In this document: piece after piece, positions 1 through 64,000 of the stretch
Layout of the letters: each line of letters opens with the position of its first letter
Position numbering within the stretch: position 1 is the first letter of the stretch
Source: Natronococcus sp. A-GB1
Lineage (GTDB): Archaea; Halobacteriota; Halobacteria; Halobacteriales; Natrialbaceae
DNA: 64,000 bases
Direction of reading: 5' to 3'
Assembly: GCF_029688845.1 (NCBI RefSeq)
Contig: NZ_JARUKW010000001.1
Coordinates: 434,001 to 498,000 of the forward strand
Program-made: the position numbers and the translations under genes
The notes under the pieces: generated by a model
Databases searched by the model: none
What the model was told of the DNA's origin: nothing
What the model saw: the letters and a program-made list of their open reading frames with translations, nothing else

Positions 1-269
1 AACAGCGCCCGGACGTCACCTACCTCGCCCAGCGGACGACCGAACGGGGCGATCGCTCGGAGTCGGGCTCGGAGTCGGTTCTTGAGAGCGACCTCACCGA
101 AAAGCAGCGGGCTGCCCTCGAGACGGCCTACTTTGCGGGCTACTTCGACTGGCCCCGTGAGAGTACCGGCGAGGAGATCGCCGACCGACTCGGCATCTCA
201 CCCGCAACGTTCAACCAACATCTGCGGACCTCGGAGCGGAAGTTCTTCGATTCGATACTCGGAGAGTGA
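1..269 (+). CDS. HTH_10 (bacterio-opsin activator type) regulator, C-terminal part only
   Basis: The frame is open from base 3 to the TGA at 267-269 and has no start in the window, so the gene enters from the left. The visible 88 residues end in a helix-turn-helix of the HTH_10 family: a linker with LTEKQRAALETAYFAGYF, then EEIADRLGISPATFNQHLR. This domain closes haloarchaeal Bat-like regulators, which usually carry PAS or GAF sensor domains in front. Only the DNA-binding end can be judged, so the signal sensed is unknown. The domain call is secure and the full architecture is not. Confidence 0.85.
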   Translation, partial: QRPDVTYLAQRTTERGDRSESGSESVLESDLTEKQRAALETAYFAGYFDWPRESTGEEIADRLGISPATFNQHLRTSERKFFDSILGE

Positions 270-403
270 GCGAATCGGGCGGTCGGATCGATCCTGCCGT
301 ACCCGAACACCTTCGTAATGCAATGGGCACAGTTATCCGAATCCAGCCCACACAATAGATTGAGAATTATCATGCGAATCCGTCACGGGGGTGAACGCTG
401 GCG

Positions 404-598
404 ATGAACGGAACCGAACGGGCGTTCGGAGAAACGAGGACGCTGCTCGGCGCGGTACGTCACTCGCTGACGTCGGAGGACTTCCCGGACCGAAGCGTCC
501 GTGATACCGTCCTGGTCGGCCTCGTGTACGCGGCGACGGTCCTGTTGCTTCCGTTCGCGATCGGCGCCGATCTGGCCAACTTGGCGGTTCACTGGTAA
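404..598 (+). CDS. Small single-pass membrane protein, unknown function
   Basis: This encodes 64 residues. The N-terminal half is polar and the C-terminal half has one hydrophobic segment, about residues 36-60, ending close to the C-terminus. A purine-rich GGGGGTGA lies about ten bases before the ATG and could act as a Shine-Dalgarno site. I recognise no family. The clean membrane segment and ribosome-binding sequence argue that it is real, but it is short and unsupported by homology here. Confidence 0.5.
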   Translation: MNGTERAFGETRTLLGAVRHSLTSEDFPDRSVRDTVLVGLVYAATVLLLPFAIGADLANLAVHW

Positions 599-628
599 CG
601 GCGCGGTTTCGACCCCGTCCGAGTCGCC

Positions 629-1660
629 TCAGCGCGCGGCCGTGAGATCGGCCGCCTCCGCGAGCAGTTCGTGCGATCGGATCACGTCGTCGTGATCGGC
701 GATCAGGTTCTGGAGGATTACGTCGTCGACGCCGACCCGGACGGTCAGTTGCTCGAGCAGATCCCGCATCGTCTTCGGACTCCCCGAAATCGAACGCGGC
801 CACTCACCGTCCGGAAGCGGGTTCGGGGTCGGTTCGGGAACACCGCCGAGTTCGTCGATCGCCTCCTCGACCGACGGCATCGAGCCGACGACGCCGCGTT
901 GCATCCGTTTGTACGAGGCCTCGGCCGTCGCCCGCAGCCGCGCCGCTTCCTCGTCGGTCTCGGCACACGCCGCGTTCACCGCGAGCATCCCCCGGGGCTC
1001 GTCGGGGCCGGCGCCGAACGCGGAGGGGTCGAAGTTGTCGCGATAGGTTTCGAAGGCGCGCTCGGCGAGCTGCGGGCGGATAAACGCCGCGAAGCAGTAC
1101 CGCAGCCCGAGCTCTCCGGCGATCTCGGCGCTCGAGGGGCTTGAGCCGAGCACCCAGATCTCGGGGACGTCGTCGGCCGAGCGCGGGATCTTGATATCCG
1201 CGTAGGGGTGGCCCTCCTCGAACCCGTTGTAGAGATGGCTCGTAGCGGCCTCGATCTTCTCTCGGTGGTCCTGATCGGGGTTGCGCTTGCGTCGCTCGGT
1301 GCCCAGCGCGCGGTCGACTTCCGGCATTCCCGTCGCGCGACCGAGCCCGAGGTCGACTCGGCCGGGCGCCAGCCCGTCCAGCGAGGCGAACGTCTCGGCA
1401 ACCTTGAACGGACTGTAGTGGTTCAGCAGGACGGTTCCCGAACCGACGCGAATGTTGTCGGTTTTCGCGGCGAGGTGGGCGATCAACACCTCCGGCGTAG
1501 TGCTTGCGATCGAGTCGGCCAGCCCGTGGTGTTCGGCCACCCAGAACCGCTCGTAGCCCAGTTCCTCGGCGACTCGAGCGAGTTCGGTCGTGTGCTCGTA
1601 GCCCTCGGTCGCGCTCTCTCCGTCCCGAACAGGCGCCAGATCGACGATCGAGAGGTTCAC
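629..1660 (-). CDS. LLM-class (luciferase-like) flavin-dependent oxidoreductase
   Basis: The protein has 343 residues, starts from GTG, and is typical in length for the bacterial luciferase-like monooxygenase superfamily. The N-terminus (LSIVDLAPVRDGESA) and the segment ERFWVAEHHGLADSIAST match the TIM-barrel family whose members use FMN or coenzyme F420. Further family-like stretches are VRVGSGTVLLNHYSPFKVAE (written here with the conserved pattern; the protein reads IRVGSG) and EIWVLGSSPSSAEIAGELG. The substrate cannot be read from sequence. The gene stands alone, facing away from the small membrane gene downstream. Confidence 0.85.
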   Translation of the reverse strand: MNLSIVDLAPVRDGESATEGYEHTTELARVAEELGYERFWVAEHHGLADSIASTTPEVLIAHLAAKTDNIRVGSGTVLLNHYSPFKVAETFASLDGLAPGRVDLGLGRATGMPEVDRALGTERRKRNPDQDHREKIEAATSHLYNGFEEGHPYADIKIPRSADDVPEIWVLGSSPSSAEIAGELGLRYCFAAFIRPQLAERAFETYRDNFDPSAFGAGPDEPRGMLAVNAACAETDEEAARLRATAEASYKRMQRGVVGSMPSVEEAIDELGGVPEPTPNPLPDGEWPRSISGSPKTMRDLLEQLTVRVGVDDVILQNLIADHDDVIRSHELLAEAADLTAAR

Positions 1661-1727
1661 GACGGGCGGTCGGAGTTGGGGACTGAATAACCGTTCGGTC
1701 GACGCTCTCGATCGTTCGTTCTCGAAA

Positions 1728-1736
1728 ACTTATACG
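1728..1736 (+). promoter_or_regulatory. TATA-like box for the small membrane gene at 1758
   Basis: AACTTATAC lies about 24-28 bases before the ATG at 1758. This is the spacing expected if transcription starts at or next to the start codon, giving a leaderless mRNA, which is common in haloarchaea. It supports ATG 1758 over the GTG two codons upstream. Confidence 0.5.
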
Positions 1737-1757
1737 CCTCGAAACGCGTCGGTGCGT

Positions 1758-2033
1758 ATGGGAACGGAACCGAAACCTGACGGCGGAACGGCGGCCGAGG
1801 TCGATCGCGATGAGCTGTACGTCGTCGTCCGTACCGCCGTCAGAGACGCACTGCTCGACGTCGTCGGCACCGTTGTGTTGCTCGGGTTCGCCTTGCTGTT
1901 CGTCGCGACCGGGGTTCGAGGGTTGCTCGAGGTGGCCGGGACGACCGGTGCGGTCGTCAGCCTCGCACTCGTTGTTCTCGGTTTCGCCATCGCTGCGGTT
2001 GCGCTAGATCTCGTGCCGTCGATCCGCGGGTAA
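1758..2033 (+). CDS. Two-pass membrane protein, unknown function
   Basis: This encodes 91 residues. An acidic cytoplasmic-looking N-terminus is followed by two hydrophobic helices, about residues 35-58 and 63-86, with the motif GVRGLLEVAGT between them. The TATA-like box at 1728-1736 favours the ATG over an in-frame upstream GTG. No family is recognised beyond a general resemblance to small haloarchaeal membrane proteins. It is divergent from the luciferase-like gene. Confidence 0.6.
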   Translation: MGTEPKPDGGTAAEVDRDELYVVVRTAVRDALLDVVGTVVLLGFALLFVATGVRGLLEVAGTTGAVVSLALVVLGFAIAAVALDLVPSIRG

Positions 2034-2037
2034 GCGA

Positions 2038-2436
2038 ATGGAACGGCCGGCGTCGTGTCTGCAGCCCCAACTATCCACCCTGGGTGGGATTGAAAGGGGC
2101 CAGGGGCTTTCACGGTACTACCGACGAGTAGCAGTCCTGCTCGCACGAACACACGGGATCGCCACGCCCTCCCCAACCGACTCACTCGCTGCGCTCGTTC
2201 GTCCACTGTCAGAGCACGCTCTGACAAGCCTTCGTTCACGCTGTTCACGAAGACCTCGCGCGGCATCATCGACCGTCCTCGCTTTCGCTCGGTCGGTCGA
2301 CAGCGCACGCCACCGCAGGAAGAACGGTCGGACCGAACTGATACATGGTCCACCTGTACGTACCGCGTTGTTCCTCCGTGCAGTCCCACTCGGACGAACA
2401 ACAGCATGCGACGGTACGACCGGCTCGTCCTCGCTG
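2038..2436. other. Non-coding 400-base region with short palindromes
   Basis: No convincing gene is seen here, and the reading frames have non-acidic, atypical composition. It contains a perfect 6+1+6 palindrome (CCACCC T GGGTGG, 2075-2087), a perfect 9-base-pair hairpin with a 2-base loop at 2207-2226, and a 6-base-pair inverted repeat CTTCGT/ACGAAG at 2230-2252. The 2203-2230 segment matches 59612-59639 at 24 of 28 positions. The region may be an untranslated RNA or the remains of a small mobile repeat. It could also simply be the 3' region of both flanking genes. Confidence 0.5.
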
Positions 2437-4290
2437 TTATTGCTTTTCGTCCGACTTGTCCGTCCTCGCCTGCCGACGCATCCACTCGAGACCGAGCACG
2501 CCACCGAGGATACCTGCACCGGTAGTGAAGCCGGGCACCCCATCGGCGTCGTCGGTGTCATCACTGTCGTCGGTGTCACCAGCGGTGTCGTCACCCTCGT
2601 CCACGTCCTCGTCACCCTCGTCGGCCTCGGCGCCCCCGTCGTCGGTGCCGGTATCGTCTTCCTCCTCGTCGGCCTCGTCAGTATCGTCCTCGTCGGCCTC
2701 GTCTGTGTCGTCGTCATCACCGGTGTCGGCGTCGTCGGCGCCTTCTGTGGATTCCGCGTCCGACGCATCATCGTCAGCATCTTCCGCCGTGTCGTCGCCT
2801 GGCGTTTCATCAACCCCGTCGTCAGCTTCGTCGCCCTCCGATGGCTCCTCGTCTGACGACTCGTCCTCGGAGTCCGAATCCTCCGGTTGGTCGTCCGCTT
2901 CTTGCTCTTCGTCTTCCTCGCCGCCCTCTTCTTGATCTTGCTCCTCGTCTTCCTCGTCGCCCTCTTCTTGCTGCTCCTGATCCTCGGGGCGAAGGACCTG
3001 GAGCTGATCTCCCCCAGTGACGTAGATACTCTCCCCGCTGACGACGAACCCGTGGGTGTTCCAGACATCTGTGCCGTCCACATCGGCGTGGGTGAACTGC
3101 CACCGTTCGGTTCCGTCCTCGAGCTCGAAGCCGTAGATTCCATCGTTTTCGTCTCCCTCCGGGGCATTCACTTGATACGGGATCACGAGTGTCTCTCCGG
3201 CGATAGCCGGCTGTCCCCACGCGTCCGTGTGACTCCATCCGTCGGCGTCACCACCCTTGCTCCACCCTTCGTCCGTCTCGTGGTTCTCGACGGAGAACCC
3301 GCTTCGCCCTGTCGAGACACGAACTTCGTCCGTCGCGGCCGGTCGGGTCCGGGATGCGTTCTCTCGAGTCACTTCTTCACCTGTCCGAGAATCCAGAACG
3401 GGATACAACAACCCCTGATCTACGTCTCCGCCACGCGTGTATACCCTGTCTTCGGTCGCCAGAATATCACGGTTGAAGCTCTCGGCGTACCTCCTCGTCT
3501 CCTCTTCGATAGCATGCGCCCACTGTGTCTCGCCTGCATCGACGTCGAGAGCCGCCACCCCAGCGGGGTCGTCGTGACCCACACCCGCGTAGACGTACTC
3601 GTTCGACACGGCCGGTGTCGAGACGAAGGCGACATCCTGGCTGTCGTCCAGATCCGAATCCTCGGGCGGGTCGAGTTCGATCGACTCCCGACTCCACCGG
3701 AGCGATCCGTCAGTTAATTCGAAGGCGTGGAGGGCCTCGTCGGCAACGACGAACACGGTGTCGAACGCCACCGTCGGGCTCGTTACCGCCTCGTCACTCT
3801 CGGTATCGAACTCCTGGCTCCAGCGAACCTCACCGCTGTCGGCGTCGAGCGCCGTCAGTCGATCGCCGCCGATAACGACCGTCTCGTCGGCGACTGCCGG
3901 CGTTCCATACCGGACACCGCCTTCGGTTCCGACGTCGTCGGCCGTCCAGACGACCGAACCATCACCGTCGTCGAGAGCGTAAAGCGAGTTCTCCGACCGG
4001 AGATAGACCCGTCCGTCGGCGATGGCGACGTGACCCGAGTCGTCGTGTTCCCACGCGACCGTTTCCGGCTCAGGAAAAGCGCCGTCTGCGGGTACGGCAC
4101 CCGTATTTCCCACGGTCCCGACGTACGACGACCAGCTCGCGGACTCCTCGACTGGAGCGTACTCAGAATCGTCCTCGGCAGGTTCTTCGTCCTCGTCGTG
4201 TTCGGTCGCTGCCGTCGACAGCGACCCGAACATCCCAGCCGCGACGAGAGACGTTCCCGACGCTACCAGTGTTCGCCGAGTGGTATTCAT
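2437..4290 (-). CDS. Exported PQQ-like beta-propeller protein with acidic stalk and PGF-CTERM anchor
   Basis: The protein has 617 residues. The N-terminus (NTTRRTLVASGTSLVAAGMF) looks like a Tat signal peptide. Residues about 45-425 contain repeated blades of the PQQ/WD-like type, for example GRVYLRSENSLYALDDGDGS and DRLTALDADSGEVRWSQEF. Residues about 430-580 are a low-complexity Asp/Glu/Ser/Thr stalk. The C-terminus has PGF, a hydrophobic segment and MRRQAR, the pattern recognised and processed by archaeosortase A. I infer a surface-anchored protein held away from the cell by the stalk. The ligand of the propeller is unknown, and blade sequence alone does not prove PQQ binding. Confidence 0.85.
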   Translation of the reverse strand: MNTTRRTLVASGTSLVAAGMFGSLSTAATEHDEDEEPAEDDSEYAPVEESASWSSYVGTVGNTGAVPADGAFPEPETVAWEHDDSGHVAIADGRVYLRSENSLYALDDGDGSVVWTADDVGTEGGVRYGTPAVADETVVIGGDRLTALDADSGEVRWSQEFDTESDEAVTSPTVAFDTVFVVADEALHAFELTDGSLRWSRESIELDPPEDSDLDDSQDVAFVSTPAVSNEYVYAGVGHDDPAGVAALDVDAGETQWAHAIEEETRRYAESFNRDILATEDRVYTRGGDVDQGLLYPVLDSRTGEEVTRENASRTRPAATDEVRVSTGRSGFSVENHETDEGWSKGGDADGWSHTDAWGQPAIAGETLVIPYQVNAPEGDENDGIYGFELEDGTERWQFTHADVDGTDVWNTHGFVVSGESIYVTGGDQLQVLRPEDQEQQEEGDEEDEEQDQEEGGEEDEEQEADDQPEDSDSEDESSDEEPSEGDEADDGVDETPGDDTAEDADDDASDAESTEGADDADTGDDDDTDEADEDDTDEADEEEDDTGTDDGGAEADEGDEDVDEGDDTAGDTDDSDDTDDADGVPGFTTGAGILGGVLGLEWMRRQARTDKSDEKQ

Positions 4291-4594
4291 TGTATATGCA
4301 CACTAATACGTACTGATAAAACAGGACGGTTTGCACGAGCCGGCCCGGTTAATTGCCAGTGGGCGGTGCCGACCGGCGATTAACCCCGTCGATTAGCTTA
4401 CGAGGGGCGTCGTGTTCGCGCTGCGTACTCGGTACGCGATTCTCGACGGCCACGGGAGAAACCGACTATCGTTTCGTCACCTGCTTGGTCTGTATACGAT
4501 ACGCTGCCGAACTGGTGCCAGGGGAGGAATTGACCCACCGGAAGCGCAACTCATGGATCACAGGACGATTCGCATAGAGGATGTGCGTCTGTGA
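4291..4594. other. Intergenic region without a recognisable gene
   Basis: About 300 bases separate the start of the propeller gene from the 3' end of arcS. The part next to 4290 is A+T-rich and, read on the minus strand, carries TTTATCAG and TAATAC-like sequence that could hold the propeller gene's promoter. I see no tRNA, repeat or credible reading frame in the rest. Confidence 0.4.
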
Positions 4595-6346
4595 CTACTT
4601 CTCCTCGACGTGACGGATCTCGCAGGCGATACCGCGCGTGCTTTCGGCCATCTCGCGGCCGAACATCTCGGCGCGGCCGACGCCGAAGGCCTTTGGCCCC
4701 TCGACAACGACCTCGTCGCCCACCCGAATCTCCTCGTCGGCGTCGACGACCCCCGGCGCGAGCACGCTGCCGTGGGGGACGAAGCCGTCGATCTCGACAC
4801 GTTTGGTCGGCGCCTCGCTGTCGACCCACATCTTGGCGCCCTCGAGCGTGAACGACAGCGTCCCGTACTGGGGTACCATCGTCGCCAGCTGCGTCTCGTC
4901 GCGATCACGGACCTGGATCTTCGGGTAGCGACTCGTGGTCTGGATGTCCGAAAAGAGCTCGTCGCCCGCCCCGTCGCCCAGCAGGTAGTCCGCGATGGCG
5001 CGAACGGTGTTGTGCTCGCGCTCGCGTTTCGAGTACTTGAGTTCGCCCGACAGTGCCCGCTGGAGGTTCGCCAGCGACTCGGTGTCGGTCGGGTGCTCCT
5101 CCACGGTGTACGTAATATCGAGTTCGAGCTCGTCCTCGACCCGTCCGACGATATCCCGGTAGCCCTCGTCGGGGACGTGGGCGATGATCTCCGGGTAGGA
5201 GTTACGCTCGAGGTACCGCTGCAGAACCTGACTCACGAACTGCTTCTCGTCTTCGGACCAGCGACCCGTGACGACGGTGTCGTAATGCTGGGCGGGGTAG
5301 GTCGTCTCGAGTTCCTGGGGGACGACGCCGATGGGGCTGGTCATCGAGACGAGGTGGCCCCGGAACTGGATCGCGTCGTGGAACTGGCGGTGGCTCTGGG
5401 ACTCGCTGTAGGGTTTGGCCGCCGAACAGGGAACGAGGACGAGCGGGTTCGAAAACCGATTTCGATACCGAGTCGTCACGCGGTCGGCGTAGCGTTGGAT
5501 CTCGACCCGCCGAATCGTATCGCTGCTCGCGGCGTCGATCTCTGCATCCCGCAGGATGGGCGTCCGCTCCTCGAGGTAGCCCCACTGGCTGTCGAGTTCG
5601 CGCATCGCGGCGGTGAGCCACTGGTCCTGGCGGGCCTGGCCCTCGACGTAATCCCGGAGCCGGCCGTCACGGATCCGTCGACGGACGATCCCCAGTTCTG
5701 CCTCGAGGGCGTTGACGTTGTGTTCGACGCAGTCCTCGCGCGTGAACTCCTCGCGCGGCTTTTCGCAGGCGGGGCAGGCACAGGGCAGCTCCTCGAGGTC
5801 CTCGAGGAAGTAGGCGTCGTCGGTTGTCAGGTACCGACCCTGAGTTCCTTTCACGACAGCGGCCGTCTCGTCGAACAGGTCGACGCCGGCGTAGGCGAGC
5901 ACGGCGACGTTGCGCGGCGTGGCGACCCCCGAGAAGTAGAGTGCGGTGTCAGTGGGCATCGCCTCGCGGGCTTCGACGACGGCCTCGACCAGCGCCGCGC
6001 CGTGGCCTGTGATCGACTGGACGTCCGAGACGGTGTAGGCGTCGGTACCGTGGTCGTCGGCGTGGTCGCTGGAGACGACGGCGACGCTCGGGTAGTCGAC
6101 ATTGGGATACTCGACGGCGAAGGATTCCTTGACCTCGTCGGCGGTGCCGCCGGGGAACCCGCGGTGGGGAAGGACGGTGAGACTGGAGTCGTCGCCCTCG
6201 GGTACTCCCCGATCGGCGCTCCACAGCGAGCCCGCGTCCTCGAGGACGTCGTCGACGAGCGCGGGCGTCGAACGCGGCTCCTCGAGGCGAAGCTCGCCCA
6301 CGCGCGCGGCCCCGTCGCGTGCGTGTACTTCGAAGTAGTCGGTCAT
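4595..6346 (-). CDS. arcS: Archaeosine synthase ArcS (TgtA2)
   Basis: The protein has 583 residues from the ATG at 6346. An upstream extension in the same frame reads like non-coding sequence and was dropped. ArcS acts after TgtA has inserted preQ0 at G15 of tRNA. In Euryarchaeota it attaches lysine to preQ0, and a radical-SAM partner (RaSEA) then releases archaeosine. The diagnostic motif PC-x3-KPY-x2-S-x2-H is present as PCSAAKPYSESQSH near residue 305. A TGT-like N-terminal half includes CACPAC near residue 185, and a PUA RNA-binding domain lies at about 505-583 (VDADEEIRVGDEVVVEGPKA). tgtA lies 1.3 kb away on the same strand. RaSEA is not in the window. Confidence 0.95.
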   Translation of the reverse strand: MTDYFEVHARDGAARVGELRLEEPRSTPALVDDVLEDAGSLWSADRGVPEGDDSSLTVLPHRGFPGGTADEVKESFAVEYPNVDYPSVAVVSSDHADDHGTDAYTVSDVQSITGHGAALVEAVVEAREAMPTDTALYFSGVATPRNVAVLAYAGVDLFDETAAVVKGTQGRYLTTDDAYFLEDLEELPCACPACEKPREEFTREDCVEHNVNALEAELGIVRRRIRDGRLRDYVEGQARQDQWLTAAMRELDSQWGYLEERTPILRDAEIDAASSDTIRRVEIQRYADRVTTRYRNRFSNPLVLVPCSAAKPYSESQSHRQFHDAIQFRGHLVSMTSPIGVVPQELETTYPAQHYDTVVTGRWSEDEKQFVSQVLQRYLERNSYPEIIAHVPDEGYRDIVGRVEDELELDITYTVEEHPTDTESLANLQRALSGELKYSKREREHNTVRAIADYLLGDGAGDELFSDIQTTSRYPKIQVRDRDETQLATMVPQYGTLSFTLEGAKMWVDSEAPTKRVEIDGFVPHGSVLAPGVVDADEEIRVGDEVVVEGPKAFGVGRAEMFGREMAESTRGIACEIRHVEEK

Positions 6347-6393
6347 ACCGGATATGACGGTGGGGCGCGAAAGAGGCTGTCGATAGCCGTCGG

Positions 6394-6804
6394 CTACGGG
6401 TCCGACCGGGCGTCCGACGGCGATCCGGAGCGGCCGGGCCACAGCGCGACGACGAGGTAGCAGGCGCCCAGAGCCCGCGTGAACGGGACGACCCACGGCT
6501 TGAGCTCGATCTCCTCGGGGTTCTCGTAGGCCGTCGCGAGCGCGACGTTCAGAAACGCCCGCGGCTGTAACAGGGCCGGCAGGCCGAGAACGGCGAACAG
6601 CGGCTTGATGCCGGGCCACGCCGTCTCGCGGTTTCGGACGAGCCAGATCGCCGTGACACCCTCGAGGCGCGCCAGGGGAAGCGTCCAGGGTCGAAGTCGG
6701 CCGCTTTCCGGGTTCTCGAAGGCACGTCGCTCTCCCCAAGCGACGATCCGATCCGGTACGAGGACCTCGAGGACGGCGAACGCGAGCAGCAGCGGGCGAA
6801 GCAT
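6394..6804 (-). CDS. Membrane protein of unknown function downstream of tgtA
   Basis: This encodes 136 residues from the ATG at 6804. The much longer open frame upstream is antisense to the small wHTH gene and was rejected. Three or four hydrophobic segments start at LRPLLLAFAVLEVLV, and two similar modules (DRIVAWGERRAFENPE and LNVALATAYENPEEIELKPW) suggest an internal duplication. I do not recognise the family. It sits just upstream of arcS on the same strand, 47 bases away, so co-transcription is possible. A role in tRNA modification is not implied by sequence. Confidence 0.65.
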   Translation of the reverse strand: MLRPLLLAFAVLEVLVPDRIVAWGERRAFENPESGRLRPWTLPLARLEGVTAIWLVRNRETAWPGIKPLFAVLGLPALLQPRAFLNVALATAYENPEEIELKPWVVPFTRALGACYLVVALWPGRSGSPSDARSDP

Positions 6805-6888
6805 ACCCGATCCACACCGGCAGCGGCGAAAAGCCCTTCCCGTCTCCCGTTGGCCCAGATTCAACCCGGTCGAGACCGTACGTCCCGT

Positions 6889-7143
6889 ATGTCGCCACCG
6901 CCGAACGGGGATCGAAGCACCGAGGGCGACTCGATCGACAACGACCGACTCGTCGAGGCGATCCGCACCGCCCCCAAGCCCGTTGTCAACACTACCTATC
7001 TCGCGGGAAAGTTCGACGTTACCCCCGGGGAGCTGATCCCCCAACTCGAGTCGCTGGTCGAGGCCGGCCGACTCGAGGGCCACGAGGTCGTCGGCGAGGG
7101 CTACCTCTGGTGGCTCTCGCTCGAGGAGGAACTCGGCGAGTGA
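6889..7143 (+). CDS. Small winged-helix-like protein
   Basis: This encodes 84 residues, and the ATG at 6889 follows CGTCCCGT. Residues about 20-70 read as a compact winged helix: NDRLVEAIRTAPKPVVNTTY, LAGKFDVTPGELIPQLESLV, then EAGRLEGHEVVGEGYLWWLS. Such proteins are common haloarchaeal regulators, but DNA binding is inferred. Its TGA directly abuts the stop of the opposing TRAM gene at TGATCA, so the two transcripts must run into each other. Confidence 0.7.
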   Translation: MSPPPNGDRSTEGDSIDNDRLVEAIRTAPKPVVNTTYLAGKFDVTPGELIPQLESLVEAGRLEGHEVVGEGYLWWLSLEEELGE

Positions 7144-7500
7144 TCAGGCCCGCTCGAGGAAAGTCGCGGTCGCGGAGGTGTGGCCGCGGTTGAACGAGAG
7201 GATCGTGATCTCGATGACGTCTCGTTCCTCGAGGTCGTCGGGCAGGTCTTCGACGAAGACGACGAACCCCTCGATCCTGCAGACCGCCTGACGCGTCCCG
7301 GAGTGATGTGTCGTGAACTCCTCGATGGCGACCGTTCGAGTGTCGCCGATCTCGACCGGCGGCTCGCGTTGCTGGGCCTCCCGATGGCGCGCTGCGGACG
7401 CTCGCCGTTCGCTGTCAGAAGAACGAACGCGGCCGACCAGCCACGAGATGAAAAACACCCCGACGATTCCGCCGAGAACGAGTGACGCGGCCCCGAGCAT
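7144..7500 (-). CDS. TRAM-domain protein with N-terminal membrane anchor
   Basis: This encodes 118 residues. Residues about 4-24 are hydrophobic (ASLVLGGIVGVFFISWLVG), followed by a basic, polar linker. A TRAM-like beta-barrel lies at about 55-118, with PVEIGDTRTVAIEEF, the TRAM-type ending of its strands (CRIEGFVVFVEDLPDDLE) and VIEITILSFNRGHTSATAT. TRAM domains bind RNA in tRNA-modifying enzymes and in stand-alone archaeal proteins. A membrane-tethered version is less usual. It sits between the two archaeosine genes, directly downstream of tgtA on the same strand with a 128-base gap. Confidence 0.75.
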   Translation of the reverse strand: MLGAASLVLGGIVGVFFISWLVGRVRSSDSERRASAARHREAQQREPPVEIGDTRTVAIEEFTTHHSGTRQAVCRIEGFVVFVEDLPDDLEERDVIEITILSFNRGHTSATATFLERA

Positions 7501-7628
7501 ACCGCTACTGGGTCGTGCTCGCCCCTTTGCTGTTCTGGTCCGTATCGGACATGGCCCTCAAGGAGCCGCGCTGTAATCGCTATTTGGGTGCAGTAGTGGC
7601 TGCGCAAACGAACCTGCAAACGGGACTT

Positions 7629-9107
7629 TCAGCCGCCTCCCCCGGACAGATCGACGAGGTCAACGCCGTCTGGTATCCGCTCGAGAACGTCCGCCGGCCA
7701 CCCCTGGTGTCCGAGCGCGAACTCGGTCTCGGGATTCGTCTCAACTAAACGGGCGACGCCGTCGGCCGCGGCCTCGAGCGCCCCGCGGTCGGTTCGCTTG
7801 GGAACTTCGGCGGTGAGGGGGTAGCTCTTCGAGAGCGCCCGCGGGAAGGGGCCAAACGGCGGCTGGACCCGCCAGGACTCGTCGTAGCGCTCGCTGTCGG
7901 AGTCGCCCTCGGTGAGAAACAGCGAGTCGGGTACCGAGAGCCGGTCGAGGCGCTGGTGGTGGCGCAGCACCTCGGGTCGGCGCGCACTCTCGTGGGAGGT
8001 ATAGAAAAAGGCGCCCTTCGAGACCGGATCCGAACGCTCGAGCTGGTCGGCGTGATCGAGCAGTGTCCGGTAGCCGTCGAGCATCGTCGGATGGGCGCGG
8101 GCGCGCTGTTCGACGAGTTCGAGGAGGTTGCCCGCGCGGATGGCCTGCTTGATGCGTCGGATCTCCTCGAACGTGACGTGGAGGTTGTGCGCGGCGAGCT
8201 CCTCTTCGCGCTCCCGGTCGGACAGCGCTCGTAACTCGTCGGGCGAGTGGGCGACGCAGACGGGACACGAACACGGCATGTAGTCGAGATTTTCGAGGTG
8301 ACGGGTGCCACGAACCGTCAGGTAGCGATCGTCGCGGGCGTACAGCGCGTACGCCGCCGAATCGAACAGATCGCAGCCCATCGCGACCGCGAGCGCGAAC
8401 ATCATGGGATGGCCGGCGCCGAAGAGGTGGACGGGCGCATCGGCGCCGAGGCCGCGTTTCGCGCCCGCGACGGCGTCGATCATGTCGTCGTAGCGGTAGT
8501 CGTTCATCAGGGGGACGACCGCACCGACAGGGAAGACGTCGAGGTCGGTTCCGGCAGCGTGGCGCCCGGCCTCCTCGCGGAGGTCGGGATAGGTCGAACC
8601 CTGGACGGGCGCGTTGACGAGCATCTCGCCGGTGTCGACGGTCTCGGCGATCTCGAGGCGCTCCTGGGTCGTCTCGAGTTCGCCTTCGGCTTGCTCGCGG
8701 GAGACGTCCGGGGGCGTCGGGATGTCGACCGGGGTGGCGATGTCGGAACCGATCCGGTACTGAAAGTCGAGGATCTCCTCGGTGGTGACGCTGATCTCGC
8801 CGTACTCCGCCAACTGGAAGGAGCCGGAGTCGGTCATGATCGCGCCGGGGAAATCGAGTAGCTCGTGGAGGCCGTCCTCGAGGGCTGCCTCGCGGACGTC
8901 GTCGGTGCCGTAGATGATATATGAGTTGGTAATGAGGATCTCGGCGCCGAACTCCTCGGCGAGCCGCCGGGGGGAAATCGTGTCCAGGTTCGGGTTGATC
9001 ACCGGTAACAGCGCCGGTGTCTCGACGGTCACGTCGGCACGCGGGACGGTGAGTTCGCCGATACGACCGCCGGCGTCGGCGTCCCGGAGTTCGAAGCACT
9101 CGCGCAT
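7629..9107 (-). CDS. tgtA: Archaeal tRNA-guanine(15) transglycosylase TgtA
   Basis: The protein has 492 residues from the ATG giving [19 protein letters not shown]. The longer upstream frame lacks family similarity. TgtA exchanges G15 in the tRNA D-loop for preQ0, the first step of archaeosine synthesis. TGT features seen are [17 protein letters not shown], the active-site stretch [15 protein letters not shown] near residue 90, [20 protein letters not shown], and the zinc motif CSCPVC-x-H near residue 277. At 492 residues it appears to lack the C-terminal PUA of longer archaeal TGTs, whereas ArcS nearby has one. It is a likely partner of ArcS. Confidence 0.95.
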
Positions 9108-9282
9108 CGACCGTGTGTTGGCGAGGGCGTCGGTAAACGTTCCGTTCCGCGCCGACGGTCCTCGGGCTCGGCATCGATCCGCTGTCGTACCAATGTTGAT
9201 TACGATCATAGCAGCCGATACGATGAACGAGAGATTAGGGACGGTTGCACGATTCTAAGTAGTCTTTTCTCGATGACAATGG

Positions 9283-9331
9283 TGTAACAGTCGTCTCGTT
9301 TTACTCTCCGACTGGATGTACCGTGGCGTGC
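9283..9331 (+). promoter_or_regulatory. Promoter region of first acidic repeat gene, duplicated at 10711-10762
   Basis: The bases before the ATG at 9332 (GGTGTAACAGTCGTCTCGTT...) align with those before the ATG at 10763 (GGTGGAACAGTCCCCTCGCT...). A TTTTA/TTTAG-like box lies about 28-33 bases before both starts, consistent with leaderless transcripts. The similarity shows that the duplication included the promoter, so the paralogues may be co-regulated. Confidence 0.6.
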
Positions 9332-10471
9332 ATGGTTTCACGACCGCAGCAACTTGGCGTGGTCTTTGTCGTGCTAATGGTCGCGCTCTCGGGAGGGTCT
9401 GCCCTCGCCGGAGCGTCTATGAGCACGAGCGACGACGCCGGAGACATGAGCGCAACACTCGAGAACGTACAGGTCGAGACACTCGAATTCGATAGCGTCA
9501 CTATCGAAGACGCGACAATAGAGGAGCTGAACGTCGAGGAACTCGACGCTGACACCCAGGAGCTCCAGGACGCACTCGATGAGGAGGACGATGTCGCTGA
9601 CGACGATGAAAACGATGTCGCTAACGACGACGATGAGATGATGGAGGATGAGGAGAACGACGTCGACGAAGTCACCATCACAGACATCGAGCTCGAGCAG
9701 CTCGAACTTGAGGACGTGACAATGGAGGACTTCGAGGAGGATACTGAGAACGACGTCGCTGACGACGAGGAGAACGACGTCGCTGACGACGAGGAGAACG
9801 ATGTCGCTGACGACGAGGAGAACGATGTCGCTGACGACGAGGAGAACGACGAAGCGAACGTGTTCGACGAGGACGCAGATGAGCTCACCATCGAAGAGCT
9901 CACTATCGAGTCGATGGACGTCGACCAGCTGACCATCGACGAACTGACTGTTGAGGAAGAGAACGATGTTGCCGATGACGAGGAGATGATGGATGACGAG
10001 GAGATGATGGATGACGAGGAGATGATGGATGACGAGGAGAACGACGTCGCTAACGACGAGGATGACGAGGTCGAGACACAGGAGATCGGCTCACTCACCA
10101 TCGAGCAGTTTGACGCCGACGAGATCAACGTCGACTCGATGACCGTCGAGTCGGTCGAAGAGGCTGACGACGAGGATAACGACGTCGCCGATGACGAAAA
10201 CGACGTCGCTGACGACGAGATGAACGACGACGATGAGATGATGGATGACGAGGAGAACGACGTCGCTGATGACGAAGAAACCATCTCGAATGCCTCCGCA
10301 TCGATGATCGAGATCGGTGATGCGACCGCCGCGTCACTCACCCTCGCCGACGCCGACGAACTCGAGGACATCGAAGATGACGAGGATGACGGCCTGCTAG
10401 AAGACGAAGACGATGGCCTGCTCGACGACGACGAGGAGAACGACGACGAACTGCCGTCGATCCTGAGCTAA
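9332..10471 (+). CDS. Secreted polyacidic repeat protein, paralogue A
   Basis: The protein has 379 residues from the ATG at 9332 (MVSRPQQLGVVFVVLMVALS). A Sec-type signal peptide probably ends near SALAGA. The mature protein alternates two kinds of sequence. Five ordered blocks have alternating hydrophobic residues, mostly with a five-residue period (TLEFD-SVTIE-DATIE-ELNVE; ELTIE-ELTIE-SMDVD-QLTID). Between them are spacers of D/E/N-rich repeats (ENDVADDE, EEMMDD). No cysteine, glycosyl-hydrolase motif or PGF-CTERM is seen, and the C-terminus reads NDDELPSILS. The same five blocks in the same order occur in the neighbour at 10763, with different spacer lengths. The family is not recognised. 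I infer an extracellular polyanion with beta-solenoid-like modules. Confidence 0.85.
   Translation: MVSRPQQLGVVFVVLMVALSGGSALAGASMSTSDDAGDMSATLENVQVETLEFDSVTIEDATIEELNVEELDADTQELQDALDEEDDVADDDENDVANDDDEMMEDEENDVDEVTITDIELEQLELEDVTMEDFEEDTENDVADDEENDVADDEENDVADDEENDVADDEENDEANVFDEDADELTIEELTIESMDVDQLTIDELTVEEENDVADDEEMMDDEEMMDDEEMMDDEENDVANDEDDEVETQEIGSLTIEQFDADEINVDSMTVESVEEADDEDNDVADDENDVADDEMNDDDEMMDDEENDVADDEETISNASASMIEIGDATAASLTLADADELEDIEDDEDDGLLEDEDDGLLDDDEENDDELPSILS
9746..9848 (+). repeat. 24-base tandem repeat inside paralogue A
   Basis: Four near-identical copies of a 24-base unit encode ENDVADDE. Copies differ only by synonymous T/C changes. The unit is an in-frame coding repeat, not a CRISPR array: the copies are directly adjacent with no spacers. 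Confidence 0.9.
9977..10030 (+). repeat. 18-base tandem repeat inside paralogue A
   Basis: Three perfect copies of GACGAGGAGATGATGGAT encode DEEMMD. This unit is tandem only in paralogue A, and single DEMMDDEE relatives occur in the longer unit of paralogue B. Confidence 0.9.
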
Positions 10472-10762
10472 CCGGAACGACTCCGAACGCGGTTCGAGGT
10501 TCGATCGGGTTCTCGGTCGAACCACCGTTTAATTTTTCGCCGATCGAATACTCCGGTAAACACTCGTTCACTCTCCTCTAAAAATAATATCGCAGCAGCC
10601 GCAAGCACAACAAGGATACTACTACATAAAGTGGCTGCTCTTCACCGTTTTTCTTCTCTGGTGATCCGGCCGTCCGTTGCTGGCGCTAATCGCGATTTTC
10701 TCTGAAATAATGGTGGAACAGTCCCCTCGCTTTAGTCGCGGTCTGACTGTAGGCCGAAACGC

Positions 10763-12112
10763 ATGGTCTCACGACTGCAGCAACTCGGCGTGATTTTCGT
10801 CGTAGTAATGGTCGCACTCTCTGGAGGGTCCAGCCTCGCCGGAGCGTCCGTAAATACGAGCGATAACGCCGGAGAGACGAGCGCAACACTCGAGAACGTA
10901 CAGGTCGAAATGCTCGAACTCGACAGCGCAACCGTCGAGGACGCGACGATCGAGGAATTGAACGTCGAGCAGTTCAGCGTTGATGAAGAGGAACTCGAGG
11001 CGGAACTCGACGAAGATGAGGAGAACGATGTCGCCGATGACGAGGAGAACGATGTCGCCGATGACGAGGAGAACGATGTCGCCGATGACGAGGAGAACGA
11101 TGTCGCCGATGACGAGGAGAACGATGTCGCCGATGACGAGGAGAACGACGTCGCTGAGGAACTCATGCTTACTGACGTCGAGATCGAGTCGCTCGAACTC
11201 GAGGACGTGACGATGGAAGACCTCGAATTCGAGGAGGACGAAATGAACGATGTCGCCGATGACGAGGAGAACGACGTTGCGGACGAGGACGATGATGTTG
11301 CTAATGATGAGGAGAACGATGTCGCTGACGACGAGGAAATCGACCTGATCGACGAGGAAGCTGACGAACTCGTCGTCGAGGATCTCACCATCGAGACGAT
11401 GGATGTCGAGGAGATGAGCATCGATGAGCTGACCATCGAGGACGATGGTATCCTCGACCAGATCGGTGACTGGTTCGAGGGTATCTTCGATGATGACGAG
11501 GAGAACGACGTCGCTGACGACGAGATGAACGACGATGATGAGATGATGGACGATGAGGAGAACGACGTCGCTGACGACGAGATGAACGACGATGATGAGA
11601 TGATGGACGATGAGGAGAACGACGTCGCTGACGATGAGATGAACGACGATGATGAGATGATGGACGATGAGGAGAACGACGTCGCTGACGACGAAGATGA
11701 CGAGGTCGCCGACGACGAGGCCGAAACACAGGAGATCGAGCAGCTGACCATCGAGCAGTTCGACGTCGACGAGATCACCTTCGACTCGATGACCGTCGAA
11801 TCGCTCGAGGACGTCGAGGAGGAAGACGACGAAGTTGCTAACGACGAAGAGGAGAACGACGAGGTCGCTAACGACGAGAACGACGAAATCGCTAACGATG
11901 AGGAAGACAACGAGAACGACGAGGTCGAGGAAGAAGTCGTTACCCAGGCTTCCGCGTCGGTGATTACGATCAGTGACGCGACTGCCGAAACGATCATCCT
12001 CGATACGGACGAGCTCGAGGACACCCTCGATGAAGAGGTTGACGACGAACCCGAGGAGGATAACGACGTGGACGACGAGAACGACGACGAGCAGCTCTCG
12101 ATCATCGCCTGA
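10763..12112 (+). CDS. Secreted polyacidic repeat protein, paralogue B
   Basis: The protein has 449 residues and is a tandem duplicate of the gene at 9332 (signal peptide VSRLQQLGVIFVVVMVALSG). The five hydrophobic-pentad blocks are conserved in order, for example VEIESLELEDVTMEDLEFEE, DLTIETMDVEEMSIDELTIE and QLTIEQFDVDEITFDSMTVE. The acidic spacers have grown independently: six ENDVADDE-type units after block 1 and three 19-residue units after block 3. A unique insert, LDQIGDWFEGIF, is the only aromatic, amphipathic stretch. The tail NDDEQLSIIA resembles paralogue A's. It is predicted extracellular and very acidic, with unknown function. A cation-binding, matrix or surface-layer-associated role is only a guess. 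Confidence 0.85.
   Translation: MVSRLQQLGVIFVVVMVALSGGSSLAGASVNTSDNAGETSATLENVQVEMLELDSATVEDATIEELNVEQFSVDEEELEAELDEDEENDVADDEENDVADDEENDVADDEENDVADDEENDVADDEENDVAEELMLTDVEIESLELEDVTMEDLEFEEDEMNDVADDEENDVADEDDDVANDEENDVADDEEIDLIDEEADELVVEDLTIETMDVEEMSIDELTIEDDGILDQIGDWFEGIFDDDEENDVADDEMNDDDEMMDDEENDVADDEMNDDDEMMDDEENDVADDEMNDDDEMMDDEENDVADDEDDEVADDEAETQEIEQLTIEQFDVDEITFDSMTVESLEDVEEEDDEVANDEEENDEVANDENDEIANDEEDNENDEVEEEVVTQASASVITISDATAETIILDTDELEDTLDEEVDDEPEEDNDVDDENDDEQLSIIA
11018..11161 (+). repeat. 24-base tandem repeat inside paralogue B
   Basis: Six adjacent units of 24 bases encode E-E-N-D-V-A-D-D. The first five are essentially identical and the sixth is degenerate. Near-identity at the DNA level points to recent expansion by slippage or unequal exchange. 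Confidence 0.9.
11522..11692 (+). repeat. 57-base tandem repeat inside paralogue B
   Basis: Three nearly identical 57-base units encode 19 residues each, covering EMNDDDEMMDDEENDVADD. A single related copy is present in paralogue A around 10217-10275, so the triplication occurred after the gene duplication. Confidence 0.9.
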
Positions 12113-12159
12113 TCGGCGCGAGAGCCCGGTCGATCTTTCTTTGCCGACGGTCGGTACGG

Positions 12160-12714
12160 CTACTGGCCGTCCTCGAACAAGCGGTAGTACGACAGCGCAA
12201 GCACCGTCCTACCGTCGCGGATCTCCCCGGTACGGACCGCCTCCGTGAGCTCCTCGAGGCTCGTCGCGGTGACCCGAATGCTCTCGTTGTGGTCGAGCCG
12301 TTGCTCGGTCGTGGGCCGACAGTCGTAGGCGACAAAAAAGTGCATGACGGAGTCGGCGATTCCGTTGGCGGGCTCGACCGTTACGAGCGCCTCGAGTCGC
12401 TCGGCCTCGTGGCCGGTTTCCTCGGCCAGTTCGCGCCTGGCCGCGGCCTCGAGGTCGTCGTCGTCGGGTTCGGTGCCGCCGACGGGAAGTCCGAGATTGA
12501 CCCGCGAGACCGCCTGGCGCCACTCCTCGATGCAGACGACGTCGCCGTCGGGCGTAAACGGTAGGACGCAGACGCTCGCCGGCTCCGAGACGTAGTCGAA
12601 CTCGGTTTCGCTCTCGTCCGGGAGCCGGACGGTTTCGGTGATCACGTCGAACCCCGGACAGGAGTACGACGTCCGTTCCTCGAGGGTTTCCCAGGCGAGC
12701 GGATCGGTTGGCAT
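12160..12714 (-). CDS. NUDIX hydrolase, ADP-ribose pyrophosphatase-like
   Basis: The protein has 184 residues and hydrolyses a nucleoside diphosphate linked to another moiety. The Nudix box is visible at about 79-101 (GTEPDDDDLEAAARRELAEE then TGHEAERL), with the catalytic REL-x-EE-x-G core intact and Asp in place of the usual first Glu. Upstream residues SVCVLPFTPDGDVVCIEEWR and the later VEPANGIADSVMHFFVAYD resemble ADP-ribose pyrophosphatases. The substrate is not determined. It lies tail to tail with the acidic repeat gene and is divergent from the PadR gene. Confidence 0.85.
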   Translation of the reverse strand: MPTDPLAWETLEERTSYSCPGFDVITETVRLPDESETEFDYVSEPASVCVLPFTPDGDVVCIEEWRQAVSRVNLGLPVGGTEPDDDDLEAAARRELAEETGHEAERLEALVTVEPANGIADSVMHFFVAYDCRPTTEQRLDHNESIRVTATSLEELTEAVRTGEIRDGRTVLALSYYRLFEDGQ

Positions 12715-12885
12715 AACTCCCGATACGGCAGTCGACGTAAAAAACGCCCCGTCACGATTTCGGACTGTGACCGAGTAGCGTGAGCCGAAAGCCGCCTATG
12801 TAGTGCGTTCCGGTGGGACGAGCGAACGTACCCGCTCTATAACAAAGCCACAGATCGCTGAAGGTCGTCACTCAGAGGACACTCC

Positions 12886-13161
12886 ATGGACGAACTAACC
12901 GGATTCCAGCGCGACTTGCTGTACGTCATCGCGGGCAAGGACCGACCGTCGGGACAGGAAATCCTCGACGACATCAACCAGTACATCGACCAGCCGGTTA
13001 CACACGGCCGGCTGTACCCGAATCTCGACGCGCTCGTCGAGAAGGAACTCATCGAGAAGGGCCAGCTCGACCGGCGGACGAACTACTACGCGCTGACGCC
13101 GAAAGGTCGACGCGAACTCCAGCAGCGCCAGGAGTGGGTCAGTCGATACGTCGACGTCTGA
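12886..13161 (+). CDS. PadR-family transcriptional regulator
   Basis: This encodes 91 residues, the usual size of minimal haloarchaeal PadR proteins. The winged helix spans most of the chain: LTGFQRDLLYVIAGKDRPSG, QEILDDINQYIDQPVTHGRL, then YPNLDALVEKELIEKGQLDR and NYYALTPKGRREL. The GRLYPNL motif is the PadR signature. A TATA-like CTATAACAAA lies near 12836 with a short leader to the ATG. The target is unknown. Autoregulation is common in the family. Confidence 0.9.
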   Translation: MDELTGFQRDLLYVIAGKDRPSGQEILDDINQYIDQPVTHGRLYPNLDALVEKELIEKGQLDRRTNYYALTPKGRRELQQRQEWVSRYVDV

Positions 13162-13198
13162 GGGCGTTCCGTTTGTTCCGTCACCCGCCGGAGAGCGA

Positions 13199-13251
13199 CG
13201 GCCTCGAGCGGTTCGTCCGTGCCTGCTTTCCCTCTCGAGGCCGGGACGAAC
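13199..13251. other. Interlocked inverted repeats (pseudoknot-like) after the PadR gene
   Basis: Two inverted repeats alternate: CGGCCTCGAG (13199-13208) pairs with CTCGAGGCCG (13234-13243), and GTTCGTCC (13211-13218) pairs with GGACGAAC (13244-13251). An RNA from either strand could form an H-type pseudoknot. It lies in the convergent gap between PadR and the duplicated protein. CTCGAG is frequent in haloarchaeal DNA, so chance is not excluded. Confidence 0.35.
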
Positions 13252-13387
13252 GGTCTGGGATCGGTCGTCCGGGCACGGACACAGGTACCGTTCCCAGCCA
13301 GTGCCGGGCAGAATCCGTAGGATGCGTCCTCGAGTAGGCGCGGAGAACGGAGTCCCTACAGTCGGTGTCTGTACCCGTAGGCAGCGC

Positions 13388-14119
13388 CTACGTCGTCGTC
13401 TCGAAAGAGACGCGGGCGAGGTCCGCCTCGAGGTCGGCGACGTCCTCGTTGAACGAGGAGACGAACGCGCCGACGTCGCCGACGAGCCGACGAACCTCGG
13501 GGGCCGGCGCGGGACCGTACTGTGAGAGCAGGTAGGTACCGTCCGATCCGCCGACTCGCAGGTACGAAACCGCGTCGCCGTCCCACTTCAGCTCCCAGCG
13601 GGTGCCCGACACCGTCGTCCGATAGGTGCCGTACTCCCCGTCGTAGCGGTGGAGCTGCTGGGCCATCGTGGTTGCGACCTCCCGGATTCGCTCGAGGATG
13701 CGGTCACGCTCGGCGGCCAGCTCCGCCGCGCTGGCGACCGCGGGGAGCTCCGTCGCCGCGTCGTCGAACAGCCCCTCGAACGACTCGATGTGGTCGTTGA
13801 AGACCTCGACGAACGCGTCGTAGTCCTCGAGCGCCCGCTCGAGCGGGCCCGGTTCGGGCGGCTGTTTGCTCGAGACGACGTAGATCTCGGCGCCCGAACT
13901 CGGCTCGTATCGCAGGTACTGGACGTCGCCGGCCTCGTACTTCAGCGTCCAGTCTCCGTCGTCGGTTTCGAAGGTCCGCTGGCCGTAGTCTCCGCCCTGT
14001 AGAACCGCCAACTCACGGGCCATCTCGCCGGCGTGAGTTCGTACGCGGGCTGCAACATCGTCGCGTCGCTTCGCGACGTCGTCCGCGGAGGCGACGTCAC
14101 TGTCGAGTCCGTCGGTCAT
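13388..14119 (-). CDS. Internally duplicated protein of unknown function
   Basis: The protein has 243 residues and is soluble, with no signal peptide. The two halves align. Residues about 17-125 read RTHAGEMARELAVLQGGDYG, WTLKYEAGDVQYLRYEP and LEDYDAFVEVFNDHIESFE. Residues about 140-238 read REVATTMAQQLHRYDGEYGT, WELKWDGDAVSYLRVG and VGDVGAFVSSFNEDVADLE. Each half has a helix, a small beta-sheet and a second helix. I know haloarchaeal homologues only as hypothetical proteins. It may form an intramolecular pseudo-dimer. Neighbours give no functional hint. Confidence 0.75.
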   Translation of the reverse strand: MTDGLDSDVASADDVAKRRDDVAARVRTHAGEMARELAVLQGGDYGQRTFETDDGDWTLKYEAGDVQYLRYEPSSGAEIYVVSSKQPPEPGPLERALEDYDAFVEVFNDHIESFEGLFDDAATELPAVASAAELAAERDRILERIREVATTMAQQLHRYDGEYGTYRTTVSGTRWELKWDGDAVSYLRVGGSDGTYLLSQYGPAPAPEVRRLVGDVGAFVSSFNEDVADLEADLARVSFETTT

Positions 14120-14229
14120 CGTCAGTTCGAGGCGCTCGAATCCGGTAACGGTTTGGGTTCGAATCCGTGTGCCGTCGGTCGAGTCGATTTGAGAGTCGAC
14201 AGAAATCGCCTCGACGTGGTGTCGCGAGG

Positions 14230-14448
14230 TTACTCCTCGTCGTCCTCGTCGGTCTCTTGGCCGTTCCCGGTTCCCTCCTCGGCTTCGGCCTGATCGTCCT
14301 CGCCGCCGTCGAGTCCGCCGTCCTCGTCTTCTTCGGTGGGGTCCTCCGGAGCCTCTTCATCGTCTTCGTCGTCGCCACAGCCGGCGATCAGTGCGGTCGC
14401 CATCGTCGCGCCGCCGACCTGCAGCAGTCGTCGTCGGGTTTGATCCAT
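14230..14448 (-). CDS. Small Tat-exported lipoprotein with acidic tail
   Basis: This encodes 72 residues. The N-terminus DQTRRRLLQVGGATMATALI followed by AGC is a Tat signal with a lipobox, so the mature protein begins at Cys24 and should be lipid-anchored outside the membrane. The remaining 48 residues are almost entirely Asp, Glu, Gly and Gln (DDEDDEEAPEDPTEEDEDGG), with no folded domain. It may be a short surface polyanion. The function is unknown. Confidence 0.7.
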   Translation of the reverse strand: MDQTRRRLLQVGGATMATALIAGCGDDEDDEEAPEDPTEEDEDGGLDGGEDDQAEAEEGTGNGQETDEDDEE

Positions 14449-14565
14449 ACCCGTAGGTCTCGTTCGACCACTATACGCCGCTCCCCGGCATTCGCGTGGC
14501 CGGGCGCTCAAGCGAGCACGCCAGTGAGAGACAGCACCAAGAAGTCGGCGAGCGTGTCCCAAACC

Positions 14566-14955
14566 ATGATCCCGATCCCCGAGGAGTACCACGACCTGTT
14601 CGAGAAACCGACGTTCGCTCACGTCGGAACCCTAACCGCCGATGGCGCGCCCCATATTACGCCGGTCTGGATCGACTACGATCCCGAGGCGGAGCGACTG
14701 CTGGTCAACACCGAGCGCGGCCGCCAGAAGGAGCGCAACGTGCGGGCGAACCCCGCCGTCGGGGTCAGCATGACCGACCCGGACGATCCGTACCGGTACC
14801 TGTCGGTCGTCGGTGAGGTCGAAGGACTGCGGACGGACGGCGCTCGAGCCCACATCGACGAGCTTTCGCAGCGGTATCTGGACGTCGAGGAGTATCCGAA
14901 CCCGGTCGAAACCGAGCGGGTGATAGTTCGGATTCGGCCCGACCGAGTCCTCTGA
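14566..14955 (+). CDS. Pyridoxamine 5'-phosphate oxidase-fold protein (PPOX class)
   Basis: This encodes 129 residues from the ATG at 14566; in-frame upstream codons lack similarity. It has a split-barrel flavin-binding fold: IPEEYHDLFEKPTFAHVGTL, then TADGAPHITPVWIDYDPE, LLVNTERGRQKERNVRANPA and VGVSMTDPDDPYRYLSVVGE. This matches the F420/FMN-dependent PPOX-class family of about 130 residues. Archaeal members often use F420, but the cofactor and substrate are not determined here. Confidence 0.85.
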   Translation: MIPIPEEYHDLFEKPTFAHVGTLTADGAPHITPVWIDYDPEAERLLVNTERGRQKERNVRANPAVGVSMTDPDDPYRYLSVVGEVEGLRTDGARAHIDELSQRYLDVEEYPNPVETERVIVRIRPDRVL

Positions 14956-15088
14956 TAGTTCGAGAGACGGTCGCGCTGTGACGGATCCGCGTTACCGTGC
15001 GTCTCCCGTTCGGTTGACTCTGTTTCGGGCTGGCTCCCTCTTGCAGACTCGTCGCTCCGCTTCTCGTTGTTGTAGTGCGGGAGAAAGT

Positions 15089-15160
15089 GGGCCGGCGCGA
15101 ATTCGAATCGCGGTTACGGCCACCCGAAGGCCGAAGGATACCAAGCTACCCCACCGGCCC
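15089..15160 (-). tRNA. tRNA-Pro (anticodon CGG)
   Basis: Read on the minus strand, 72 bases fold as a tRNA. The acceptor stem is GGGCCGG/CCGGCCC. The D arm has GGGTAGCTTGGTATCC. The anticodon stem CGGCC/GGCCG encloses the loop TTCGGGT, giving anticodon CGG (codon CCG, proline). The T arm is CGCGA-TTCGAAT-TCGCG. No intron is present and CCA is not encoded. The call rests on a manual fold, but every stem pairs. trmY lies 187 bases away on the same strand. Confidence 0.93.
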
Positions 15161-15347
15161 GCAGGTAAAGTGTGGACAGCCGCTCGTTTAACCCTTCCGA
15201 AAACGGCTCTCGAGCCGGCTGACGGCAGGTCTCGACCGTCGGTGCCTGCCTCGAGCCTCGGCGCCGTCTAACTGCTCGAGCGAAACGACTCCCGTTATAC
15301 ACCGCCGAAACCATGGGGCTTGTTAGCAACCAATCTCTAACAACTAC

Positions 15348-15944
15348 CTAAACGCGCTCGTAGCCGTCGGTGTCGAGGAAGTGGTGGGCCACCGTGATCG
15401 CCTGGTCGGCGTGGAGGAGTTCGGGGCCGAGCCGCAGTCGTCGCTCGGCCGCGGTCTCGAGGAACCCAGCCTCCTCGGAGGTGAAGTCCCGGTGGTCCGA
15501 GAGCACGAAGATCGGATCCTCGAGCGTTCCCGCTTCGGTAACGGGCTCGCCGTCCTCGTGGAGCTGGACGACGGTGCCCTCGTCGGCGACGGTCTCGAGG
15601 GTATCCTCGAATCCGCGGCGATAGAGTTCGACCCCGGGACTGGGTTCGGCCGGCATCGCACCGATGGCTTCCTCGCGGTGTTCGAGTGCCTTCCGGACCA
15701 GCGCGGCGGTGCTTCGCTCGTCGGGGTTCAGCCGCCGAAGCTCGCTTCCGTCGAAGGTGATCGTGAACTCGTCGCCCACGACGAGATGGACTCGGACGTC
15801 CTCGCGGATCCCGTGGGAGGTGACGAACGCCGACGTGATCGATCGACAGAGCGCATCGAGCCGACCGGCTCCGCCCGCGAGGTCGTCCAGCGAGAACGAC
15901 GGCTCGGTCGGGACCTCGTGACCGATGAGTACGAACTGGCGCAT
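15348..15944 (-). CDS. trmY: tRNA (pseudouridine(54)-N1)-methyltransferase TrmY
   Basis: The protein has 198 residues, the normal TrmY length. This SPOUT-class enzyme uses S-adenosylmethionine to methylate pseudouridine 54 of the tRNA T-loop to m1-pseudouridine, the archaeal counterpart of ribothymidine. Family motifs seen are MRQFVLIGHEVPTEPSFSLD, GRLDALCRSITSAFVTSHGI, REDVRVHLVVGDEFTITFDG and the C-terminal knot region EDPIFVLSDHRDFTSEE. Its substrate is made by Pus10, encoded 2.2 kb away at 18173. A tRNA-Pro gene follows on the same strand. Confidence 0.95.
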   Translation of the reverse strand: MRQFVLIGHEVPTEPSFSLDDLAGGAGRLDALCRSITSAFVTSHGIREDVRVHLVVGDEFTITFDGSELRRLNPDERSTAALVRKALEHREEAIGAMPAEPSPGVELYRRGFEDTLETVADEGTVVQLHEDGEPVTEAGTLEDPIFVLSDHRDFTSEEAGFLETAAERRLRLGPELLHADQAITVAHHFLDTDGYERV

Positions 15945-16106
15945 ACCGGTGGGACGTCAGCAGCGGGGATAGGGGCGACGGTTTCGGATCGCACTCGGTC
16001 GAAACGACTTCTTCGCGACCCTCTCTCACACAGTAATTTCACCAACCCGTACATTGCATACACAGGGCAAACGGTTTCACCTCAGTCAGGCGGCAGTGGG
16101 AGTGGT

Positions 16107-16286
16107 ATGTCGAAACCGCAGTCCACTGCTGGGCAGCAACGGAACCTACTCGCCATCCTCGAGGGACGGACCTGTCCGGTCTGTGAGGACGGCGAACTCG
16201 AACGCGAGGAGTACAAGGACAACGCGGCCGCGGTCTGTGACGACTGCGGTACGCCGCAGGCACAGGTCTGGCAGCCCGCGAACTGA
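16107..16286 (+). CDS. HVO_A0556-type small zinc-finger protein
   Basis: This encodes 59 residues from the ATG at 16107. Two CxxC knuckles, CPVC (about residues 23-26) and CDDC (about 44-47), surround a short acidic region (EDGELEREEYKDNAAAVC). The layout matches the haloarchaeal small zinc-ribbon family named after HVO_A0556, as I recall it. Such micro-proteins probably bind nucleic acid or protein partners. No function is proven here. It is convergent with the small membrane gene at 16313. Confidence 0.75.
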   Translation: MSKPQSTAGQQRNLLAILEGRTCPVCEDGELEREEYKDNAAAVCDDCGTPQAQVWQPAN

Positions 16287-16312
16287 AAAGGGCGTCAGCG
16301 GGGATCGACCGG

Positions 16313-16501
16313 TCACCGGGTTCGTGACCCGTCGTAGCCGTGTCCGACGATCAGGGCGAGCGCATGAACGGCGAGCAGGCCGAACAGCAGCGTCAGCGCC
16401 TGCACCGAATCGATGCCGGCGATAAACACCGGCAGGTAGACGACCGGGAGGAGGGTCCCGATCCAGAACCCGATTGCGGTGACGGTGCTCCAGGCGTACA
16501 T
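16313..16501 (-). CDS. Small two-pass membrane protein downstream of DUF7511
   Basis: This encodes 62 residues with two hydrophobic helices, about 7-27 (VTAIGFWIGTLLPVVYLPVF) and 33-53 (ALTLLFGLLAVHALALIVG), and a basic C-terminal tail. Its ATG lies three bases after the stop of the DUF7511 gene, so the two form an operon. No family is recognised. Confidence 0.65.
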   Translation of the reverse strand: MYAWSTVTAIGFWIGTLLPVVYLPVFIAGIDSVQALTLLFGLLAVHALALIVGHGYDGSRTR

Positions 16502-16504
16502 GGC

Positions 16505-16711
16505 TCAGCGCATCGACTCGAGCCTGACGAACGCGTCGTCGTAGGCCGCGATCCAGTTGGTCATCAGCTCCATCTCGGTCGCGTCCCGCGGAAACATCGC
16601 ACACTCGTTGGGACCGTCGTTGTTCTGGATCGTGACGCTGTCGAGTTCGAGATGTACGTCTATGGAGGGAGTCTGCCCGGCGTCGGGGTCGGTTGTGTTG
16701 GTGTTGGTCAT
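16505..16711 (-). CDS. DUF7511-type small haloarchaeal protein
   Basis: This encodes 68 residues. The central stretch LELDSVTIQNNDGPNECAMF, then PRDATEMELMTNWIAAYDD, matches the pattern of DUF7511 proteins as I recall them, with a conserved DGPxECxxFP core and a Thr-Trp-Ile motif. It is soluble and acidic, with unknown function. It is first in a two-gene operon with the membrane protein at 16313. A TTAAATC element on the minus strand near 16777 may be its promoter, with a leader of about 50-60 bases. Confidence 0.7.
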   Translation of the reverse strand: MTNTNTTDPDAGQTPSIDVHLELDSVTIQNNDGPNECAMFPRDATEMELMTNWIAAYDDAFVRLESMR

Positions 16712-16873
16712 AGGGAACAGGCGGCCATTGCGCCATCGACGACTACGCCGAAGCCCACTATTGTTATCGAGGATTTAATTGATCGAGCTGTCGCGGTAGC
16801 GTTCCTCTCGGACGCCTTTCATGCTCCTTAATCAGTTGCAAAAGACTGTATTGAAATCGAGAATGTACTGTAT

Positions 16874-16910
16874 CGATACCGGTTACTTTCGCTGTCGACA
16901 ACCGGTATCG
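16874..16910. terminator. 11-base-pair inverted repeat downstream of the HtrA gene
   Basis: CGATACCGGTT (16874-16884) and AACCGGTATCG (16900-16910) are perfect inverted repeats around a 15-base spacer. The element begins 40 bases past the stop of the minus-strand protease gene, so it may end that transcript. No clear T-run follows. It could instead be an operator for the DUF7511 operon. Confidence 0.4.
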
Positions 16911-16950
16911 TCGACCCTACGGACGCCGTTCGGTCCCATACTCGTTCCCT

Positions 16951-18060
16951 TCATTCGTCGGTCGGTCGCACCCCGAGCGTCAGGTCGACGGTGCTGACCT
17001 CGCCGTCACGGCGCAGTTCGACCGCGACGGTATCGCCAGGGCTGGTCTCGAGTGCGAGGACCGTCGAGAGCGCGTGGCGGTCCGGGATCGGTTCCCCGTC
17101 GATCGAGAGGATGACGTCCCCCCCGACCGGGACCGGCTCTCCGCCGCGCTCGACGGTTCGATCGGCCCCCTGGAGGGCGCTGGTCGCGGGCTCGTGGGTC
17201 GTTTCGGTGACGATGACACCCGTCGCCTCCTCGAGGTCGTTCTCCTCGGCGATCAGTCGGTCGACGGTCGCGAGCGCGATTCCGAGGAACGGGTGGTCGT
17301 ACTCGCCCTCTTCGATAAGCGCGGGGACGACCCGTCGGGAGAGCGCGGCCGAGATCGCGAAGCCGATGTTGTCGCCGCCGCCGGCGTTGACGACGCCGAC
17401 GACGTTCCCGTCGAGGTCGACCAGCGGCCCGCCGCTGTTACCGGGGTTGACCGCCGCGTCGGTCTGGACGACGTTCGGGAACGTGAACTCGCCGTGGGGT
17501 GCCGGAACGGTTCGATCGACTCCGCTGACGATCCCCGACGACATCGAGCCCTCGAGACCGTAGGGGTTGCCGATCGCGAGCACCTCCTGGCCGACGACGG
17601 GTCGCTCCTCGGCCAGCCCCAGCGCGGTCGCGCCGTCGGGAACGTGGTCGGCTTCGAGGACCGCGAGGTCGCTCTGGCGGTCGCTGCCCAACAATCGGGT
17701 ACCCGACCAGTCGCCGTTGATGTACTGGAGGTCGACCTCCTCCGCGCCGGCGACCACGTGTTCGTTCGTAACGATGTACTCGCCGTCGACGACGAACCCC
17801 GACCCCTGGCCCCGACCCTCCTCCTCGGTGTACGGGTCCTCGATGCCGAACACGCGGATCTGGGTCACCGAGTCGATGATCATCTCGTAGACGTCGGTGT
17901 AGGTCGACCCGTCCGCGCGGTTCTCCCGATCGATCCCGCTCGAGGAATCCCCCTCGATCGAGCTCTCGGTCCGCGGCTCGGCACAGCCGGCGATCAGGCC
18001 GGCGAGTCCGACGCCCGCACCCACGAGAACGCCGCGGCGGCTCGGTCGATACTGATCCAT
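16951..18060 (-). CDS. HtrA/DegP-like S1C serine protease, Tat lipoprotein
   Basis: The protein has 369 residues. The N-terminus SRRGVLVGAGVGLAGLIAGC combines a Tat twin-arginine motif with a lipobox, so the mature protease should be anchored outside the cell through a Cys. The trypsin-like domain (about 55-255) shows the catalytic His in TNEHVVAGAEE, Asp in DRQSDLAVLEAD and Ser in NPGNSGGPLVDLDG. A PDZ domain follows at about 265-360 (RGGEPVPVGGDVILSIDGE). The family degrades or refolds damaged extracytoplasmic proteins. It is divergent from pus10. Confidence 0.93.
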   Translation of the reverse strand: MDQYRPSRRGVLVGAGVGLAGLIAGCAEPRTESSIEGDSSSGIDRENRADGSTYTDVYEMIIDSVTQIRVFGIEDPYTEEEGRGQGSGFVVDGEYIVTNEHVVAGAEEVDLQYINGDWSGTRLLGSDRQSDLAVLEADHVPDGATALGLAEERPVVGQEVLAIGNPYGLEGSMSSGIVSGVDRTVPAPHGEFTFPNVVQTDAAVNPGNSGGPLVDLDGNVVGVVNAGGGDNIGFAISAALSRRVVPALIEEGEYDHPFLGIALATVDRLIAEENDLEEATGVIVTETTHEPATSALQGADRTVERGGEPVPVGGDVILSIDGEPIPDRHALSTVLALETSPGDTVAVELRRDGEVSTVDLTLGVRPTDE

Positions 18061-18172
18061 ACCGACGGGTTGTACCGGACGTATTTGAACCTCGTGGGAC
18101 AGTCCGACACGGTGACCCGCTGTAGGCGTCGAAAGGAAAACGTGTTACCCGCGGCTACCCGAGTGGGCGCAT

Positions 18173-19528
18173 ATGAGTACCGAGGACGCCCGCGCGCTGC
18201 TCGCGACGGGATCGGTCTGTGATTCCTGTCTCGGCCGTCCGTTCGCCGAGCGGAGCTTCGGGCTGACCAACGCCGAGCGGGGCCGGGCGCTGCGGACGAC
18301 GATCGCGATCGAGGACGACGACGACTTCGAGCCCGTCGAGCCCGATTCGTGCTGGGTCTGTGAGGGGTACTGCGCCACGTTCGACGCGATCGCGGAGACG
18401 ATCGTCGACGAACTCGAGGGCGTCGACTTTGCTACCTACCAGGTCGGCACCCGGGTTCCGCCGCTGGTCGAGGAGAACGAACGGCTGTTTCGCGAGGACG
18501 GGAGTCTCGAGCCCGACGTCGGCGAGTCGATGAAACGCGAGATGAACCGCGAAGTCGGTCGGCGCGTCGGCTCGAAGACGGGCGCCGAGGTCGACTTCGA
18601 TCGCCCCGACGTGCTCGCGGTCGTCGACCTCGAGGCGTTCGACCCCCTCGAGTTCGACGCGGACGACGCCGTCACGAGCCACGCAGTCGACGTCCAGATC
18701 AACCCCGCGTTCGTCTACGGCCGCTATCGCAAGCTCGAGCGAGACATCCCCCAGACGGAGTGGCCCTGCCGGGAGTGTGGCGGCAGCGGGATCCAGCTCG
18801 GCGACGACGGCGAGGAGCCCTGTGACTACTGTGGCGGCTCGGGCTACATGTACGACACCAGCGTCGAACAGGTCGTCCGTCCCCACATCGTCGAAGCGAT
18901 GGACGGCGAGGGGGGAACCTTCCACGGCGCGGGCCGCGAGGACGTCGACGCCCGGATGCTCGAGGAAGGTCGGCCGTTCGTCCTCGAGGTCAAGCGACCC
19001 CGCTTTCGGGAGCCGGACCCCGCCGACCTCGAGCGCGAGATCAACGCCGCGGCCGAGGGCGCAGTGGCAGTCGAGGGGCTGCGACTCGCGACCTACGAGA
19101 TGGTCGAACGGGTGAAAGAACACGACGCGAGCAAGCGCTACCGCGCGGACGTCGAGTTCGCCGACCCCGTCGACGAGGACGCGTTCGAGACCGTACTCGC
19201 GGAGCTCTCGGGAACCACCGTTGAGCAGTACACCCCTCAGCGCGTCGATCACCGTCGCGCGGGACTGACCCGCGAGCGCACTGTTTACGAGATCGAGGGC
19301 GACCTCGAGTCGCCCACGAACGCGGAGGTTCGCCTCCACGGCGCGGGCGGGCTCTATGTGAAGGAGCTCATCAGCAGCGACGAGGGCCGCACGGAGCCGA
19401 GTCTCGCGGGGCTGCTCGAGACCGACGCCGAGGTAACGGCCCTGGACGTCACCGGGGTCAAGGGCGAGGACGAGCCGTTCGAACTCGAGGAATTCTTCCG
19501 GGACGAGCCGCGAGTCGGCACCGAATAA
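18173..19528 (+). CDS. pus10: tRNA pseudouridine(54/55) synthase Pus10
   Basis: The protein has 451 residues. Archaeal Pus10 makes pseudouridine 54 and 55 in the tRNA T-loop. The N-terminus carries a Cys pair and a second cluster (VCDSCLGRPFAERSFGL; CWVCEGYC). The catalytic Asp is in FHGAGREDVDARML, followed by GRPFVLEVKRPRFREPD and GGLYVKELISSDEGRTEPSL. Residues about 199-224 hold two DnaJ-like CxxCxGxG motifs (CRECGGSG, CDYCGGSG), predicted to bind another zinc. TrmY, which methylates the product at position 54, is encoded nearby. A tail-to-tail gap of 12 bases separates it from the S9 peptidase gene. Confidence 0.95.
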   Translation: MSTEDARALLATGSVCDSCLGRPFAERSFGLTNAERGRALRTTIAIEDDDDFEPVEPDSCWVCEGYCATFDAIAETIVDELEGVDFATYQVGTRVPPLVEENERLFREDGSLEPDVGESMKREMNREVGRRVGSKTGAEVDFDRPDVLAVVDLEAFDPLEFDADDAVTSHAVDVQINPAFVYGRYRKLERDIPQTEWPCRECGGSGIQLGDDGEEPCDYCGGSGYMYDTSVEQVVRPHIVEAMDGEGGTFHGAGREDVDARMLEEGRPFVLEVKRPRFREPDPADLEREINAAAEGAVAVEGLRLATYEMVERVKEHDASKRYRADVEFADPVDEDAFETVLAELSGTTVEQYTPQRVDHRRAGLTRERTVYEIEGDLESPTNAEVRLHGAGGLYVKELISSDEGRTEPSLAGLLETDAEVTALDVTGVKGEDEPFELEEFFRDEPRVGTE

Positions 19529-19540
19529 TGCGCCCGTCGA

Positions 19541-21649
19541 TCAGCCATCCGTCCGATTTTTGACCTCCGGATCGTGGGTTTCGTACCACCCGAGGATCTG
19601 CTCGAGGCGATGGATCGCCCGGTCGGGGTCGCCGATGTTGTGGTGCTCGTCGGGGTAGACGATTAGTTTCGCGTCGACCCCCTGCTTGCGCGCGGCAGTG
19701 TAGAGCTGTTCGGACTGCGACGGCGGACAGCGCCAGTCCTCGCCGCCCGCCGTCACGAGCAGCGGCGTATCGATCTCGTCGGCGTCGAGGATGGCCGAGG
19801 CCGCGTCGTAGCTCTCCGGGCTCTCCCAGGGGAGGCCGAAGTCGGCCTCCATCCAGTTGTGCGTGTCGCCGGTCCCGAAATCCGCGCGCAGGTCGTAGAT
19901 GCCGTGCTCCGGCGCGGCCGCGGTCAGCAGGTCCGTCTGCGTGACGAGGTAGCCCTGTGCGACGCCGCCGTAGGAGAAGCCGTAGCCGAAGACACGATCG
20001 GGGTCGACCCAACTTCGATCGACGAGCGCTTCGACCCCCGCGACGATGTCCGCGACCTCCGCGGTTCCCCACCGGCCGCGCAGCACGTCGGCGAACTCCC
20101 GCCCGCGGGAGGTACCGCCGCGGTAGTTCGGCCGGAGAACGACGTAGCCCCGGCTCGTCAGCGCCGCGTGGGCGAAGCTGAACACCGGCTCGTCGTAGGA
20201 CAGGGGACCGCCGTGGATCGCCACCACGAGCGGGTGCGGGCCGTCCTCGAGATCGAGCCCCGGATCGTGGTAGACGACCCCGTCGATCGTCCAGTCGTCG
20301 GACTCCCACTCGAGGCGACGGACCTCTGGCATCGAGAATTCGCTGAGGAGTTCGTCGTTGACGGCCGAAAGCCGTCGAAGCGATTCTGGCGGCTCGCTCG
20401 CCTCGAGGTCGTCGACCGCGACTGCGTAGACGTCCGTCCCCTCCCGAGGGTGGGAGAACACGAGCGCGGCCCTCGAGCCGTCCTCGGCGACATCGAACGC
20501 GAGGATCGCTCGATCGTCGCCCTGGGCCTCGAAGACCCGTTCGGTCGACCCGTCGACGCCGGCGCGAGCGAGTCGCGTCCGGGCCTCGTCGCCGACGAGA
20601 ACGTACGCCGTGTCGTCGACCCAGTTGACCGTCGCCCCGCGGCCAACACCCCTGTCGAGGTCGGCCGTCAGCGACCGCGGCTCCTCGCCGTCATGAAAGT
20701 AGAGTTCGTCGGGCTTCGTCCAGTCCTCCGGGTCGCGCACGACGAAACCGAGCGTCCCGTCGTCGCGCCAGGAGGGGCGCGTACACTGCCACTCGCCATC
20801 GGTCAGCCGCCGCAGCTCCGAGCCGTCGGGCGCGATCGTGTACACGTCCCGAACCAGTGTGTCGTCGAGTCGCCCGAGTCGACACGACGTGAACACGATG
20901 CGATCGGTCGGCCCCCAGCGGGGCTCCATCCCCGTGAGGTCCTGGAACGCACCGCCGCCGTAGGCGTCGTCGAGCCGCTCGGTCTCGCCCGACTCGAGGT
21001 CGACGACGAACAGGTAGGTCGTTACGTCGTCCGTCCAGCCGGACCCGTCGACCTTGTGCTGGAGACGCGTCGTCTCGATCGGGCCGCCCCCGCGAACCCG
21101 CTTGAGGTACTCGCGCTCGGCGTCCGTCGGGTCCCGCGAGGCGATCACGAGTCGGTCGCCGCCCGGGCTCCAGTCGAACTCCGCAACACCCTCCTCACGA
21201 TCGGTCACCTGTCTGGCGTCGCCGCCTCGAGCGAGGTCGAACAGCCACACCTGCGGCTTCGGGTCGTCGTCGGCTTCGGATCCGCCCTCGTCGTTCGTCG
21301 CGTCGGTGTCTTCGTCTCCGTCCGCTGCACTCGAGTCGTCACCCTCTTCGTCCCGGTCCCGCCACCCGACCCGTCGCCCGACGTCCGCCTCCCGCGCGGC
21401 GAGAAACGCGAGTTCGTCTCCGGACGGGCTCCAGGCGGGGCTCGAGGCACCGGCGACGGTCGTCAACCGGTGTGGTTCTCTCGAGCCGTCCGTCGGGGCG
21501 ACGAACAACGAGGTGACGGCCTCGTCGGCGTCCTGGTCGTACTCGGTCGCGGCGAACGCGACCCGATCGCCGTCGGGCGAGACTGCGACGTCGGTGATCT
21601 CCGTGAGGTCGTAAAACGCTTCTAGCGGAAGCTCGGTTCGTTCGGTCAC
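19541..21649 (-). CDS. S9-family serine peptidase (acylaminoacyl-peptidase type)
   Basis: The protein has 702 residues from GTG. An N-terminal seven-bladed propeller of TolB/WD40-like repeats (DVAVSPDGDRVAFAATEYDQ; SSPAWSPSGDELAFLAARE) covers about residues 10-420. A C-terminal alpha/beta-hydrolase shows the nucleophile in GYGFSYGGVAQ, Asp in VTAGGEDWRCPPSQSEQLY and His in IVYPDEHHNIGD. Residues about 105-130 form an acidic insert typical of halophilic adaptation. It has no signal peptide, so it is probably a cytoplasmic oligopeptidase. The substrate is not known. Confidence 0.92.
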   Translation of the reverse strand: MTERTELPLEAFYDLTEITDVAVSPDGDRVAFAATEYDQDADEAVTSLFVAPTDGSREPHRLTTVAGASSPAWSPSGDELAFLAAREADVGRRVGWRDRDEEGDDSSAADGDEDTDATNDEGGSEADDDPKPQVWLFDLARGGDARQVTDREEGVAEFDWSPGGDRLVIASRDPTDAEREYLKRVRGGGPIETTRLQHKVDGSGWTDDVTTYLFVVDLESGETERLDDAYGGGAFQDLTGMEPRWGPTDRIVFTSCRLGRLDDTLVRDVYTIAPDGSELRRLTDGEWQCTRPSWRDDGTLGFVVRDPEDWTKPDELYFHDGEEPRSLTADLDRGVGRGATVNWVDDTAYVLVGDEARTRLARAGVDGSTERVFEAQGDDRAILAFDVAEDGSRAALVFSHPREGTDVYAVAVDDLEASEPPESLRRLSAVNDELLSEFSMPEVRRLEWESDDWTIDGVVYHDPGLDLEDGPHPLVVAIHGGPLSYDEPVFSFAHAALTSRGYVVLRPNYRGGTSRGREFADVLRGRWGTAEVADIVAGVEALVDRSWVDPDRVFGYGFSYGGVAQGYLVTQTDLLTAAAPEHGIYDLRADFGTGDTHNWMEADFGLPWESPESYDAASAILDADEIDTPLLVTAGGEDWRCPPSQSEQLYTAARKQGVDAKLIVYPDEHHNIGDPDRAIHRLEQILGWYETHDPEVKNRTDG

Positions 21650-21822
21650 GCCAACTACGTTTCATCGATCTATAATATGTGTTGCGGGCCCACCCGAAAC
21701 CGTCTCGCAGGAGTTGTTCGACCTTCTCGGGGGGACGACCGCGGGCGAGATGGCATCCGGGAGGAAGAATCCGGTGTTCGAACAACGAAACGGTTTAGCG
21801 GGTCGGGACGGATCGTCGAGCC

Positions 21823-22497
21823 ATGCCATTCGGCGTCGACGAGGCGGGGAAGGGGCCCGCACTGGGATCGATGTTCGCCGCGGCCGTCCACGTTCCGGAA
21901 CCCGACGCACTCCCGGATGGGATCGCGGACTCGAAGCGCCTCGCACCCGAGCGCCGCGAGGAGCTGGCCGCGACCCTGCGCGAGGACGACCGAATCGCCG
22001 TCGGCGTCAGCGAGATCACGCCTCCCCTGATCGACGATCCCGAAACCGACATGAACTCGCTGGCAGTCAGGGCCCACGCCGAGGCGATCGACGGGGTTCT
22101 CGAGGCCGCCGACCTCTCCACCGATTCATCGGCGTCCGGGCGCTGTGACGCCTGTGACACCGACGCTGATCGGTTCGCTCGGCGAGTCGCCGACGCCTGC
22201 GAGCCCGAGCGCGACCTCGAGCTCGAACTGACGGCCGCACACGGCGCCGACGACGAGGACCCGATCGTCGGCGCGGCCAGCGTCGTCGCCAAGGTGGAAC
22301 GCGATGCCTCGATGGCCGCGCTGGCCGACGAGTACGGCCCGGTCGGCAGCGGCTACCCGAGCGATCCGACCACGCGGGAGTTCCTTGAGTCCTACGTCGC
22401 CGACCACGACCAGCTGCCGCCCTTTGCCCGCGAGTCGTGGTCGACCTGTGCGGACGTCCTCGCCGACGCCAAGCAGACGGGCCTCGAGCAGTTCTGA
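21823..22497 (+). CDS. rnhB: Ribonuclease HII
   Basis: The protein has 224 residues. It cleaves the RNA strand of RNA-DNA hybrids and removes single ribonucleotides from DNA. The N-terminal active-site motif GVDEAGKGPALGSMFAAAV supplies the first Asp-Glu pair. A further Asp is in GIADSKRLAPERREEL, and the last is in GAASVVAKVERDASMAALAD. A halophile-like acidic insert with CDACDTDAD lies at about 105-115. The length fits archaeal RNase HII. A short membrane fragment follows. Confidence 0.94.
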   Translation: MPFGVDEAGKGPALGSMFAAAVHVPEPDALPDGIADSKRLAPERREELAATLREDDRIAVGVSEITPPLIDDPETDMNSLAVRAHAEAIDGVLEAADLSTDSSASGRCDACDTDADRFARRVADACEPERDLELELTAAHGADDEDPIVGAASVVAKVERDASMAALADEYGPVGSGYPSDPTTREFLESYVADHDQLPPFARESWSTCADVLADAKQTGLEQF

Positions 22498-22568
22498 TGG
22501 AACGATCCCTGTCGGCTTCATGTCGCCGTTTTATGCGCGGTCCCGACCTGCGTCGTAGCTGATACGTC

Positions 22569-22750
22569 GTGCTCGAGATCGTTTGGTTGCTCGTCCTCGC
22601 GGCCGGCGCGACGGTCGTCTTCTTCGCGATCGCCCGGACCGACATGCTGCTCTCGGAGCGGGAGGCCTGCTGTTGCTCGGCTCGTACGGGGTGTTCGTCG
22701 TCTGGCTCGTCCTCGAGAGCGTCGGGGTTCTGAACGTCGTTCCGACGTAG
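22569..22750 (+). pseudogene. Frameshifted two-helix fragment resembling the C-terminus of a Na+/Ca2+ exchanger
   Basis: From the GTG at 22569 the frame reads a membrane helix (VLEIVWLLVLAAGATVVFFA, then IARTDMLLSER). It then runs out into Cys/Ser-rich nonsense and stops. Shifting frame by one base near 22660 restores a second helix, GGLLLLGSYGVFVVWLVLES then VGVLNVVPT and a TAG at 22748-22750. The two helices look like the last two of haloarchaeal CaCA-family antiporters. A single-base deletion therefore interrupts the gene. A TATA-like GTTTTATGC precedes the start, so it may once have been a stand-alone small gene. A sequencing error is also possible. Confidence 0.5.
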
Positions 22751-22841
22751 ACTCGGTGTGACATGGTCTCGAGCGAATCCGGGTTGCGGTGGCAGGGAGC
22801 CGCCTCTTACCTGTAGAGGCGCTCCAGTTGCGAGTACACCG

Positions 22842-22946
22842 ATGCCGATCTGCACACAGTGTGACGATCCCGTGTCGTTCGACTTCGTGCGCGCCCACGG
22901 CGACGGCGAACGCGTCGACTGGTGTCCGCGCTGTCGCGACGAGTGA
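22842..22946 (+). CDS. 34-residue CxxC zinc-finger micro-protein (DUF7563-like)
   Basis: The frame from the ATG at 22842 encodes a 34-residue protein. MPICTQCDDPVSFDFVRAHG begins with one CxxC pair and the chain ends with a second, DWCPRCRDE, enough to bind one zinc. The layout resembles the DUF7563 family of haloarchaeal micro-proteins from memory. Such small zinc fingers are abundant in Haloferax and some affect stress and biofilm traits, but nothing is known for this one. Confidence 0.65.
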   Translation: MPICTQCDDPVSFDFVRAHGDGERVDWCPRCRDE

Positions 22947-22977
22947 GCAAAACGAGGCGGCGAGCGGTCGACTCGAG

Positions 22978-24600
22978 TTACTTGTCAGTCAGCAGCCGCT
23001 GGAGGATGTCCCCGTAGGCGGGCCGGGTGATGAGCACGCCGATCAGCACCCCGAGGATGGTGATGATGGCAAAGCCGCGCAGGTCGCCGAGACTCAACAC
23101 GGCCAGCGGCGACAGCGCGATGATCGTCGTCGCGGCGGCGGCGCCGATGATCCAGAACGCCTTGCGGAAGCGTGACTCGAACACACGCTGGGAGCTGACG
23201 TCGCCCTCGTCCATCACCTCGTCGGCGATGATGATGAGGTCGTCCACCCCGGTCCCGACGACGGCGATGAATCCGGCGACGTGAGAGAGGTCCAGCGGCA
23301 TACGTATCAGCGCCGCAAAGCCCAGCAGGATGATCACCTCCGCGAGCGCCGTGAGGATCATCGGTGCGGCGACGCGGCGGTCGTTGTAGCGCAGGTAGAC
23401 CATCCCGCTGACCGTCAGTATGGAGAGGACGCCGATCAGCAGCGAGTAGGTCTTGAACTGATCGGCGAGTGCGGGCTCGAGCGAGAACGTCTGTTCTTGC
23501 TCGAAGTCAAGCGGCGCGGTCAGGGCGCCCGACTGGAGGTTGACCGCGAGGTTGTGGGCGTCCTGCTGGGTCGGAACGATCATCTGGAAGACGGGATCGT
23601 TCACCCAGTTACCCGAAGCCATGCTCTCGCCCAGGTCGGGACTCATGCTGTGGGCGTCGACGACCTCGCCGTCGACCTCGGTGAGCAGACACCACTGCGG
23701 GGCGTCGGGATCGAAGTCGAACTCGCCGGTCTCGCGGTCGTGGATGGCACACTGGCCGACCCCTTCCCCGGTGAAGCCGTACTCGTTCATCGCCTCCTGG
23801 TAGTCGGCTGCGGGACTGGAGCCGTCTCCGTCCTCTGCGTCGTCGACGGTGACGGGAACGTAGTGGTACCCTTCCTGGTCGTTGTACGACGCCGAGCCGA
23901 CGCTGGCGAACTCCTCACCCTGGAGGACCGTCTCGTTGGTCTGGTTGCCATCTTCGTCGGGGTGGTAGGCGACGATCTGGACGTCGCCGCGCTCGGTGAG
24001 CATCTCGCGAAGCTCGGCGGGGCTCATCCCGGGGACCTCGGTGACGATGAAGTAGCCGTCGCCGACGGTCGCCTCCTGGTAGGCGGTGCCGCCCGAGAGC
24101 CCGGCCTCGTTGATCCGTAGTTCGATCGTCTGGATGATCTCGTCGCGGGTCTGCTGGGTGACCTCGTCGCTGACGTCACCCTCGTCGACTTCGACGCCGG
24201 CCTCCTGTAAGGCGGCGGCGAACTCCGCGGCGGTCACCTCCTCGGCGAACACCTCGGCGGTGAAGCGGTTGTCGTCCTCGTGGTAGCGGACGATCGCATC
24301 GGCGGCGTCGATCTCGAGTTCGTCCTGAAGCGTCGACTCGACCTCGCGTTCCTGTTCTGGATCGATGTCAATGGTGGCGCTCATGCCGACCGGCGGCGCG
24401 CTAATTCGGGTCCCGCCGTCTAAGCCGAGGCCGTACTCGAGGTTTGTCGGCCCCTCGTCGAACTCCTCGTCTTCCTCCTCGACGAGGGTGTCGTCGTCCA
24501 TCACGCCGCCAGGGACGAACAGCGCGACGAGCGCGACGCTGACGAACAGCACCAGCAGGAGGATCCGCCAGTACTCTTTGACGAACGCGATCGGGTTCAT
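22978..24600 (-). CDS. secD: Protein-export membrane protein SecD
   Basis: The protein has 540 residues from the ATG at 24600; a longer frame upstream overlaps secF and was rejected. SecD works with SecF beside the Sec translocon to drive protein export. One membrane helix is at about 12-32, followed by the conserved motif LEYGLGLDGGTRISAPPVG. A large external region (about 60-370) comes next, then a five-helix RND-type block: KTYSLLIGVLSILTVSGMVY and LDLSHVAGFIAVVGTGVDDL. The order secF-secD with an ATGA overlap (24597-24600) differs from the bacterial secD-secF order and implies translational coupling. Confidence 0.95.
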   Translation of the reverse strand: MNPIAFVKEYWRILLLVLFVSVALVALFVPGGVMDDDTLVEEEDEEFDEGPTNLEYGLGLDGGTRISAPPVGMSATIDIDPEQEREVESTLQDELEIDAADAIVRYHEDDNRFTAEVFAEEVTAAEFAAALQEAGVEVDEGDVSDEVTQQTRDEIIQTIELRINEAGLSGGTAYQEATVGDGYFIVTEVPGMSPAELREMLTERGDVQIVAYHPDEDGNQTNETVLQGEEFASVGSASYNDQEGYHYVPVTVDDAEDGDGSSPAADYQEAMNEYGFTGEGVGQCAIHDRETGEFDFDPDAPQWCLLTEVDGEVVDAHSMSPDLGESMASGNWVNDPVFQMIVPTQQDAHNLAVNLQSGALTAPLDFEQEQTFSLEPALADQFKTYSLLIGVLSILTVSGMVYLRYNDRRVAAPMILTALAEVIILLGFAALIRMPLDLSHVAGFIAVVGTGVDDLIIIADEVMDEGDVSSQRVFESRFRKAFWIIGAAAATTIIALSPLAVLSLGDLRGFAIITILGVLIGVLITRPAYGDILQRLLTDK

Positions 24601-25475
24601 CGCGCCACCCCGTGGAACATGTACCATCGAAGCAGGCTCAGGTTCAGCATGTACGTGTTCATCAGGTCCGCGGCGAGGCCGACGAAGAGGATGATGCCGA
24701 TCGACGACAGCAACTCGACGCCGAACAGCCACGCGGCGATCCCCATCACGAGCATCGCCATCATCGACGTAACGGTCATCGTCACCCCGGTTCGCATCGC
24801 CCGGTGGGTGCTCTCGTAGAAGTCACCGCCCCGACGCAGGACGTGGTTGTTCAACAGGATGTCCGAGTCCACGGAGTACCCGATCAGCATCAACAGCGCG
24901 GCGACCGTCCCCAGCGAGAGCGGGATGCCGACGATCGACATGAACGCCAGCGGAATCACGATGTCCGAAAACGCCGAGACGACGATCGCGATCGATGGAA
25001 CGAACGTTCGAAACAGGATGAACGCGAGCACGCTCATCCCGAGGAAGGCGACGGCGATCCCCAGCAGCGCGGTCTGCTGGGTCTGCTCGCCGAAGCTCGC
25101 CGACGTCGACGACACCTGCTGGATGACCGCGGCGTCGCCGTCGGGCTGTAAGTTCGCCTCGGCCTGCTCGCTCAACGCCTCCTGATTCGTCGAGGCGAAC
25201 TGGACGATGTACTGGTTCTCCTCCGAGGCGACCGACTGGACGGATTCGGGCTCCTCGTCGAACGCCTCCGGAATCTCACCCTCCGATGCGGTCGTCTGGA
25301 CCGTCAGCTCCGTTCCGCCGGCGAAGTCCATCCCGAGCTGGACTGGCGTTCCGAACAGCAGAAACGACCCGACGAGAACGAGCAGTGCGACCCCAAGAAC
25401 CGCAAGCGGTACCGCCGCCAGCTGGCGGTCGCTGTACCGGGTGTAATCGATCTCCGGTACGTCGAAATACCCCAT
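24597..25475 (-). CDS. secF: Protein-export membrane protein SecF
   Basis: The protein has 292 residues from the ATG giving MGYFDVPEIDYTRYSDRQLA. Helix 1 is at about 22-44, then the SecF motif VQLGMDFAGGTELTVQ. An external domain of about 90 residues follows, and then five helices including SAFSDIVIPLAFMSIVGIPL and LMLIGYSVDSDILLNNHVLR. It forms the SecDF complex with the overlapping downstream gene. The in-frame region before ATG 25475 has no family similarity. Confidence 0.95.
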   Translation of the reverse strand: MGYFDVPEIDYTRYSDRQLAAVPLAVLGVALLVLVGSFLLFGTPVQLGMDFAGGTELTVQTTASEGEIPEAFDEEPESVQSVASEENQYIVQFASTNQEALSEQAEANLQPDGDAAVIQQVSSTSASFGEQTQQTALLGIAVAFLGMSVLAFILFRTFVPSIAIVVSAFSDIVIPLAFMSIVGIPLSLGTVAALLMLIGYSVDSDILLNNHVLRRGGDFYESTHRAMRTGVTMTVTSMMAMLVMGIAAWLFGVELLSSIGIILFVGLAADLMNTYMLNLSLLRWYMFHGVAR

Positions 25476-25592
25476 ATACCATCCACCTGGCAGTCGGGCC
25501 GTGTAAGCCTTCCTAATTTCTGTGCCAACTGCCAGTGAGAATAACCGCACTTCGACGACGAGCTAAAACCGCTCGAGCCCGTAGATCGGGGT

Positions 25593-25964
25593 ATGACCGC
25601 AGAGAAACCCGAAGCGTCGACGATGATAGACGAGCCGGCCGACGCCGCCCGGGACGCCTTCGCCGAGCGAGTGATCGTCTCCTACCCCGCGGATCTCTCC
25701 GAGTGGGGGCGGTTTCAGGTCGAGAAACCCTCGTTCCGGGCGTTCCTCCGGAAGACCCGTGACACCGCAGAGCCGGGCGACGTCTGGGAGGAGTTCGTCG
25801 GCGTCGGCTGCTGTGGTAACACGCTCGACGTCCCGCTACGGGTCGAAGACGTCGAGGGCGGCTCGCGGATCGTCGACGACACCGAGATCGAGTACGACGT
25901 CCGCGAGGCCTGTGGCGTCCAGGGGAGCTGGCGGGTCCAGAGCAAGGGCGGCCCGAGCAGCTAG
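25593..25964 (+). CDS. Conserved haloarchaeal protein of unknown function with GVGCCGN motif
   Basis: This encodes 123 residues, soluble and acidic. The centre reads DVWEEFVGVGCCGNTLDVPL then RVEDVEGGSRIVDD, and the end YDVREACGVQGSWRVQSKGG. Adjacent cysteines in CCGN and a third Cys in EACG could bind metal or form a reactive site, but this is inference. I do not recognise a named domain. Its TAG stop shares the four bases CTAG with the stop of the opposing DUF5812 gene. Confidence 0.7.
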   Translation: MTAEKPEASTMIDEPADAARDAFAERVIVSYPADLSEWGRFQVEKPSFRAFLRKTRDTAEPGDVWEEFVGVGCCGNTLDVPLRVEDVEGGSRIVDDTEIEYDVREACGVQGSWRVQSKGGPSS

Positions 25965-26431
25965 TCCGGGAGGTACCGAACGCTCAACACACCGTCCTCG
26001 GCCGACCGACGCACCTCGACGCGGACCGCCTCGAGCCGGGCCGCTCGAGCGACCGTCTCCTCGTCCTCGAGGACGTCCTGCGCTGCAGCTTCGATCTCGC
26101 CCTCGAGGTTGAAGACGTGGATCTCGCCGGTTCCCGCCCGCTCCTCCTGGATCAGCTCGCCGATCTCGGCGTCGGCCGCGAGCTCCTTCTCGTGGCGGGT
26201 CGGCTCGAGGTCGCTGTCGACCAGCTCGATCGTCCGCCGATCGGCGACGTCGACGACCTCCCAGGCGACCTCCAGTGGCGGTTCGGGCGCGACGGTGGCC
26301 TCGAGGACGTCGTGGACCTCGACGCCGGGGTTCGACGACAGCGTGTGTACCTGTGCGGTCTCGACGTCGCGGACGACGGCCGACTCCGCTTCGGCGTGCG
26401 TGACGACGTACGTGCCCGTCTGTTCGGTCAT
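25961..26431 (-). CDS. DUF5812-family protein
   Basis: This encodes 156 residues from the ATG giving MTEQTGTYVVTHAEAESAVV. The sequence QVHTLSSNPGVEVHDVLEAT followed by VAPEPPLEVAWEVVDVADRR, plus the late motif RAGTGEIHVFNLEGE, matches the haloarchaeal DUF5812 family as I recall it. It has an N-terminal beta-rich, OB/TRAM-like part and a C-terminal acidic helical part. The function is unknown. The upstream part of the open frame is rejected because it has unusual composition. Confidence 0.75.
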   Translation of the reverse strand: MTEQTGTYVVTHAEAESAVVRDVETAQVHTLSSNPGVEVHDVLEATVAPEPPLEVAWEVVDVADRRTIELVDSDLEPTRHEKELAADAEIGELIQEERAGTGEIHVFNLEGEIEAAAQDVLEDEETVARAARLEAVRVEVRRSAEDGVLSVRYLPD

Positions 26432-26610
26432 GGGGGCTCGTAGGTGCGTGGCGGGTTTTGGGGTTTCGGATCGGAGCGAATCCGTCGCTCGTCGGGGAGA
26501 ACACACCCTGACGTGACGCGCTCACCGTCTGCTCTCGCCCACGTCGTGGCACTTGGTCACGAGGTGACGCTATGATTCCGAGTTTCGTGGCGAACACGGG
26601 TAAACGAACC

Positions 26611-27021
26611 ATGTCAGAAGCCACGATCCAAGACGCGGAACGGCTCCTCGAGCAGTACGATAAACTGTGGAGCGGTGACCACTCGAAACTGGACGTCGTC
26701 GCCGAGTCAATCTCGTTCCACTCCCCGCTCGACGAGGTTCACGGACGGGACGCCCTCGAGGAGTTCCTCCGCGAACAGGAGTCCGCCTTTCCCGACGGAA
26801 CGGTGGAGACGGACGCGGCGCTCGTCGGCGACGAGATGATCATGCACGAGTTTACGTGGACCGGAACGCACGAAGCGGCGTTCGACGGCATCGAACCGAC
26901 GGGTCGGACGGTCGAAGTTGCCGGGATGGCAACACTGACGATCGACGGCGGACGGATCGTCGAGGATCGTACCTACTTCGATTCGGAAGCGCTACTCGCC
27001 CAACTCGGCGCTACCGAGTAG
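26611..27021 (+). CDS. SnoaL/NTF2-like ester cyclase-type protein
   Basis: This encodes 136 residues from ATG 26611; an in-frame ATG at 26572 would add 13 residues. It has a cone-shaped NTF2-like fold: AERLLEQYDKLWSGDHSKLD, SISFHSPLDEVHGRDALEEF, then MIMHEFTWTGTHEAAFDGIE and MATLTIDGGRIVEDRTYFDS. The pattern GxxxTGRxV and the FDS ending resemble SnoaL-like ester cyclases, which include small enzymes and ligand-binding proteins. The substrate is unknown. Confidence 0.8.
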   Translation: MSEATIQDAERLLEQYDKLWSGDHSKLDVVAESISFHSPLDEVHGRDALEEFLREQESAFPDGTVETDAALVGDEMIMHEFTWTGTHEAAFDGIEPTGRTVEVAGMATLTIDGGRIVEDRTYFDSEALLAQLGATE

Positions 27022-27053
27022 ACGGCCATCGTCGGGGCCGCGTCGCGTCCGCC

Positions 27054-27233
27054 GTGGCGGAGCGAGAGCGGGACGGCGCGACCGCGTTCGCCGTCGACGA
27101 GGCGTGGGTGGCGTACGAACGGAACCGGCGGGACGGGGTGACCGATGAGCCACCGTACGGAACCTGGCGATACGCGTTCGTCCTGCTGGCACTGGCGCCG
27201 ATCGCGGTCTCCGCTCTCCTGCTGTTCGCCTGA
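27054..27233 (+). CDS. Small tail-anchored membrane protein, unknown
   Basis: This encodes 59 residues if the GTG at 27054 is the start. A charged N-terminus (ERERDGATAFAVDEAWVAYE) is followed by a C-terminal hydrophobic helix (AFVLLALAPIAVSALLLFA). It lies 32 bases after the SnoaL-like gene and before pgi. No family is recognised and the start is uncertain. Confidence 0.5.
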   Translation: MAERERDGATAFAVDEAWVAYERNRRDGVTDEPPYGTWRYAFVLLALAPIAVSALLLFA

Positions 27234-27294
27234 GGCTCGTCGACCGCTACCGCGTGACGGAACGACTTTACCGCAGGCGGGTGCCCTCACGAGC

Positions 27295-28590
27295 ATGGAC
27301 GTCGATATCGGCAACGCGCTCGCGTCGGTCGCTTCGCCGGGCGTCTCTCGAGACTCGCTCGAGCGCCTGGACGAGCAGGTCGCCGACGCACACGAACGCA
27401 TCGAGGTCGGGATGGCAAACGGGGAACACGGCTACGAGGCGCTGAACCTCAACGAGCGAACCGATCCCGACGAGATCCGACGAGCCGTCGAGCCCGTCGC
27501 CGACGCCGAGGCGCTGATCACGGTCGGCATCGGTGGCAGCGCGCTGGGCGCGGCGACGATCACCGGGGCGCTCGACTCCGACACCGAGACCGTCTACCTC
27601 GACAACGTCGATCCCGCGTGGGTCTCTGCCCGTCTCGAGGCCCTCTCCCTCGAGAACACCGCGATCAACGTCGTCTCCCGGTCCGGGACCACGGCTGAGA
27701 CGCTGGCGAACTTCCTCGTCGTCCGGGAGGCGTTCGAGGACGCGGGCGTCGACTGGACCGAGCGAACGATCGTGACGACGGGCGACTCGGGCCCCCTCCG
27801 CGATCTCTCGGAGCGCCACGACCTGCCGTCGCTGAAAGTTCCCGACGGGGTTCCGGGCCGCTTCTCGGCCCTCTCCGCCGTCGGGATGGTCGCCGCCGCG
27901 GTCTGTGGCCACGACCTCGAGGCCCTCCTCGAGGGCGCCGCCGCCGAGGCCGACACCCTGTCGGGCTCGCTGTTCGACTGCCCGGCCTACGCCTACGGGG
28001 CGACCAGCTACGCGCTGGACGCCCGCGGCGCGGGGATGAACGCGATGGTCCCCTACGCCGAATCGCTCGAGACCTACTCCGAGTGGTTCGCCCAGCTGTG
28101 GGCCGAGAGTCTCGGGAAGGACGACCTCGGGCAGACGCCCCTGCGGGCGCTGGGCGTCACGGACCAACACTCCCAGCTTCAGCTCTACCGCGCGGGACCG
28201 CGGGACAAGGTCGTCACGTTCGTCACCCCTCGAGAGGGCGAGGATCGATCGATCCCCGGAACCGAGGTCGACGATCTGGCCTACCTCGGCGACGCGACGC
28301 TCGGCGAACTACTCGACGCGGAGTTCGAGGCGACGGAGGCCAGCCTCGCCGCTGCGGGCCGGCCGAACGTCCGGATCGAACTCGAGCGGGTCGACGAGTA
28401 CGAACTCGGCGGCTTGCTGTACGGGATGGAGGCGGCCTGCGTGCTCGCGGGCGAACTCTACGGCGTCAACACGTTCGAACAGCCCGCCGTGGAGTGGGCG
28501 AAGAACGCGACCCGCGGCCTGCTCGGCGGTGGCGAGTTCGAGGAGGCCGACGCCGTCGCGGAGAAGACCGAGCTCCGCGTGGAGCGGTAA
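27295..28590 (+). CDS. pgi: Glucose-6-phosphate isomerase
   Basis: The protein has 431 residues. It interconverts glucose 6-phosphate and fructose 6-phosphate, used mainly for gluconeogenesis and glycan precursors in haloarchaea. SIS-domain motifs seen are ALITVGIGGSALGAATITGA, INVVSRSGTTAETLANFLV, GVPGRFSALSAVGMVAAAV and LRALGVTDQHSQLQLYRAG, plus the C-terminal VNTFEQPAVEWAKNATRGL. The length is in the range of archaeal and Bacillus-type enzymes. A TATA-like GACTTTACC lies about 25-30 bases before the ATG, which suggests a leaderless transcript. Confidence 0.95.
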   Translation: MDVDIGNALASVASPGVSRDSLERLDEQVADAHERIEVGMANGEHGYEALNLNERTDPDEIRRAVEPVADAEALITVGIGGSALGAATITGALDSDTETVYLDNVDPAWVSARLEALSLENTAINVVSRSGTTAETLANFLVVREAFEDAGVDWTERTIVTTGDSGPLRDLSERHDLPSLKVPDGVPGRFSALSAVGMVAAAVCGHDLEALLEGAAAEADTLSGSLFDCPAYAYGATSYALDARGAGMNAMVPYAESLETYSEWFAQLWAESLGKDDLGQTPLRALGVTDQHSQLQLYRAGPRDKVVTFVTPREGEDRSIPGTEVDDLAYLGDATLGELLDAEFEATEASLAAAGRPNVRIELERVDEYELGGLLYGMEAACVLAGELYGVNTFEQPAVEWAKNATRGLLGGGEFEEADAVAEKTELRVER

Positions 28591-28609
28591 CCCTGACCGA
28601 CAGTCGTTC

Positions 28610-29266
28610 CTACTCCTCGTCGTCGAACGCGTCCCGCAGGATCGTCCGCTGGCCGCGCCGGAGCAGTGCCGAGAGCGCCTGGCTCGAGATCTCGAACTCC
28701 TCGGCCAGCTCCTCGGCAGAAACCTTCCGGGGGACGTCGAAGTACCCCCGTTCCAGCGCGCGACGCAGGACATCGGCCTGGCGAGGCGTGAGGTCGTATC
28801 GCTCGGCCGCATCGTCCTCGCTCCGGTAGAGCCGGCGCAGCGAAAACGCCAACTCCCGCTCGTCGCAGCGCTCCCGGTAGGCCGCCAGCGCCTCGCGGCT
28901 CGGAAAGTGCGCCCGATATCGAACTGACTCCGCTCGCAGTTCGATGTCGAGAAACGTAATGCCGAGTTCGAAGGCGTCGGCGTAGGTCATCCCTCGCTCC
29001 CCTTCGGGGGCGAGCCGAACGCGAAAGAGACACCGCTCGGAGACCGTCGAGAGCCGTTCGAACTCGTCGACCGATCGATCGTCCGCCAGCGCCTCGAAGA
29101 ACCGCTCGAGTGCTTCCGTCGCGCCGCTCGCTCGAAAGATGAGGTGGGAGCCGTCGTGACGATCCGACTGCTCGTCTTCGACCTCGATCGTCACCTCGGG
29201 CACCCGGCGGCGTGCGATTCGCATGATCGGGTGGTTCGACAGCGAGTACTCGGCGATGAAGCTCAT
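28610..29266 (-). CDS. HTH_10 (Bat-type) transcriptional regulator
   Basis: The protein has 218 residues from the ATG giving MSFIAEYSLSNHPIM; a GTG three codons upstream is also possible. The N-terminal half is the beta-rich domain usual in two-domain Bat-like regulators. The C-terminus reads YDLTPRQADVLRRALERGYF then VPRKVSAEELAEEFEISSQA, a clear HTH_10 helix-turn-helix. The signal and target are unknown. It is tail to tail with pgi, with only 19 bases between the coding regions. Confidence 0.88.
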   Translation of the reverse strand: MSFIAEYSLSNHPIMRIARRRVPEVTIEVEDEQSDRHDGSHLIFRASGATEALERFFEALADDRSVDEFERLSTVSERCLFRVRLAPEGERGMTYADAFELGITFLDIELRAESVRYRAHFPSREALAAYRERCDERELAFSLRRLYRSEDDAAERYDLTPRQADVLRRALERGYFDVPRKVSAEELAEEFEISSQALSALLRRGQRTILRDAFDDEE

Positions 29267-29510
29267 CTCGCTCACCGCACGAGTTCGCTCCCGCCTCGAG
29301 ACTCGCGAGCATCCCCGGCGGAGGCGGGTCGGCAGGTAACCGCTACCGGTCGTCGATCGACGCGGCGTTTCGGTCGCGGTATGCTCTCACGCTTCATGGG
29401 CGTGCGTTCTGTATCCTGGTTGTTAACTCTTCGTTCGATCGGTGCGATCGCGCAGCGGTTCCGATGATCGATTGCGGAGCCCCTATGAGTACGCGATCGA
29501 ATGCACGGAT

Positions 29511-30608
29511 ATGAACGAGACAGCACGCTCCAGCGACGGGAGCGGGACCGACGACTCGCTCGTCCCGTCGCTCGGGGTCGTTCCCGCAGTCGTCGCCATG
29601 GTCGCCGTCCTCGCTCCCGTCCGCGACGGGATCGGGGATCCGTTCGTCCAGCTGGCGGGGGCGCTCGCGGTCGTCTCCGTCGTCGCCTTCCTCGCTCGCC
29701 GTCACGGCGCGCTGGGCGTGGTACCCGGCGCCGCCCTCGCCGCGGGCTCCAGTTTGGGTGTCGTGCTGTTGACCGGGTACGCGCTCAACCAGGGGATCAC
29801 CGGATCGACGGCCGTTCCGGGTCTCGACGGAACCGTTTCGCTGCTCTTTCTGGCGTTCGCCTCGGCCGGCGGCTCGATCGGCGTTGCGGCCGCCGACTAC
29901 CGTGGCGTCTCGGCGCGCGGACTGATCGAGCGGACGTATCGGTTCTCGACGATGACTGTCGTCGGCTTCGCCGGACTGATCGCGATGGCGCTGGTCAGCG
30001 TCTTCCTCGCCCCCCTGTTCGGGGCCGAAGGCATGCAGGGCCAGCTCCTCCAGTACCTCTCGACGGCCCTTGGACTCGGCTCCGTCGCGGCGCTCACTAT
30101 GGCGCTTCGCGGGTACGACCTGTCGTTTCTCGACCTCGAGGTGCCGAACCTGCGAGCGGTAGGCTGGACGGTCGGCGGGCTAATCCTGCTGTTCGGCGCG
30201 CTGGTCGCGATCTCGGTCGCGATGACCGTCGTCGGCGTCGACACCGCCGACCACGGGACGACCCAGCAGGTCGAACAGAATCCCGAGCTGCTGATGGTGA
30301 TCGTCCCCGGGATGTTGCTAGTGGTCGGTCCCTTCGAGGAGCTGCTCTACCGAAACGTCATCCAGAAGTCGCTGTACGAGACGTTCTCGCGGTACGGTGC
30401 CATCGCCGTCTCGAGCGTCATCTTCGCGGGGGTTCACGTCGTCGCGTACGCGACCGCGGGGCCCGGTCAGGTTCTCGCGAGTCTGGTCGTGCTGTTCGGA
30501 CTCTCGCTCGTGCTCGGGTTCATCTACGAACGGACCGAAAACCTGGTGGTACCGGCGCTGGTCCACGGCGCGTACAACGCGATCCAGATGATTATCCTGG
30601 TCCTCTAG
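29511..30608 (+). CDS. CPBP-family intramembrane glutamic endopeptidase
   Basis: The protein has 365 residues with about ten hydrophobic helices. The start is the ATG giving MNETARSSDGSG, preferred over an upstream one without family similarity. The C-terminal CPBP (CAAX/Rce1-like) domain shows the catalytic glutamates in VGPFEELLYRNVIQKSLYE and His residues in VIFAGVHVVAYAT and PALVHGAYNAIQM. These proteases act within the membrane; some process bacteriocins or prenylated proteins. The substrate is unknown here. The gene ends by sharing CTAG with the stop of nob1. Confidence 0.9.
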   Translation: MNETARSSDGSGTDDSLVPSLGVVPAVVAMVAVLAPVRDGIGDPFVQLAGALAVVSVVAFLARRHGALGVVPGAALAAGSSLGVVLLTGYALNQGITGSTAVPGLDGTVSLLFLAFASAGGSIGVAAADYRGVSARGLIERTYRFSTMTVVGFAGLIAMALVSVFLAPLFGAEGMQGQLLQYLSTALGLGSVAALTMALRGYDLSFLDLEVPNLRAVGWTVGGLILLFGALVAISVAMTVVGVDTADHGTTQQVEQNPELLMVIVPGMLLVVGPFEELLYRNVIQKSLYETFSRYGAIAVSSVIFAGVHVVAYATAGPGQVLASLVVLFGLSLVLGFIYERTENLVVPALVHGAYNAIQMIILVL

Positions 30609-31063
30609 TTCGGGTTCTTGCGCGCCAGTCCCGACCCGCAGATCGGGCAGCGCTCTTTCTCCTCGTCGAACTCCCGTCCGCAGCCCTGACACTGGAACCG
30701 CCAGCTACGCTGTTCTTCGATCCCGTCCCGGGCGATCACCTCGACGTCGACGTTCAGCTTTTCGGCGACGTTTTGCATCGCGTAGTCGTCGGTGACGAGG
30801 GTCGCGTCGAGCTCGAAGCTGGCCGCGACGAGTCTGACGTCGGTGTCCGAGAGGACCTCGAGGTCGCCCGATTCGCTCGCCGCGCGGCTGACCTTCTCGG
30901 TCGTATCCTCGTTGGGGATGTGGATGTGCATCCCCGAGCCCTCCATCGCGTCGTAGCGATAGGCGCTCTCGTCTTTGAGCTCCTCGCGGACGAGCGGAAT
31001 CGTCGCGATCTGTTCGGTCGTGTGATAGTCGTGGATAAAAGCCGAGGAGTCGAGAACGTACAT
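30605..31063 (-). CDS. nob1: Ribosome-maturation endonuclease Nob1
   Basis: The protein has 152 residues. Its PIN domain shows catalytic acidic residues in YVLDSSAFIHDYH, LVREELKDE and LSDTDVRLVAAS with LVTDDYAM. A C-terminal zinc ribbon has CQGCGREFDEEKERCPICGS. Nob1 cuts the 3' end of precursor small-subunit rRNA. Only four bases separate it from the upstream PRC-barrel gene, so they are probably co-transcribed, and infB is divergent from this pair. In eukaryotes eIF5B stimulates Nob1 cleavage, which gives this neighbourhood functional sense. Confidence 0.93.
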   Translation of the reverse strand: MYVLDSSAFIHDYHTTEQIATIPLVREELKDESAYRYDAMEGSGMHIHIPNEDTTEKVSRAASESGDLEVLSDTDVRLVAASFELDATLVTDDYAMQNVAEKLNVDVEVIARDGIEEQRSWRFQCQGCGREFDEEKERCPICGSGLARKNPN

Positions 31064-31067
31064 ACGG

Positions 31068-31313
31068 TTAGCGCTGAATGACGATGTAGTCTTTCACGGC
31101 GCGGACGCGGTTGATGGGCACGCGGAACCGGCCGTCGTCGTCGGTATCGAAGTCGATCGTCTGGTTCGGTAGTTCGTCGTTCGGTTCGATAACGAGGTCG
31201 TGGAGGGTCCCCGATTTGATCTCGGTCGTGATGTTGTAGAGCATTCCCAGTTCCGTCCCGTCAGACCCCATGACGGACTTCCCCGAGAGGTTCTCGGCGA
31301 GCACTTCGCTCAT
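31068..31313 (-). CDS. PRC-barrel protein (CdpB-like)
   Basis: This encodes 81 residues and is a single PRC-barrel domain: LAENLSGKSVMGSDGTELGM then LYNITTEIKSGTLHDLVIEP, ending FRVPINRVRAVKDYIVIQR. Short PRC-barrel proteins are widespread in Euryarchaeota. In Haloferax volcanii two of them (CdpB1 and CdpB2) work with SepF in cell division, and as I recall one is encoded next to infB, as here. Orthology is inferred from context. It forms an operon with nob1. Confidence 0.88.
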   Translation of the reverse strand: MSEVLAENLSGKSVMGSDGTELGMLYNITTEIKSGTLHDLVIEPNDELPNQTIDFDTDDDGRFRVPINRVRAVKDYIVIQR

Positions 31314-31395
31314 GCTACCCCGTACTTACTAGTTGCTATTAAACTCCACGGGCCGATCGAGCACTGAGTTCCACAAACCCGAGCGCCGTGACGAT

Positions 31396-31428
31396 GGGTT
31401 TAACTACCGTCCTACGGACGGTTTACCC
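31396..31428. promoter_or_regulatory. Symmetric element upstream of infB
   Basis: ACCGTCC (31406-31412) and GGACGGT (31416-31422) form a perfect 7-base-pair stem with a 3-base loop. It is flanked by GGGTTTAA and TTTACCC, which extend the symmetry. The element ends 22 bases before the infB ATG and includes the TTTA sequences that could serve as TATA boxes. It may be a promoter-embedded operator or a 5' leader hairpin. Confidence 0.4.
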
Positions 31429-31450
31429 AAGACCTTCTCGGGTGGTCACC

Positions 31451-33250
31451 ATGTCTGATTCGGATACACACGACCCCACATCTCTGCGAACGCCGATCGT
31501 CGCGGTCCTCGGACACGTCGATCACGGCAAGACCAGTCTCCTCGACAAGATCCGCGGCTCCGCGGTCATCGAGGGTGAAGCGGGCGCGATTACCCAACAC
31601 ATCGGGGCGACCGCGGTTCCGCTCGACGTTATCTCCTCGATTGCGGGCGAACTCGTCGACCCCGACGACTTCGACCTGCCCGGCCTGCTGTTCATCGACA
31701 CGCCGGGCCATCACTCCTTTACGACGCTGCGCTCGCGCGGCGGGGCGCTGGCCGATATCGCGATCCTGGTGGTAGACGTCAACGACGGGTTCCAGCCCCA
31801 GACGCTCGAGGCGCTGGACATCCTCCAGCGCTCCCAGACGCCGTTTATCGTCGCCGCGAACAAGATCGACACCGTCCCGGGCTGGAACGCAAACGAGGAC
31901 TCGCCGATCAACGCAACCTACGAGGCCCAATCGGACCGCGTGCGCTCGCGCCTCGACGAGAGCCTCTACGAGATCATCGGCAACCTCTCGGACGAGGGGT
32001 TCTCCGCGGATCTCTACTGGCGGGTCCAGAACTTCCAGCGCAACGTCGGCGTCGTCCCCGTTTCGGCGATGACCGGCGAGGGCGTCCCGGACCTGCTCGC
32101 GGTGATGATGGGGCTCTCCCAGCGCTACATGAAAGAGGAGATGGAGATCGACGTCACCGGCCCCGGCGTCGGCACCGTCCTCGAGGTCAAAGAGGAGAAG
32201 GGCTTCGGGAAGACGATCGATCTCGTCCTCTACGACGGGACGCTCCGGGCGAGCGATACGATCGTCGTCGGCGGAACGAACGAGCCGATCGTCACCGACG
32301 TCCGCGCGCTGCTCCAGCCCCGACCGCTCGAGGAGATCCGGACCGAGAGCCGGTTCGAGAAGGTCGACGAGGTGTCGGCCGCGACCGGGATCAAGGTCGC
32401 CGCGCCCGACCTGGGTGACGCGATCGCGGGCGCTCCGGTTCGCGTCATCCGCGACCGCGACCGCGCGGACGTCGTCGCGGAGGTCGAGGACGAACTCGCG
32501 AGTATCGCCGTCGACACCGAGGAAACCGGCGTCGTCGTCAAGGCCGACACGCTCGGTAGCCTCGAGGCGATGGCCGACGCCTTAGAGGAGGCGGAGGTGC
32601 CGATCGTCCGCGCGGAGGTCGGCGACGTCGCCCCGCGGGACGTCTCGGTCGCCTCGACGGCCGAGGAGGGGAAAGAGCAGGTTATCCTCGGGTTCAACGT
32701 CGACGTGCTCGGCGACGCCGAACAGCGCGCCGAGATCGAGGACGTCCGCGTGTTTACCGACGAGGTCATCTACCAGCTGATCGAGGAGTACGAGGAGTTC
32801 GTCGACGAACTCGAGCGCGCCCAGCAGGACACCATCCTCGAGAACATCGTCCGTCCCGCGCGCTTCCGGATCCTGCCCGATCACACCTTCCGTCAGAACA
32901 ATCCCGCGGTCGTCGGCGTCGAGGTCAACTCCGGAACGGTCCAGAACAACGCGAACGTCGTGAAGTTCGAGGGCAACGAGCCCGAACGCGTCGGCCAGGT
33001 CAAGGGGATTCAGGAGCAGGGCGAGGACGTCGACGAGGCCCGCGCGGGCAACCGCGTCTCGGTCGCCATCGACGGCCCCACCGTCGGCCGCCAGATCGAA
33101 GAGGACGACGAGCTCTGGATCGAGATCCCCGAGAAACACGCGAAGATCTTAGAACAGGAGCTCTCGAGCGAGATCCCCGGCGACGAGCTCGAGGCGCTGA
33201 ACATGTACCTCGACAAACAGCGCAGCCGGGACCCGTTCTGGGGCAAGTGA
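31451..33250 (+). CDS. infB: Translation initiation factor aIF5B
   Basis: The protein has 599 residues from the ATG giving MSDSDTHDPTSLRTPIVAVL; earlier in-frame codons are excluded as non-family. It is a ribosome-dependent GTPase that promotes subunit joining. G motifs seen are LGHVDHGKTSLLDKIRG (G1), FIDTPGHHSFTTLRSRGG (G3) and FIVAANKIDTVPGW (G4). Domain II is at about 230-340, with further domains to a C-terminus ending MYLDKQRSRDPFWGK. No intein interrupts it, though some archaeal infB genes have one. It is divergent from the PRC-barrel/nob1 pair. Confidence 0.96.
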   Translation: MSDSDTHDPTSLRTPIVAVLGHVDHGKTSLLDKIRGSAVIEGEAGAITQHIGATAVPLDVISSIAGELVDPDDFDLPGLLFIDTPGHHSFTTLRSRGGALADIAILVVDVNDGFQPQTLEALDILQRSQTPFIVAANKIDTVPGWNANEDSPINATYEAQSDRVRSRLDESLYEIIGNLSDEGFSADLYWRVQNFQRNVGVVPVSAMTGEGVPDLLAVMMGLSQRYMKEEMEIDVTGPGVGTVLEVKEEKGFGKTIDLVLYDGTLRASDTIVVGGTNEPIVTDVRALLQPRPLEEIRTESRFEKVDEVSAATGIKVAAPDLGDAIAGAPVRVIRDRDRADVVAEVEDELASIAVDTEETGVVVKADTLGSLEAMADALEEAEVPIVRAEVGDVAPRDVSVASTAEEGKEQVILGFNVDVLGDAEQRAEIEDVRVFTDEVIYQLIEEYEEFVDELERAQQDTILENIVRPARFRILPDHTFRQNNPAVVGVEVNSGTVQNNANVVKFEGNEPERVGQVKGIQEQGEDVDEARAGNRVSVAIDGPTVGRQIEEDDELWIEIPEKHAKILEQELSSEIPGDELEALNMYLDKQRSRDPFWGK

Positions 33251-33312
33251 GATGGCGATTCCAGTCGGGTCTCGAGCCGGTTCGACCACTCGCCGGCCGG
33301 CGGCCGAGGCTG

Positions 33313-33687
33313 CTACGATCGGAACCGGTTCTCGCCGACGTTCGACGGCCGCTTACCGTCCGCTTCGATTCGACGGATAAACCCGAAAAGCGGACTAAGC
33401 CGATCGATGTCGGCGGCTCTGACCGCGCTCCGATTCCGATCGTACTCGACGATACCGTTCTCGACCAACACCGGGAGGTGCGTGTGACGGATCGACGTCT
33501 CGACGGTTCTGATGGCAAACGGCGATAGGGCGCCCGCCCGACCGCTCCGTTCGTGAGTGAAGACGGCTGCTGCTAGCGTCGAGAGCGACATCCATCCCTC
33601 CGCATCGTCGACGACGGCGAGTATCGTCCGGCGGCGACTGCTGGCGAGAATCGAAAGTACGTCGTCGAGCCACGAGGTCGACTCCAT
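33313..33687 (-). CDS. DUF7344-type winged-helix protein
   Basis: This encodes 124 residues. It begins MESTSWLDDVLSILASSRRR then TILAVVDDAEGWMSLSTLAA. A typical DUF7344 recognition region follows, TSIRHTHLPVLVENGIVEYD, and ends at LSPLFGFIRRIEA. These haloarchaeal wHTH proteins act as small transcription regulators, often near signal-transduction genes. The target is not known. It forms a cluster with the Bat-type and HalOD1 genes on the same strand. Confidence 0.8.
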   Translation of the reverse strand: MESTSWLDDVLSILASSRRRTILAVVDDAEGWMSLSTLAAAVFTHERSGRAGALSPFAIRTVETSIRHTHLPVLVENGIVEYDRNRSAVRAADIDRLSPLFGFIRRIEADGKRPSNVGENRFRS

Positions 33688-33763
33688 CGAACAATGATAT
33701 CGATTCGAATGTGTATAGCTGTCGTGGTTTCGTTGTTCGGATCGTTAAATACATATGGGCCGG

Positions 33764-34429
33764 CTACCCGTCGTCACTGCCCCCTGGTGGTGTAACCATA
33801 AGCGTATGTTCGATCAGGCTATCGTGCGCCCGGCTCAGCCGCTTCGAGAGCGCCTGCGCGGAGATATCCAGTTGCTCGGCGACGTCGACAAGAGTCACTT
33901 TCGATGATGTGAAGTAGTCCATCTCCCAGGCCATGACCAGTGCCTTGTGCTGTTTCGGTGTGAGTCCGTACCTTCCCTCCGATCGAGGGTTCGCCTGATG
34001 ATAGAGCTTGGTGAGTTCGAACGGGATCCCGCGCTCGAAACAGTACTCGCTGAACCGATCGAGGCTCTCCTCGTCGCTGAACCGCATCCGGAGCTCCCAG
34101 CTATCGTACTGGGCCGACGCCTCGAGAATCGTCGATCCGATCGCCGTGTAGGCGTAGATGATCGACTCCACGTTGACGACCCAGTCCGCGCGGTACAGCG
34201 CTTGACCTTTGAGACTGTCGATCTTCTGTAGCTCGGCGACCGAGCTGTCCCTCTCGGCCGCCCGCTCGAACTCCTCGGGCCGGCAGCCGGCGATCGAAAA
34301 GTACGGCGTGATGATCTCGTCGGTCGCCGCGGCCCGCTCGACCTCGATCACGAGATCCGGAAGTGCCTGTAACGTTTCGTACAGGGCGAACGACTTGGCT
34401 GGAACGTAAAACTCTCCAAAGAGAGTCAT
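33764..34429 (-). CDS. HTH_10 (Bat-type) transcriptional regulator
   Basis: The protein has 221 residues. The N-terminal domain (TLFGEFYVPAKSFALYETLQ) is the ligand- or signal-receiving domain of the two-domain family. The C-terminal HTH_10 reads YGLTPKQHKALVMAWEMDYF then TSSKVTLVDVAEQLDISAQA and LSKRLSRAHDSLIEHTL. It may regulate the adjacent HalOD1 and DUF7344 genes, although co-location is the only evidence. Base composition is slightly lower in G+C than in flanking housekeeping genes. Confidence 0.9.
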   Translation of the reverse strand: MTLFGEFYVPAKSFALYETLQALPDLVIEVERAAATDEIITPYFSIAGCRPEEFERAAERDSSVAELQKIDSLKGQALYRADWVVNVESIIYAYTAIGSTILEASAQYDSWELRMRFSDEESLDRFSEYCFERGIPFELTKLYHQANPRSEGRYGLTPKQHKALVMAWEMDYFTSSKVTLVDVAEQLDISAQALSKRLSRAHDSLIEHTLMVTPPGGSDDG

Positions 34430-34533
34430 TGGGTATGCGGACCTACAGCGGGAGTCCTTATCAATTGTTGTGCATTTTGCTACCGAATATCAAGGTTCAC
34501 AGATCTAACCTTGGTATACTACGTGTCAAATCG

Positions 34534-34554
34534 CCTCGGGAGCAAGCCCCGAGG
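34534..34554 (-). terminator. Hairpin just downstream of the HalOD1 gene
   Basis: CCTCGGG and CCCGAGG form a perfect 7-base-pair stem around a 7-base loop, starting four bases after the HalOD1 stop on the minus strand. Its position suggests a role in ending or stabilising that transcript, though no T-run follows. A second inverted repeat, CAAGGTT/AACCTTG, lies nearby at about 34490-34513. Confidence 0.45.
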
Positions 34555-34557
34555 TAC

Positions 34558-34896
34558 TTACACTGCTTGATAAACCGTAATCTCACCCGTCGAGGCGATC
34601 GTGACGGTGTGTTCGGCGTACCGGAACGTGAGCTCCCAGTCCCTCGTCGACCGCGACCCGGATCGCTCGAACAACGCGTTTAGCGCGCTCGGGTCGATAG
34701 CGGTGTACAACGGTTCGAGTTCGGTCGCATCGACCTGACTCGCACACGCGACGGCCTTGACTACGGCGGTGACTGGCGTCTCGGTGCCACGCTGGTACCA
34801 GGCTCTGTAGCGGAGACCGGATTGCGAGTCGATGGAAGCGTCCGACTTCGGCGGAGAAGAGCTCAACGTATGGGACTCATTGTCATTCGACTTCAT
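34558..34896 (-). CDS. HalOD1 output-domain protein
   Basis: This encodes 112 residues from the ATG giving MKSNDNESHTLSSSPP; a TTG nine codons upstream is possible but weaker. The HalOD1 domain occupies about residues 25-112. Seen are YRAWYQRGTETPVTAVVKAV, then LEPLYTAIDPSALNALFE, and the beta-hairpin ELTFRYAEHTVTIASTGEIT. HalOD1 is a haloarchaeal output module found in signalling proteins, with unknown biochemistry. It is clustered with Bat-type and DUF7344 regulators. Confidence 0.82.
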   Translation of the reverse strand: MKSNDNESHTLSSSPPKSDASIDSQSGLRYRAWYQRGTETPVTAVVKAVACASQVDATELEPLYTAIDPSALNALFERSGSRSTRDWELTFRYAEHTVTIASTGEITVYQAV

Positions 34897-35108
34897 CGTT
34901 CGAACGGACTCACCGTACTTCAATGAGGGTACGCTTTGATCACGTAACGGCTTTTAATACTCCTCGGCCGGCCACCAGTGCCGAAGTATCCTCGGAGCGA
35001 CAGCCCGGGAGCACTGATACGGTTCACTGTACGTCAGTACCGGCGTAACCGCGACTCGTGCGGCGGGTGCGCCGGGACGTCGGTACAGCAATCCGTCTGA
35101 CGTCTCGA

Positions 35109-36026
35109 TCAGTGCCGCCGCGGCTCGTCGGCGGGACGGATCGCTTCGAGCGCTTCGTACACCGACTCGGGGTCGTCGATTGCGTCGCGATCACAGCGGA
35201 GGTTCCGGAACCGCCGCTCGAGGACGAGTTCATCCTCCGTGAGCCGAACGTCGGAGATCTTCTCCCAGGGAATCAGCCTTCTCGAGCGGCCCTGGTCGTG
35301 TCGAACACCGCGTTCGTGTGCGCGCAGTTCTCCCTGCTGGAACTCTGAATCCACGTCGAGCGAGAATCGGTTGCCGTAGTACTTCTTGCCGTTGTCGTCA
35401 CCCTTGCCGACGACCCACGTCCAGATGAACATGGTGGCGCCGAACGCGATCCAGAACAGCCCGCGTAGGCTTCCGGTGGCGATACTCGCGACACCGGCCA
35501 CGAAGACGAACGCCAGTGACAGTGCGATCAGAACGCCTCCCGCGTGGAGCAGCCCCGCCGGTCGATAGGCCCACGTTGCCGCCGGCTCGTCGGGGGTAAC
35601 GGCCCGGACGAACCGGTTTCGGCACAGGCTCGCGAGTCCGAAGGCGGTGGCGCCGACTACCAGCGTCAGGAGAACCGTCACCGCGAGATACCGCGCGTCG
35701 GAGCCGAGCGGGGTCACGCTCGGCGCGACAGCCGCCGCGGCGAAGGCGACGGCCGGCAGATAGCAGGCAAGTCGCAGACGACGGCGACGGCCGATCCGCT
35801 CGGGAAGGCCGTGGGAGCGCTTCGCGAGGACGTGACCGATAAGCGTGACGGCGGTGACGACGGTCGGAATCGTGCCGAGCATCGTCGCGGTCGTCACGTC
35901 GGCTGCCAGCCCGGCGAGGGCGACGAGGCCGCCGGCGACGAGGCCGAGATAGAAGCCGAACGCGGCCTGGAAGCCGAGATCCGGCTGGTCGGCGTTCGCG
36001 ACCGGCCGGCGGTGTTCGAGGGACAT
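35109..36026 (-). CDS. Multi-pass membrane protein with C-terminal PH-like region
   Basis: The protein has 305 residues from the ATG giving MSLEHRRPVANADQPDLGFQ. About six hydrophobic helices cover residues 20-205, for example AAFGFYLGLVAGGLVALAGL and YLAVTVLLTLVVGATAFGLA. The soluble C-terminus (about 215-300) reads YYGNRFSLDVDSEFQQGELR then LIPWEKISDVRLTEDELVLE, the beta-strand pattern of a PH-like domain of the bacterial membrane type. The function is unknown. It sits head to head with no close operon partner. Confidence 0.7.
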   Translation of the reverse strand: MSLEHRRPVANADQPDLGFQAAFGFYLGLVAGGLVALAGLAADVTTATMLGTIPTVVTAVTLIGHVLAKRSHGLPERIGRRRRLRLACYLPAVAFAAAAVAPSVTPLGSDARYLAVTVLLTLVVGATAFGLASLCRNRFVRAVTPDEPAATWAYRPAGLLHAGGVLIALSLAFVFVAGVASIATGSLRGLFWIAFGATMFIWTWVVGKGDDNGKKYYGNRFSLDVDSEFQQGELRAHERGVRHDQGRSRRLIPWEKISDVRLTEDELVLERRFRNLRCDRDAIDDPESVYEALEAIRPADEPRRH

Positions 36027-36083
36027 ACGGTTCGCTACGCGGTCGATCCGCAAAAAGATACGCGTCTGACGTGTTCGCTCGAG

Positions 36084-36473
36084 TTACGGTTCGTCGGCAC
36101 GCTCGAGGCGCAACTCGGCACCGCCGTCGAGATCCGCGAGTGGTGCCGTCTCCTCGAGTCGGGCGACGACGGTGACGGCTGCGGCAGCGCGGGGCTCGTC
36201 GTCGACGCTCGCCGGTGTCGGCCCCCAGAACAGACACAGTTTCTCGCCCGCAGGCCAGTAGGCGATTGCCCCCTCGGGGACGACCTCCTGGCCGCCCTCG
36301 AGCGGAGCGTCGAGCGACGCCGAAATGTACAGTTCGTCACCCCAGCGGGTCGCGTCGCCGGAGACGGGGAGGGCGTCCTGGAGTGCGATCCGTGTTTCGG
36401 GCGCGCCGTCGACCCAGGTTGCGGTCAGTTCGCGGTCGCCGACCGTGACGTGGAGGTCTGGCTGGACGTCCAT
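36084..36473 (-). CDS. Cyclophilin-like fold protein
   Basis: This encodes 129 residues from the ATG giving MDVQPDLHVTVGDRELTATW. The chain resembles the small archaeal and bacterial cyclophilin-like family of TM1367 type: ALPVSGDATRWGDELYISAS then LDAPLEGGQEVVPEGAIAYW and GEKLCLFWGPTPASVDDEPR. Members have the cyclophilin barrel, but prolyl isomerase activity has not been shown for most. The long upstream extension of the frame is rejected. Confidence 0.75.
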   Translation of the reverse strand: MDVQPDLHVTVGDRELTATWVDGAPETRIALQDALPVSGDATRWGDELYISASLDAPLEGGQEVVPEGAIAYWPAGEKLCLFWGPTPASVDDEPRAAAAVTVVARLEETAPLADLDGGAELRLERADEP

Positions 36474-36629
36474 ACTCGGGAAGACGCTCGAGGGCCCTTT
36501 CGAGCTACCGATCGCCGCAGGAGCGACCGTCGTCGGCCCGAACCGACCCGTCGGCGGAGCGACGTCACTGATTAACGGGTTGCTCCTTCCACTCCAACCG
36601 TTAACTACGTGTTTGTGGTGTGTCGAGGT

Positions 36630-36989
36630 ATGCTGATTCATCTCAAACAGTACAAACACGAGGAGGTTCAGTTCGACGACAACCGGACGACCGGCGAGTC
36701 CCAGACCGAGGACACGGTCGACAAGGAGCCCGAGGAGTACTTCGGCGAGGAGATCGACGACTTCGATCTCGAGACCTGGGAGACGATCGAATACGAGGAC
36801 GACCCGATCCAGCGCCGGGACGTCTCGGTCGGTGGCGTAACCGCCGTCTCGGTTCCGGAGGAGCCGACCGACGACGACGACCCTGACCTGCCCGGACGAA
36901 CGATCCAGCTTCGTCTGGGCGGGGAGATCGAGTACGTCGACCAGTCCCGGATCGTGGAGGTACAGGACGAGGATCCCGGCGGGTCGTAG
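36630..36989 (+). CDS. Acidic haloarchaeal protein of unknown function upstream of pyrG
   Basis: This encodes 119 residues from ATG 36630 (MLIHLKQYKHEEVQFDDNRT). It is very acidic, with a likely beta-rich C-terminal half: VSVGGVTAVSVPEEPTDDDD then RTIQLRLGGEIEYVDQSRIV. The N-terminal LIHLKQYKHEE is conserved in my memory of proteins at this locus, but I have no domain name. It lies 88 bases before pyrG on the same strand. The function is unknown. Confidence 0.65.
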   Translation: MLIHLKQYKHEEVQFDDNRTTGESQTEDTVDKEPEEYFGEEIDDFDLETWETIEYEDDPIQRRDVSVGGVTAVSVPEEPTDDDDPDLPGRTIQLRLGGEIEYVDQSRIVEVQDEDPGGS

Positions 36990-37077
36990 CGACACCCGTT
37001 GCTGTCGACACTGACAGCCGTTACCGGGCGCGCCCCGCTCCCGAAATCGTTTTCAACCGTTCGCGCGGACACTCGGT

Positions 37078-38742
37078 ATGCCGACGGAATCGGACACTCA
37101 TTATGATCCCTCGCTGGGGAACAAGTTCATTTTCGTCACCGGCGGGGTTATGTCGGGGCTCGGGAAGGGGATCACGGCCGCGAGCACCGGTCGCCTCCTG
37201 AAAAACGCCGGGTTCGACGTGACGGCGGTCAAGGTCGACCCCTACCTGAACGTCGACGCGGGGACGATGAACCCCTACCAGCACGGCGAGGTGTACGTCC
37301 TGGAGGACGGCGGCGAGGTCGACCTCGACCTGGGGAACTACGAGCGGTTCCTCGACGTCGACATGACCTCCGACCACAACGTCACCACTGGGAAGACCTA
37401 CCAGCACGTCATCGAGAAGGAACGGGCTGGCGACTACCTGGGGAAGACGGTCCAGATCATCCCCCACATCACCGACGACATCAAACGGCGCATCCGCGAA
37501 GCGGCGGCGGGGACCGACGTCTGCATCGTCGAGGTCGGCGGCACCGTCGGCGACATCGAAGGGATGCCCTACCTCGAGGCCCTGCGCCAGTTCGCCCACG
37601 AGGAAGACGAGGAGGACATCCTCTTCACCCACGTCACCCTCGTCCCATACTCGAAAAACGGCGAGCAGAAGACGAAGCCGACCCAGCACTCGGTCAAGGA
37701 AGTTCGTTCGATCGGGCTCCAGCCCGACGTGATCGTCGGACGCTGCGAGGACCGCCTCGAGCCCAAGACGAAAGAAAAGATCGCGCTGTTCTGTGACATC
37801 GAGACGGAGGCTGTGTTCTCGAACCCCGACGTCGAGGACGTCTACCACGTTCCGCTGATGGTCGAAGAGGAGGGGCTCGACCAGTACGTCCTCGAGCACT
37901 TCGGGCTCGCGAGCGAGGCCTTACCGGAGGGACAGCGAGCCAACGAGTGGCGAAAGATCGTCACGACGGAGAAAGACGGCTCGGTCGACGTCGCGCTGGT
38001 CGGCAAGTACGACCTCGAGGACGCCTACATGTCCATCCACGAGTCGCTGAAACACGCCGGCTTCGACCGTAATGTCGACGTCGACGTCCACTGGGTGGCC
38101 GCCGACGAGCTGGCGGACGACCACGACGACCAGCTCGAGGGGATGGACGGCGTCATTGTTCCCGGCGGCTTCGGTATGCGCGGCTCCGAGGGGAAGATCG
38201 AGGCGGTCCGCTACGCCCGCGAGAACGACGTTCCGTTCCTCGGGCTCTGTCTCGGCTTCCAGATGGCCGTCGTCGAGTACGCCCGGAACGTGCTGGGCCT
38301 CGAGGACGCCCACTCCGCCGAGATGAACGAGGAGACGCCCCACCCCGTTATCGACATCCTCCCGGAGCAGTACGAGGTCGAGGACATGGGCGGGACGATG
38401 CGACTTGGCGAGCACACGACGGTGATCGAGCCCGAGACGCTCGCCTACGAGCTGTACGGCGACACCTCCTGTTCAGAGCGCCACCGCCACCGCTACGAGG
38501 TCAACCCCGAGTACTTCGACCGGTTCGAGGAGGAACCGCTCGTGTTCTCGGGCACCGCGGGCAACCGCATGGAGATCCTCGAGCTCGAGGATCACCCCTA
38601 CTTCCTGGGCACGCAGTTCCACCCCGAGTACACGTCCCGACCGGGACAGCCGAGCCCGCCGTTTCTCGGCCTGGTCGAGGCCGCACTCGAGCGTACCACA
38701 GACGACGCGACGACAGACGGCGAAACCGAGGTAACCCACTGA
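37078..38742 (+). CDS. pyrG: CTP synthase
   Basis: The protein has 554 residues and makes CTP from UTP, ATP and glutamine. The amidoligase domain (1-270) starts [20 protein letters not shown] and includes [20 protein letters not shown]. The class I glutaminase domain has the nucleophile Cys in [16 protein letters not shown] and the His-Glu pair in [20 protein letters not shown]. Its TGA overlaps the guaAb ATG as TGATG (38740-38744), so translation of the two is coupled. Confidence 0.97.
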
Positions 38743-39659
38743 TGGTCGACACACAGACGTTTGTCCCAGAAGCAGTCGAAGAGATCGAGAACGAAGTCGG
38801 CGACGCGAACGCGGTCATCGCCCTCTCGGGCGGCGTCGACTCCTCCGTCGCGGCGGCGCTGGCCTACGAGTCGATCGGCGACCAGCTCACCCCGGTCTAC
38901 GTCGACACCGGGCTGATGCGAAAGGGCGAGACCGCCCAGATCCGCGAGACGTTCGACTACATGGAGTCGCTGCGGATCGTCGACGCGAAGGACCGATTCC
39001 TCGAGGCCCTCGAGGGCGTCACCGACCCCGAGGAGAAGCGGGCCGTTATCGGCGAGCAGTTCATTCGCGAGTTCGAGCGAGAGGCCACAGACGCCGACGC
39101 GGACTACCTCGTTCAGGGGACGATCTACCCCGACCGTATCGAGAGCGAGGGTGGAATCAAGTCCCACCACAACGTCGGCGGCCTGCCCGATGTCGTCGAC
39201 TTCGACGGCATCGTCGAACCCGTTCGCGATCTGTACAAAGACGAGGTTCGGGAGGTCGCCCGTCACCTCGGACTCGACGAACTCGTCGCCGAGCGGATGC
39301 CGTTCCCCGGCCCCGGACTCGCCGTCCGCGTGATCGGCGAGGTCACCGAGGAGAAACTCGAGGTCGCCCGCGACGCCTGTCACGTCGTCGAGGACGAACT
39401 CGAGGAGTACGACCCCTGGCAGGCTCTCGCTGCCGTGATCGGCAAGGCGACGGGCGTGAAAGGTGACAACCGAGTCCACGGCTGGGTCGTCTCGGTTCGG
39501 TCGGTCGAGTCCCGCGACGGGATGACCGCCCGCGCCCAGGAGCTTGACTGGGAGACCCTCCAGCGCATCCAGTCCCGAATCACCGGCGAGAACGAGAACG
39601 TCGCACGGGTCGTCTACGACGTCACCCACAAACCGCCCGCGACCATCGAGTACGAATGA
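38742..39659 (+). CDS. guaAb: GMP synthase ATP-pyrophosphatase subunit B
   Basis: The protein has 305 residues. It adenylates XMP and accepts ammonia to form GMP. In Archaea the glutaminase is a separate subunit (GuaAa), which is not in this window. The P-loop is in [20 protein letters not shown], and the dimerisation and XMP-binding part is in [20 protein letters not shown] and the ending [20 protein letters not shown]. The gene overlaps pyrG by one base and the following gene by four (ATGA). Confidence 0.95.
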
Positions 39660-39982
39660 GTCTGCAAGCCATCGTCGCCGGCCCCGACGAGGACGGCATC
39701 GGCGACGCCCTCGAGGCCGAGGGAGTCGACGTCGCTCGAGTCAACGGCGTCCTCTCCCGACCGACCCTCGAGGAGGCGGGCGTCCTCGAGGCGGATCTGT
39801 ACGTGCTGACCGACGTCGATCAGGCGACGACGATTCCGATCGTCTGTGATCTCAACGACGACGTTCGGACGGTCGCCTACGGCGAGCGCACGGTCCCGGA
39901 GTTCGTTCGGGGCCAGCTCGATCTCGCGCTCGACCCGCAGCTGATGGACGCGACCCTGGTCGCCGAAGAGCTGGTCGGCTGA
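39656..39982 (+). CDS. DUF7126-type protein overlapping guaAb
   Basis: This encodes 108 residues. The N-terminal [20 protein letters not shown] then [20 protein letters not shown], with [20 protein letters not shown], reads as a small Rossmann-like alpha/beta domain similar to TrkA-N/NAD-binding folds but without a clear glycine-rich loop. I recall it as DUF7126 in haloarchaea. The ATGA overlap with guaAb suggests it acts with the GMP or CTP synthase. This is inference from context only. Confidence 0.8.
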
Positions 39983-40358
39983 CGGTTTGTTCCGACGGTC
40001 GGCCTGGCAACGGGAACTTACTCGTCTGTGGCCGCCGTGAACGTTCTATTGAGCTATTTCGAACGGATAAACTCGAGTTAAGCCTGCGGGAATTCGGCGT
40101 AAGACAGCTATACCGACTCCCCAGTTCAAGTGGTATCCACTCATAGGTGTCGATGGAGGTCGACGGGCAGACCCCACCAAGTGGCACCGATCTGCCAACC
40201 CGTGACTTCCAGCAACCCCACCACAGCACCCTTCCCCCACATTGCCATACCGTTATCCGCTTGATGGGTGACGCGGGTTCCCTGCACCGACCCGCGTCAC
40301 CATCGCTGTCTCGGGACACGGGGTCGTGTCCCAGTATGGCTTTCAGTACGCTCCCGAG
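39983..40358. other. Convergent intergenic region with two strong hairpins
   Basis: About 375 bases separate the pyrG operon from 5-FCL. GGTGACGCGGGT (40267-40278) pairs perfectly with ACCCGCGTCACC (40290-40301). GGGACACG (40313-40320) pairs with CGTGTCCC (40325-40332) around a GGGT loop. Both sit within 100 bases of the 5-FCL stop on the minus strand and could terminate it. The rest of the region holds no credible gene. Confidence 0.5.
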
Positions 40359-41060
40359 CTATCGCTCACGGAGACGTTTCAGTACCGGAATCTCCTCGAG
40401 ACGCTCTTCAGAGAGCAGTTCCCAGTCGATACCGTCTGGCTGCCCGCCACCGTCGGGTCGACGTACTTCTTCGGGCGTCACTATCAGATCCATCGAGACG
40501 TCGTGTTCGCCGGTGTCGACCTCGTCGTCGACCAGCTGTCGGCTGTGGACCGTCGTCGCGACGGTCGTCGACTCGTCGACGAGACCGAACTCCCGGAGAA
40601 CGGCGTACTCGAGGTCGCTGTATCCCTCTCCCTTACCGATTCGATCCCCGTCTGCAGTGACCGCGACGCTCCCGGAGACGATCAGATCGATCTCTTCGAC
40701 GGCCTCCGGCCCGACCTGCTCACCGTGTTCGGACGACCCCGAGATCGTCGTCGCCGCGTCGTAGTCCTCGAGGGTGTCGGGGTCGAGCTTCAGGAAACAC
40801 CGCTCGTCGTGCAGGCGCGGAACGGCCATGTAAACGGTCTTTCCGTTCCGGAGCGCGCGGCGACGGACCGGAAGCTGGGGTGCGTCGGGGTTGGCCTTGA
40901 TCGCCGTCGCGGCCGCCCACTCGGGCTGGTCGGCGAGGCGGTCGGCGGCGTCGTCGGCGCCCGCGAAGTTGGGAATTCGGCCGTGGGGCGGAAACGGGAA
41001 TCGGGCGACGCCGCTTTCCTCCAGGTCGTCCCAGACCCGCTCGCGGATCTGTTCTTTCAT
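40359..41060 (-). CDS. 5-formyltetrahydrofolate cyclo-ligase family protein
   Basis: The protein has 233 residues. The family converts 5-formyl-tetrahydrofolate to methenyl-tetrahydrofolate with ATP. Seen are REQIRERVWDDLEESGVARF (the chain begins MKEQ), TAIKANPDAPQLPVRRRALR, KTVYMAVPRLHDERCFLKL and the loop DRIGKGEGYSDLEYAVLREF, the GxGxGY-like motif of 5-FCL folds. Archaeal members are often only 5-FCL-like, so enzymatic activity is inferred. The start overlaps the moaB stop by four bases. Confidence 0.85.
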   Translation of the reverse strand: MKEQIRERVWDDLEESGVARFPFPPHGRIPNFAGADDAADRLADQPEWAAATAIKANPDAPQLPVRRRALRNGKTVYMAVPRLHDERCFLKLDPDTLEDYDAATTISGSSEHGEQVGPEAVEEIDLIVSGSVAVTADGDRIGKGEGYSDLEYAVLREFGLVDESTTVATTVHSRQLVDDEVDTGEHDVSMDLIVTPEEVRRPDGGGQPDGIDWELLSEERLEEIPVLKRLRER

Positions 41061-41611
41061 TCGTCCTCGATCTCCTTCTCAATCTCGGGATCGGCGACCG
41101 TCTCCCCCTCGCTCGCGAGGGTGACGAGGTGGGTCGCCTCCGGCAGGACGAGCTTCTCGAGGCCGAGCCGGACGGCGTCGCGGTTGCCGGGGAGACAGAA
41201 CACGGGGACGTCACCGGAGACGCCCGCGAGCGTCCGCGCCGCGATGACGCGGGAGCCGAAGGCGTCGTAGGCGAGCGTCGAGAACAGGTCGTTGAACGTC
41301 GGCAGTTCCTTGTCGAGCAGCGGCCGAACCGCCTGGAGCGTGACGTCGTCGGGTTCGATGCTGGTCGCGCCGCTCGTAAGGACCAGTTCGACGTCGTTGC
41401 GGTCGACCATTCGCGAGACGATCGACTGGACCTTGTCGTGGTCGGCGCCGACGTGTTCACGCATCGGGACCTCGAACCCGCGCTCCTCGAGGATCCCCTC
41501 GATGGTCTCGCCGGCCGCGTCGGTCGTAAGCGAGCGGTTCGTCGCGATCGTGACGACGCCGACCCCGGGCAGTTCCTCCTCAGGGTCGTCGTCGGGCTCC
41601 GTCGTCTCCAT
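41057..41611 (-). CDS. moaB: Molybdopterin adenylyltransferase MoaB/MogA-type
   Basis: This encodes 184 residues from the ATG giving METTEPDDDPEEELPG. The fold binds molybdopterin during cofactor synthesis: VGVVTIATNRSLTTDAAGET, VELVLTSGATSIEPDDVTLQ and LAGVSGDVPVFCLPGNRDAV. The GATSIEPDD stretch corresponds to the MoaB/MogA GGTG-x-x-x-RD motif, but with Ser-Ile-Glu in place of Gly-Thr-Arg-like residues. It overlaps the 5-FCL gene, so both pterin-linked genes form an operon. Confidence 0.88.
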   Translation of the reverse strand: METTEPDDDPEEELPGVGVVTIATNRSLTTDAAGETIEGILEERGFEVPMREHVGADHDKVQSIVSRMVDRNDVELVLTSGATSIEPDDVTLQAVRPLLDKELPTFNDLFSTLAYDAFGSRVIAARTLAGVSGDVPVFCLPGNRDAVRLGLEKLVLPEATHLVTLASEGETVADPEIEKEIEDE

Positions 41612-41704
41612 ACTGCAGTTGTGCGGGCGAGCGGTAAAGGAATCGCGGACCACACCGAGGGCCGGCCCAACTGTTATGCCGGTCGTTTCCGTCGGGAAGC
41701 GTGT

Positions 41705-42745
41705 ATGCAAGCGGTCAAAGTCACCGAACACGGCGAAACGGACGTCATCGAGTACGGCGACTACGCCGACCCGGAGGTCGGCCGCGACGAAGTACTGGTC
41801 GACGTGAAGGCGGGCGCGCTGAACCACCTCGACGTCTGGGTCCGCCGCGGGCTGCCGACGCTCGACCTCGAGATGCCCCACGTGCCGGGTAGCGACGCGG
41901 CGGGCGTCGTCGAGGACGTCGGCGAGGACGTCACCCGATTCGCGCCGGGGGACCGCGTCGCGGTCACCGCGGGGGTCCACTGCGGCGACTGTGAGTTCTG
42001 TCGCAGCGGTGATCCGACGCTGTGTGTCAACTTTCATCTGATCGGCGAACACGTCACCGGGGTTCACTCCGAGTACGCCGCCGTTCCCGAGGACAACCTC
42101 ATTCCCGTCCCCGAGGGCGTCGACTGGGTCACTGCGGGGTCGACCTCGCTCGTGTTTCAGACCGCCTGGCGGCTGTTGATCGACCGCGCCGACATCGAGG
42201 CCGGCGAGAAGGTGCTCGTGCTGGGGGCCAGCGGCGGCGTCGGCCACGCCGCGGTCCAGATCGCCGACTACGCGGGCGCGGAGGTGTACGCCACCGGCAG
42301 CACGGAGGAGAAACTCGAGCACGCGCGCGAACTCGGCGCGGACCACGTCGTCAACTACGAGCAGCAGAACTTCGCGGAGTGGGTTCGGGGCGAGACCGGC
42401 AACCGGGGCGTCGACGTCGTCGTCGACTACATCGGCGCCGGCACCTGGCGGGATTCGATCAAGAGCCTCGCGAAGAACGGCCGACTGGTCACCTGCGGCG
42501 GCACGGCGGGCGGAAATCCCGAGACGGACATCCCGCGAATCTTCTGGAACCAGCTCCAGATCATCGGGTCGACGATGGGAACCCCCGGACAGGTCGACGA
42601 CGTGATGGAACTCGTCTGGGACGGCACCTTCGAGCCCGCGATCCGCGAGGTGCTCCCGATGAGCGAGACCGCCCGCGCCCACGAGATTATCGAGTCCCGC
42701 GAGGGCTTCGGGAAGGTCGTCGTCCGCCCTGACAGCGAGCTGTAG
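41705..42745 (+). CDS. Zinc-binding alcohol dehydrogenase (MDR family)
   Basis: This encodes 346 residues from the ATG giving MQAVKVTEHGETDVIEYGDY. The structural zinc cluster is in GVHCGDCEFCRSGDPTLC, catalytic-domain features are in LNHLDVWVRRGLP and HVPGSDAAGVVEDVGEDV, and the Rossmann loop is in KVLVLGASGGVGHAAVQIA. It resembles quinone-oxidoreductase-like MDR members. The substrate is not determinable. It is divergent from moaB, with 93 bases between. Confidence 0.92.
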   Translation: MQAVKVTEHGETDVIEYGDYADPEVGRDEVLVDVKAGALNHLDVWVRRGLPTLDLEMPHVPGSDAAGVVEDVGEDVTRFAPGDRVAVTAGVHCGDCEFCRSGDPTLCVNFHLIGEHVTGVHSEYAAVPEDNLIPVPEGVDWVTAGSTSLVFQTAWRLLIDRADIEAGEKVLVLGASGGVGHAAVQIADYAGAEVYATGSTEEKLEHARELGADHVVNYEQQNFAEWVRGETGNRGVDVVVDYIGAGTWRDSIKSLAKNGRLVTCGGTAGGNPETDIPRIFWNQLQIIGSTMGTPGQVDDVMELVWDGTFEPAIREVLPMSETARAHEIIESREGFGKVVVRPDSEL

Positions 42746-42814
42746 GCCTCGAGCACCCGTCGCTCGGACGGCGGAACCGTGAGTGCTTTGACCGTCGCCT
42801 CGCAACCTCCGAAC

Positions 42815-43135
42815 GTGACCTCGAGCGACGACGGCGGCTACGTCCACGACCCCTCGACGTTCGACGAGGAGGGCCAACCCCGCGAGACGACCGACGACGG
42901 TGACGAGACCGCAGACTGGGTCGACGAACCCGTTCATCCGGAGGCGGCCGACCGCGAGTTCGACTGGCGCGGCTGGTCGCTCGTGGCCGTCATCGTCTTC
43001 GCGTTCATCATCGCGCCGGGGATCATCCTGCTGTGGCCCCCGGCGACCGACTACCTGTTCGCCCTGATCGTCCTGCCGCTCGTCCCCGCCGTCCTGTTGG
43101 CGGTGACGGCGGTGTGGGCGACGACCCGGCCCTGA
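42815..43135 (+). CDS. Two-pass membrane protein with acidic N-terminus
   Basis: This encodes 106 residues from the GTG at 42815, chosen because a TATA-like GCTTTGACC lies about 27 bases upstream, consistent with a leaderless transcript. Residues 1-50 are acidic (DDGGYVHDPSTFDEEGQPRE). Helices are at about 52-74 (SLVAVIVFAFIIAPGIILLW) and 80-103 (LFALIVLPLVPAVLLAVTA). The family is not recognised by name. The function is unknown. Confidence 0.65.
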   Translation: MTSSDDGGYVHDPSTFDEEGQPRETTDDGDETADWVDEPVHPEAADREFDWRGWSLVAVIVFAFIIAPGIILLWPPATDYLFALIVLPLVPAVLLAVTAVWATTRP

Positions 43136-43294
43136 TCGTTCGAGCCTCGAGCACCCGCACGTTTTCGACCGCAGCGTTTCCTCCCGATAGTCCGCCCGTC
43201 CGCTCGAGTCGGACCACCTTGTCGTCGACACCCTCGATCCCGTCCCGTTTTCTTCGGCACAGTGACAGAATCGAACAGTCGAATTGGCTAGTTG

Positions 43295-43316
43295 AGGTTA
43301 GCCTGACTATAGTAAA
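43295..43316 (+). promoter_or_regulatory. Promoter of the CAP gene with an AGGTTAGCCT element
   Basis: AGGTTAGCCT (43295-43304) is an imperfect palindrome directly followed by the TATA-like ACTATAGTAAAG, about 27-35 bases before the ATG at 43343. The element resembles the core of DtxR/SirR-type metal-responsive operators. Regulation by iron or manganese is only a suggestion. Confidence 0.35.
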
Positions 43317-43342
43317 GGTTCAGTAGGAAGCAGGCAGAAACG

Positions 43343-43867
43343 ATGGCACGCAACTCGCGGCGATCGTTCGTGCGTAACGCAGCAGTGACCGTCCTTGGTA
43401 GCTCCGCGCTCGCTGCCGGAACGAACCAGGTGGCAGCGCAGGACGTCGACTTCGAGACAGCTGTCGAGTCGGCGATCCACGACCGCGTCAACGAGATCCG
43501 AACGGATCGCGGACTGGACGCCCTCGCTTACCGCGACGACCTCGCGGCGGTCGCGTCGTCCCACAGCCAGGATATGGCCGACCGGAACTATCTCTCGCAC
43601 ACGTCTCCGGAGGGAGAGACGATGAGCGACCGCTACGAACGGTTCGGGATCGACTGCCGGGGCTGGGCCGAGAACGTCCTGTTCAACTACGCGGCCGACG
43701 AGTCGCCGACCGCGGCCGCCCGCCAGAGCGTCGACCAGTGGATGGGAAGCGACGGCCACCGCCAGAACATCCTCTCCCAGTCCTGGACCGCCGAGGGGAT
43801 CGGTGCCGCAGTCGCCTCGGACGGCCGACTGTACGTGACTCAGAACTTCGGCACGAACTGTCGCTGA
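43343..43867 (+). CDS. Tat-exported CAP-domain (SCP-like) protein
   Basis: This encodes 174 residues. The signal NSRRSFVRNAAVTVLGSSAL carries a twin-arginine motif, and the mature protein starts near QVAAQDVD. The CAP domain shows IHDRVNEIRTDRGLDALAYR, VASSHSQDMADRNYLSHTSP, the GWAENVLFNYA stretch and VDQWMGSDGHRQNILS. Haloarchaeal CAP proteins are extracellular, and their biochemical role is unresolved. The single-domain form is usual. Confidence 0.9.
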   Translation: MARNSRRSFVRNAAVTVLGSSALAAGTNQVAAQDVDFETAVESAIHDRVNEIRTDRGLDALAYRDDLAAVASSHSQDMADRNYLSHTSPEGETMSDRYERFGIDCRGWAENVLFNYAADESPTAAARQSVDQWMGSDGHRQNILSQSWTAEGIGAAVASDGRLYVTQNFGTNCR

Positions 43868-44006
43868 TCGGCCGACTTTCGTTTTTCGAAGCGTCGGTGG
43901 AACGTCCGCCCGACCGTTTTCGGCGACTATCCCGTTCCTAGTCCGAGCTCGGTCGCCGGAATCCGTTTTGTCCGTCCGTAAGCCGTTTCGATGAACGAAA
44001 CCGTCC

Positions 44007-44573
44007 TCAATCGGAGCGAACGTCCCGGCGCATCGCGATCTCGAACCACGGACAGAGTCGAAGCTGGCGGTACCACTCGGGGTTTTCGTGAAGGCGCTCG
44101 TAGGGAACCCACATGAAGCCGCCGACCTCCTCCTCGTCGGGCTCGAGCGTTCGATCCGATAGCGTCAGCTTCAACACGGCACAGACCTCGTGTTCGACGC
44201 CCGCGTTCTCGAAGTACCGCTTGTACTCGAAGCGGTCGGTCACCCGCAGGTCGTCGTACTGGTCGGGGGTGACGCCGAGTTCCTCTTCGAGTCGCTGGCG
44301 AGTCGCCTCCTCTTGGCTCTGTCCCTGCACGGGGTGGGAGGCGACGGTCCCGTCCCAGTAGGTTCCCCAGAGACGCTTGCCGGGTGCGCGCTGGGCGAGG
44401 AGGACGTTGTCGTCCTCGTCGAAGACGATCGAGGTGAACGCCCGGTGGCGGATTCCGTCACCGGTGTGGGCCTCGAGTCGGTTGACGAGCTCGAGTTCGG
44501 TGTCGGCTTCGTCGACGGCGATGACGTCTTGCCGTGCGTTTTTGTGGGGTTCCTCGTCCTGTGGCGTACTCAT
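44007..44573 (-). CDS. idi: Isopentenyl-diphosphate delta-isomerase, type I
   Basis: This encodes 188 residues. It interconverts isopentenyl and dimethylallyl diphosphate, the first branch step for archaeal lipids and carotenoids. The Nudix-like fold has LEAHTGDGIRHRAFTSIVFD, NVLLAQRAPGKRLWGTYWDG and SQEEATRQRLEEELGVTPDQ. Catalytic candidates are the Glu pair in EVCAVLKLTLSDRT-EPDEEEV and the TYWDGTVASH motif. The length fits type I Idi. Confidence 0.9.
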   Translation of the reverse strand: MSTPQDEEPHKNARQDVIAVDEADTELELVNRLEAHTGDGIRHRAFTSIVFDEDDNVLLAQRAPGKRLWGTYWDGTVASHPVQGQSQEEATRQRLEEELGVTPDQYDDLRVTDRFEYKRYFENAGVEHEVCAVLKLTLSDRTLEPDEEEVGGFMWVPYERLHENPEWYRQLRLCPWFEIAMRRDVRSD

Positions 44574-44634
44574 ACCCGCACAATCTCAGCGGGTCTTGAA
44601 ACCAGTATCGTCTCGCTACTCCCGACTCCAGCCC

Positions 44635-45636
44635 TCAGCCGGACCGACCACCGGCCGCGTCCGGATCCGGGCGATACCGATCCCCGACGACGACCTCGAG
44701 CGCGTTCGCTGCCGTCTCGAGTTCGAGCGTCTCCGCGTCGAGCATCTCGCCGTCGAGGCTGTACTCGATCGGCTCCGACCGCAGGCTCTCGAGGGTGAGC
44801 GAGGGCACGCGGTGGCGAACGATGTGTCGCTCGCCGCGTTCGAACAGCCCCGCGAGCGCGGCCTCGCCGACCAGATCGGTCGTCGGGGCGTCCTCGACGA
44901 TCGTCACCTCCAACAGGCTGTCCTCGACGTTCGCCTGGGCCCGCCTGGTGCCGCCGAACCGCCGGCAGTTCCCGACGAGGACGAGCATCGCCTCGCCCGT
45001 CCACGTCCTCCGCGTGCTCGCGTCGCCGTCGGGTCCGTTCTCGAGGGTCGCGCGAATCGGAAGAGAGTCGAACGAGGAGATCGTCTCGAGGGCGCGGGAG
45101 ACGTACGCGAGGACCCCGAGGCGCCGCTTCTCGTCGGGCGTCGTCGCACCGCTCGCCTCGGCGGTGAGCCCGCCGACACAGGAGTTGACGAACGCCCGGC
45201 CGTTCGCGGTGCCCAGATCGATCCGGCGACGGCGACCCGTGTCGATCGCGTCGAAGGCGCCCTCGATACCGTCGATTCCGAGGTTCGACGCGAAGTTGTT
45301 TCCCGTTCCCGTCGGGACGACCGCGAGGGTCGTTCGCTCGAGGACCTCGGCCTCGGCGAGGCCGTTGACGACCTCGTTGATCGTCCCGTCGCCGCCCGAG
45401 GCGACGACGAGGTCGGCACCGGCAGCCCCGGCCTCACGGGCGAACCGGACGCCGTCGCCCTCACTCTTGGTGATCCGAACCGAGAACCCACGCTCGCGTG
45501 CGAGCGTCCGCACCTGCCCGAGGTGATCCTCCGTACCGCTTACCGGGTTGCAGATAACGACGTGGTCGGCGTCGGTTCTGTCCTTCCGCTCGACGTCTCC
45601 GCTCGGCTGCCCGACTCGATCGACGTCTCGCTCCAT
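44635..45636 (-). CDS. Diacylglycerol kinase-family lipid kinase
   Basis: The protein has 333 residues. The DAGK catalytic domain shows the nucleotide motif DLVVASGGDGTINEVVNGLA and LAVVPTGTGNNFASNLGI. Then come GRRRRIDLGTANGRAFVNSC and the C-terminal IEYSLDGEMLDAETLELETA. In archaea this family phosphorylates lipid or related substrates such as diacylglycerol analogues or sphingosine-like molecules. The true substrate here is unknown. It is divergent from the PHP gene. Confidence 0.87.
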   Translation of the reverse strand: MERDVDRVGQPSGDVERKDRTDADHVVICNPVSGTEDHLGQVRTLARERGFSVRITKSEGDGVRFAREAGAAGADLVVASGGDGTINEVVNGLAEAEVLERTTLAVVPTGTGNNFASNLGIDGIEGAFDAIDTGRRRRIDLGTANGRAFVNSCVGGLTAEASGATTPDEKRRLGVLAYVSRALETISSFDSLPIRATLENGPDGDASTRRTWTGEAMLVLVGNCRRFGGTRRAQANVEDSLLEVTIVEDAPTTDLVGEAALAGLFERGERHIVRHRVPSLTLESLRSEPIEYSLDGEMLDAETLELETAANALEVVVGDRYRPDPDAAGGRSG

Positions 45637-45688
45637 ACCGGCGGTACGAGTCGGAAAAACAAAACGGCCAGTTCACGTTCGGCTAGAT

Positions 45689-46399
45689 ATGTTCGCCGTC
45701 GATCTGCACGCACACACGCGGTTCTTCCACGGTCACCGGGCGCTGGGCGATCGATTCGATCCCCACGGGTTTCGGCTGCTCGCGCGCGCACTCGACGCCC
45801 GCGGGCTCGACGGCGTCGCGACGACGAACCACGATTACTACACGCCGTTTTTCTCGTCGCGGGTGGCGACGATTCCCGGGATCGAGGTCTCGACGACACA
45901 CGGACACGTCCTCGTGATCGGCCCCGATCCACCGACCGAGACGGCCCCGGGTGAGTACACGCCCGCGGAGGTCGTCGAGCTGGCCCACGACCGAGGCTGT
46001 GTGGCGATCGTCGCCCATCCCTACCGGGATAGCACGATCCGGGAGCTCGAGGAGCTGCCGTTCGATGCGATCGAGATCAACGGCAAGCACCCCCGAACGG
46101 AGCGACTGGTCCAGCGGCTGGCCGAGCGCCACGACCTGCCCCTGGTCGGGGGCAGCGACGCTCACTATCCCTTCGAGGCAGGACGGGCGTACACGCGGAT
46201 CAACGCCACCGAACTCACGCCCGAGGCGGTCGTCGAGGCGATCCGGGACGGCCGGGTCGAACCTCGAGTCGCGACCGGACGATTCGATCGCGGGCTGCGT
46301 CGGCTCTACCGAGAGATCCACAGCCGGAAGCATCCTGATGGGCTGCTCGCGGAGCCGTCGCCGGGACTCGGAGAGCCACCGGACGCAACCGACTCGTAG
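45689..46399 (+). CDS. PHP-domain metal-dependent phosphoesterase
   Basis: The protein has 236 residues. The PHP metal site is visible as DLHAHTRFFHG (HxH), VATTNHDYYTPFFSSR, EVSTTHGHVLVIG, VAIVAHPYRD and VGGSDAHYPFEAG. The family includes phosphatases such as histidinol phosphatase and nucleoside 3',5'-bisphosphate hydrolases. The substrate is not clear. It is tail to tail with the Lrp gene, 17 bases apart. Confidence 0.87.
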   Translation: MFAVDLHAHTRFFHGHRALGDRFDPHGFRLLARALDARGLDGVATTNHDYYTPFFSSRVATIPGIEVSTTHGHVLVIGPDPPTETAPGEYTPAEVVELAHDRGCVAIVAHPYRDSTIRELEELPFDAIEINGKHPRTERLVQRLAERHDLPLVGGSDAHYPFEAGRAYTRINATELTPEAVVEAIRDGRVEPRVATGRFDRGLRRLYREIHSRKHPDGLLAEPSPGLGEPPDATDS

Positions 46400-46416
46400 C
46401 CGGCTCTCGACCGGAT

Positions 46417-46830
46417 TCACCCGAGCTGCTCGTCCAGAATCAGCCGCGTCTGCGTGCTCACGACTTCCTCCTGGTCGCGAGCCTGGGTGATGAGGTCGTT
46501 GACGCCGCGGGTGTCGGCCGCGTCGACGACCAGGACGATGTCTTGTTCCCCGGAGACCATCCAGACGAAGTCGACCTCCTCCCACTCGGCCATCCGTTCG
46601 GAGACGCCCTTCGTGTCGACATCGACGGCGACGCTGACTTCGATCATCGCCTTGACGTTGCCCGTGTGCGTCGAGATGGTAAAGCGCTCGATCACCCCGT
46701 CGTCCATCATCCGTTCGACTCGGTTCCGAACCGTTCCCTCGCTCGTTCCCACCTCGTCGGCGATCTCCGTGTACGGCGTGCGGGCGTCTCGCCGAAGCGT
46801 ATCGAGGATCCGTCGATCCAGCTCGTCCAT
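46417..46830 (-). CDS. Lrp/AsnC-family transcriptional regulator
   Basis: This encodes 137 residues. The N-terminal winged helix reads MDELDRRILDTLRRDARTPY then TEIADEVGTSEGTVRNRVER. The C-terminal RAM ligand-binding domain has IEVSVAVDVDTKGVSERMAE and SGEQDIVLVVDAADTRGVND. Such proteins sense amino acids such as glutamine or leucine. It is divergent from carA, and two matching palindromic sites lie between them at 46867-46881 and 46919-46933, so regulation of itself and carA is likely. Confidence 0.92.
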   Translation of the reverse strand: MDELDRRILDTLRRDARTPYTEIADEVGTSEGTVRNRVERMMDDGVIERFTISTHTGNVKAMIEVSVAVDVDTKGVSERMAEWEEVDFVWMVSGEQDIVLVVDAADTRGVNDLITQARDQEEVVSTQTRLILDEQLG

Positions 46831-46866
46831 AGAGATGCGGGACTACGACCGACCCTCACTTACCCA

Positions 46867-46881
46867 TTACGAATTTCGTAA
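46867..46881. promoter_or_regulatory. Perfect 15-base palindrome, candidate Lrp operator
   Basis: TTACGAATTTCGTAA is a perfect 7+1+7 palindrome in the divergent promoter between the Lrp gene and carA. It lies about 20 bases upstream of the carA TATA-like box and 37-51 bases from the Lrp start. It could therefore act on both promoters. Confidence 0.7.
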
Positions 46882-46918
46882 CTCAGCTTCGAAGGCAACA
46901 CTTATGCCCCGGCATCAA

Positions 46919-46933
46919 ATACGTAGTTCGTAA
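46919..46933. promoter_or_regulatory. Second site of the same motif overlapping the carA start
   Basis: ATACGTAGTTCGTAA keeps the TTACGAA half of the perfect palindrome on the minus strand and most of the other half. Its last base is the A of the carA ATG. A TATA-like CTTATG lies about 27 bases before that ATG, so this site sits over the probable transcription start and is well placed for repression. Confidence 0.6.
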
Positions 46934-48009
46934 TGACAGCTGCCTACGTTGCGCTGGAAGGTGGTCACGTGATCGAGGGACGTGGCCGCGCTCCGGGGAC
47001 GGCTCGTGGCGAACTGGTATTCACGACGGCGTACACTGGCTACGAGGAGAGTCTGACCGATCCATCCTACGAGGAACAGATTCTGACCTTCTCGTACCCG
47101 CTGATCGGGAACTACGGCGTCCGCGAGGAACGCTTCGAGGACGACCGCGTCCACCCGCGGGCCGTGCTCTCCCGGGAGCTCACCGACGATGTCGCCGACT
47201 GGCTCGACAGCGAGGGCGTTCCCGCGATGGACCACCTCGACACCCGGGAAGTCGTCACCGACATCCGCGACGAGGGCGCGATGAAGTGTGGCATCGCCGT
47301 CGGCGAGGACGTCACCGAGGAGGACGCCCTGGCCGAACTCGAGGCCTGCAAGGAGATGAGCGACCACACCGAGATCGGCGCCCAGGTCAGCGTCGACGAG
47401 CCCGAGGTCCACGGCGCAGGCAACGACGGCGAGACCGTCGCGCTGATCGACTGCGGTGCGAAGGGGTCGATCACCAGTTCGCTCGTCGAACGCGACGCCG
47501 AGGTCCACGTTCTACCCTACGACGCGAGCGTCGAGGACGTCGAGTCGGTCGACCCCGACGTGCTGTTCATCTCGAACGGTCCCGGCGACCCCGCGAACTA
47601 CGAGCAGGCGGTGTCGCTCGTCGAGGCGTTCGTCGAGGACACGCCCGTCGCCGGCATCTGTCTCGGCCAGCAGATCGTCGCCCGCGCGCTGGGTGGCACC
47701 ACCGAGAAGATGACGTTCGGCCACCGCGGGGTCAACCAGCCCGTCCTCGACCTCGACTCCGGTCGCGTCGTCATGACGACCCAGAACCACGGCTACACCG
47801 TCGCCGAACCCGGCGACGCCCTCGAGGTCTCCCAGATCAACGTCAACGACGACACCCCCGAAGGGCTCGACGGCGTCGAGTACGACGTTCTCACCCGCCA
47901 GTACCACCCCGAGGCCAACCCCGGTCCCGAGGACACCCTCGACTTCTTCGACGACGTCCTCGCGATGGCCGGCGACCGAAGCCAGCGAGCCGTCCCCGCC
48001 GACGACTGA
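46933..48009 (+). CDS. carA: Carbamoyl-phosphate synthase small (glutaminase) subunit
   Basis: The protein has 358 residues. It releases ammonia from glutamine for carbamoyl phosphate, which feeds arginine and pyrimidine synthesis. The N-terminal domain starts AAYVALEGGHVIEGRGRAPG and has LVFTTAYTGYEESLTDPSYE. The class I glutaminase triad is in VAGICLGQQIVARALGG (Cys) and LTRQYHPEANPGPEDTLDFF (His, Glu). The large subunit carB is not next to it. The promoter carries two sites likely to bind the divergent Lrp regulator. Confidence 0.96.
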   Translation: MTAAYVALEGGHVIEGRGRAPGTARGELVFTTAYTGYEESLTDPSYEEQILTFSYPLIGNYGVREERFEDDRVHPRAVLSRELTDDVADWLDSEGVPAMDHLDTREVVTDIRDEGAMKCGIAVGEDVTEEDALAELEACKEMSDHTEIGAQVSVDEPEVHGAGNDGETVALIDCGAKGSITSSLVERDAEVHVLPYDASVEDVESVDPDVLFISNGPGDPANYEQAVSLVEAFVEDTPVAGICLGQQIVARALGGTTEKMTFGHRGVNQPVLDLDSGRVVMTTQNHGYTVAEPGDALEVSQINVNDDTPEGLDGVEYDVLTRQYHPEANPGPEDTLDFFDDVLAMAGDRSQRAVPADD

Positions 48010-48097
48010 GCCCCGCTCGGTCTCCCGGCAGTTTCGACGCGCCGTTTTCGAACCGGATCCGCAACGCTGAACCCCGAGGCGACGCCTCGCTCGAGTA

Positions 48098-48634
48098 ATG
48101 GACCGTCCGCCCGCACTCGACGGCTTCGCCGACCAGCGCCCGCTCGAGCACGCGGCGACGGTCGCCGTCGCGGTCGTCGTCTTCTGGGTCGGGTACTTCG
48201 GCGCGGTCGCCGTCAGCTACGGCGACCTCTCGGTGCTCGCCAGCGAGACGAACGTCGCCCCACAGCGCGTCGGTGGGATGGCCGGCTCGATCCTCGTCTG
48301 GACGTACTTCGGACTCGCGTTCGTTCGCGGCTCCGGAGGGCCGTTGCTGAACGCCGTCGTCTACCCGCTCGTGATCGTCGCGCTCGCGCCGTTCGTCGGT
48401 CGCTGGGCGCTGTTCGGTCTCGATACCGGGGCGGTCGTCTCGCGGTTCGTCGGCGTGTTCGTGCTCGAGCCGCTGGTGACGCTCGCGATCGCGGTCGTTC
48501 CCGGAATCGGCGCGTTCGTCACCCTGCTCGCGATCTGGGGAGCGTCGATCGACGACGACGAGCGCCGGGCCTGGGAGGACCGTCACCTCTCGGCGGCGTT
48601 CTACGAGGCGTTCGTCGCGCAGGATCGGGAGTGA
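48098..48634 (+). CDS. Membrane protein of unknown function
   Basis: This encodes 178 residues with four predicted helices: ATVAVAVVVFWVGYFGAVAV, SILVWTYFGLAFVRG, VYPLVIVALAPFVGRWALFG and FVLEPLVTLAIAVVPGIGAF. The C-terminus is acidic and soluble. I do not recognise a family. It lies 88 bases after carA and may be transcribed with it. No functional link is evident. Confidence 0.7.
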   Translation: MDRPPALDGFADQRPLEHAATVAVAVVVFWVGYFGAVAVSYGDLSVLASETNVAPQRVGGMAGSILVWTYFGLAFVRGSGGPLLNAVVYPLVIVALAPFVGRWALFGLDTGAVVSRFVGVFVLEPLVTLAIAVVPGIGAFVTLLAIWGASIDDDERRAWEDRHLSAAFYEAFVAQDRE

Positions 48635-48724
48635 CGGCCGCCGTCATCGACTTCCCGAGTCGCCTCTCGCCGTGCCGGGAAAGCCTACTTATCGCTGCAC
48701 GGAGACAGTACGGCTACCCGACAC

Positions 48725-49585
48725 ATGTCAGGTGATCGTCTCCTCGTCCCAGTCGCGAACCCCGAAACTGCGGACCAGCTGCTCGATACGGCGATCGACC
48801 TCGCGACCGATCGCGACCTCGAGATCCTCGTGCTTTCGGTCGTCATTGTCCCGATGCAGGTTCCCCTCGGCGAGGCTCGCCGCCAGTTCGACGTCGACGA
48901 CCGAGGGGCGCTGGTCGCCGACGCGGTCGAGCGAGCGACGGGGTACGGCGTCGCCGCGGCGGGTCGGGTTCGGTTCGGCCGAAGCGTCGCCGACGGGATC
49001 CGCGACGTCGCGACCGACGAGTCCGTCGACGTGATCCTGCTGGGCTGGCGCGGCCGACCCCGTCGCCGCGATGTCGTCCTCGGGAGCTACATCGACGACG
49101 TCCTCGCCGACCCACCGTGTGACGTCCTCGTCAAGCGCATCGACCGGGATCGACGCGCCGTCTCGTCGGTGCTCGTCCCCGTCGCCGGCGGCCCCAACAC
49201 CGAGTTCGCCGCCGAGACCGCGGGCGCGCTGGCCCGCGCCCACGACGCCCGGATCGAACTCGTCACCGTCGTCCCCGACCGCGAGGAGGAGACCGTTGCT
49301 GAGGCCCGAAAGCTGCTCAACCGCACGGCGCCCGCGCTGGGGGCCGTCGAGTCCGTCGAGCAGACCGTCCTCGAGGGATCGGTCGTCGAGACGATCGTCG
49401 AGCGCTCGAGCGAGCACGACGTGACCGTCGTCGGCGCAGCCGAGGGCGCCTTTCTTCGGCGGGCGCTGGTCGGGGACGTCCCCGAGGCGATCGGTCGGGA
49501 GGCCGAGAGCGCCGTCATCATGGCCAAGCGAAAACAGGACGTTCCGGAGGCGCTGTGGCGTCGGCTACGGGATCGGTTTCGGTGA
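48725..49585 (+). CDS. Universal stress protein with two UspA domains
   Basis: This encodes 286 residues containing two UspA folds in tandem. Domain 1 (about 1-145) starts GDRLLVPVANPETADQLLDT and includes VDVILLGWRGRPRRRDVVLG. Domain 2 (about 146-270) starts SSVLVPVAGGPNTEFAAETA and includes HDVTVVGAAEGAFLRRALVG. The ATP-type loop G-x2-G-x9-GS is degenerate in both, so nucleotide binding is uncertain. A TATA-like CTACTTATCG lies about 30-40 bases before the start. Confidence 0.88.
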   Translation: MSGDRLLVPVANPETADQLLDTAIDLATDRDLEILVLSVVIVPMQVPLGEARRQFDVDDRGALVADAVERATGYGVAAAGRVRFGRSVADGIRDVATDESVDVILLGWRGRPRRRDVVLGSYIDDVLADPPCDVLVKRIDRDRRAVSSVLVPVAGGPNTEFAAETAGALARAHDARIELVTVVPDREEETVAEARKLLNRTAPALGAVESVEQTVLEGSVVETIVERSSEHDVTVVGAAEGAFLRRALVGDVPEAIGREAESAVIMAKRKQDVPEALWRRLRDRFR

Positions 49586-49964
49586 CCGTGGACGCGGGGG
49601 TTCGATATCGACGGTGGTCTCGTTCCCGTTCCGGAGGTGTTTTGTAGCGACAGCGAAGAGAGTTGGGTGGACGGCACGGCCAGCCGGCTACCTTTCGGCC
49701 CGCGTGGTTTCCACGTGCGGTCTCCGCTGGCTGGCCTACCCCGTCTTTCTACTACTCGTGAGCGACCGCTACCGTCGCCGTAGTTCTCGAGTCGCACGGA
49801 TCGGATGTTTTCGAGACGATCAGTGACATCGAAACCGAACGACGAGATGCACTCACGCCGTCGTTATCTGACCTTTCAAGCCGAACGGATCGGGTGTCCT
49901 TGAGGAATCCATTACTACCTACTCCTGAACCACGACCTCAACGAGCCGCTGGCCTCCTACCTGG
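49586..49964. other. Intergenic region with nested inverted repeats
   Basis: About 380 bases lie between two convergent genes. GGCCAGCC and GGCTGGCC form an 8-base-pair inverted repeat (roughly 49679-49737) enclosing a weaker GCGTGG/CCACGT stem. A short frame at 49614 has non-haloarchaeal composition and was rejected. The structure may be a shared terminator or untranslated RNA. No other feature is seen. Confidence 0.35.
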
Positions 49965-51596
49965 TTAGTCGTGTCTGAACGACCGCTGGCCCGTAAACGC
50001 CATCGCGATCCCGTGTTCGTCCGCGGCGGCGATCACGTCGTCGTCGTTGACCGAGCCGCCGGGCTGGACCACGGCCCCGATCCCCGCCTCGGCGGCCTCC
50101 TCGATCCCGTCGGGGAACGGGAAGAAGGCGTCCGAGGCCATCACGGCGCCCTCGGCGTCTTTCCCCTCGGCGTGTTCGTCGGCCTTCATCGCCGCCAGCC
50201 GAACCGCGTCGACCCGGGAGACCTGTCCCATCCCGACGCCGACGGTCTCGGTACCCTGCGCGAGGAGGATTCCGTTGGACTTGACGTGTTTCAGCGTCTG
50301 CCAGGCGAATACCATCGACTCGAGCTCTTCCGCACTCGGCTCGCGCTCGGTGACGACCTCGAGGTCCTCGACGGTAATCGACTGCAGGTCCCGCTCCTGG
50401 ACGAGCCGCCCCCCGACGAGGGGTTTCTCGGTGAACCGATCCGTTCGCTCGCCTAGTTCCCCAACCTCGAGCACCCGAAGGTTCTCCTTCTCGCAGAGGA
50501 TCTCGAGGGCATCCTCGGTGTAGCCGGGCGCGACGACGACCTCCTTGAACGAGTCGATCACCAGCTCGGCGGTGTCGGCGTCGCACTCTCGGTTGAGGGC
50601 GACGATGCCGCCGAAGGCGCTCATGGGGTCGGTCGAGAGGGCCCGCTCGTAGGCCGTCGCGAGCGAATCAGCCGTTGCACAGCCCGCGGGGTTGGTGTGT
50701 TTGATCACCGCCGCGGCGGGGTCGTCGAACTCCTTGATGAGGTTCAGGGCGCCGTCGGCGTCGTTGTAGTTGTTGTACGACAGCGCCTTCGCACCCTCGT
50801 TCAGCTGGTCGGCGTGAACGACGCTGGCCTCGCCGCAGGTGTAGTCGGCGTACACCGCGGCGTCCTGGTGGGGGTTCTCGCCGTAGCGAAGCGTGTCGAC
50901 GCGGTCGCTCGAGGCGAGGCGCCGTGCGGGGAGTCCCTCGGCGTCGGGGGCGCTCGAGACGTCCGCGTCGACCGAGACCTCGCCCGCCTCGAGATCGACG
51001 TCCACCGCACCCTCGGCGAACCACTTCACCGCCCGCGGGTACGCCCGGAACTCGCCCTCGTGGAGGACGCGCTCTTTCAGCGAGTCGGCGTTGTCGCCCT
51101 CGTAGACCGGAACCGGCTCCTGGGTGACGATCGGACCGGCGTCGATCTCTTCCTCGATGATCTCGCCGTCCGCGTCGGTCGCGTCGGTGACGACGTGGAC
51201 CGTACAGCCGGTCACCGAGACGTCGGCCTCGAGGGCGTCGCCCCAGGCGTCGTCGCCGGGAAACGCCGGCAGCAGCGAGGGGTGAACGTTCAGCGTCGTC
51301 GGCTGGGCCTCGAGGAAGGTATCGGAGAGGATCCGCATGTAGCCGTCCAGACAGACCAGGTCGAACTCGTAGTCGTCGAGGGCCTCGTTGACCGCCCGTT
51401 CGTGCTCGCGGCGGTCCATCTCGCCCTTGAGCGGGACGACCTCGGTGGCGATCCCGCGTTCGGCTGCGGCCTCGAGAACCGGCGCCTCCGGATCGTCGGA
51501 CAGCACGACGGCGAGGTCGGCCCCGCCCGGTCGACGGTCGGCGACGTTCATCAGGTTGCGGCCTCGGTTGCCGGCCAGTCCGGCGATTCGGGTCAT
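49965..51596 (-). CDS. purH: PurN-PurH fusion: GAR and AICAR formyltransferase
   Basis: This encodes 543 residues from the ATG giving MTRIAGLAGNRGRNLMNVAD. Residues 1-195 are a PurN-like formyltransferase (AQPTTLNVHPSLLPAFPGDD, CTVHVVTDATDADGEIIEEE). Residues about 205-543 are the AICAR transformylase part of PurH (LRYGENPHQDAAVYADYTCG, AAAVIKHTNPAGCATADSLA, ending MAFTGQRSFRHD). The IMP cyclohydrolase (MGS-like) domain of bacterial PurH is absent; archaea use PurO for that step. The gene is divergent from purB. The fusion is known in haloarchaea. Confidence 0.93.
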   Translation of the reverse strand: MTRIAGLAGNRGRNLMNVADRRPGGADLAVVLSDDPEAPVLEAAAERGIATEVVPLKGEMDRREHERAVNEALDDYEFDLVCLDGYMRILSDTFLEAQPTTLNVHPSLLPAFPGDDAWGDALEADVSVTGCTVHVVTDATDADGEIIEEEIDAGPIVTQEPVPVYEGDNADSLKERVLHEGEFRAYPRAVKWFAEGAVDVDLEAGEVSVDADVSSAPDAEGLPARRLASSDRVDTLRYGENPHQDAAVYADYTCGEASVVHADQLNEGAKALSYNNYNDADGALNLIKEFDDPAAAVIKHTNPAGCATADSLATAYERALSTDPMSAFGGIVALNRECDADTAELVIDSFKEVVVAPGYTEDALEILCEKENLRVLEVGELGERTDRFTEKPLVGGRLVQERDLQSITVEDLEVVTEREPSAEELESMVFAWQTLKHVKSNGILLAQGTETVGVGMGQVSRVDAVRLAAMKADEHAEGKDAEGAVMASDAFFPFPDGIEEAAEAGIGAVVQPGGSVNDDDVIAAADEHGIAMAFTGQRSFRHD

Positions 51597-51648
51597 GGTC
51601 GAATCCGCGCCCGCGATCGGCAAAGCCGTTGCGGTCTCGACCGCCGAG

Positions 51649-51764
51649 GTATGCACAATCGAGCATTGCTATGGCAGTATTTCGTCTTCATATTCTCGAA
51701 GTATGCACGGTTATGGCTCCTCGTTTCGATACGCTTTTGCACCGCGCTGGAAAGGATCGGAACG
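51649..51764. promoter_or_regulatory. Divergent purNH-purB promoter region with GTATGCAC repeats
   Basis: GTATGCAC occurs twice in direct orientation, at 51649-51656 and 51701-51708, in the 168-base space between the two purine genes. A TATA-like CGCTTTTGC lies about 27-33 bases before the purB ATG at 51765, consistent with a leaderless transcript. The repeats may be binding sites for a shared regulator. Confidence 0.4.
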
Positions 51765-53150
51765 ATGACCGACACCCACGCCCTGTACGCCGTCTCGCCG
51801 ATCGACGGCCGCTACGCGGGTCGGACCGAACGGCTCTCGCCGTACGCCAGCGAGGCCGCGCTGATGCGGGCTCGCGTCCGCGTCGAGGTCGAGTACCTGA
51901 TCGCGCTGGCCGACCTGGAAGTGACGCCGCTGGAGCTTTCCCTCGAGGAGCGCGAGCATCTGCGCGGGCTGTACGAACACTTCGCAGAGGAGGATGCCCG
52001 GCTGATCAAGACCCTCGAGACCGACGGCTACGGCGAGTTCGAGGCGACCAACCACGACGTGAAGGCCGTCGAGTATTTCGTCCGCCACCGCCTGCCCGAG
52101 GGCAGCGACGCCGGCCCCTGGATCCACTTCGGACTGACCAGCGAGGACGTGAACAACCTCGCTCACCGCCTGCTCCTCGCCGAGGCCGTCGCCGAGGTGC
52201 TGTTGCCGACCCTCTACGACCTCCGGGAGACCCTCGCGGAGATGGCTCGCGAACACCGTGCCCTGCCGATGCTCGCCCGAACCCACGGCCAGCCCGCGAC
52301 GCCGACGACATTCGGCAAGGAACTGGCCGTCTACGCGGCCCGACTGGGTCGGGCGACGGGCCGGATCCGGAACGCGGCGGACGATCTCTCGGGCAAACTC
52401 GGCGGCGCGTCGGGCACCTACGCGGCCCACGTCGCCGCCTATTCCGACGTTGACTGGCCGGCGTTCGCCGAGGCGTTCGTCGAGGACCTCGGCCTCGAGT
52501 TCGTCCCGCTGACGACCCAGGTCAACCCCTGTGACGACCTCGCAGCGCTGTTCGACGCCTTTCGGGGTGCCAACGACGTTCTGCTGGATCTCGACCTGGA
52601 TATGTGGCTCTACGTCTCCGATCGCTACCTCGGCCAGGAGGCCGTCGCGGGCGAGACGGGGTCGTCGACGATGCCCCACAAGGTCAACCCGATCGACTTC
52701 GAGAACAGCGAGGGGAACCTCTCGAAGGCCAACGCCGATCTCGCCTTCCTCGCCGACTACGTCACGACCTCGCGGCTCCAGCGAGACCTCTCGGATTCGA
52801 CGGTCAAACGCAATATGGGTGCGGCGCTCGCCCACTGCCTGATCGGTTACGACAAGACCATGGCGGGCCTCGAGAAGGTCGTCCCGAACGAACACGTCAT
52901 GCGAGACGACCTCGAGTCGACCCCCGAGATCATCGGCGAGGCCGTCCAGACGATCCTCCGCCGGGAGGGCCAGGAGGGTGCCTACGAGCGGGTCAAGGAG
53001 CTCACTCGCGGGCGGGAGGTGACGCTCGCGGACTTCCACGAACTGTTCGACGACCTCGAGGTCGACGACGACGTTCGCCGGGAGCTGCGCGAGCTGACCC
53101 CCGCCGCGTACACGGGTGTCGCGGGCGAGCTCGTCGACGACCTCGACTGA
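51765..53150 (+). CDS. purB: Adenylosuccinate lyase
   Basis: The protein has 461 residues. It removes fumarate from SAICAR and from adenylosuccinate in purine synthesis. The family signature GSSTMPHKVNPIDFENSEGN is present. Other conserved parts are ALYAVSPIDGRYAGRTERLS, IHFGLTSEDVNNLAHRLLLA and LARTHGQPATPTTFGKELAV. It resembles the gamma-proteobacterial PurB subtype in length and N-terminus. The gene is divergent from purNH. Confidence 0.96.
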   Translation: MTDTHALYAVSPIDGRYAGRTERLSPYASEAALMRARVRVEVEYLIALADLEVTPLELSLEEREHLRGLYEHFAEEDARLIKTLETDGYGEFEATNHDVKAVEYFVRHRLPEGSDAGPWIHFGLTSEDVNNLAHRLLLAEAVAEVLLPTLYDLRETLAEMAREHRALPMLARTHGQPATPTTFGKELAVYAARLGRATGRIRNAADDLSGKLGGASGTYAAHVAAYSDVDWPAFAEAFVEDLGLEFVPLTTQVNPCDDLAALFDAFRGANDVLLDLDLDMWLYVSDRYLGQEAVAGETGSSTMPHKVNPIDFENSEGNLSKANADLAFLADYVTTSRLQRDLSDSTVKRNMGAALAHCLIGYDKTMAGLEKVVPNEHVMRDDLESTPEIIGEAVQTILRREGQEGAYERVKELTRGREVTLADFHELFDDLEVDDDVRRELRELTPAAYTGVAGELVDDLD

Positions 53151-53339
53151 TCTCCGGCTCAGACCGGCTCGACGGAGACGTTCGAGCCTCCAGCCGTAGT
53201 TACCGATCGGTGCCGTCGCGAGTCGTCGGCCCCTCGCAGCTTGCTCCGATTCGGCGACGAACGGGTCGGGCCGAGTTTCACCCGCCTCAAGACCGGTCGA
53301 CCAGTACTGATTTGAACTGACGGCCGCTAAGGGACACCC

Positions 53340-53438
53340 ATGTTCGAAGCACTCTTTCCCGAGATCGCTACCGCCGTGCTCTTTCTCATCGGGATCGTCA
53401 GCATGATCATCCTGCTGTACATCTCGACACAGTGGTGA
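53340..53438 (+). CDS. 32-residue single-helix membrane micro-protein
   Basis: The frame from the ATG at 53340 encodes a 32-residue chain whose residues 10-28 form one hydrophobic helix (TAVLFLIGIVSMIILLYIS), ending TQW. There are no internal stops or odd codons, and codon use matches the neighbours. It stands between purB and the minus-strand kinase gene and ends 13 bases before the kinase stop. The function is unknown, and detection by translation data would be needed. Confidence 0.5.
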   Translation: MFEALFPEIATAVLFLIGIVSMIILLYISTQW

Positions 53439-53451
53439 GACGCGACAGGCG

Positions 53452-55356
53452 TCACCGCTCGCGCTCGCCGTCGGCGAACTCGAGGCCGGTGAGTTCGAAT
53501 CTCGCCCCGCCGTCGGTGCCGCCGGTTACGGCTACGTCCCAGCCGTGTGCGTCACAGATCCGCTCGACGATCCCGAGTCCGAACCCGGTACCGCCCCGAC
53601 GCTCCGAGTAGCCCGTCTCGAAGACCGCCTCGCGTTTCTCCGCCGAGATCCCGGGCCCGTCGTCCTCGACGTAGATCCCGCCGTCTAGCTCCCCGACCGT
53701 AACGGTTACCTCGGGCCCGCCGTGTTCGACCGCGTTGCGAACGAGGTTCTCGAGGAGCCGCTGGAGCCGGCTCGGGTCCGCCTCGATCGATCGCTCCGTC
53801 TCGACCTCGAGGGACGCCTCGGCGGTCTCGACGTGACACCAGCAGTCGGCGACGGCCGCCCCGACGTCGACGGGTTCGGTCTCGAGCACGGACCGTCCCT
53901 CCCGCGCCAGCGTCAGGAGGTCGTCGATCAGCGCCTCCATCCGATCGTGGGCCCGCGCGACGTCCTCGAGGTTGTCGTCGTCACACGCCTCGCGAGCGAG
54001 TTCGAGCCGGCCCGCGGCCACGTTCAGCGGGTTCCGGAGGTCGTGTGAGACGATGCTGGCGAACTCCTCGAGGCGATCGTTCTGGCGCTCGAGGGCGGCC
54101 TCGCGTTCGAGTCGCTCGATCGCGTTCGCAGTGTGACTGACGAGCAGCTCCGCGAACTCGACGTCCTGGGCGTCGAACGCCGACGTCTCGGTGCTGGTCG
54201 CCTGGAACACGCCGGAGTCGCCGACCGGGACGCTGAAGCCCGATCGGTAGCAGTCCTTCGCGGGGTCGGCGTCACCGTCGGGGGTAATTTCGTCGACGAG
54301 GTAGGACTCGTCGGACTGAAACGTCTTGCCGGCGAGCCCCTGATCGAGGCGCATCGGTCGGCTTCCCTCCGTCGGGGCGTCGGCCGAGGTCGCCCGCGGA
54401 ACCAGCCACTCACCCTCGCACAGCAACAACGAACAGAGGTCGAACTCGAGGACATCGGCCGCTGCATCGACGGTCCGTTCACAGACGGCGTCGACCGACT
54501 CCGCGGTCTGGATCGTCGTCGCGATCTCGTGAAGCGACTCGAGGACGGTCCGATGGCGCGTTCGCTCGGCGACCTCCCGGCCGATGCCGACGAGTCCGAT
54601 CAGTTCTCCGTCGGGATCTGTCAGCCGGGAGCCGGTGAACTCGTAGGGGATTCGCTCTTCGTCGGCCGTAAGCAGCGCCGATTCGACGGTTTCAGGTTCG
54701 CCGCTCAGGACGTTCTCGATCGATCTCGATATCGGCTCCCGCTCGTCGGTCGGAACGAACTCGAGGGCGTTCATCTCGGTGATCTCGTCGTCGGTGTAAC
54801 CGGTCACTTCCGGAAGCCGTTCGTTCCAGCGACGAAGTCGTCCGTCCGTTCCGAGCACGTAGAAGATGTCGTCGAGCACGTCGAGTCCCTGCTCGATGAA
54901 CTCGCGCTCGCGCTCGAGTTCGCGCTCGTATCGCTTGCGGTCCGTCACGTCCTGCTGGATCCCGACGAAGTTCGTCACCTCGTCACCGTCGAACAGCGGC
55001 GCGATCGTCACGCGGTTCCAGAACGGATCGCCGTCCCTCCGGTAGTTCAGCAGTTCGACGGTGACCGATTCGCCCGCGTCGATCGCCACTCGCATTCGCT
55101 CGACCGGTTCCGGATCGGTTCGCTCTCCCTGGAGGAACCGACAGTTCCGGCCGAGGATCTCGCTCCGGGCGTAGCCGGTGAGCCGAACGAACCCCTCGCT
55201 CGCGTACGTGATCGGATTGTCCTCCCGGCCGGGATCGGTGATGACGACCCCGACGGGCGCCTCGTCTATCGCCTGCTCGCGCAGCAACAGCGCCTCGTGG
55301 ACCGCCTCGTCGTCGGATCCACCGGCGGCGCCCTCATCTGCCTTCTCCGCAGTCAT
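53452..55356 (-). CDS. LOV-PAS-GAF sensor histidine kinase
   Basis: The protein has 634 residues with no membrane helix. Residues about 22-140 are a LOV-type PAS domain with the flavin-binding core GRNCRFLQGERTD (photoactive Cys72), LLNYRRDGDPFWNRVTIAPL and NFVGIQQDVTDRK. A second PAS follows at about 150-265 (DDIFYVLGTDGRLRRWNERL), then a GAF domain at about 275-420. The HisKA domain has SIVSHDLRNPLNVAAGRLEL, and the ATPase has NLVRNAVEHGG, DDGPGI and GTGFGLGIVERICD. I infer a blue-light or redox-responsive kinase. No response regulator is adjacent. Confidence 0.9.
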   Translation of the reverse strand: MTAEKADEGAAGGSDDEAVHEALLLREQAIDEAPVGVVITDPGREDNPITYASEGFVRLTGYARSEILGRNCRFLQGERTDPEPVERMRVAIDAGESVTVELLNYRRDGDPFWNRVTIAPLFDGDEVTNFVGIQQDVTDRKRYERELEREREFIEQGLDVLDDIFYVLGTDGRLRRWNERLPEVTGYTDDEITEMNALEFVPTDEREPISRSIENVLSGEPETVESALLTADEERIPYEFTGSRLTDPDGELIGLVGIGREVAERTRHRTVLESLHEIATTIQTAESVDAVCERTVDAAADVLEFDLCSLLLCEGEWLVPRATSADAPTEGSRPMRLDQGLAGKTFQSDESYLVDEITPDGDADPAKDCYRSGFSVPVGDSGVFQATSTETSAFDAQDVEFAELLVSHTANAIERLEREAALERQNDRLEEFASIVSHDLRNPLNVAAGRLELAREACDDDNLEDVARAHDRMEALIDDLLTLAREGRSVLETEPVDVGAAVADCWCHVETAEASLEVETERSIEADPSRLQRLLENLVRNAVEHGGPEVTVTVGELDGGIYVEDDGPGISAEKREAVFETGYSERRGGTGFGLGIVERICDAHGWDVAVTGGTDGGARFELTGLEFADGERER

Positions 55357-55364
55357 TAGTCGAT

Positions 55365-55376
55365 GTGATCTATCAC
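55365..55376. promoter_or_regulatory. Palindrome upstream of the LOV kinase gene
   Basis: GTGATCTATCAC (5+2+5) begins nine bases before the minus-strand ATG at 55356. Next to it are TCAC and GTGA half-sites separated by a short spacer. The position over the likely transcription start suggests an operator, but there is no second copy in the window to compare. Confidence 0.35.
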
Positions 55377-55501
55377 GTCAACCGTGAATAGTGTTATCGC
55401 TCGGATTCGAGCCGACTGCCAGTCGAAGTTATGGGTAGCTCTCTAAACCTATCGTGATCGATCGCGCACGATTTTGCCGACCGACCGATCGAGCGGGACG
55501 A

Positions 55502-56578
55502 TCACGAGAGCAGCGACTCGAGCGTCTCCGTGACGGTCTCGGCCGCGGTTTCGACCTCGGTGAGTCGGACGTACTCGCGTTCGGCGTGGGCGACGGGACC
55601 GTCGTCGTCGGCCAGCACACCCGGTCCGAAGACGACGGTCGGCGCATCGGTCGCGAAGAAGGAGGCCTCGGTCGCCGCGCCGAACGGGCGGATCTCGCCC
55701 TCGCTTGCGGCCTCAAGCGCACGCACCAGCGGCTCGTCCTCGTCGGTGACGAACGGATCCGGAAACGGCGTGTCGGGTCGGATCAACTCGACCGATACCG
55801 AGAACTCGTCGGGGACGCGCGCCTCGAGGAACGCCTGCAGCTCCTCGCGAAACGAGTCGCTCGTTTCGGGCGGGACGTTCCGGCGGTCGAACGTCAGCCG
55901 ACAGGAGTCGGGTACGCGGTTGGGCGCCTCGCCGCCCGACAGCGCCGAGGGGGTCAGCTTCGGTTCGCCGAGTATCGGGTCCGCCTCCGGCCCCCGCTTC
56001 TCGTCGTAGCGCCCCAGCGCCTCGAGGACGTCGGCGAGTCCGAACACCGGATTTCGTTCGGCCGGAACGCTCGCCGCGTGGCCGGCCTCGCCGTCGAGGG
56101 TGATCGTCCCCTCACACTGGCCGCGGGCGGCGACACAGACGTCGAGTTCGGTCGGCTCGCCGACGATATAGCCGTCGGCCGACAGCGTCCGTCCGAGGTG
56201 TTCGGCGCCGGTCATCAGCGTCTCCTCGTCGGGCGTCAGGGCGAGCGTGACCCGTCCGGTGGTCGGCTTCACGCGGAGGAAGGCTGCGAGCAACGCGGCG
56301 AGGGGCCCCTTCGCGTCGCAGGCACCGCGGCCGCGCACCGTGTTGCCGTCCCGTTCGTAGGGGACGTGGGGCGCGACGGTGTCGAAGTGCGTGTTCAGGA
56401 CGAGGTGGGGACCGTCGTCGCTCCCGCGACTCGCCAGCACGTTCCCGCGGGCGTCGACCTCGGGCTCGCGGCCGGCCTCGCGTAGCGTCTCGAGCAGCAG
56501 TTCGCGCATTGCCGAGACGTCCTCGTGGGACGGAGTTCGGACGGCCTCGGCGTGGAAGGTGGTGATGTCGAAACTCAT
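55502..56578 (-). CDS. dapE: M20-family deacylase, probable succinyl-diaminopimelate desuccinylase
   Basis: The protein has 358 residues. Metal ligands are seen in LVLNTHFDTVAPHVPYERDG (His-x-Asp), RGACDAKGPLAALLA (Asp), LALTPDEETLMTGAEH (Glu-Glu) and GPVAHAEREYVRL (His). The dimerisation domain is at about 165-280 (GEAGHAASVPAERNP). The family also includes ArgE and carboxypeptidases. Nearness to lysA (0.6 kb, same strand) supports DapE in the diaminopimelate route to lysine. ArgE/LysK activity cannot be excluded. Confidence 0.88.
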   Translation of the reverse strand: MSFDITTFHAEAVRTPSHEDVSAMRELLLETLREAGREPEVDARGNVLASRGSDDGPHLVLNTHFDTVAPHVPYERDGNTVRGRGACDAKGPLAALLAAFLRVKPTTGRVTLALTPDEETLMTGAEHLGRTLSADGYIVGEPTELDVCVAARGQCEGTITLDGEAGHAASVPAERNPVFGLADVLEALGRYDEKRGPEADPILGEPKLTPSALSGGEAPNRVPDSCRLTFDRRNVPPETSDSFREELQAFLEARVPDEFSVSVELIRPDTPFPDPFVTDEDEPLVRALEAASEGEIRPFGAATEASFFATDAPTVVFGPGVLADDDGPVAHAEREYVRLTEVETAAETVTETLESLLS

Positions 56579-56704
56579 GAGTATCGGCCGTCATCGGGCG
56601 ACGGCGCGTCGATACCGTCAGTTTCCGGCGGCGAGTCATAAGCCCCCGCTTTCGTCGAGATCCGCTGGCGTTCGAATCCGGAATTCCGTCCTCGAGAGGG
56701 GGCG

Positions 56705-57112
56705 CTACGCCGACGTCGAGGGTTCCGCCTCGAGCTTCCGGCCTCCGTAGAGGCAAGCCGCCGCCAGCACGGCGACGAGCGCGCCCGCGACGACGTTGCT
56801 CCAGAACAGGATTCCCATCTCGACGCCGAAGACGAACGGCGCCGCGACGGTCCACGCTCCCGCGACGAGAACGATCAGCGGGGCGACTGGTGCCGGGAGC
56901 CGACCGCCCGACGGACGGGCCGCGGTGTAGGCCGCGAACGCGGCCGCGACGGCGCCGACGAGGACGTTGTTCGTGACGATCCAGCCGAATCCCGTCACAA
57001 ACACGCCCGACCAGAAGATCCAGGTGCCAAGCACCGCTGCCAGCCCGGCGAGGCGCGGAACGGGCGGCAACCGCCCCGTTCGTGTCGACCGTCGTTCGCT
57101 CACAGTACTCAT
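56705..57112 (-). CDS. SPW-repeat-like membrane protein between dapE and lysA
   Basis: This encodes 135 residues from the ATG giving MSTVSERRSTRTGRLPPVPR. Four hydrophobic helices are seen: LAAVLGTWIFWSGVFVTGFG, NNVLVGAVAAAFAAYTAARP, LIVLVAGAWTVAAPFVFG and LFWSNVVAGALVAVLAAA. Two modules of the form W-x-x-x-xP/G-F-x-x-G followed by WxNVxxGxLVA-like residues match the SPW repeat of small membrane proteins. The function is unknown. It lies in the same orientation as both lysine genes. Confidence 0.72.
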   Translation of the reverse strand: MSTVSERRSTRTGRLPPVPRLAGLAAVLGTWIFWSGVFVTGFGWIVTNNVLVGAVAAAFAAYTAARPSGGRLPAPVAPLIVLVAGAWTVAAPFVFGVEMGILFWSNVVAGALVAVLAAACLYGGRKLEAEPSTSA

Positions 57113-57201
57113 ACAGCTACCGATGGGCTCGAGGTGTCTAAAACCACCACACACCGTCGTACGGGCCTGACAGTCCGGCTTCGATGGAGTTGCGGGCTGG
57201 G

Positions 57202-58437
57202 CTACTGCTCCACTCGCGTCACGTCCTCGAGGCGCTCCCGACGGCGGACGACGCGGGCCTCGCCGTCCTCGAGTCCCACTTCGGCGGGCCGGGGCTGGGA
57301 GTGGAACTGGCTCGCGAGTTCGTAGCCGTACGAGCCCGCGTTGCCGATCGCGAGGACATCCCCGCGTTCGGGCCGGGCGACCGGGCGGTCGTGGGCGAAG
57401 ACGTCCGCGCTGGTACAGACCGGCCCGCCGACCGTGACGGGGTGGGGATCGCGTTCGGGCGCGCTGACGTTGTACATCGGGTGGTAGGAACCGAACATCG
57501 CCGGGCGGATCAGCGTCGCCAGGCTGGCGTCGATGCCGACGACGGTCGTGTCCGGAGCGTCCTTGATCGTGTTCACCTCGGTCAGGATCAGTCCCGCATC
57601 GGCGACGACGTAGCGCCCGGGCTCGAGTTTTAGCGTCGCCTCCAGTTCGCCCACTGCGTCGCGGACCATATTCGAGGTCTTCTCGAGGTCCAGGGGCTCC
57701 TCGTCCTCGCGGTAGGGAACGCCGTAGCCGCCGCCGACGTCGACGAACTCGAGGTCCTCGTCACCGACCCGGCGAGCCATCTCGCCGACCCGTTCGATGG
57801 CCTGGCAGTGTTCCTCGAGCCCCTCGGTCAGGACGCCGCTGCCGGCGTGGGCATGGAGCCCGACGAGCTTGAACTCCTCGCGGACGCGGTCGGCGACTTC
57901 GGGCACCTGCTCGTAGGAAATCCCGAACTTCGCGTCGGCGCCGGTGGCGACCTTCTCGTGGTGACCCGTCCCGATTCCGGGGTTGATCCGAATGGCGACT
58001 CGGCCGTCGTAGCCCCGCTCGGCGAGTCGGTCGAGCGTGTCGGTCGCGCCGATCGTGATCGTCAGGCCGGGCGCCTCCTCGGCGAGATCCGTGGCGTAGT
58101 CCAGATCGTGATCCGGCGGGTTGACGGCGGTATACTGCAAGGTGTTGGGATCCGCGCCGGCGTCGATCGAGCGCTGGAGCTCCCCCCAGGCCGCACACTC
58201 GATGTCGGCGCCGGCCTCGAGGACGGCCTCGAGGACCGCCTTCCCCGTGTGGGCCTTCGCGGCGTACATGACCTCGGCGTCCGGGAAGGCTTCCGAGAAA
58301 CGGGTGTAGTTCTCCTTGACGCGGTCGAGATCCATCACGTACAGCGGCGTCTCGTACTCGTCGGCGAGACCCTCGAGTCGCTCGTGGTCCCAGTCGGCGA
58401 GCCGGCGAACCGCCGGCGAGTCGGCGAGGTCGGTCAT
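57202..58437 (-). CDS. lysA: Diaminopimelate decarboxylase
   Basis: This encodes 411 residues from the ATG giving MTDLADSPAVRRLADWDHER. The PLP-binding Lys is in DAEVMYAAKAHTGKAVLEAV. Other conserved parts are KFGISYEQVPEVADRV, GLHAHAGSGVLTEGLEEHCQ, VDVGGGYGVPY, the ornithine/DAP decarboxylase motif TVGGPVCTSADVFAHDRPVA, and GNAGSYGYELASQFHSQPRP. It catalyses the last step to lysine and probably acts with DapE nearby. The length is normal. Confidence 0.95.
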   Translation of the reverse strand: MTDLADSPAVRRLADWDHERLEGLADEYETPLYVMDLDRVKENYTRFSEAFPDAEVMYAAKAHTGKAVLEAVLEAGADIECAAWGELQRSIDAGADPNTLQYTAVNPPDHDLDYATDLAEEAPGLTITIGATDTLDRLAERGYDGRVAIRINPGIGTGHHEKVATGADAKFGISYEQVPEVADRVREEFKLVGLHAHAGSGVLTEGLEEHCQAIERVGEMARRVGDEDLEFVDVGGGYGVPYREDEEPLDLEKTSNMVRDAVGELEATLKLEPGRYVVADAGLILTEVNTIKDAPDTTVVGIDASLATLIRPAMFGSYHPMYNVSAPERDPHPVTVGGPVCTSADVFAHDRPVARPERGDVLAIGNAGSYGYELASQFHSQPRPAEVGLEDGEARVVRRRERLEDVTRVEQ

Positions 58438-58565
58438 CGTTCGTCTCGAGTGACCGCGACGAAACAAGGGTTTGGGTTTGCCGTTCTGGTCTCTGCGGGT
58501 GGAAGAAGGATTTCGGTGCTCGAGATGGCGAGTGACCTACCGCTACGTACAGCAACCTCTTTTAT

Positions 58566-58679
58566 CGGGGGCGTCGGCTGGCGTCTACGACGCCAGCCTC
58601 AACCCCCGGCAGAACCCGTCGATGTCGTCAGAGCGCAACACGTTCTGACTGCTAATCAGAACCGCTTCGCGGTTCTGAT
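58566..58679. other. Cluster of three hairpins downstream of a TATA-like box
   Basis: A two-tier hairpin spans 58566-58608: CGGGGG/CCCCCG outside and GGCTGGCGT/ACGCCAGCC inside with a 5-base loop. GTCAGA/TCTGAC (58627-58649) encloses 11 bases. ATCAGAACCGC/GCGGTTCTGAT (58655-58679) is a perfect 11-base-pair stem with a 3-base loop. CTTTTATC precedes the set at 58558-58566 and could promote an untranslated RNA. No coding frame explains the region. Confidence 0.55.
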
Positions 58680-58841
58680 GATGCCAAAAGGCCGCTATCA
58701 CGGGGTTTCTTCCCGCTCCGGCAGTGAACCGTTCGCTTCGCTCACGGATGCTCGGCATTTCCCGCAGTGTTCCATTCGAACTCTCTACGTAACGCCTATC
58801 TAGTTCCAGCACAACCGTACTCGAGAGCCACAGCCGCTACG

Positions 58842-58974
58842 TATAGGGCAAGTAGGTAACGGCACAGCAATCGGTTCCTCTGCTAGCTGTCAAGAACGTC
58901 CTGCTAAATATAGGTCAAGCAGGTACGGAGAGACGATCAATCTCTCCGAGAGCTGTCAAAAGCCGACTGCTGAA
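58842..58974. repeat. Two tandem 66-67-base direct repeats
   Basis: Both units begin with TATAGG-x-CAAG-x-AGGTA-x-CGG and end with AGCTGTCAA-x-A...CTGCT-x-AA (unit 1 58842-58908, unit 2 58909-58974). The middle differs. Unit 2 holds a perfect 8-base-pair hairpin CGGAGAGA/TCTCTCCG. Sequence before 58842 may contain a third, degenerate copy. The conserved ends with variable centre are unusual for a simple slippage repeat. Confidence 0.6.
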
Positions 58975-59026
58975 TGGAGCGGATGAATGCAGCAGCGAGT
59001 TACACGATACCTGCACGGATCGCTGA

Positions 59027-59434
59027 TTATTCACCACTGGCGAAATACAGATAGATCGCACAGACTGCAAGCACCGCTTCAGCAGCTTTTGTGATCACCG
59101 CGAGTGGATTTACATTTCCTTCCATATAGAAGGCTTCCACACCCCATCCTTGGACCGGGAACAGTGCCAGAATCGTTACGATCGCGTATAGAGCCGCGAC
59201 AATGAACAACCACCGTCGCCAGAATCGGGTCACATAAAGAATAGCTCCACCGAGAAAACCGAGACCGTTGAGAATAAAGAGAACAGCGAGTAGCAGGCTC
59301 ATTTCGATCGCGTTCGTCGATGCCACTAGATGTAGTACACCTGTTATGAGTGCCATTACAATGGCGAGATATCCGATAGGGTTTGATGGACGGTTCAAAA
59401 TCGACTCGGGATTGGGTGAACGGTTTGTCCCCAT
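59027..59434 (-). CDS. DUF7475-like four-helix membrane protein
   Basis: This encodes 135 residues from the ATG giving MGTNRSPNPESILNRPSNPI. Four helices are seen: YLAIVMALITGVLHLVAST, LLAVLFILNGLGFLGGAILY, RWLFIVAALYAIVTILALF and AVITKAAEAVLAVCAIYLYF. The order and motifs such as LNGLGFLGG and VEAFYMEGNVNPLAV match haloarchaeal DUF7475 proteins as I recall them. The region has a lower G+C content than its neighbours, which suggests recent transfer. The function is unknown. Two palindromes cover the promoter. Confidence 0.75.
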   Translation of the reverse strand: MGTNRSPNPESILNRPSNPIGYLAIVMALITGVLHLVASTNAIEMSLLLAVLFILNGLGFLGGAILYVTRFWRRWLFIVAALYAIVTILALFPVQGWGVEAFYMEGNVNPLAVITKAAEAVLAVCAIYLYFASGE

Positions 59435-59437
59435 ATT

Positions 59438-59465
59438 CACAATATTGTGCAACCCATTATAATGG
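59438..59465. promoter_or_regulatory. Two 12-base palindromes in the promoter of the DUF7475-like gene
   Basis: CACAATATTGTG (59438-59449) and CCATTATAATGG (59454-59465) are perfect palindromes in the 32 bases before the minus-strand ATG at 59434. The second contains a TATA box about 22-30 bases from the start codon. A dimeric repressor or activator acting here is plausible. Confidence 0.55.
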
Positions 59466-59592
59466 CTTATGGTACAATCAACGAACCACGACAGTGATGA
59501 CCTCGTTTAACGAGATCCGGGAGCACAATCGAAGGAAGCGTACGGCGAGTCGTGGACACAAGGGGTCTCCGCGTCCCCCGGCCGGTTGGTTC

Positions 59593-59730
59593 GTGAGCTT
59601 CGCTCACTCATCCACTGGCAGCGCACGCTCTGCCAGGCCGGTCGCTCGTGTTATCTGCCCACGGGCACGGAGTGCCCGCTCGCACGGTACGCGGGACTAT
59701 CGGTCCCGCGCTACTTGCGAAGACTTCGCA
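59593..59730. other. Array of five short hairpins
   Basis: Five inverted repeats follow each other in 138 bases: GTGAGC/GCTCAC (59593-59607), CTGGCAG/CTGCCAG (59615-59636), GGGCAC/GTGCCC (59663-59677), GCGGGAC/GTCCCGC (59691-59709) and TGCGAAG/CTTCGCA (59716-59730). All stems are perfect. The second aligns with the hairpin at 2207-2226 and its flanks. No gene covers the region, and the reading frames here are arginine-rich and rejected. Confidence 0.6.
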
Positions 59731-59808
59731 CAACGCCGAACGCCGACTCGATGTTCGCTTGTCGCCGCCCAGCGTGTGCCACCACACAGTTGACCGGTCT
59801 TCGGATTC

Positions 59809-60573
59809 CTACTCCGGGAACAGCTCCTCGGTTCGCTCGACGGCGTCGATTCGCTCGAGATCGTCGGGATCGTGCTCGAGCTCCAGTGCCTCGAGGTTCG
59901 CCTCGAGGTGTTCGCGGCTGCTCGCTTTCGGGATCGGGACGACGCCCGCCTTTGCGGCTAACCACGCGAGACAGACTGCCTCGGGGGTGGTCTCGTGGGC
60001 CTCGGCGACGTCGACGATCGCCTCGATCTCGCCCGCGCGGCCGTTCGCCAGCGGCGAGTAGGCGACGAGCGGATAGCCGTGCTTTCGGGCGTGCTCGAGC
60101 AGGTCCCCGGGCTGGAACAGCGGGTGGTACTCGACCTGGTGGGCCGCGATCGGCGCCTCCAGGACGTCGGCGGCGGCCTCGAGTTCCGCTATCGAAAAGT
60201 TGCTCAGACCGACGCCGCCGATCGTTCCCTCCTCGTACAGTTCGTCGAACGCCGATAGCGTCCGCTCGGGCTCGTAGGCTTCGATCGGACGGTGGACGTA
60301 CAGCAGGTCGACGTCCTCGAGGCCGAGTCGCTCGAGGCTCTCCTCGGTCGTCCGGCGAATGGTGTCGGGCGCGAGACTGTCGGCCCACACCTTCGTCGCG
60401 ACGACGACGTCCTCTCGGGGGACCGAACTACGAGCCAGGCCCTCGCCGACGACGGCCTCGTTCCCGTAGATCTGGGCCGTGTCGAGGTGTCTGTAGCCAC
60501 ACTCGAGGGCGGTCGCGACCGTGTCGGGATCCTCGATCCCCATCGTACCGAGTCCGATCGGTGGTAGCTGCAT
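59809..60573 (-). CDS. Aldo/keto reductase
   Basis: This encodes 254 residues from the ATG giving MQLPPIGLGTMGIEDPDTVA; a longer upstream frame is rejected. It has the TIM-barrel AKR fold with the catalytic tetrad in YRHLDTAQIYGNEAVVG (Asp, Tyr), VVATKVW (Lys) and LLYVHRPIEAYEP (His). NADPH-binding features include VVPIPKASSREHLEANLEAL. It is probably an NADPH-dependent aldehyde or ketone reductase. The substrate is unknown. It resembles 2,5-diketo-D-gluconate reductase-type proteins. Confidence 0.92.
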   Translation of the reverse strand: MQLPPIGLGTMGIEDPDTVATALECGYRHLDTAQIYGNEAVVGEGLARSSVPREDVVVATKVWADSLAPDTIRRTTEESLERLGLEDVDLLYVHRPIEAYEPERTLSAFDELYEEGTIGGVGLSNFSIAELEAAADVLEAPIAAHQVEYHPLFQPGDLLEHARKHGYPLVAYSPLANGRAGEIEAIVDVAEAHETTPEAVCLAWLAAKAGVVPIPKASSREHLEANLEALELEHDPDDLERIDAVERTEELFPE

Positions 60574-61178
60574 AGGAGGGGGTTCTCGAGTGGAGCCTAA
60601 GAGCCCTCGTATCGAGGTACGTTGGCTCGATTCCACGCGTCGATAGCACTCTCGTCTCGATCCTCAGCCACCGGTCTAACAAATATAATATTTACACTAG
60701 AATATGATATTTCTCTCCGGAAGGTGAACGAGACTCGTCGGTCCCATTAATCAACCTGCTCTTTAAACAGGCCATTGAACGCCTGAAAAGACCACAAGTG
60801 GGGTTATCGCTATCCAAAGTCGGTTTCCCCGTCTGAGTTCCGTTCCGTACGTTCGGGTAGCCCGTATCTATCGAAAATCGCATTAGAACGGTATTAAAAC
60901 CCGAAATGCTGGTTTCACACTCATATTTGCTCGTCCAGACCGAGCTCGCCCCGGTACTATTTGAAACTGGTAGCTTAGCACTATCATAATATTGTTGTTA
61001 TTAAAGGGTGGATGTCTGGTTCCTTTTGCGGATCCGCGGAGGGGGGAGACCTTCTCCCGACGGGTATCGATACGAGCAGTGTAAGTGTCTCCCTCACTCG
61101 AGATTCAGTCCGTTCTCCTCCCGTTCTCAATTCAATCATCAATCACACATATGTACCGTCGGCACGAACGGCTACCGT
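60574..61178. other. A+T-rich intergenic region without a clear gene
   Basis: The 600 bases between the reductase and amidohydrolase genes are A+T-rich, especially 60680-61000 (TAACAAATATAATATTTACA). Several TATA-like sequences occur. A 63-residue frame on the minus strand at 60692-60883 lacks haloarchaeal acidity and was not called. The region may contain the amidohydrolase promoter with a long leader, or the remains of inserted DNA. No repeat or RNA gene is recognised. Confidence 0.4.
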
Positions 61179-62048
61179 ATGGGCCCGACTATCCCTGCCG
61201 ACGAGCCGCGCGCAATCGACACGCACGCTCACCAGCCGACCAGCGAGTTCCTTCACGACGCCGGCGGGCAGATGATGAAAGATGCCGCCGATCGGTTCGG
61301 TGCCGATCTCGAGACAGATACCTACGAGAACATGATCGAGCAATACCACGAGGCCGGCGTGGGTCGGGCCGTGTTGCTCGGCTGGGACGCGGAGACGAAC
61401 ACGGGGAATCCACCCGTTCCCAACGACTACGTCGCCGAGGTTCGCGACGAGTACTCGGACTTCTTCATCGGGTTTGGTTCGGTCGATCCGCTCAAAGACG
61501 ACTGTGTCGAGGAGGCGATCCGCTGCGTCGAGGACCTCGACCTGAGCGGGTTCAAGTTCCAGCAGATCGCACAGGGGTTCGATCCCTCCGCTCCCGAACA
61601 CGAAGAGCTGTGGGCGACGATCGAGGATCTGGACGTTCCTGTCGTCTTCCACGGCGGAAACTCCACGCTCGGCGCGTGCTCGCCGGGTGGTCGCGGACTG
61701 AAGATCAAGTACGGCAACCCGATGCTGATCGACGACGTCGCCGCGAACTACCCCGACCTCCAGATCCTCATCGCCCACCCTGCCTACCCCTGGGAAAAAG
61801 AACAGCTCGCGATTTGCCAGCAGAAGGGTAACGTCTACATGGATCTCTCCGGGTGGATGCCGAAGTACATCGACGACCAGGTGCTCCACTACGCCAAAAC
61901 CCTCCTCTCCGAGAAAGTGATGTTCGGGACTGATTATCCCATGCTCGAGCCGGGACGCTGGCTCGAGCAGTTCGCAGAGTTGGGGTTCGACGAGGAGCTA
62001 CAGCGACGAATCCTCTGGGAGAACGCCGAAGAGTTCCTCGAACTGTAA
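61179..62048 (+). CDS. Amidohydrolase-family (amidohydrolase 2) enzyme
   Basis: The protein has 289 residues from the ATG at 61179 (MGPTIPADEPRAIDTHAHQP); the in-frame sequence before it is not family-like. Metal ligands of the TIM barrel are seen in AIDTHAHQPTSEFLHDAGGQ (HxH), LDVPVVFHGGNST (His), LQILIAHPAYPWEKEQ (His) and VMFGTDYPMLEPGRW (Asp). The family includes decarboxylases of aromatic acids and related hydrolases. The adjacent MaoC and CoA-ester genes suggest a catabolic setting, but the substrate is unknown. Confidence 0.88.
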   Translation: MGPTIPADEPRAIDTHAHQPTSEFLHDAGGQMMKDAADRFGADLETDTYENMIEQYHEAGVGRAVLLGWDAETNTGNPPVPNDYVAEVRDEYSDFFIGFGSVDPLKDDCVEEAIRCVEDLDLSGFKFQQIAQGFDPSAPEHEELWATIEDLDVPVVFHGGNSTLGACSPGGRGLKIKYGNPMLIDDVAANYPDLQILIAHPAYPWEKEQLAICQQKGNVYMDLSGWMPKYIDDQVLHYAKTLLSEKVMFGTDYPMLEPGRWLEQFAELGFDEELQRRILWENAEEFLEL

Positions 62049-62129
62049 TCCACCTTCGGTGGCGTCTCTTGAGTCCCCGTCTCGAAACCGGTTACACGCG
62101 ACCGAGAGGGCGGCTGGACGTCCTCGCCG

Positions 62130-62588
62130 TTACTCCTTGCGCTTGATCAGGAACTTCATGTCGCCCTCGAGGACGACGGTGTCGTCCTGGTTGGTCATCA
62201 CCGTATCGAGGACGACGATGCCGGCGTCGTCGTGGTCGACGTCTTTCTTCTCGGTGACCTCGATGTCGAGCGAGAGCGTGTCGCCGATGTAGACCGGGTT
62301 CGGGAGGTCCATGTAGTTCATCCCGAGGAACGCGTACGCCGTGCGCTCGACGATACCGGTGCGGTAGACGAAGCCCGTCGCCTGAACGAACGTCATCGGG
62401 CCGTGAGCGATCCGGCCGTCGAACGGTCCCTCCTCCGCGTACTCCTTGTTGGTGTGCAGTTCCGTCCAGTCGCCGGCGAGCGCCGAGTGCATCATGAAAT
62501 CGGATTCCGTCACGGTTCGACCGACGCTTTCGAACTCCTGGCCCTCTTCGAACTCCTCGAAGTGGTGTGGCTCGTAACTGTATGCCAT
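62130..62588 (-). CDS. MaoC-like (R)-specific enoyl-CoA hydratase
   Basis: This encodes 152 residues with a hot-dog fold. The catalytic Asp-His pair lies in MHSALAGDWTELHTNKEYAE, with FDGRIAHGPMTFVQATGFVY next. Then come MNYMDLPNPVYIGDTLSLDI and DTVMTNQDDTVVLEGDM. MaoC proteins hydrate trans-enoyl-CoA to (R)-3-hydroxyacyl-CoA, or dehydrate the reverse way, and can supply polyhydroxyalkanoate monomers. It shares orientation with the enoyl-CoA hydratase and dehydrogenase genes upstream. Confidence 0.9.
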   Translation of the reverse strand: MAYSYEPHHFEEFEEGQEFESVGRTVTESDFMMHSALAGDWTELHTNKEYAEEGPFDGRIAHGPMTFVQATGFVYRTGIVERTAYAFLGMNYMDLPNPVYIGDTLSLDIEVTEKKDVDHDDAGIVVLDTVMTNQDDTVVLEGDMKFLIKRKE

Positions 62589-62726
62589 GGTCTGTTGTTC
62601 ATGAAAGTGTAATATATACGTTTTCCTTCGAGCGCCAGTTCGTCCGCGAGGTATCGCCAGCTTACCGTCCGTTCCGCCGCCGAACAGTCTCGGCCGAGTC
62701 GGGCTGAATCGGCCAGAATCAAGACG

Positions 62727-63572
62727 TTATCGACCGTTCCACTCGGGATCGCGATCCTCGAAGAAGGCGTCGATCCCCTCGTCTTTGTCCTCGGTAGCGA
62801 ACAGCTGGGCGAACAGCTCCGCCTCGTACTCGATTCCCTGCTCGAGATCCATCCGCGAGGCCGCCTTCACCGACTGCTTCGCGAACTCGAGGGCGACGGG
62901 GCTCTTCGAGGCCATCGACTCGGCAAGGTCGTAGACCTCTCCGTCGAGCGCCTCCGAATCCGCACAGACCCCGTCGACGAGACCGATCTCGTGGGCCTCC
63001 TCGGCGTCGATCAGTTCGCCCGAGAGGATCAGCCGCATCGCCTGTCCTTCGCCGACGAGGCGGGGGAGGCGCTGCGTGCCGCCGCCGCCGGGCATAATCC
63101 CGAGATTGATCTCGGGCTGGCCGATCTTCGCGCGCTCGTGGGCGATGCGGACGTCACAGGCCTGGGCAAGTTCGCAACCACCGCCTAGCGCGTGCCCGTT
63201 GAGTCGACCGATAACGGGCTGGGGCAGGTCGTCGACGACCTCGTACACCCGCGGTCGGCTCGAGGCCTCGCGCTGGTCCAGAGCGCTCCGGTCGCGGAAC
63301 TCGCCGACGTCGGCGCCGGCGACGAACGCCTTGGCCTCGTCCGCGCCGGTGAGGACGACGACCCGGACGTCGCTGTCGGCGACCGCCGCGAGAACGTCCT
63401 TCAGTTCAGCCCGGACCTGTGCGTTCAGCGCGTTTCGCGCATCTGGTCGATCGAGAGTGACCGTCGCGACGCCGGGAACGCGGTCGCCGACGCTGGCGTG
63501 GACCGTTTCGCAGTCCGCGGCGGCTTCGTCGATCGCCTCGGTCCCCTCGACGGGGCTCCCGGGAAGGCTCAT
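62727..63572 (-). CDS. Enoyl-CoA hydratase/isomerase
   Basis: This encodes 281 residues of the crotonase fold: ATVTLDRPDARNALNAQVRA, VVLTGADEAKAFVAGADVGE and the oxyanion hole NGHALGGGCELAQACDVRIA. The catalytic Glu pair corresponds to GGCELAQAC and GQPEINLGIMPGGGGTQRLP. It hydrates enoyl-CoA in beta-oxidation or related breakdown. The start overlaps the stop of the 3-hydroxyacyl-CoA dehydrogenase gene by four bases (ATGA, 63569-63572), so the two are translationally coupled. Confidence 0.93.
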   Translation of the reverse strand: MSLPGSPVEGTEAIDEAAADCETVHASVGDRVPGVATVTLDRPDARNALNAQVRAELKDVLAAVADSDVRVVVLTGADEAKAFVAGADVGEFRDRSALDQREASSRPRVYEVVDDLPQPVIGRLNGHALGGGCELAQACDVRIAHERAKIGQPEINLGIMPGGGGTQRLPRLVGEGQAMRLILSGELIDAEEAHEIGLVDGVCADSEALDGEVYDLAESMASKSPVALEFAKQSVKAASRMDLEQGIEYEAELFAQLFATEDKDEGIDAFFEDRDPEWNGR

Positions 63573-64000
63573 TCGTCCACCTCCCCGCTGACGCCGACGA
63601 TCTCCCCGTCCTCCCAGACGTAGAACCCTTCGCCGGTCTTCTTGCCCAGCTTGCCCGCGCGGACCTTCCGCTTGAGCGCCTGGGGCGGTCGGAACCGCTC
63701 GCCGAGTTCCTCGCGGAGGTACTCGAGGATGTCGAGGCGAACGTCGAGCCCAACGACGTCGCCGAGTTCGATCGGTCCCATCGGGTGGTTGTAGCCGAGT
63801 TCCATCGCGGCGTCGATGTCCCGCGGGTCGGCGACGCCCTCCTCGACCATCCGGACCGCCTCGACACCGAGCGCGACGCCGAGTCGCGAAGAGGCAAAGC
63901 CGGGCGAGTCGGTGACCTCAACCGGCGTCTTCCCGATGTCCTCGACGAACTCGTGAGCGAACTCGAGGGTCTCCTCGCTGGTCTGTTCGGCGACGACGAT
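63569..64000 (-). CDS. 3-hydroxyacyl-CoA dehydrogenase, C-terminal part only
   Basis: The frame is open from the right edge of the window, giving 143 visible residues. FVEDIGKTPVEVTDSPGFAS, EAVRMVEEGVADPRDIDAAM and GYNHPMGPIELGDVVGLDVR are the C-terminal dimerisation domain of NAD-dependent 3-hydroxybutyryl/3-hydroxyacyl-CoA dehydrogenases. The end GKLGKKTGEGFYVWEDGEI is typical. The Rossmann domain lies outside the window. It is coupled to the enoyl-CoA hydratase, forming two successive steps of beta-oxidation. Confidence 0.93.
   Translation of the reverse strand: MVVAEQTSEETLEFAHEFVEDIGKTPVEVTDSPGFASSRLGVALGVEAVRMVEEGVADPRDIDAAMELGYNHPMGPIELGDVVGLDVRLDILEYLREELGERFRPPQALKRKVRAGKLGKKTGEGFYVWEDGEIVGVSGEVDE

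Follow-up and report, generated by a model that had tools for sequence, protein, structure and literature searches.

The gene pair, its blocks and its spacers

The window (the whole 64,000-nucleotide stretch of Natronococcus sp. A-GB1 DNA that was analysed) holds two adjacent paralogous genes, here called A and B, on the plus strand between a gene for an archaeosine tRNA-guanine transglycosylase (tgt) and a gene for a NUDIX hydrolase.

7629-9209, minus strand: archaeosine tRNA-guanine transglycosylase (TGT), likely start near 9110 (PF01702, E 7e-87)
9286-9304, plus strand: promoter element of A, AACAGTCGTCTCGTTTTAC, 46 nt before the ATG
9332-10471, plus strand: gene A, the tgt-side paralogue (379 aa, five blocks, without the amphipathic helix)
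9332-9415, plus strand: Sec-type signal peptide of A, by inspection
10717-10735, plus strand: promoter element of B, AACAGTCCCCTCGCTTTAG, 46 nt before the ATG
10763-12112, plus strand: gene B, the NUDIX-side paralogue (449 aa, five blocks and the amphipathic helix)
10763-10846, plus strand: Sec-type signal peptide of B, by inspection
12160-12714, minus strand: NUDIX hydrolase (PF00293, E 1e-12)
12886-13161, plus strand: PadR-like winged-helix regulator (PF03551, E 8e-14)

Both reading frames lie where the initial annotation had placed them, and its description of their products as secreted and extremely acidic agrees with what we find. Aspartate and glutamate make up 45% of A and 47.5% of B, with a single K/R in each, giving net charges of -170 and -212. 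The hydrophobic N-terminus (MVSRxQQLGVVFVVLMVALSGGSALAGA in both) is clearly of the Sec type by inspection, and this putative export signal is conserved among the relatives. Cysteine is absent from A and B, so there is no lipobox, and at the C-terminus no anchor of any kind (archaeosortase signal, lipobox or transmembrane segment) is visible; the proteins could therefore be released. Coding on the plus strand is indicated by an excess of third-codon-position changes relative to close orthologues, with block differences at positions 1/2/3 of 8/5/31 and 8/8/25. This bias led us to reject as genes the antisense Ser-rich reading frames at 9301-10371 (356 aa) and 10732-12105 (457 aa), which are mirror images of GAC and GAG codons and could be mis-annotated by automatic callers. 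Near the pair, a minus-strand reading frame at 14230-14622 contains a start that resembles both a twin-arginine signal and a lipobox (MDQTRRRLLQVGGATMATALIAGC), after which comes a short tail rich in D/E; it is a possible small acidic lipoprotein.

The five blocks of A and B align in order, as had been proposed, with 68% overall identity. The blocks had been described as non-repetitive, a view that has to be revised: each consists of 4-7 pentapeptides of the form hydrophobic-x-hydrophobic-x-x, with the hydrophobic residues at positions 1 and 3 of five (for instance LTIEQ FDVDE ITFDS MTVES), and the period-5 hydrophobicity score of the A and B blocks is 127/128, whereas 5000 shuffles averaged 40 and never exceeded 72. 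Blocks and spacer arrays, the latter found with Tandem Repeats Finder, are all on the plus strand:

9452-9556, plus strand: A block 1, seven pentapeptides (ATLEN VQVET LEFDS VTIED ATIEE LNVEE LDADT)
9671-9736, plus strand: A block 2
9746-9851, plus strand: A spacer, 24-bp tandem array (ENDVADDE), 4.4 copies
9884-9958, plus strand: A block 3 (LTIEE LTIES MDVDQ LTIDE LTVEE)
9974-10040, plus strand: A spacer, 18-bp tandem array (DDEEMM), 3.7 copies
10082-10162, plus strand: A block 4
10286-10366, plus strand: A block 5
10883-10987, plus strand: B block 1, seven pentapeptides
11007-11154, plus strand: B spacer, 24-bp tandem array, 6.2 copies
11162-11236, plus strand: B block 2
11369-11443, plus strand: B block 3
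11444-11491, plus strand: B-specific amphipathic helix motif DGILDQIGDWFEGIFD, directly after block 3 (hydrophobic moment 0.55)
11498-11700, plus strand: B spacer, 57-bp tandem array, 3.5 copies
11729-11803, plus strand: B block 4
11948-12007, plus strand: B block 5

Across 1164 repeats from 58 Natrialbaceae proteins the consensus is (L/V/M/A)(T/E/D)(I/V/L)(E/D)(E/D/S/N/T), the central residue being I in 37%, V in 34%, L in 18% and F in 3% of repeats, and in these 58 proteins too the runs are 4-7 pentapeptides long. The spacers behave differently from the blocks. Their arrays have units of 15-57 bp and differ between A and B, which bears out the suggestion that the D/E/N-rich spacers expanded independently, and alignment with orthologues of the same genus opens 62-74 gap columns in the spacers against 0-2 in the blocks. 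Over the orthologues compared, the acidic spacers have 62-99 gap columns.

AlphaFold models of A and of L115, a relative with short early spacers, predict the same division, with beta-structured blocks (block means of pLDDT 76-94) and spacers that are mostly below 50 and disordered. The pTM values of 0.53 and 0.55, reached despite disorder in about half of the residues, suggest that the blocks hold defined relative positions, and it is the pTM that suggests packing of the five blocks as one domain. Neither model matched a solved fold in searches with Foldseek and VIA-align, and a search of a viral structure library gave no match; the blocks may form a new arrangement, or the interrupted chain may defeat such searches.

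A conserved locus with its own promoter element

The idea of a local, unplaced system is not supported. Instead, A and B belong to a gene pair that is spread over the family and conserved in synteny: with the N-terminal 84 residues of B as query, relatives were found in 100 of 125 same-family genomes and 26 of 29 genera, with no internal stop among the matches listed, and Natrialbaceae genomes often carry two of the genes in tandem. An order-wide profile search gave matches in 146 of 392 genomes, with a weaker signal than within the family. Members from other haloarchaeal families have the blocks in the same order, and hhalign joins the Natrialbaceae and other-family profiles over blocks 1-4, also in the same order, with Prob 99.9 and E 5e-36. 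Some of these more distant relatives have Thr-rich spacers and an extra C-terminal Ig-like region (a weak Transglut_C match). Beyond the order we accepted no matches, as those obtained were short and marginal, and a plasmid search found no homologue.

Searches of Pfam and NCBIfam with A and B matched no family, in line with the earlier statement that none could be recognised; a search of PDB sequences likewise gave no family, and literature searches found no description of the family. From their sequences, A and B thus appear to be members of an undescribed, widely conserved haloarchaeal secreted-protein family, absent from the family databases searched (Pfam, NCBIfam and PDB).

Most family loci sit between tgt and the NUDIX gene. 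Among 40 loci examined, the family gene had tgt as a neighbour in 35, the NUDIX gene in 34 and, beside the NUDIX gene, a PadR-like gene in 34. Within two-copy loci the helix motif DGILDQIGDWFEGIFD follows block 3 in 19 of 19 NUDIX-side (B) copies and in none of 19 tgt-side (A) copies, and in two split pairs (G068, L052/L053; G063, L060/L059) it is again the NUDIX-side copy that carries the motif and the tgt-side copy that lacks it. In a sequence tree, A and B copies are not cleanly separated, probably because composition dominates, and the division into A and B types is thus based on synteny and the helix motif. One A-type copy (L039, 7660-10107, genome G046) is unusually long, with 815 aa and a second block-4-like segment, and has Cys in a few stretches (TGACCG, TECNV), whereas the window proteins lack it.

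The promoter regions had been reported as duplicated, and indeed the two genes share 78% DNA identity in a 198-bp stretch that starts 68 bp before each ATG. In unaligned upstream sequences of 60 copies, a short element stands at a nearly constant distance from the ATG. Searching 125 genomes for AACAGTCNNCTCGTTTTAG with up to one mismatch returned 113 matches, of which 111 lie, by coordinates, about 46-50 nt before a family gene, whereas the reversed motif, used as control, gave none in the same genomes. At this stringency the window's own genome has the element before A and B only, and other families have AACGGT-N8-TTTA at a similar place upstream. We read the element, on this evidence from sequence and position, as a dedicated promoter of the family genes, and the PadR-like protein (12886-13161) is a candidate for a regulator acting on it. 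In genome G016 the A/B pair is gone from between the NUDIX gene and tgt, and the element persists there as a relic (L145, 4763-4781) with no family gene behind it; this is an apparent loss of the pair, and the genome has another copy elsewhere. The remaining stray match, in G005 before a phnC-like ABC ATPase gene, is at chance level.

Relaxing the motif to AACRGTN8TTTAK gives four sites in the window's genome, three of them before unrelated genes (for a helicase, a small His-rich protein and a zinc-finger-like protein), and a wider regulon is therefore not claimed. Downstream of one chance-like match to the relaxed motif lies a gene (L148; G000:C12, at about 193.5 kb) for a small, secreted-looking His/Asp-rich protein (MPTPTLRLTIGLLAVVALLGGAAIVSADD...HHDSHADHDHGAHHDD...), which is possibly metal-binding.

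Spacer chemistry and a possible role at the cell surface

Among the relatives the spacers are of two types, either strongly acidic with few N-glycosylation sequons (N-x-S/T), or sequon-rich with less D/E. The D/E fraction is negatively correlated with sequon density (rho -0.80, 58 proteins) and with the number of sequons (rho -0.84, 26 genera), although some negative correlation is expected because both compete for the same spacer positions. The number of sequons per protein is close to bimodal, with 0-5 or 10-46 for nearly all; A and B of the window have one each, and many relatives have 10-46. Sequon-rich spacers replace acidic ones in many orthologues at the same locus, and in every genus examined the spacers are hydrophilic and either acidic or sequon-rich.

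The two types apparently divide by habitat, in a comparison of 13 named genomes that is confounded by phylogeny and takes several habitats from general knowledge. The acidic type is found in Natronorubrum texcoconense, Natrialba chahannaoensis, Natrialba swarupiae, two Natrarchaeobius, Natronolimnohabitans, Natronobiforma and a Natrialbaceae MAG, and the sequon type in Haloterrigena salina, two Natrinema, Halovivax and Natrialba asiatica. Apart from the species documented below, we take the former to be from alkaline and the latter from neutral brines, a division that also runs within Natrialba. Natronorubrum is haloalkaliphilic and Natrinema and Haloterrigena are near-neutral (PMC8530250), and Natrialba asiatica is non-alkaliphilic (PMC3403918). 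As Natrialba and the window's genus each contain both spacer types, the switch has probably occurred more than once. The acidic spacers of the window pair would predict an alkaline habitat for its host.

We propose that A and B are secreted surface proteins whose loops, polyanionic or glycosylated, serve as a hydrated, ion-buffering layer, and give this reading a probability of roughly 0.45. The five blocks, in their fixed order, would probably assemble into a single small core resembling a beta-solenoid, from which the long spacers would be extruded as disordered loops. Loop charge could be supplied directly by D/E, as in soda-lake species and in the window, or through dense N-glycosylation sequons, as in the neutral-brine relatives; haloarchaeal N-glycans are often acidic. 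The core would thereby display a hydrated polyanionic brush, holding water and counter-ions, at or just outside the S-layer. A core presenting such loops would explain the constancy of block sequence and order beside spacers that drift in sequence yet stay acidic or sequon-rich. The extra amphipathic helix of B suggests docking, to the membrane, the S-layer or A, and on that ground the two proteins may work together, each presumably driven by its own conserved promoter element. An extracellular polyanion role, as put forward in the initial annotation, is thus plausible, but its focus on acidic charge as what is conserved is too narrow, because the same spacers are sequon-rich or Thr-rich in many relatives.

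The more specific proposal, that the five blocks form a single beta-solenoid core whose loops have been exchanged between D/E-rich and N-glycosylated forms across soda and neutral brines, we consider doubtful as a whole. If true, a single locus would show glycan taking the place of protein charge in nature. With acidic and sequon-rich spacers alternating at orthologous sites, comparison of the relatives offers a direct way to test what N-glycosylation of the surface contributes to haloarchaea, and how envelopes adapt to pH.

Two other functions are serious competitors of this reading, though each appears unlikely to us. Specific scavenging or storage of divalent cations (Ca2+/Mg2+), in which the acidic loops bind and the repeats only scaffold, would suit the D+E content of 45-48%, the net charges and the occurrence of the acidic type in soda-lake species, as soda brines contain little Ca2+ and Mg2+. 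Yet conservation is lowest in the acidic spacers, sequon-rich spacers substitute for them in many same-locus orthologues, and no defined metal-binding motif is seen. Comparably improbable is adhesion to exopolysaccharide or matrix, with the beta blocks binding surface polysaccharide or the S-layer and the loops as passive linkers: the blocks are indeed the conserved part, and the C-terminal Ig-like region of some other-family relatives and the best sub-threshold PDB profile match, a putative adhesin (3pet, E 0.15), would fit, but that match is not significant, and there are no matches to carbohydrate-binding families.

Replication slippage in a dispensable gene, leaving low-complexity spacers that have no selected function, could account for the near-perfect short tandem arrays and the large indels between close orthologues. 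We regard it as highly improbable, given the constant chemistry of the spacers in every genus examined, the intact reading frames among the matches listed, and the conservation of blocks, block order, A/B split, locus and promoter element over the whole family. Conservation in most Natrialbaceae genera, a fixed locus and a private promoter element indicate that the family is probably important. Also highly improbable are canonical pentapeptide repeat proteins with an Rfr beta-helix, acting as DNA mimics like MfpA or Qnr: the repeat does have a period of five, and 3 of 46 members match Pentapeptide_4 (best E 2e-4; L111 at 2.5e-4), but the features discussed below stand against it, and apparently secreted proteins would have no access to gyrase.

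Relation to known systems

Pentapeptide repeat proteins (PF00805/PF13599; MfpA, Qnr, HetL) resemble A and B in their period of five and in the beta-rich character predicted for the blocks, and some of them are secreted (Rfr32, YjbI), as A and B appear to be. The five-residue periodicity with hydrophobic i-2 and i residues is present in the family, and these residues would be expected to face inward in A and B, as they do in pentapeptide repeat proteins. The latter have at least eight contiguous repeats with a central L/F, and loop insertions are known in them, with 24 residues in Rfr23 (PMC8145042). In A and B, by contrast, the repeats are broken into five blocks of 4-7, and the family has a central I/V, T at i-1 and much longer spacers. 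Pfam pentapeptide scores, where listed, are 15-22 bits against a gathering cut-off of 38, and the window proteins themselves do not match the Pfam pentapeptide families. As to the right-handed quadrilateral beta-helix of pentapeptide repeat proteins, AlphaFold predicts beta blocks, and no fold match was obtained. Since the eight contiguous repeats, the central L/F and the Pfam score are lacking, we did not accept canonical membership, and the family is not filed there.

With haloarchaeal S-layer and secreted glycoproteins the family appears to share the Sec-type export signal, and its sequon-rich members resemble the multi-site N-glycoprotein substrates among them; the Hfx. volcanii SLG and HVO_2160 are substrates of AglB (PMC8241124). 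Unlike these glycoproteins, A and B have no S-layer domain, visible PGF-CTERM anchor or significant family match, and sequons are nearly absent from members of the acidic type. With poly-acidic or mucin-like surface brushes the analogy is functional only: they share disordered polyanionic or glycosylated segments with this family, and in both the bulk property is conserved and the sequence is not, but in such brushes the segment is a terminal tail, whereas here it forms loops between repeat blocks.
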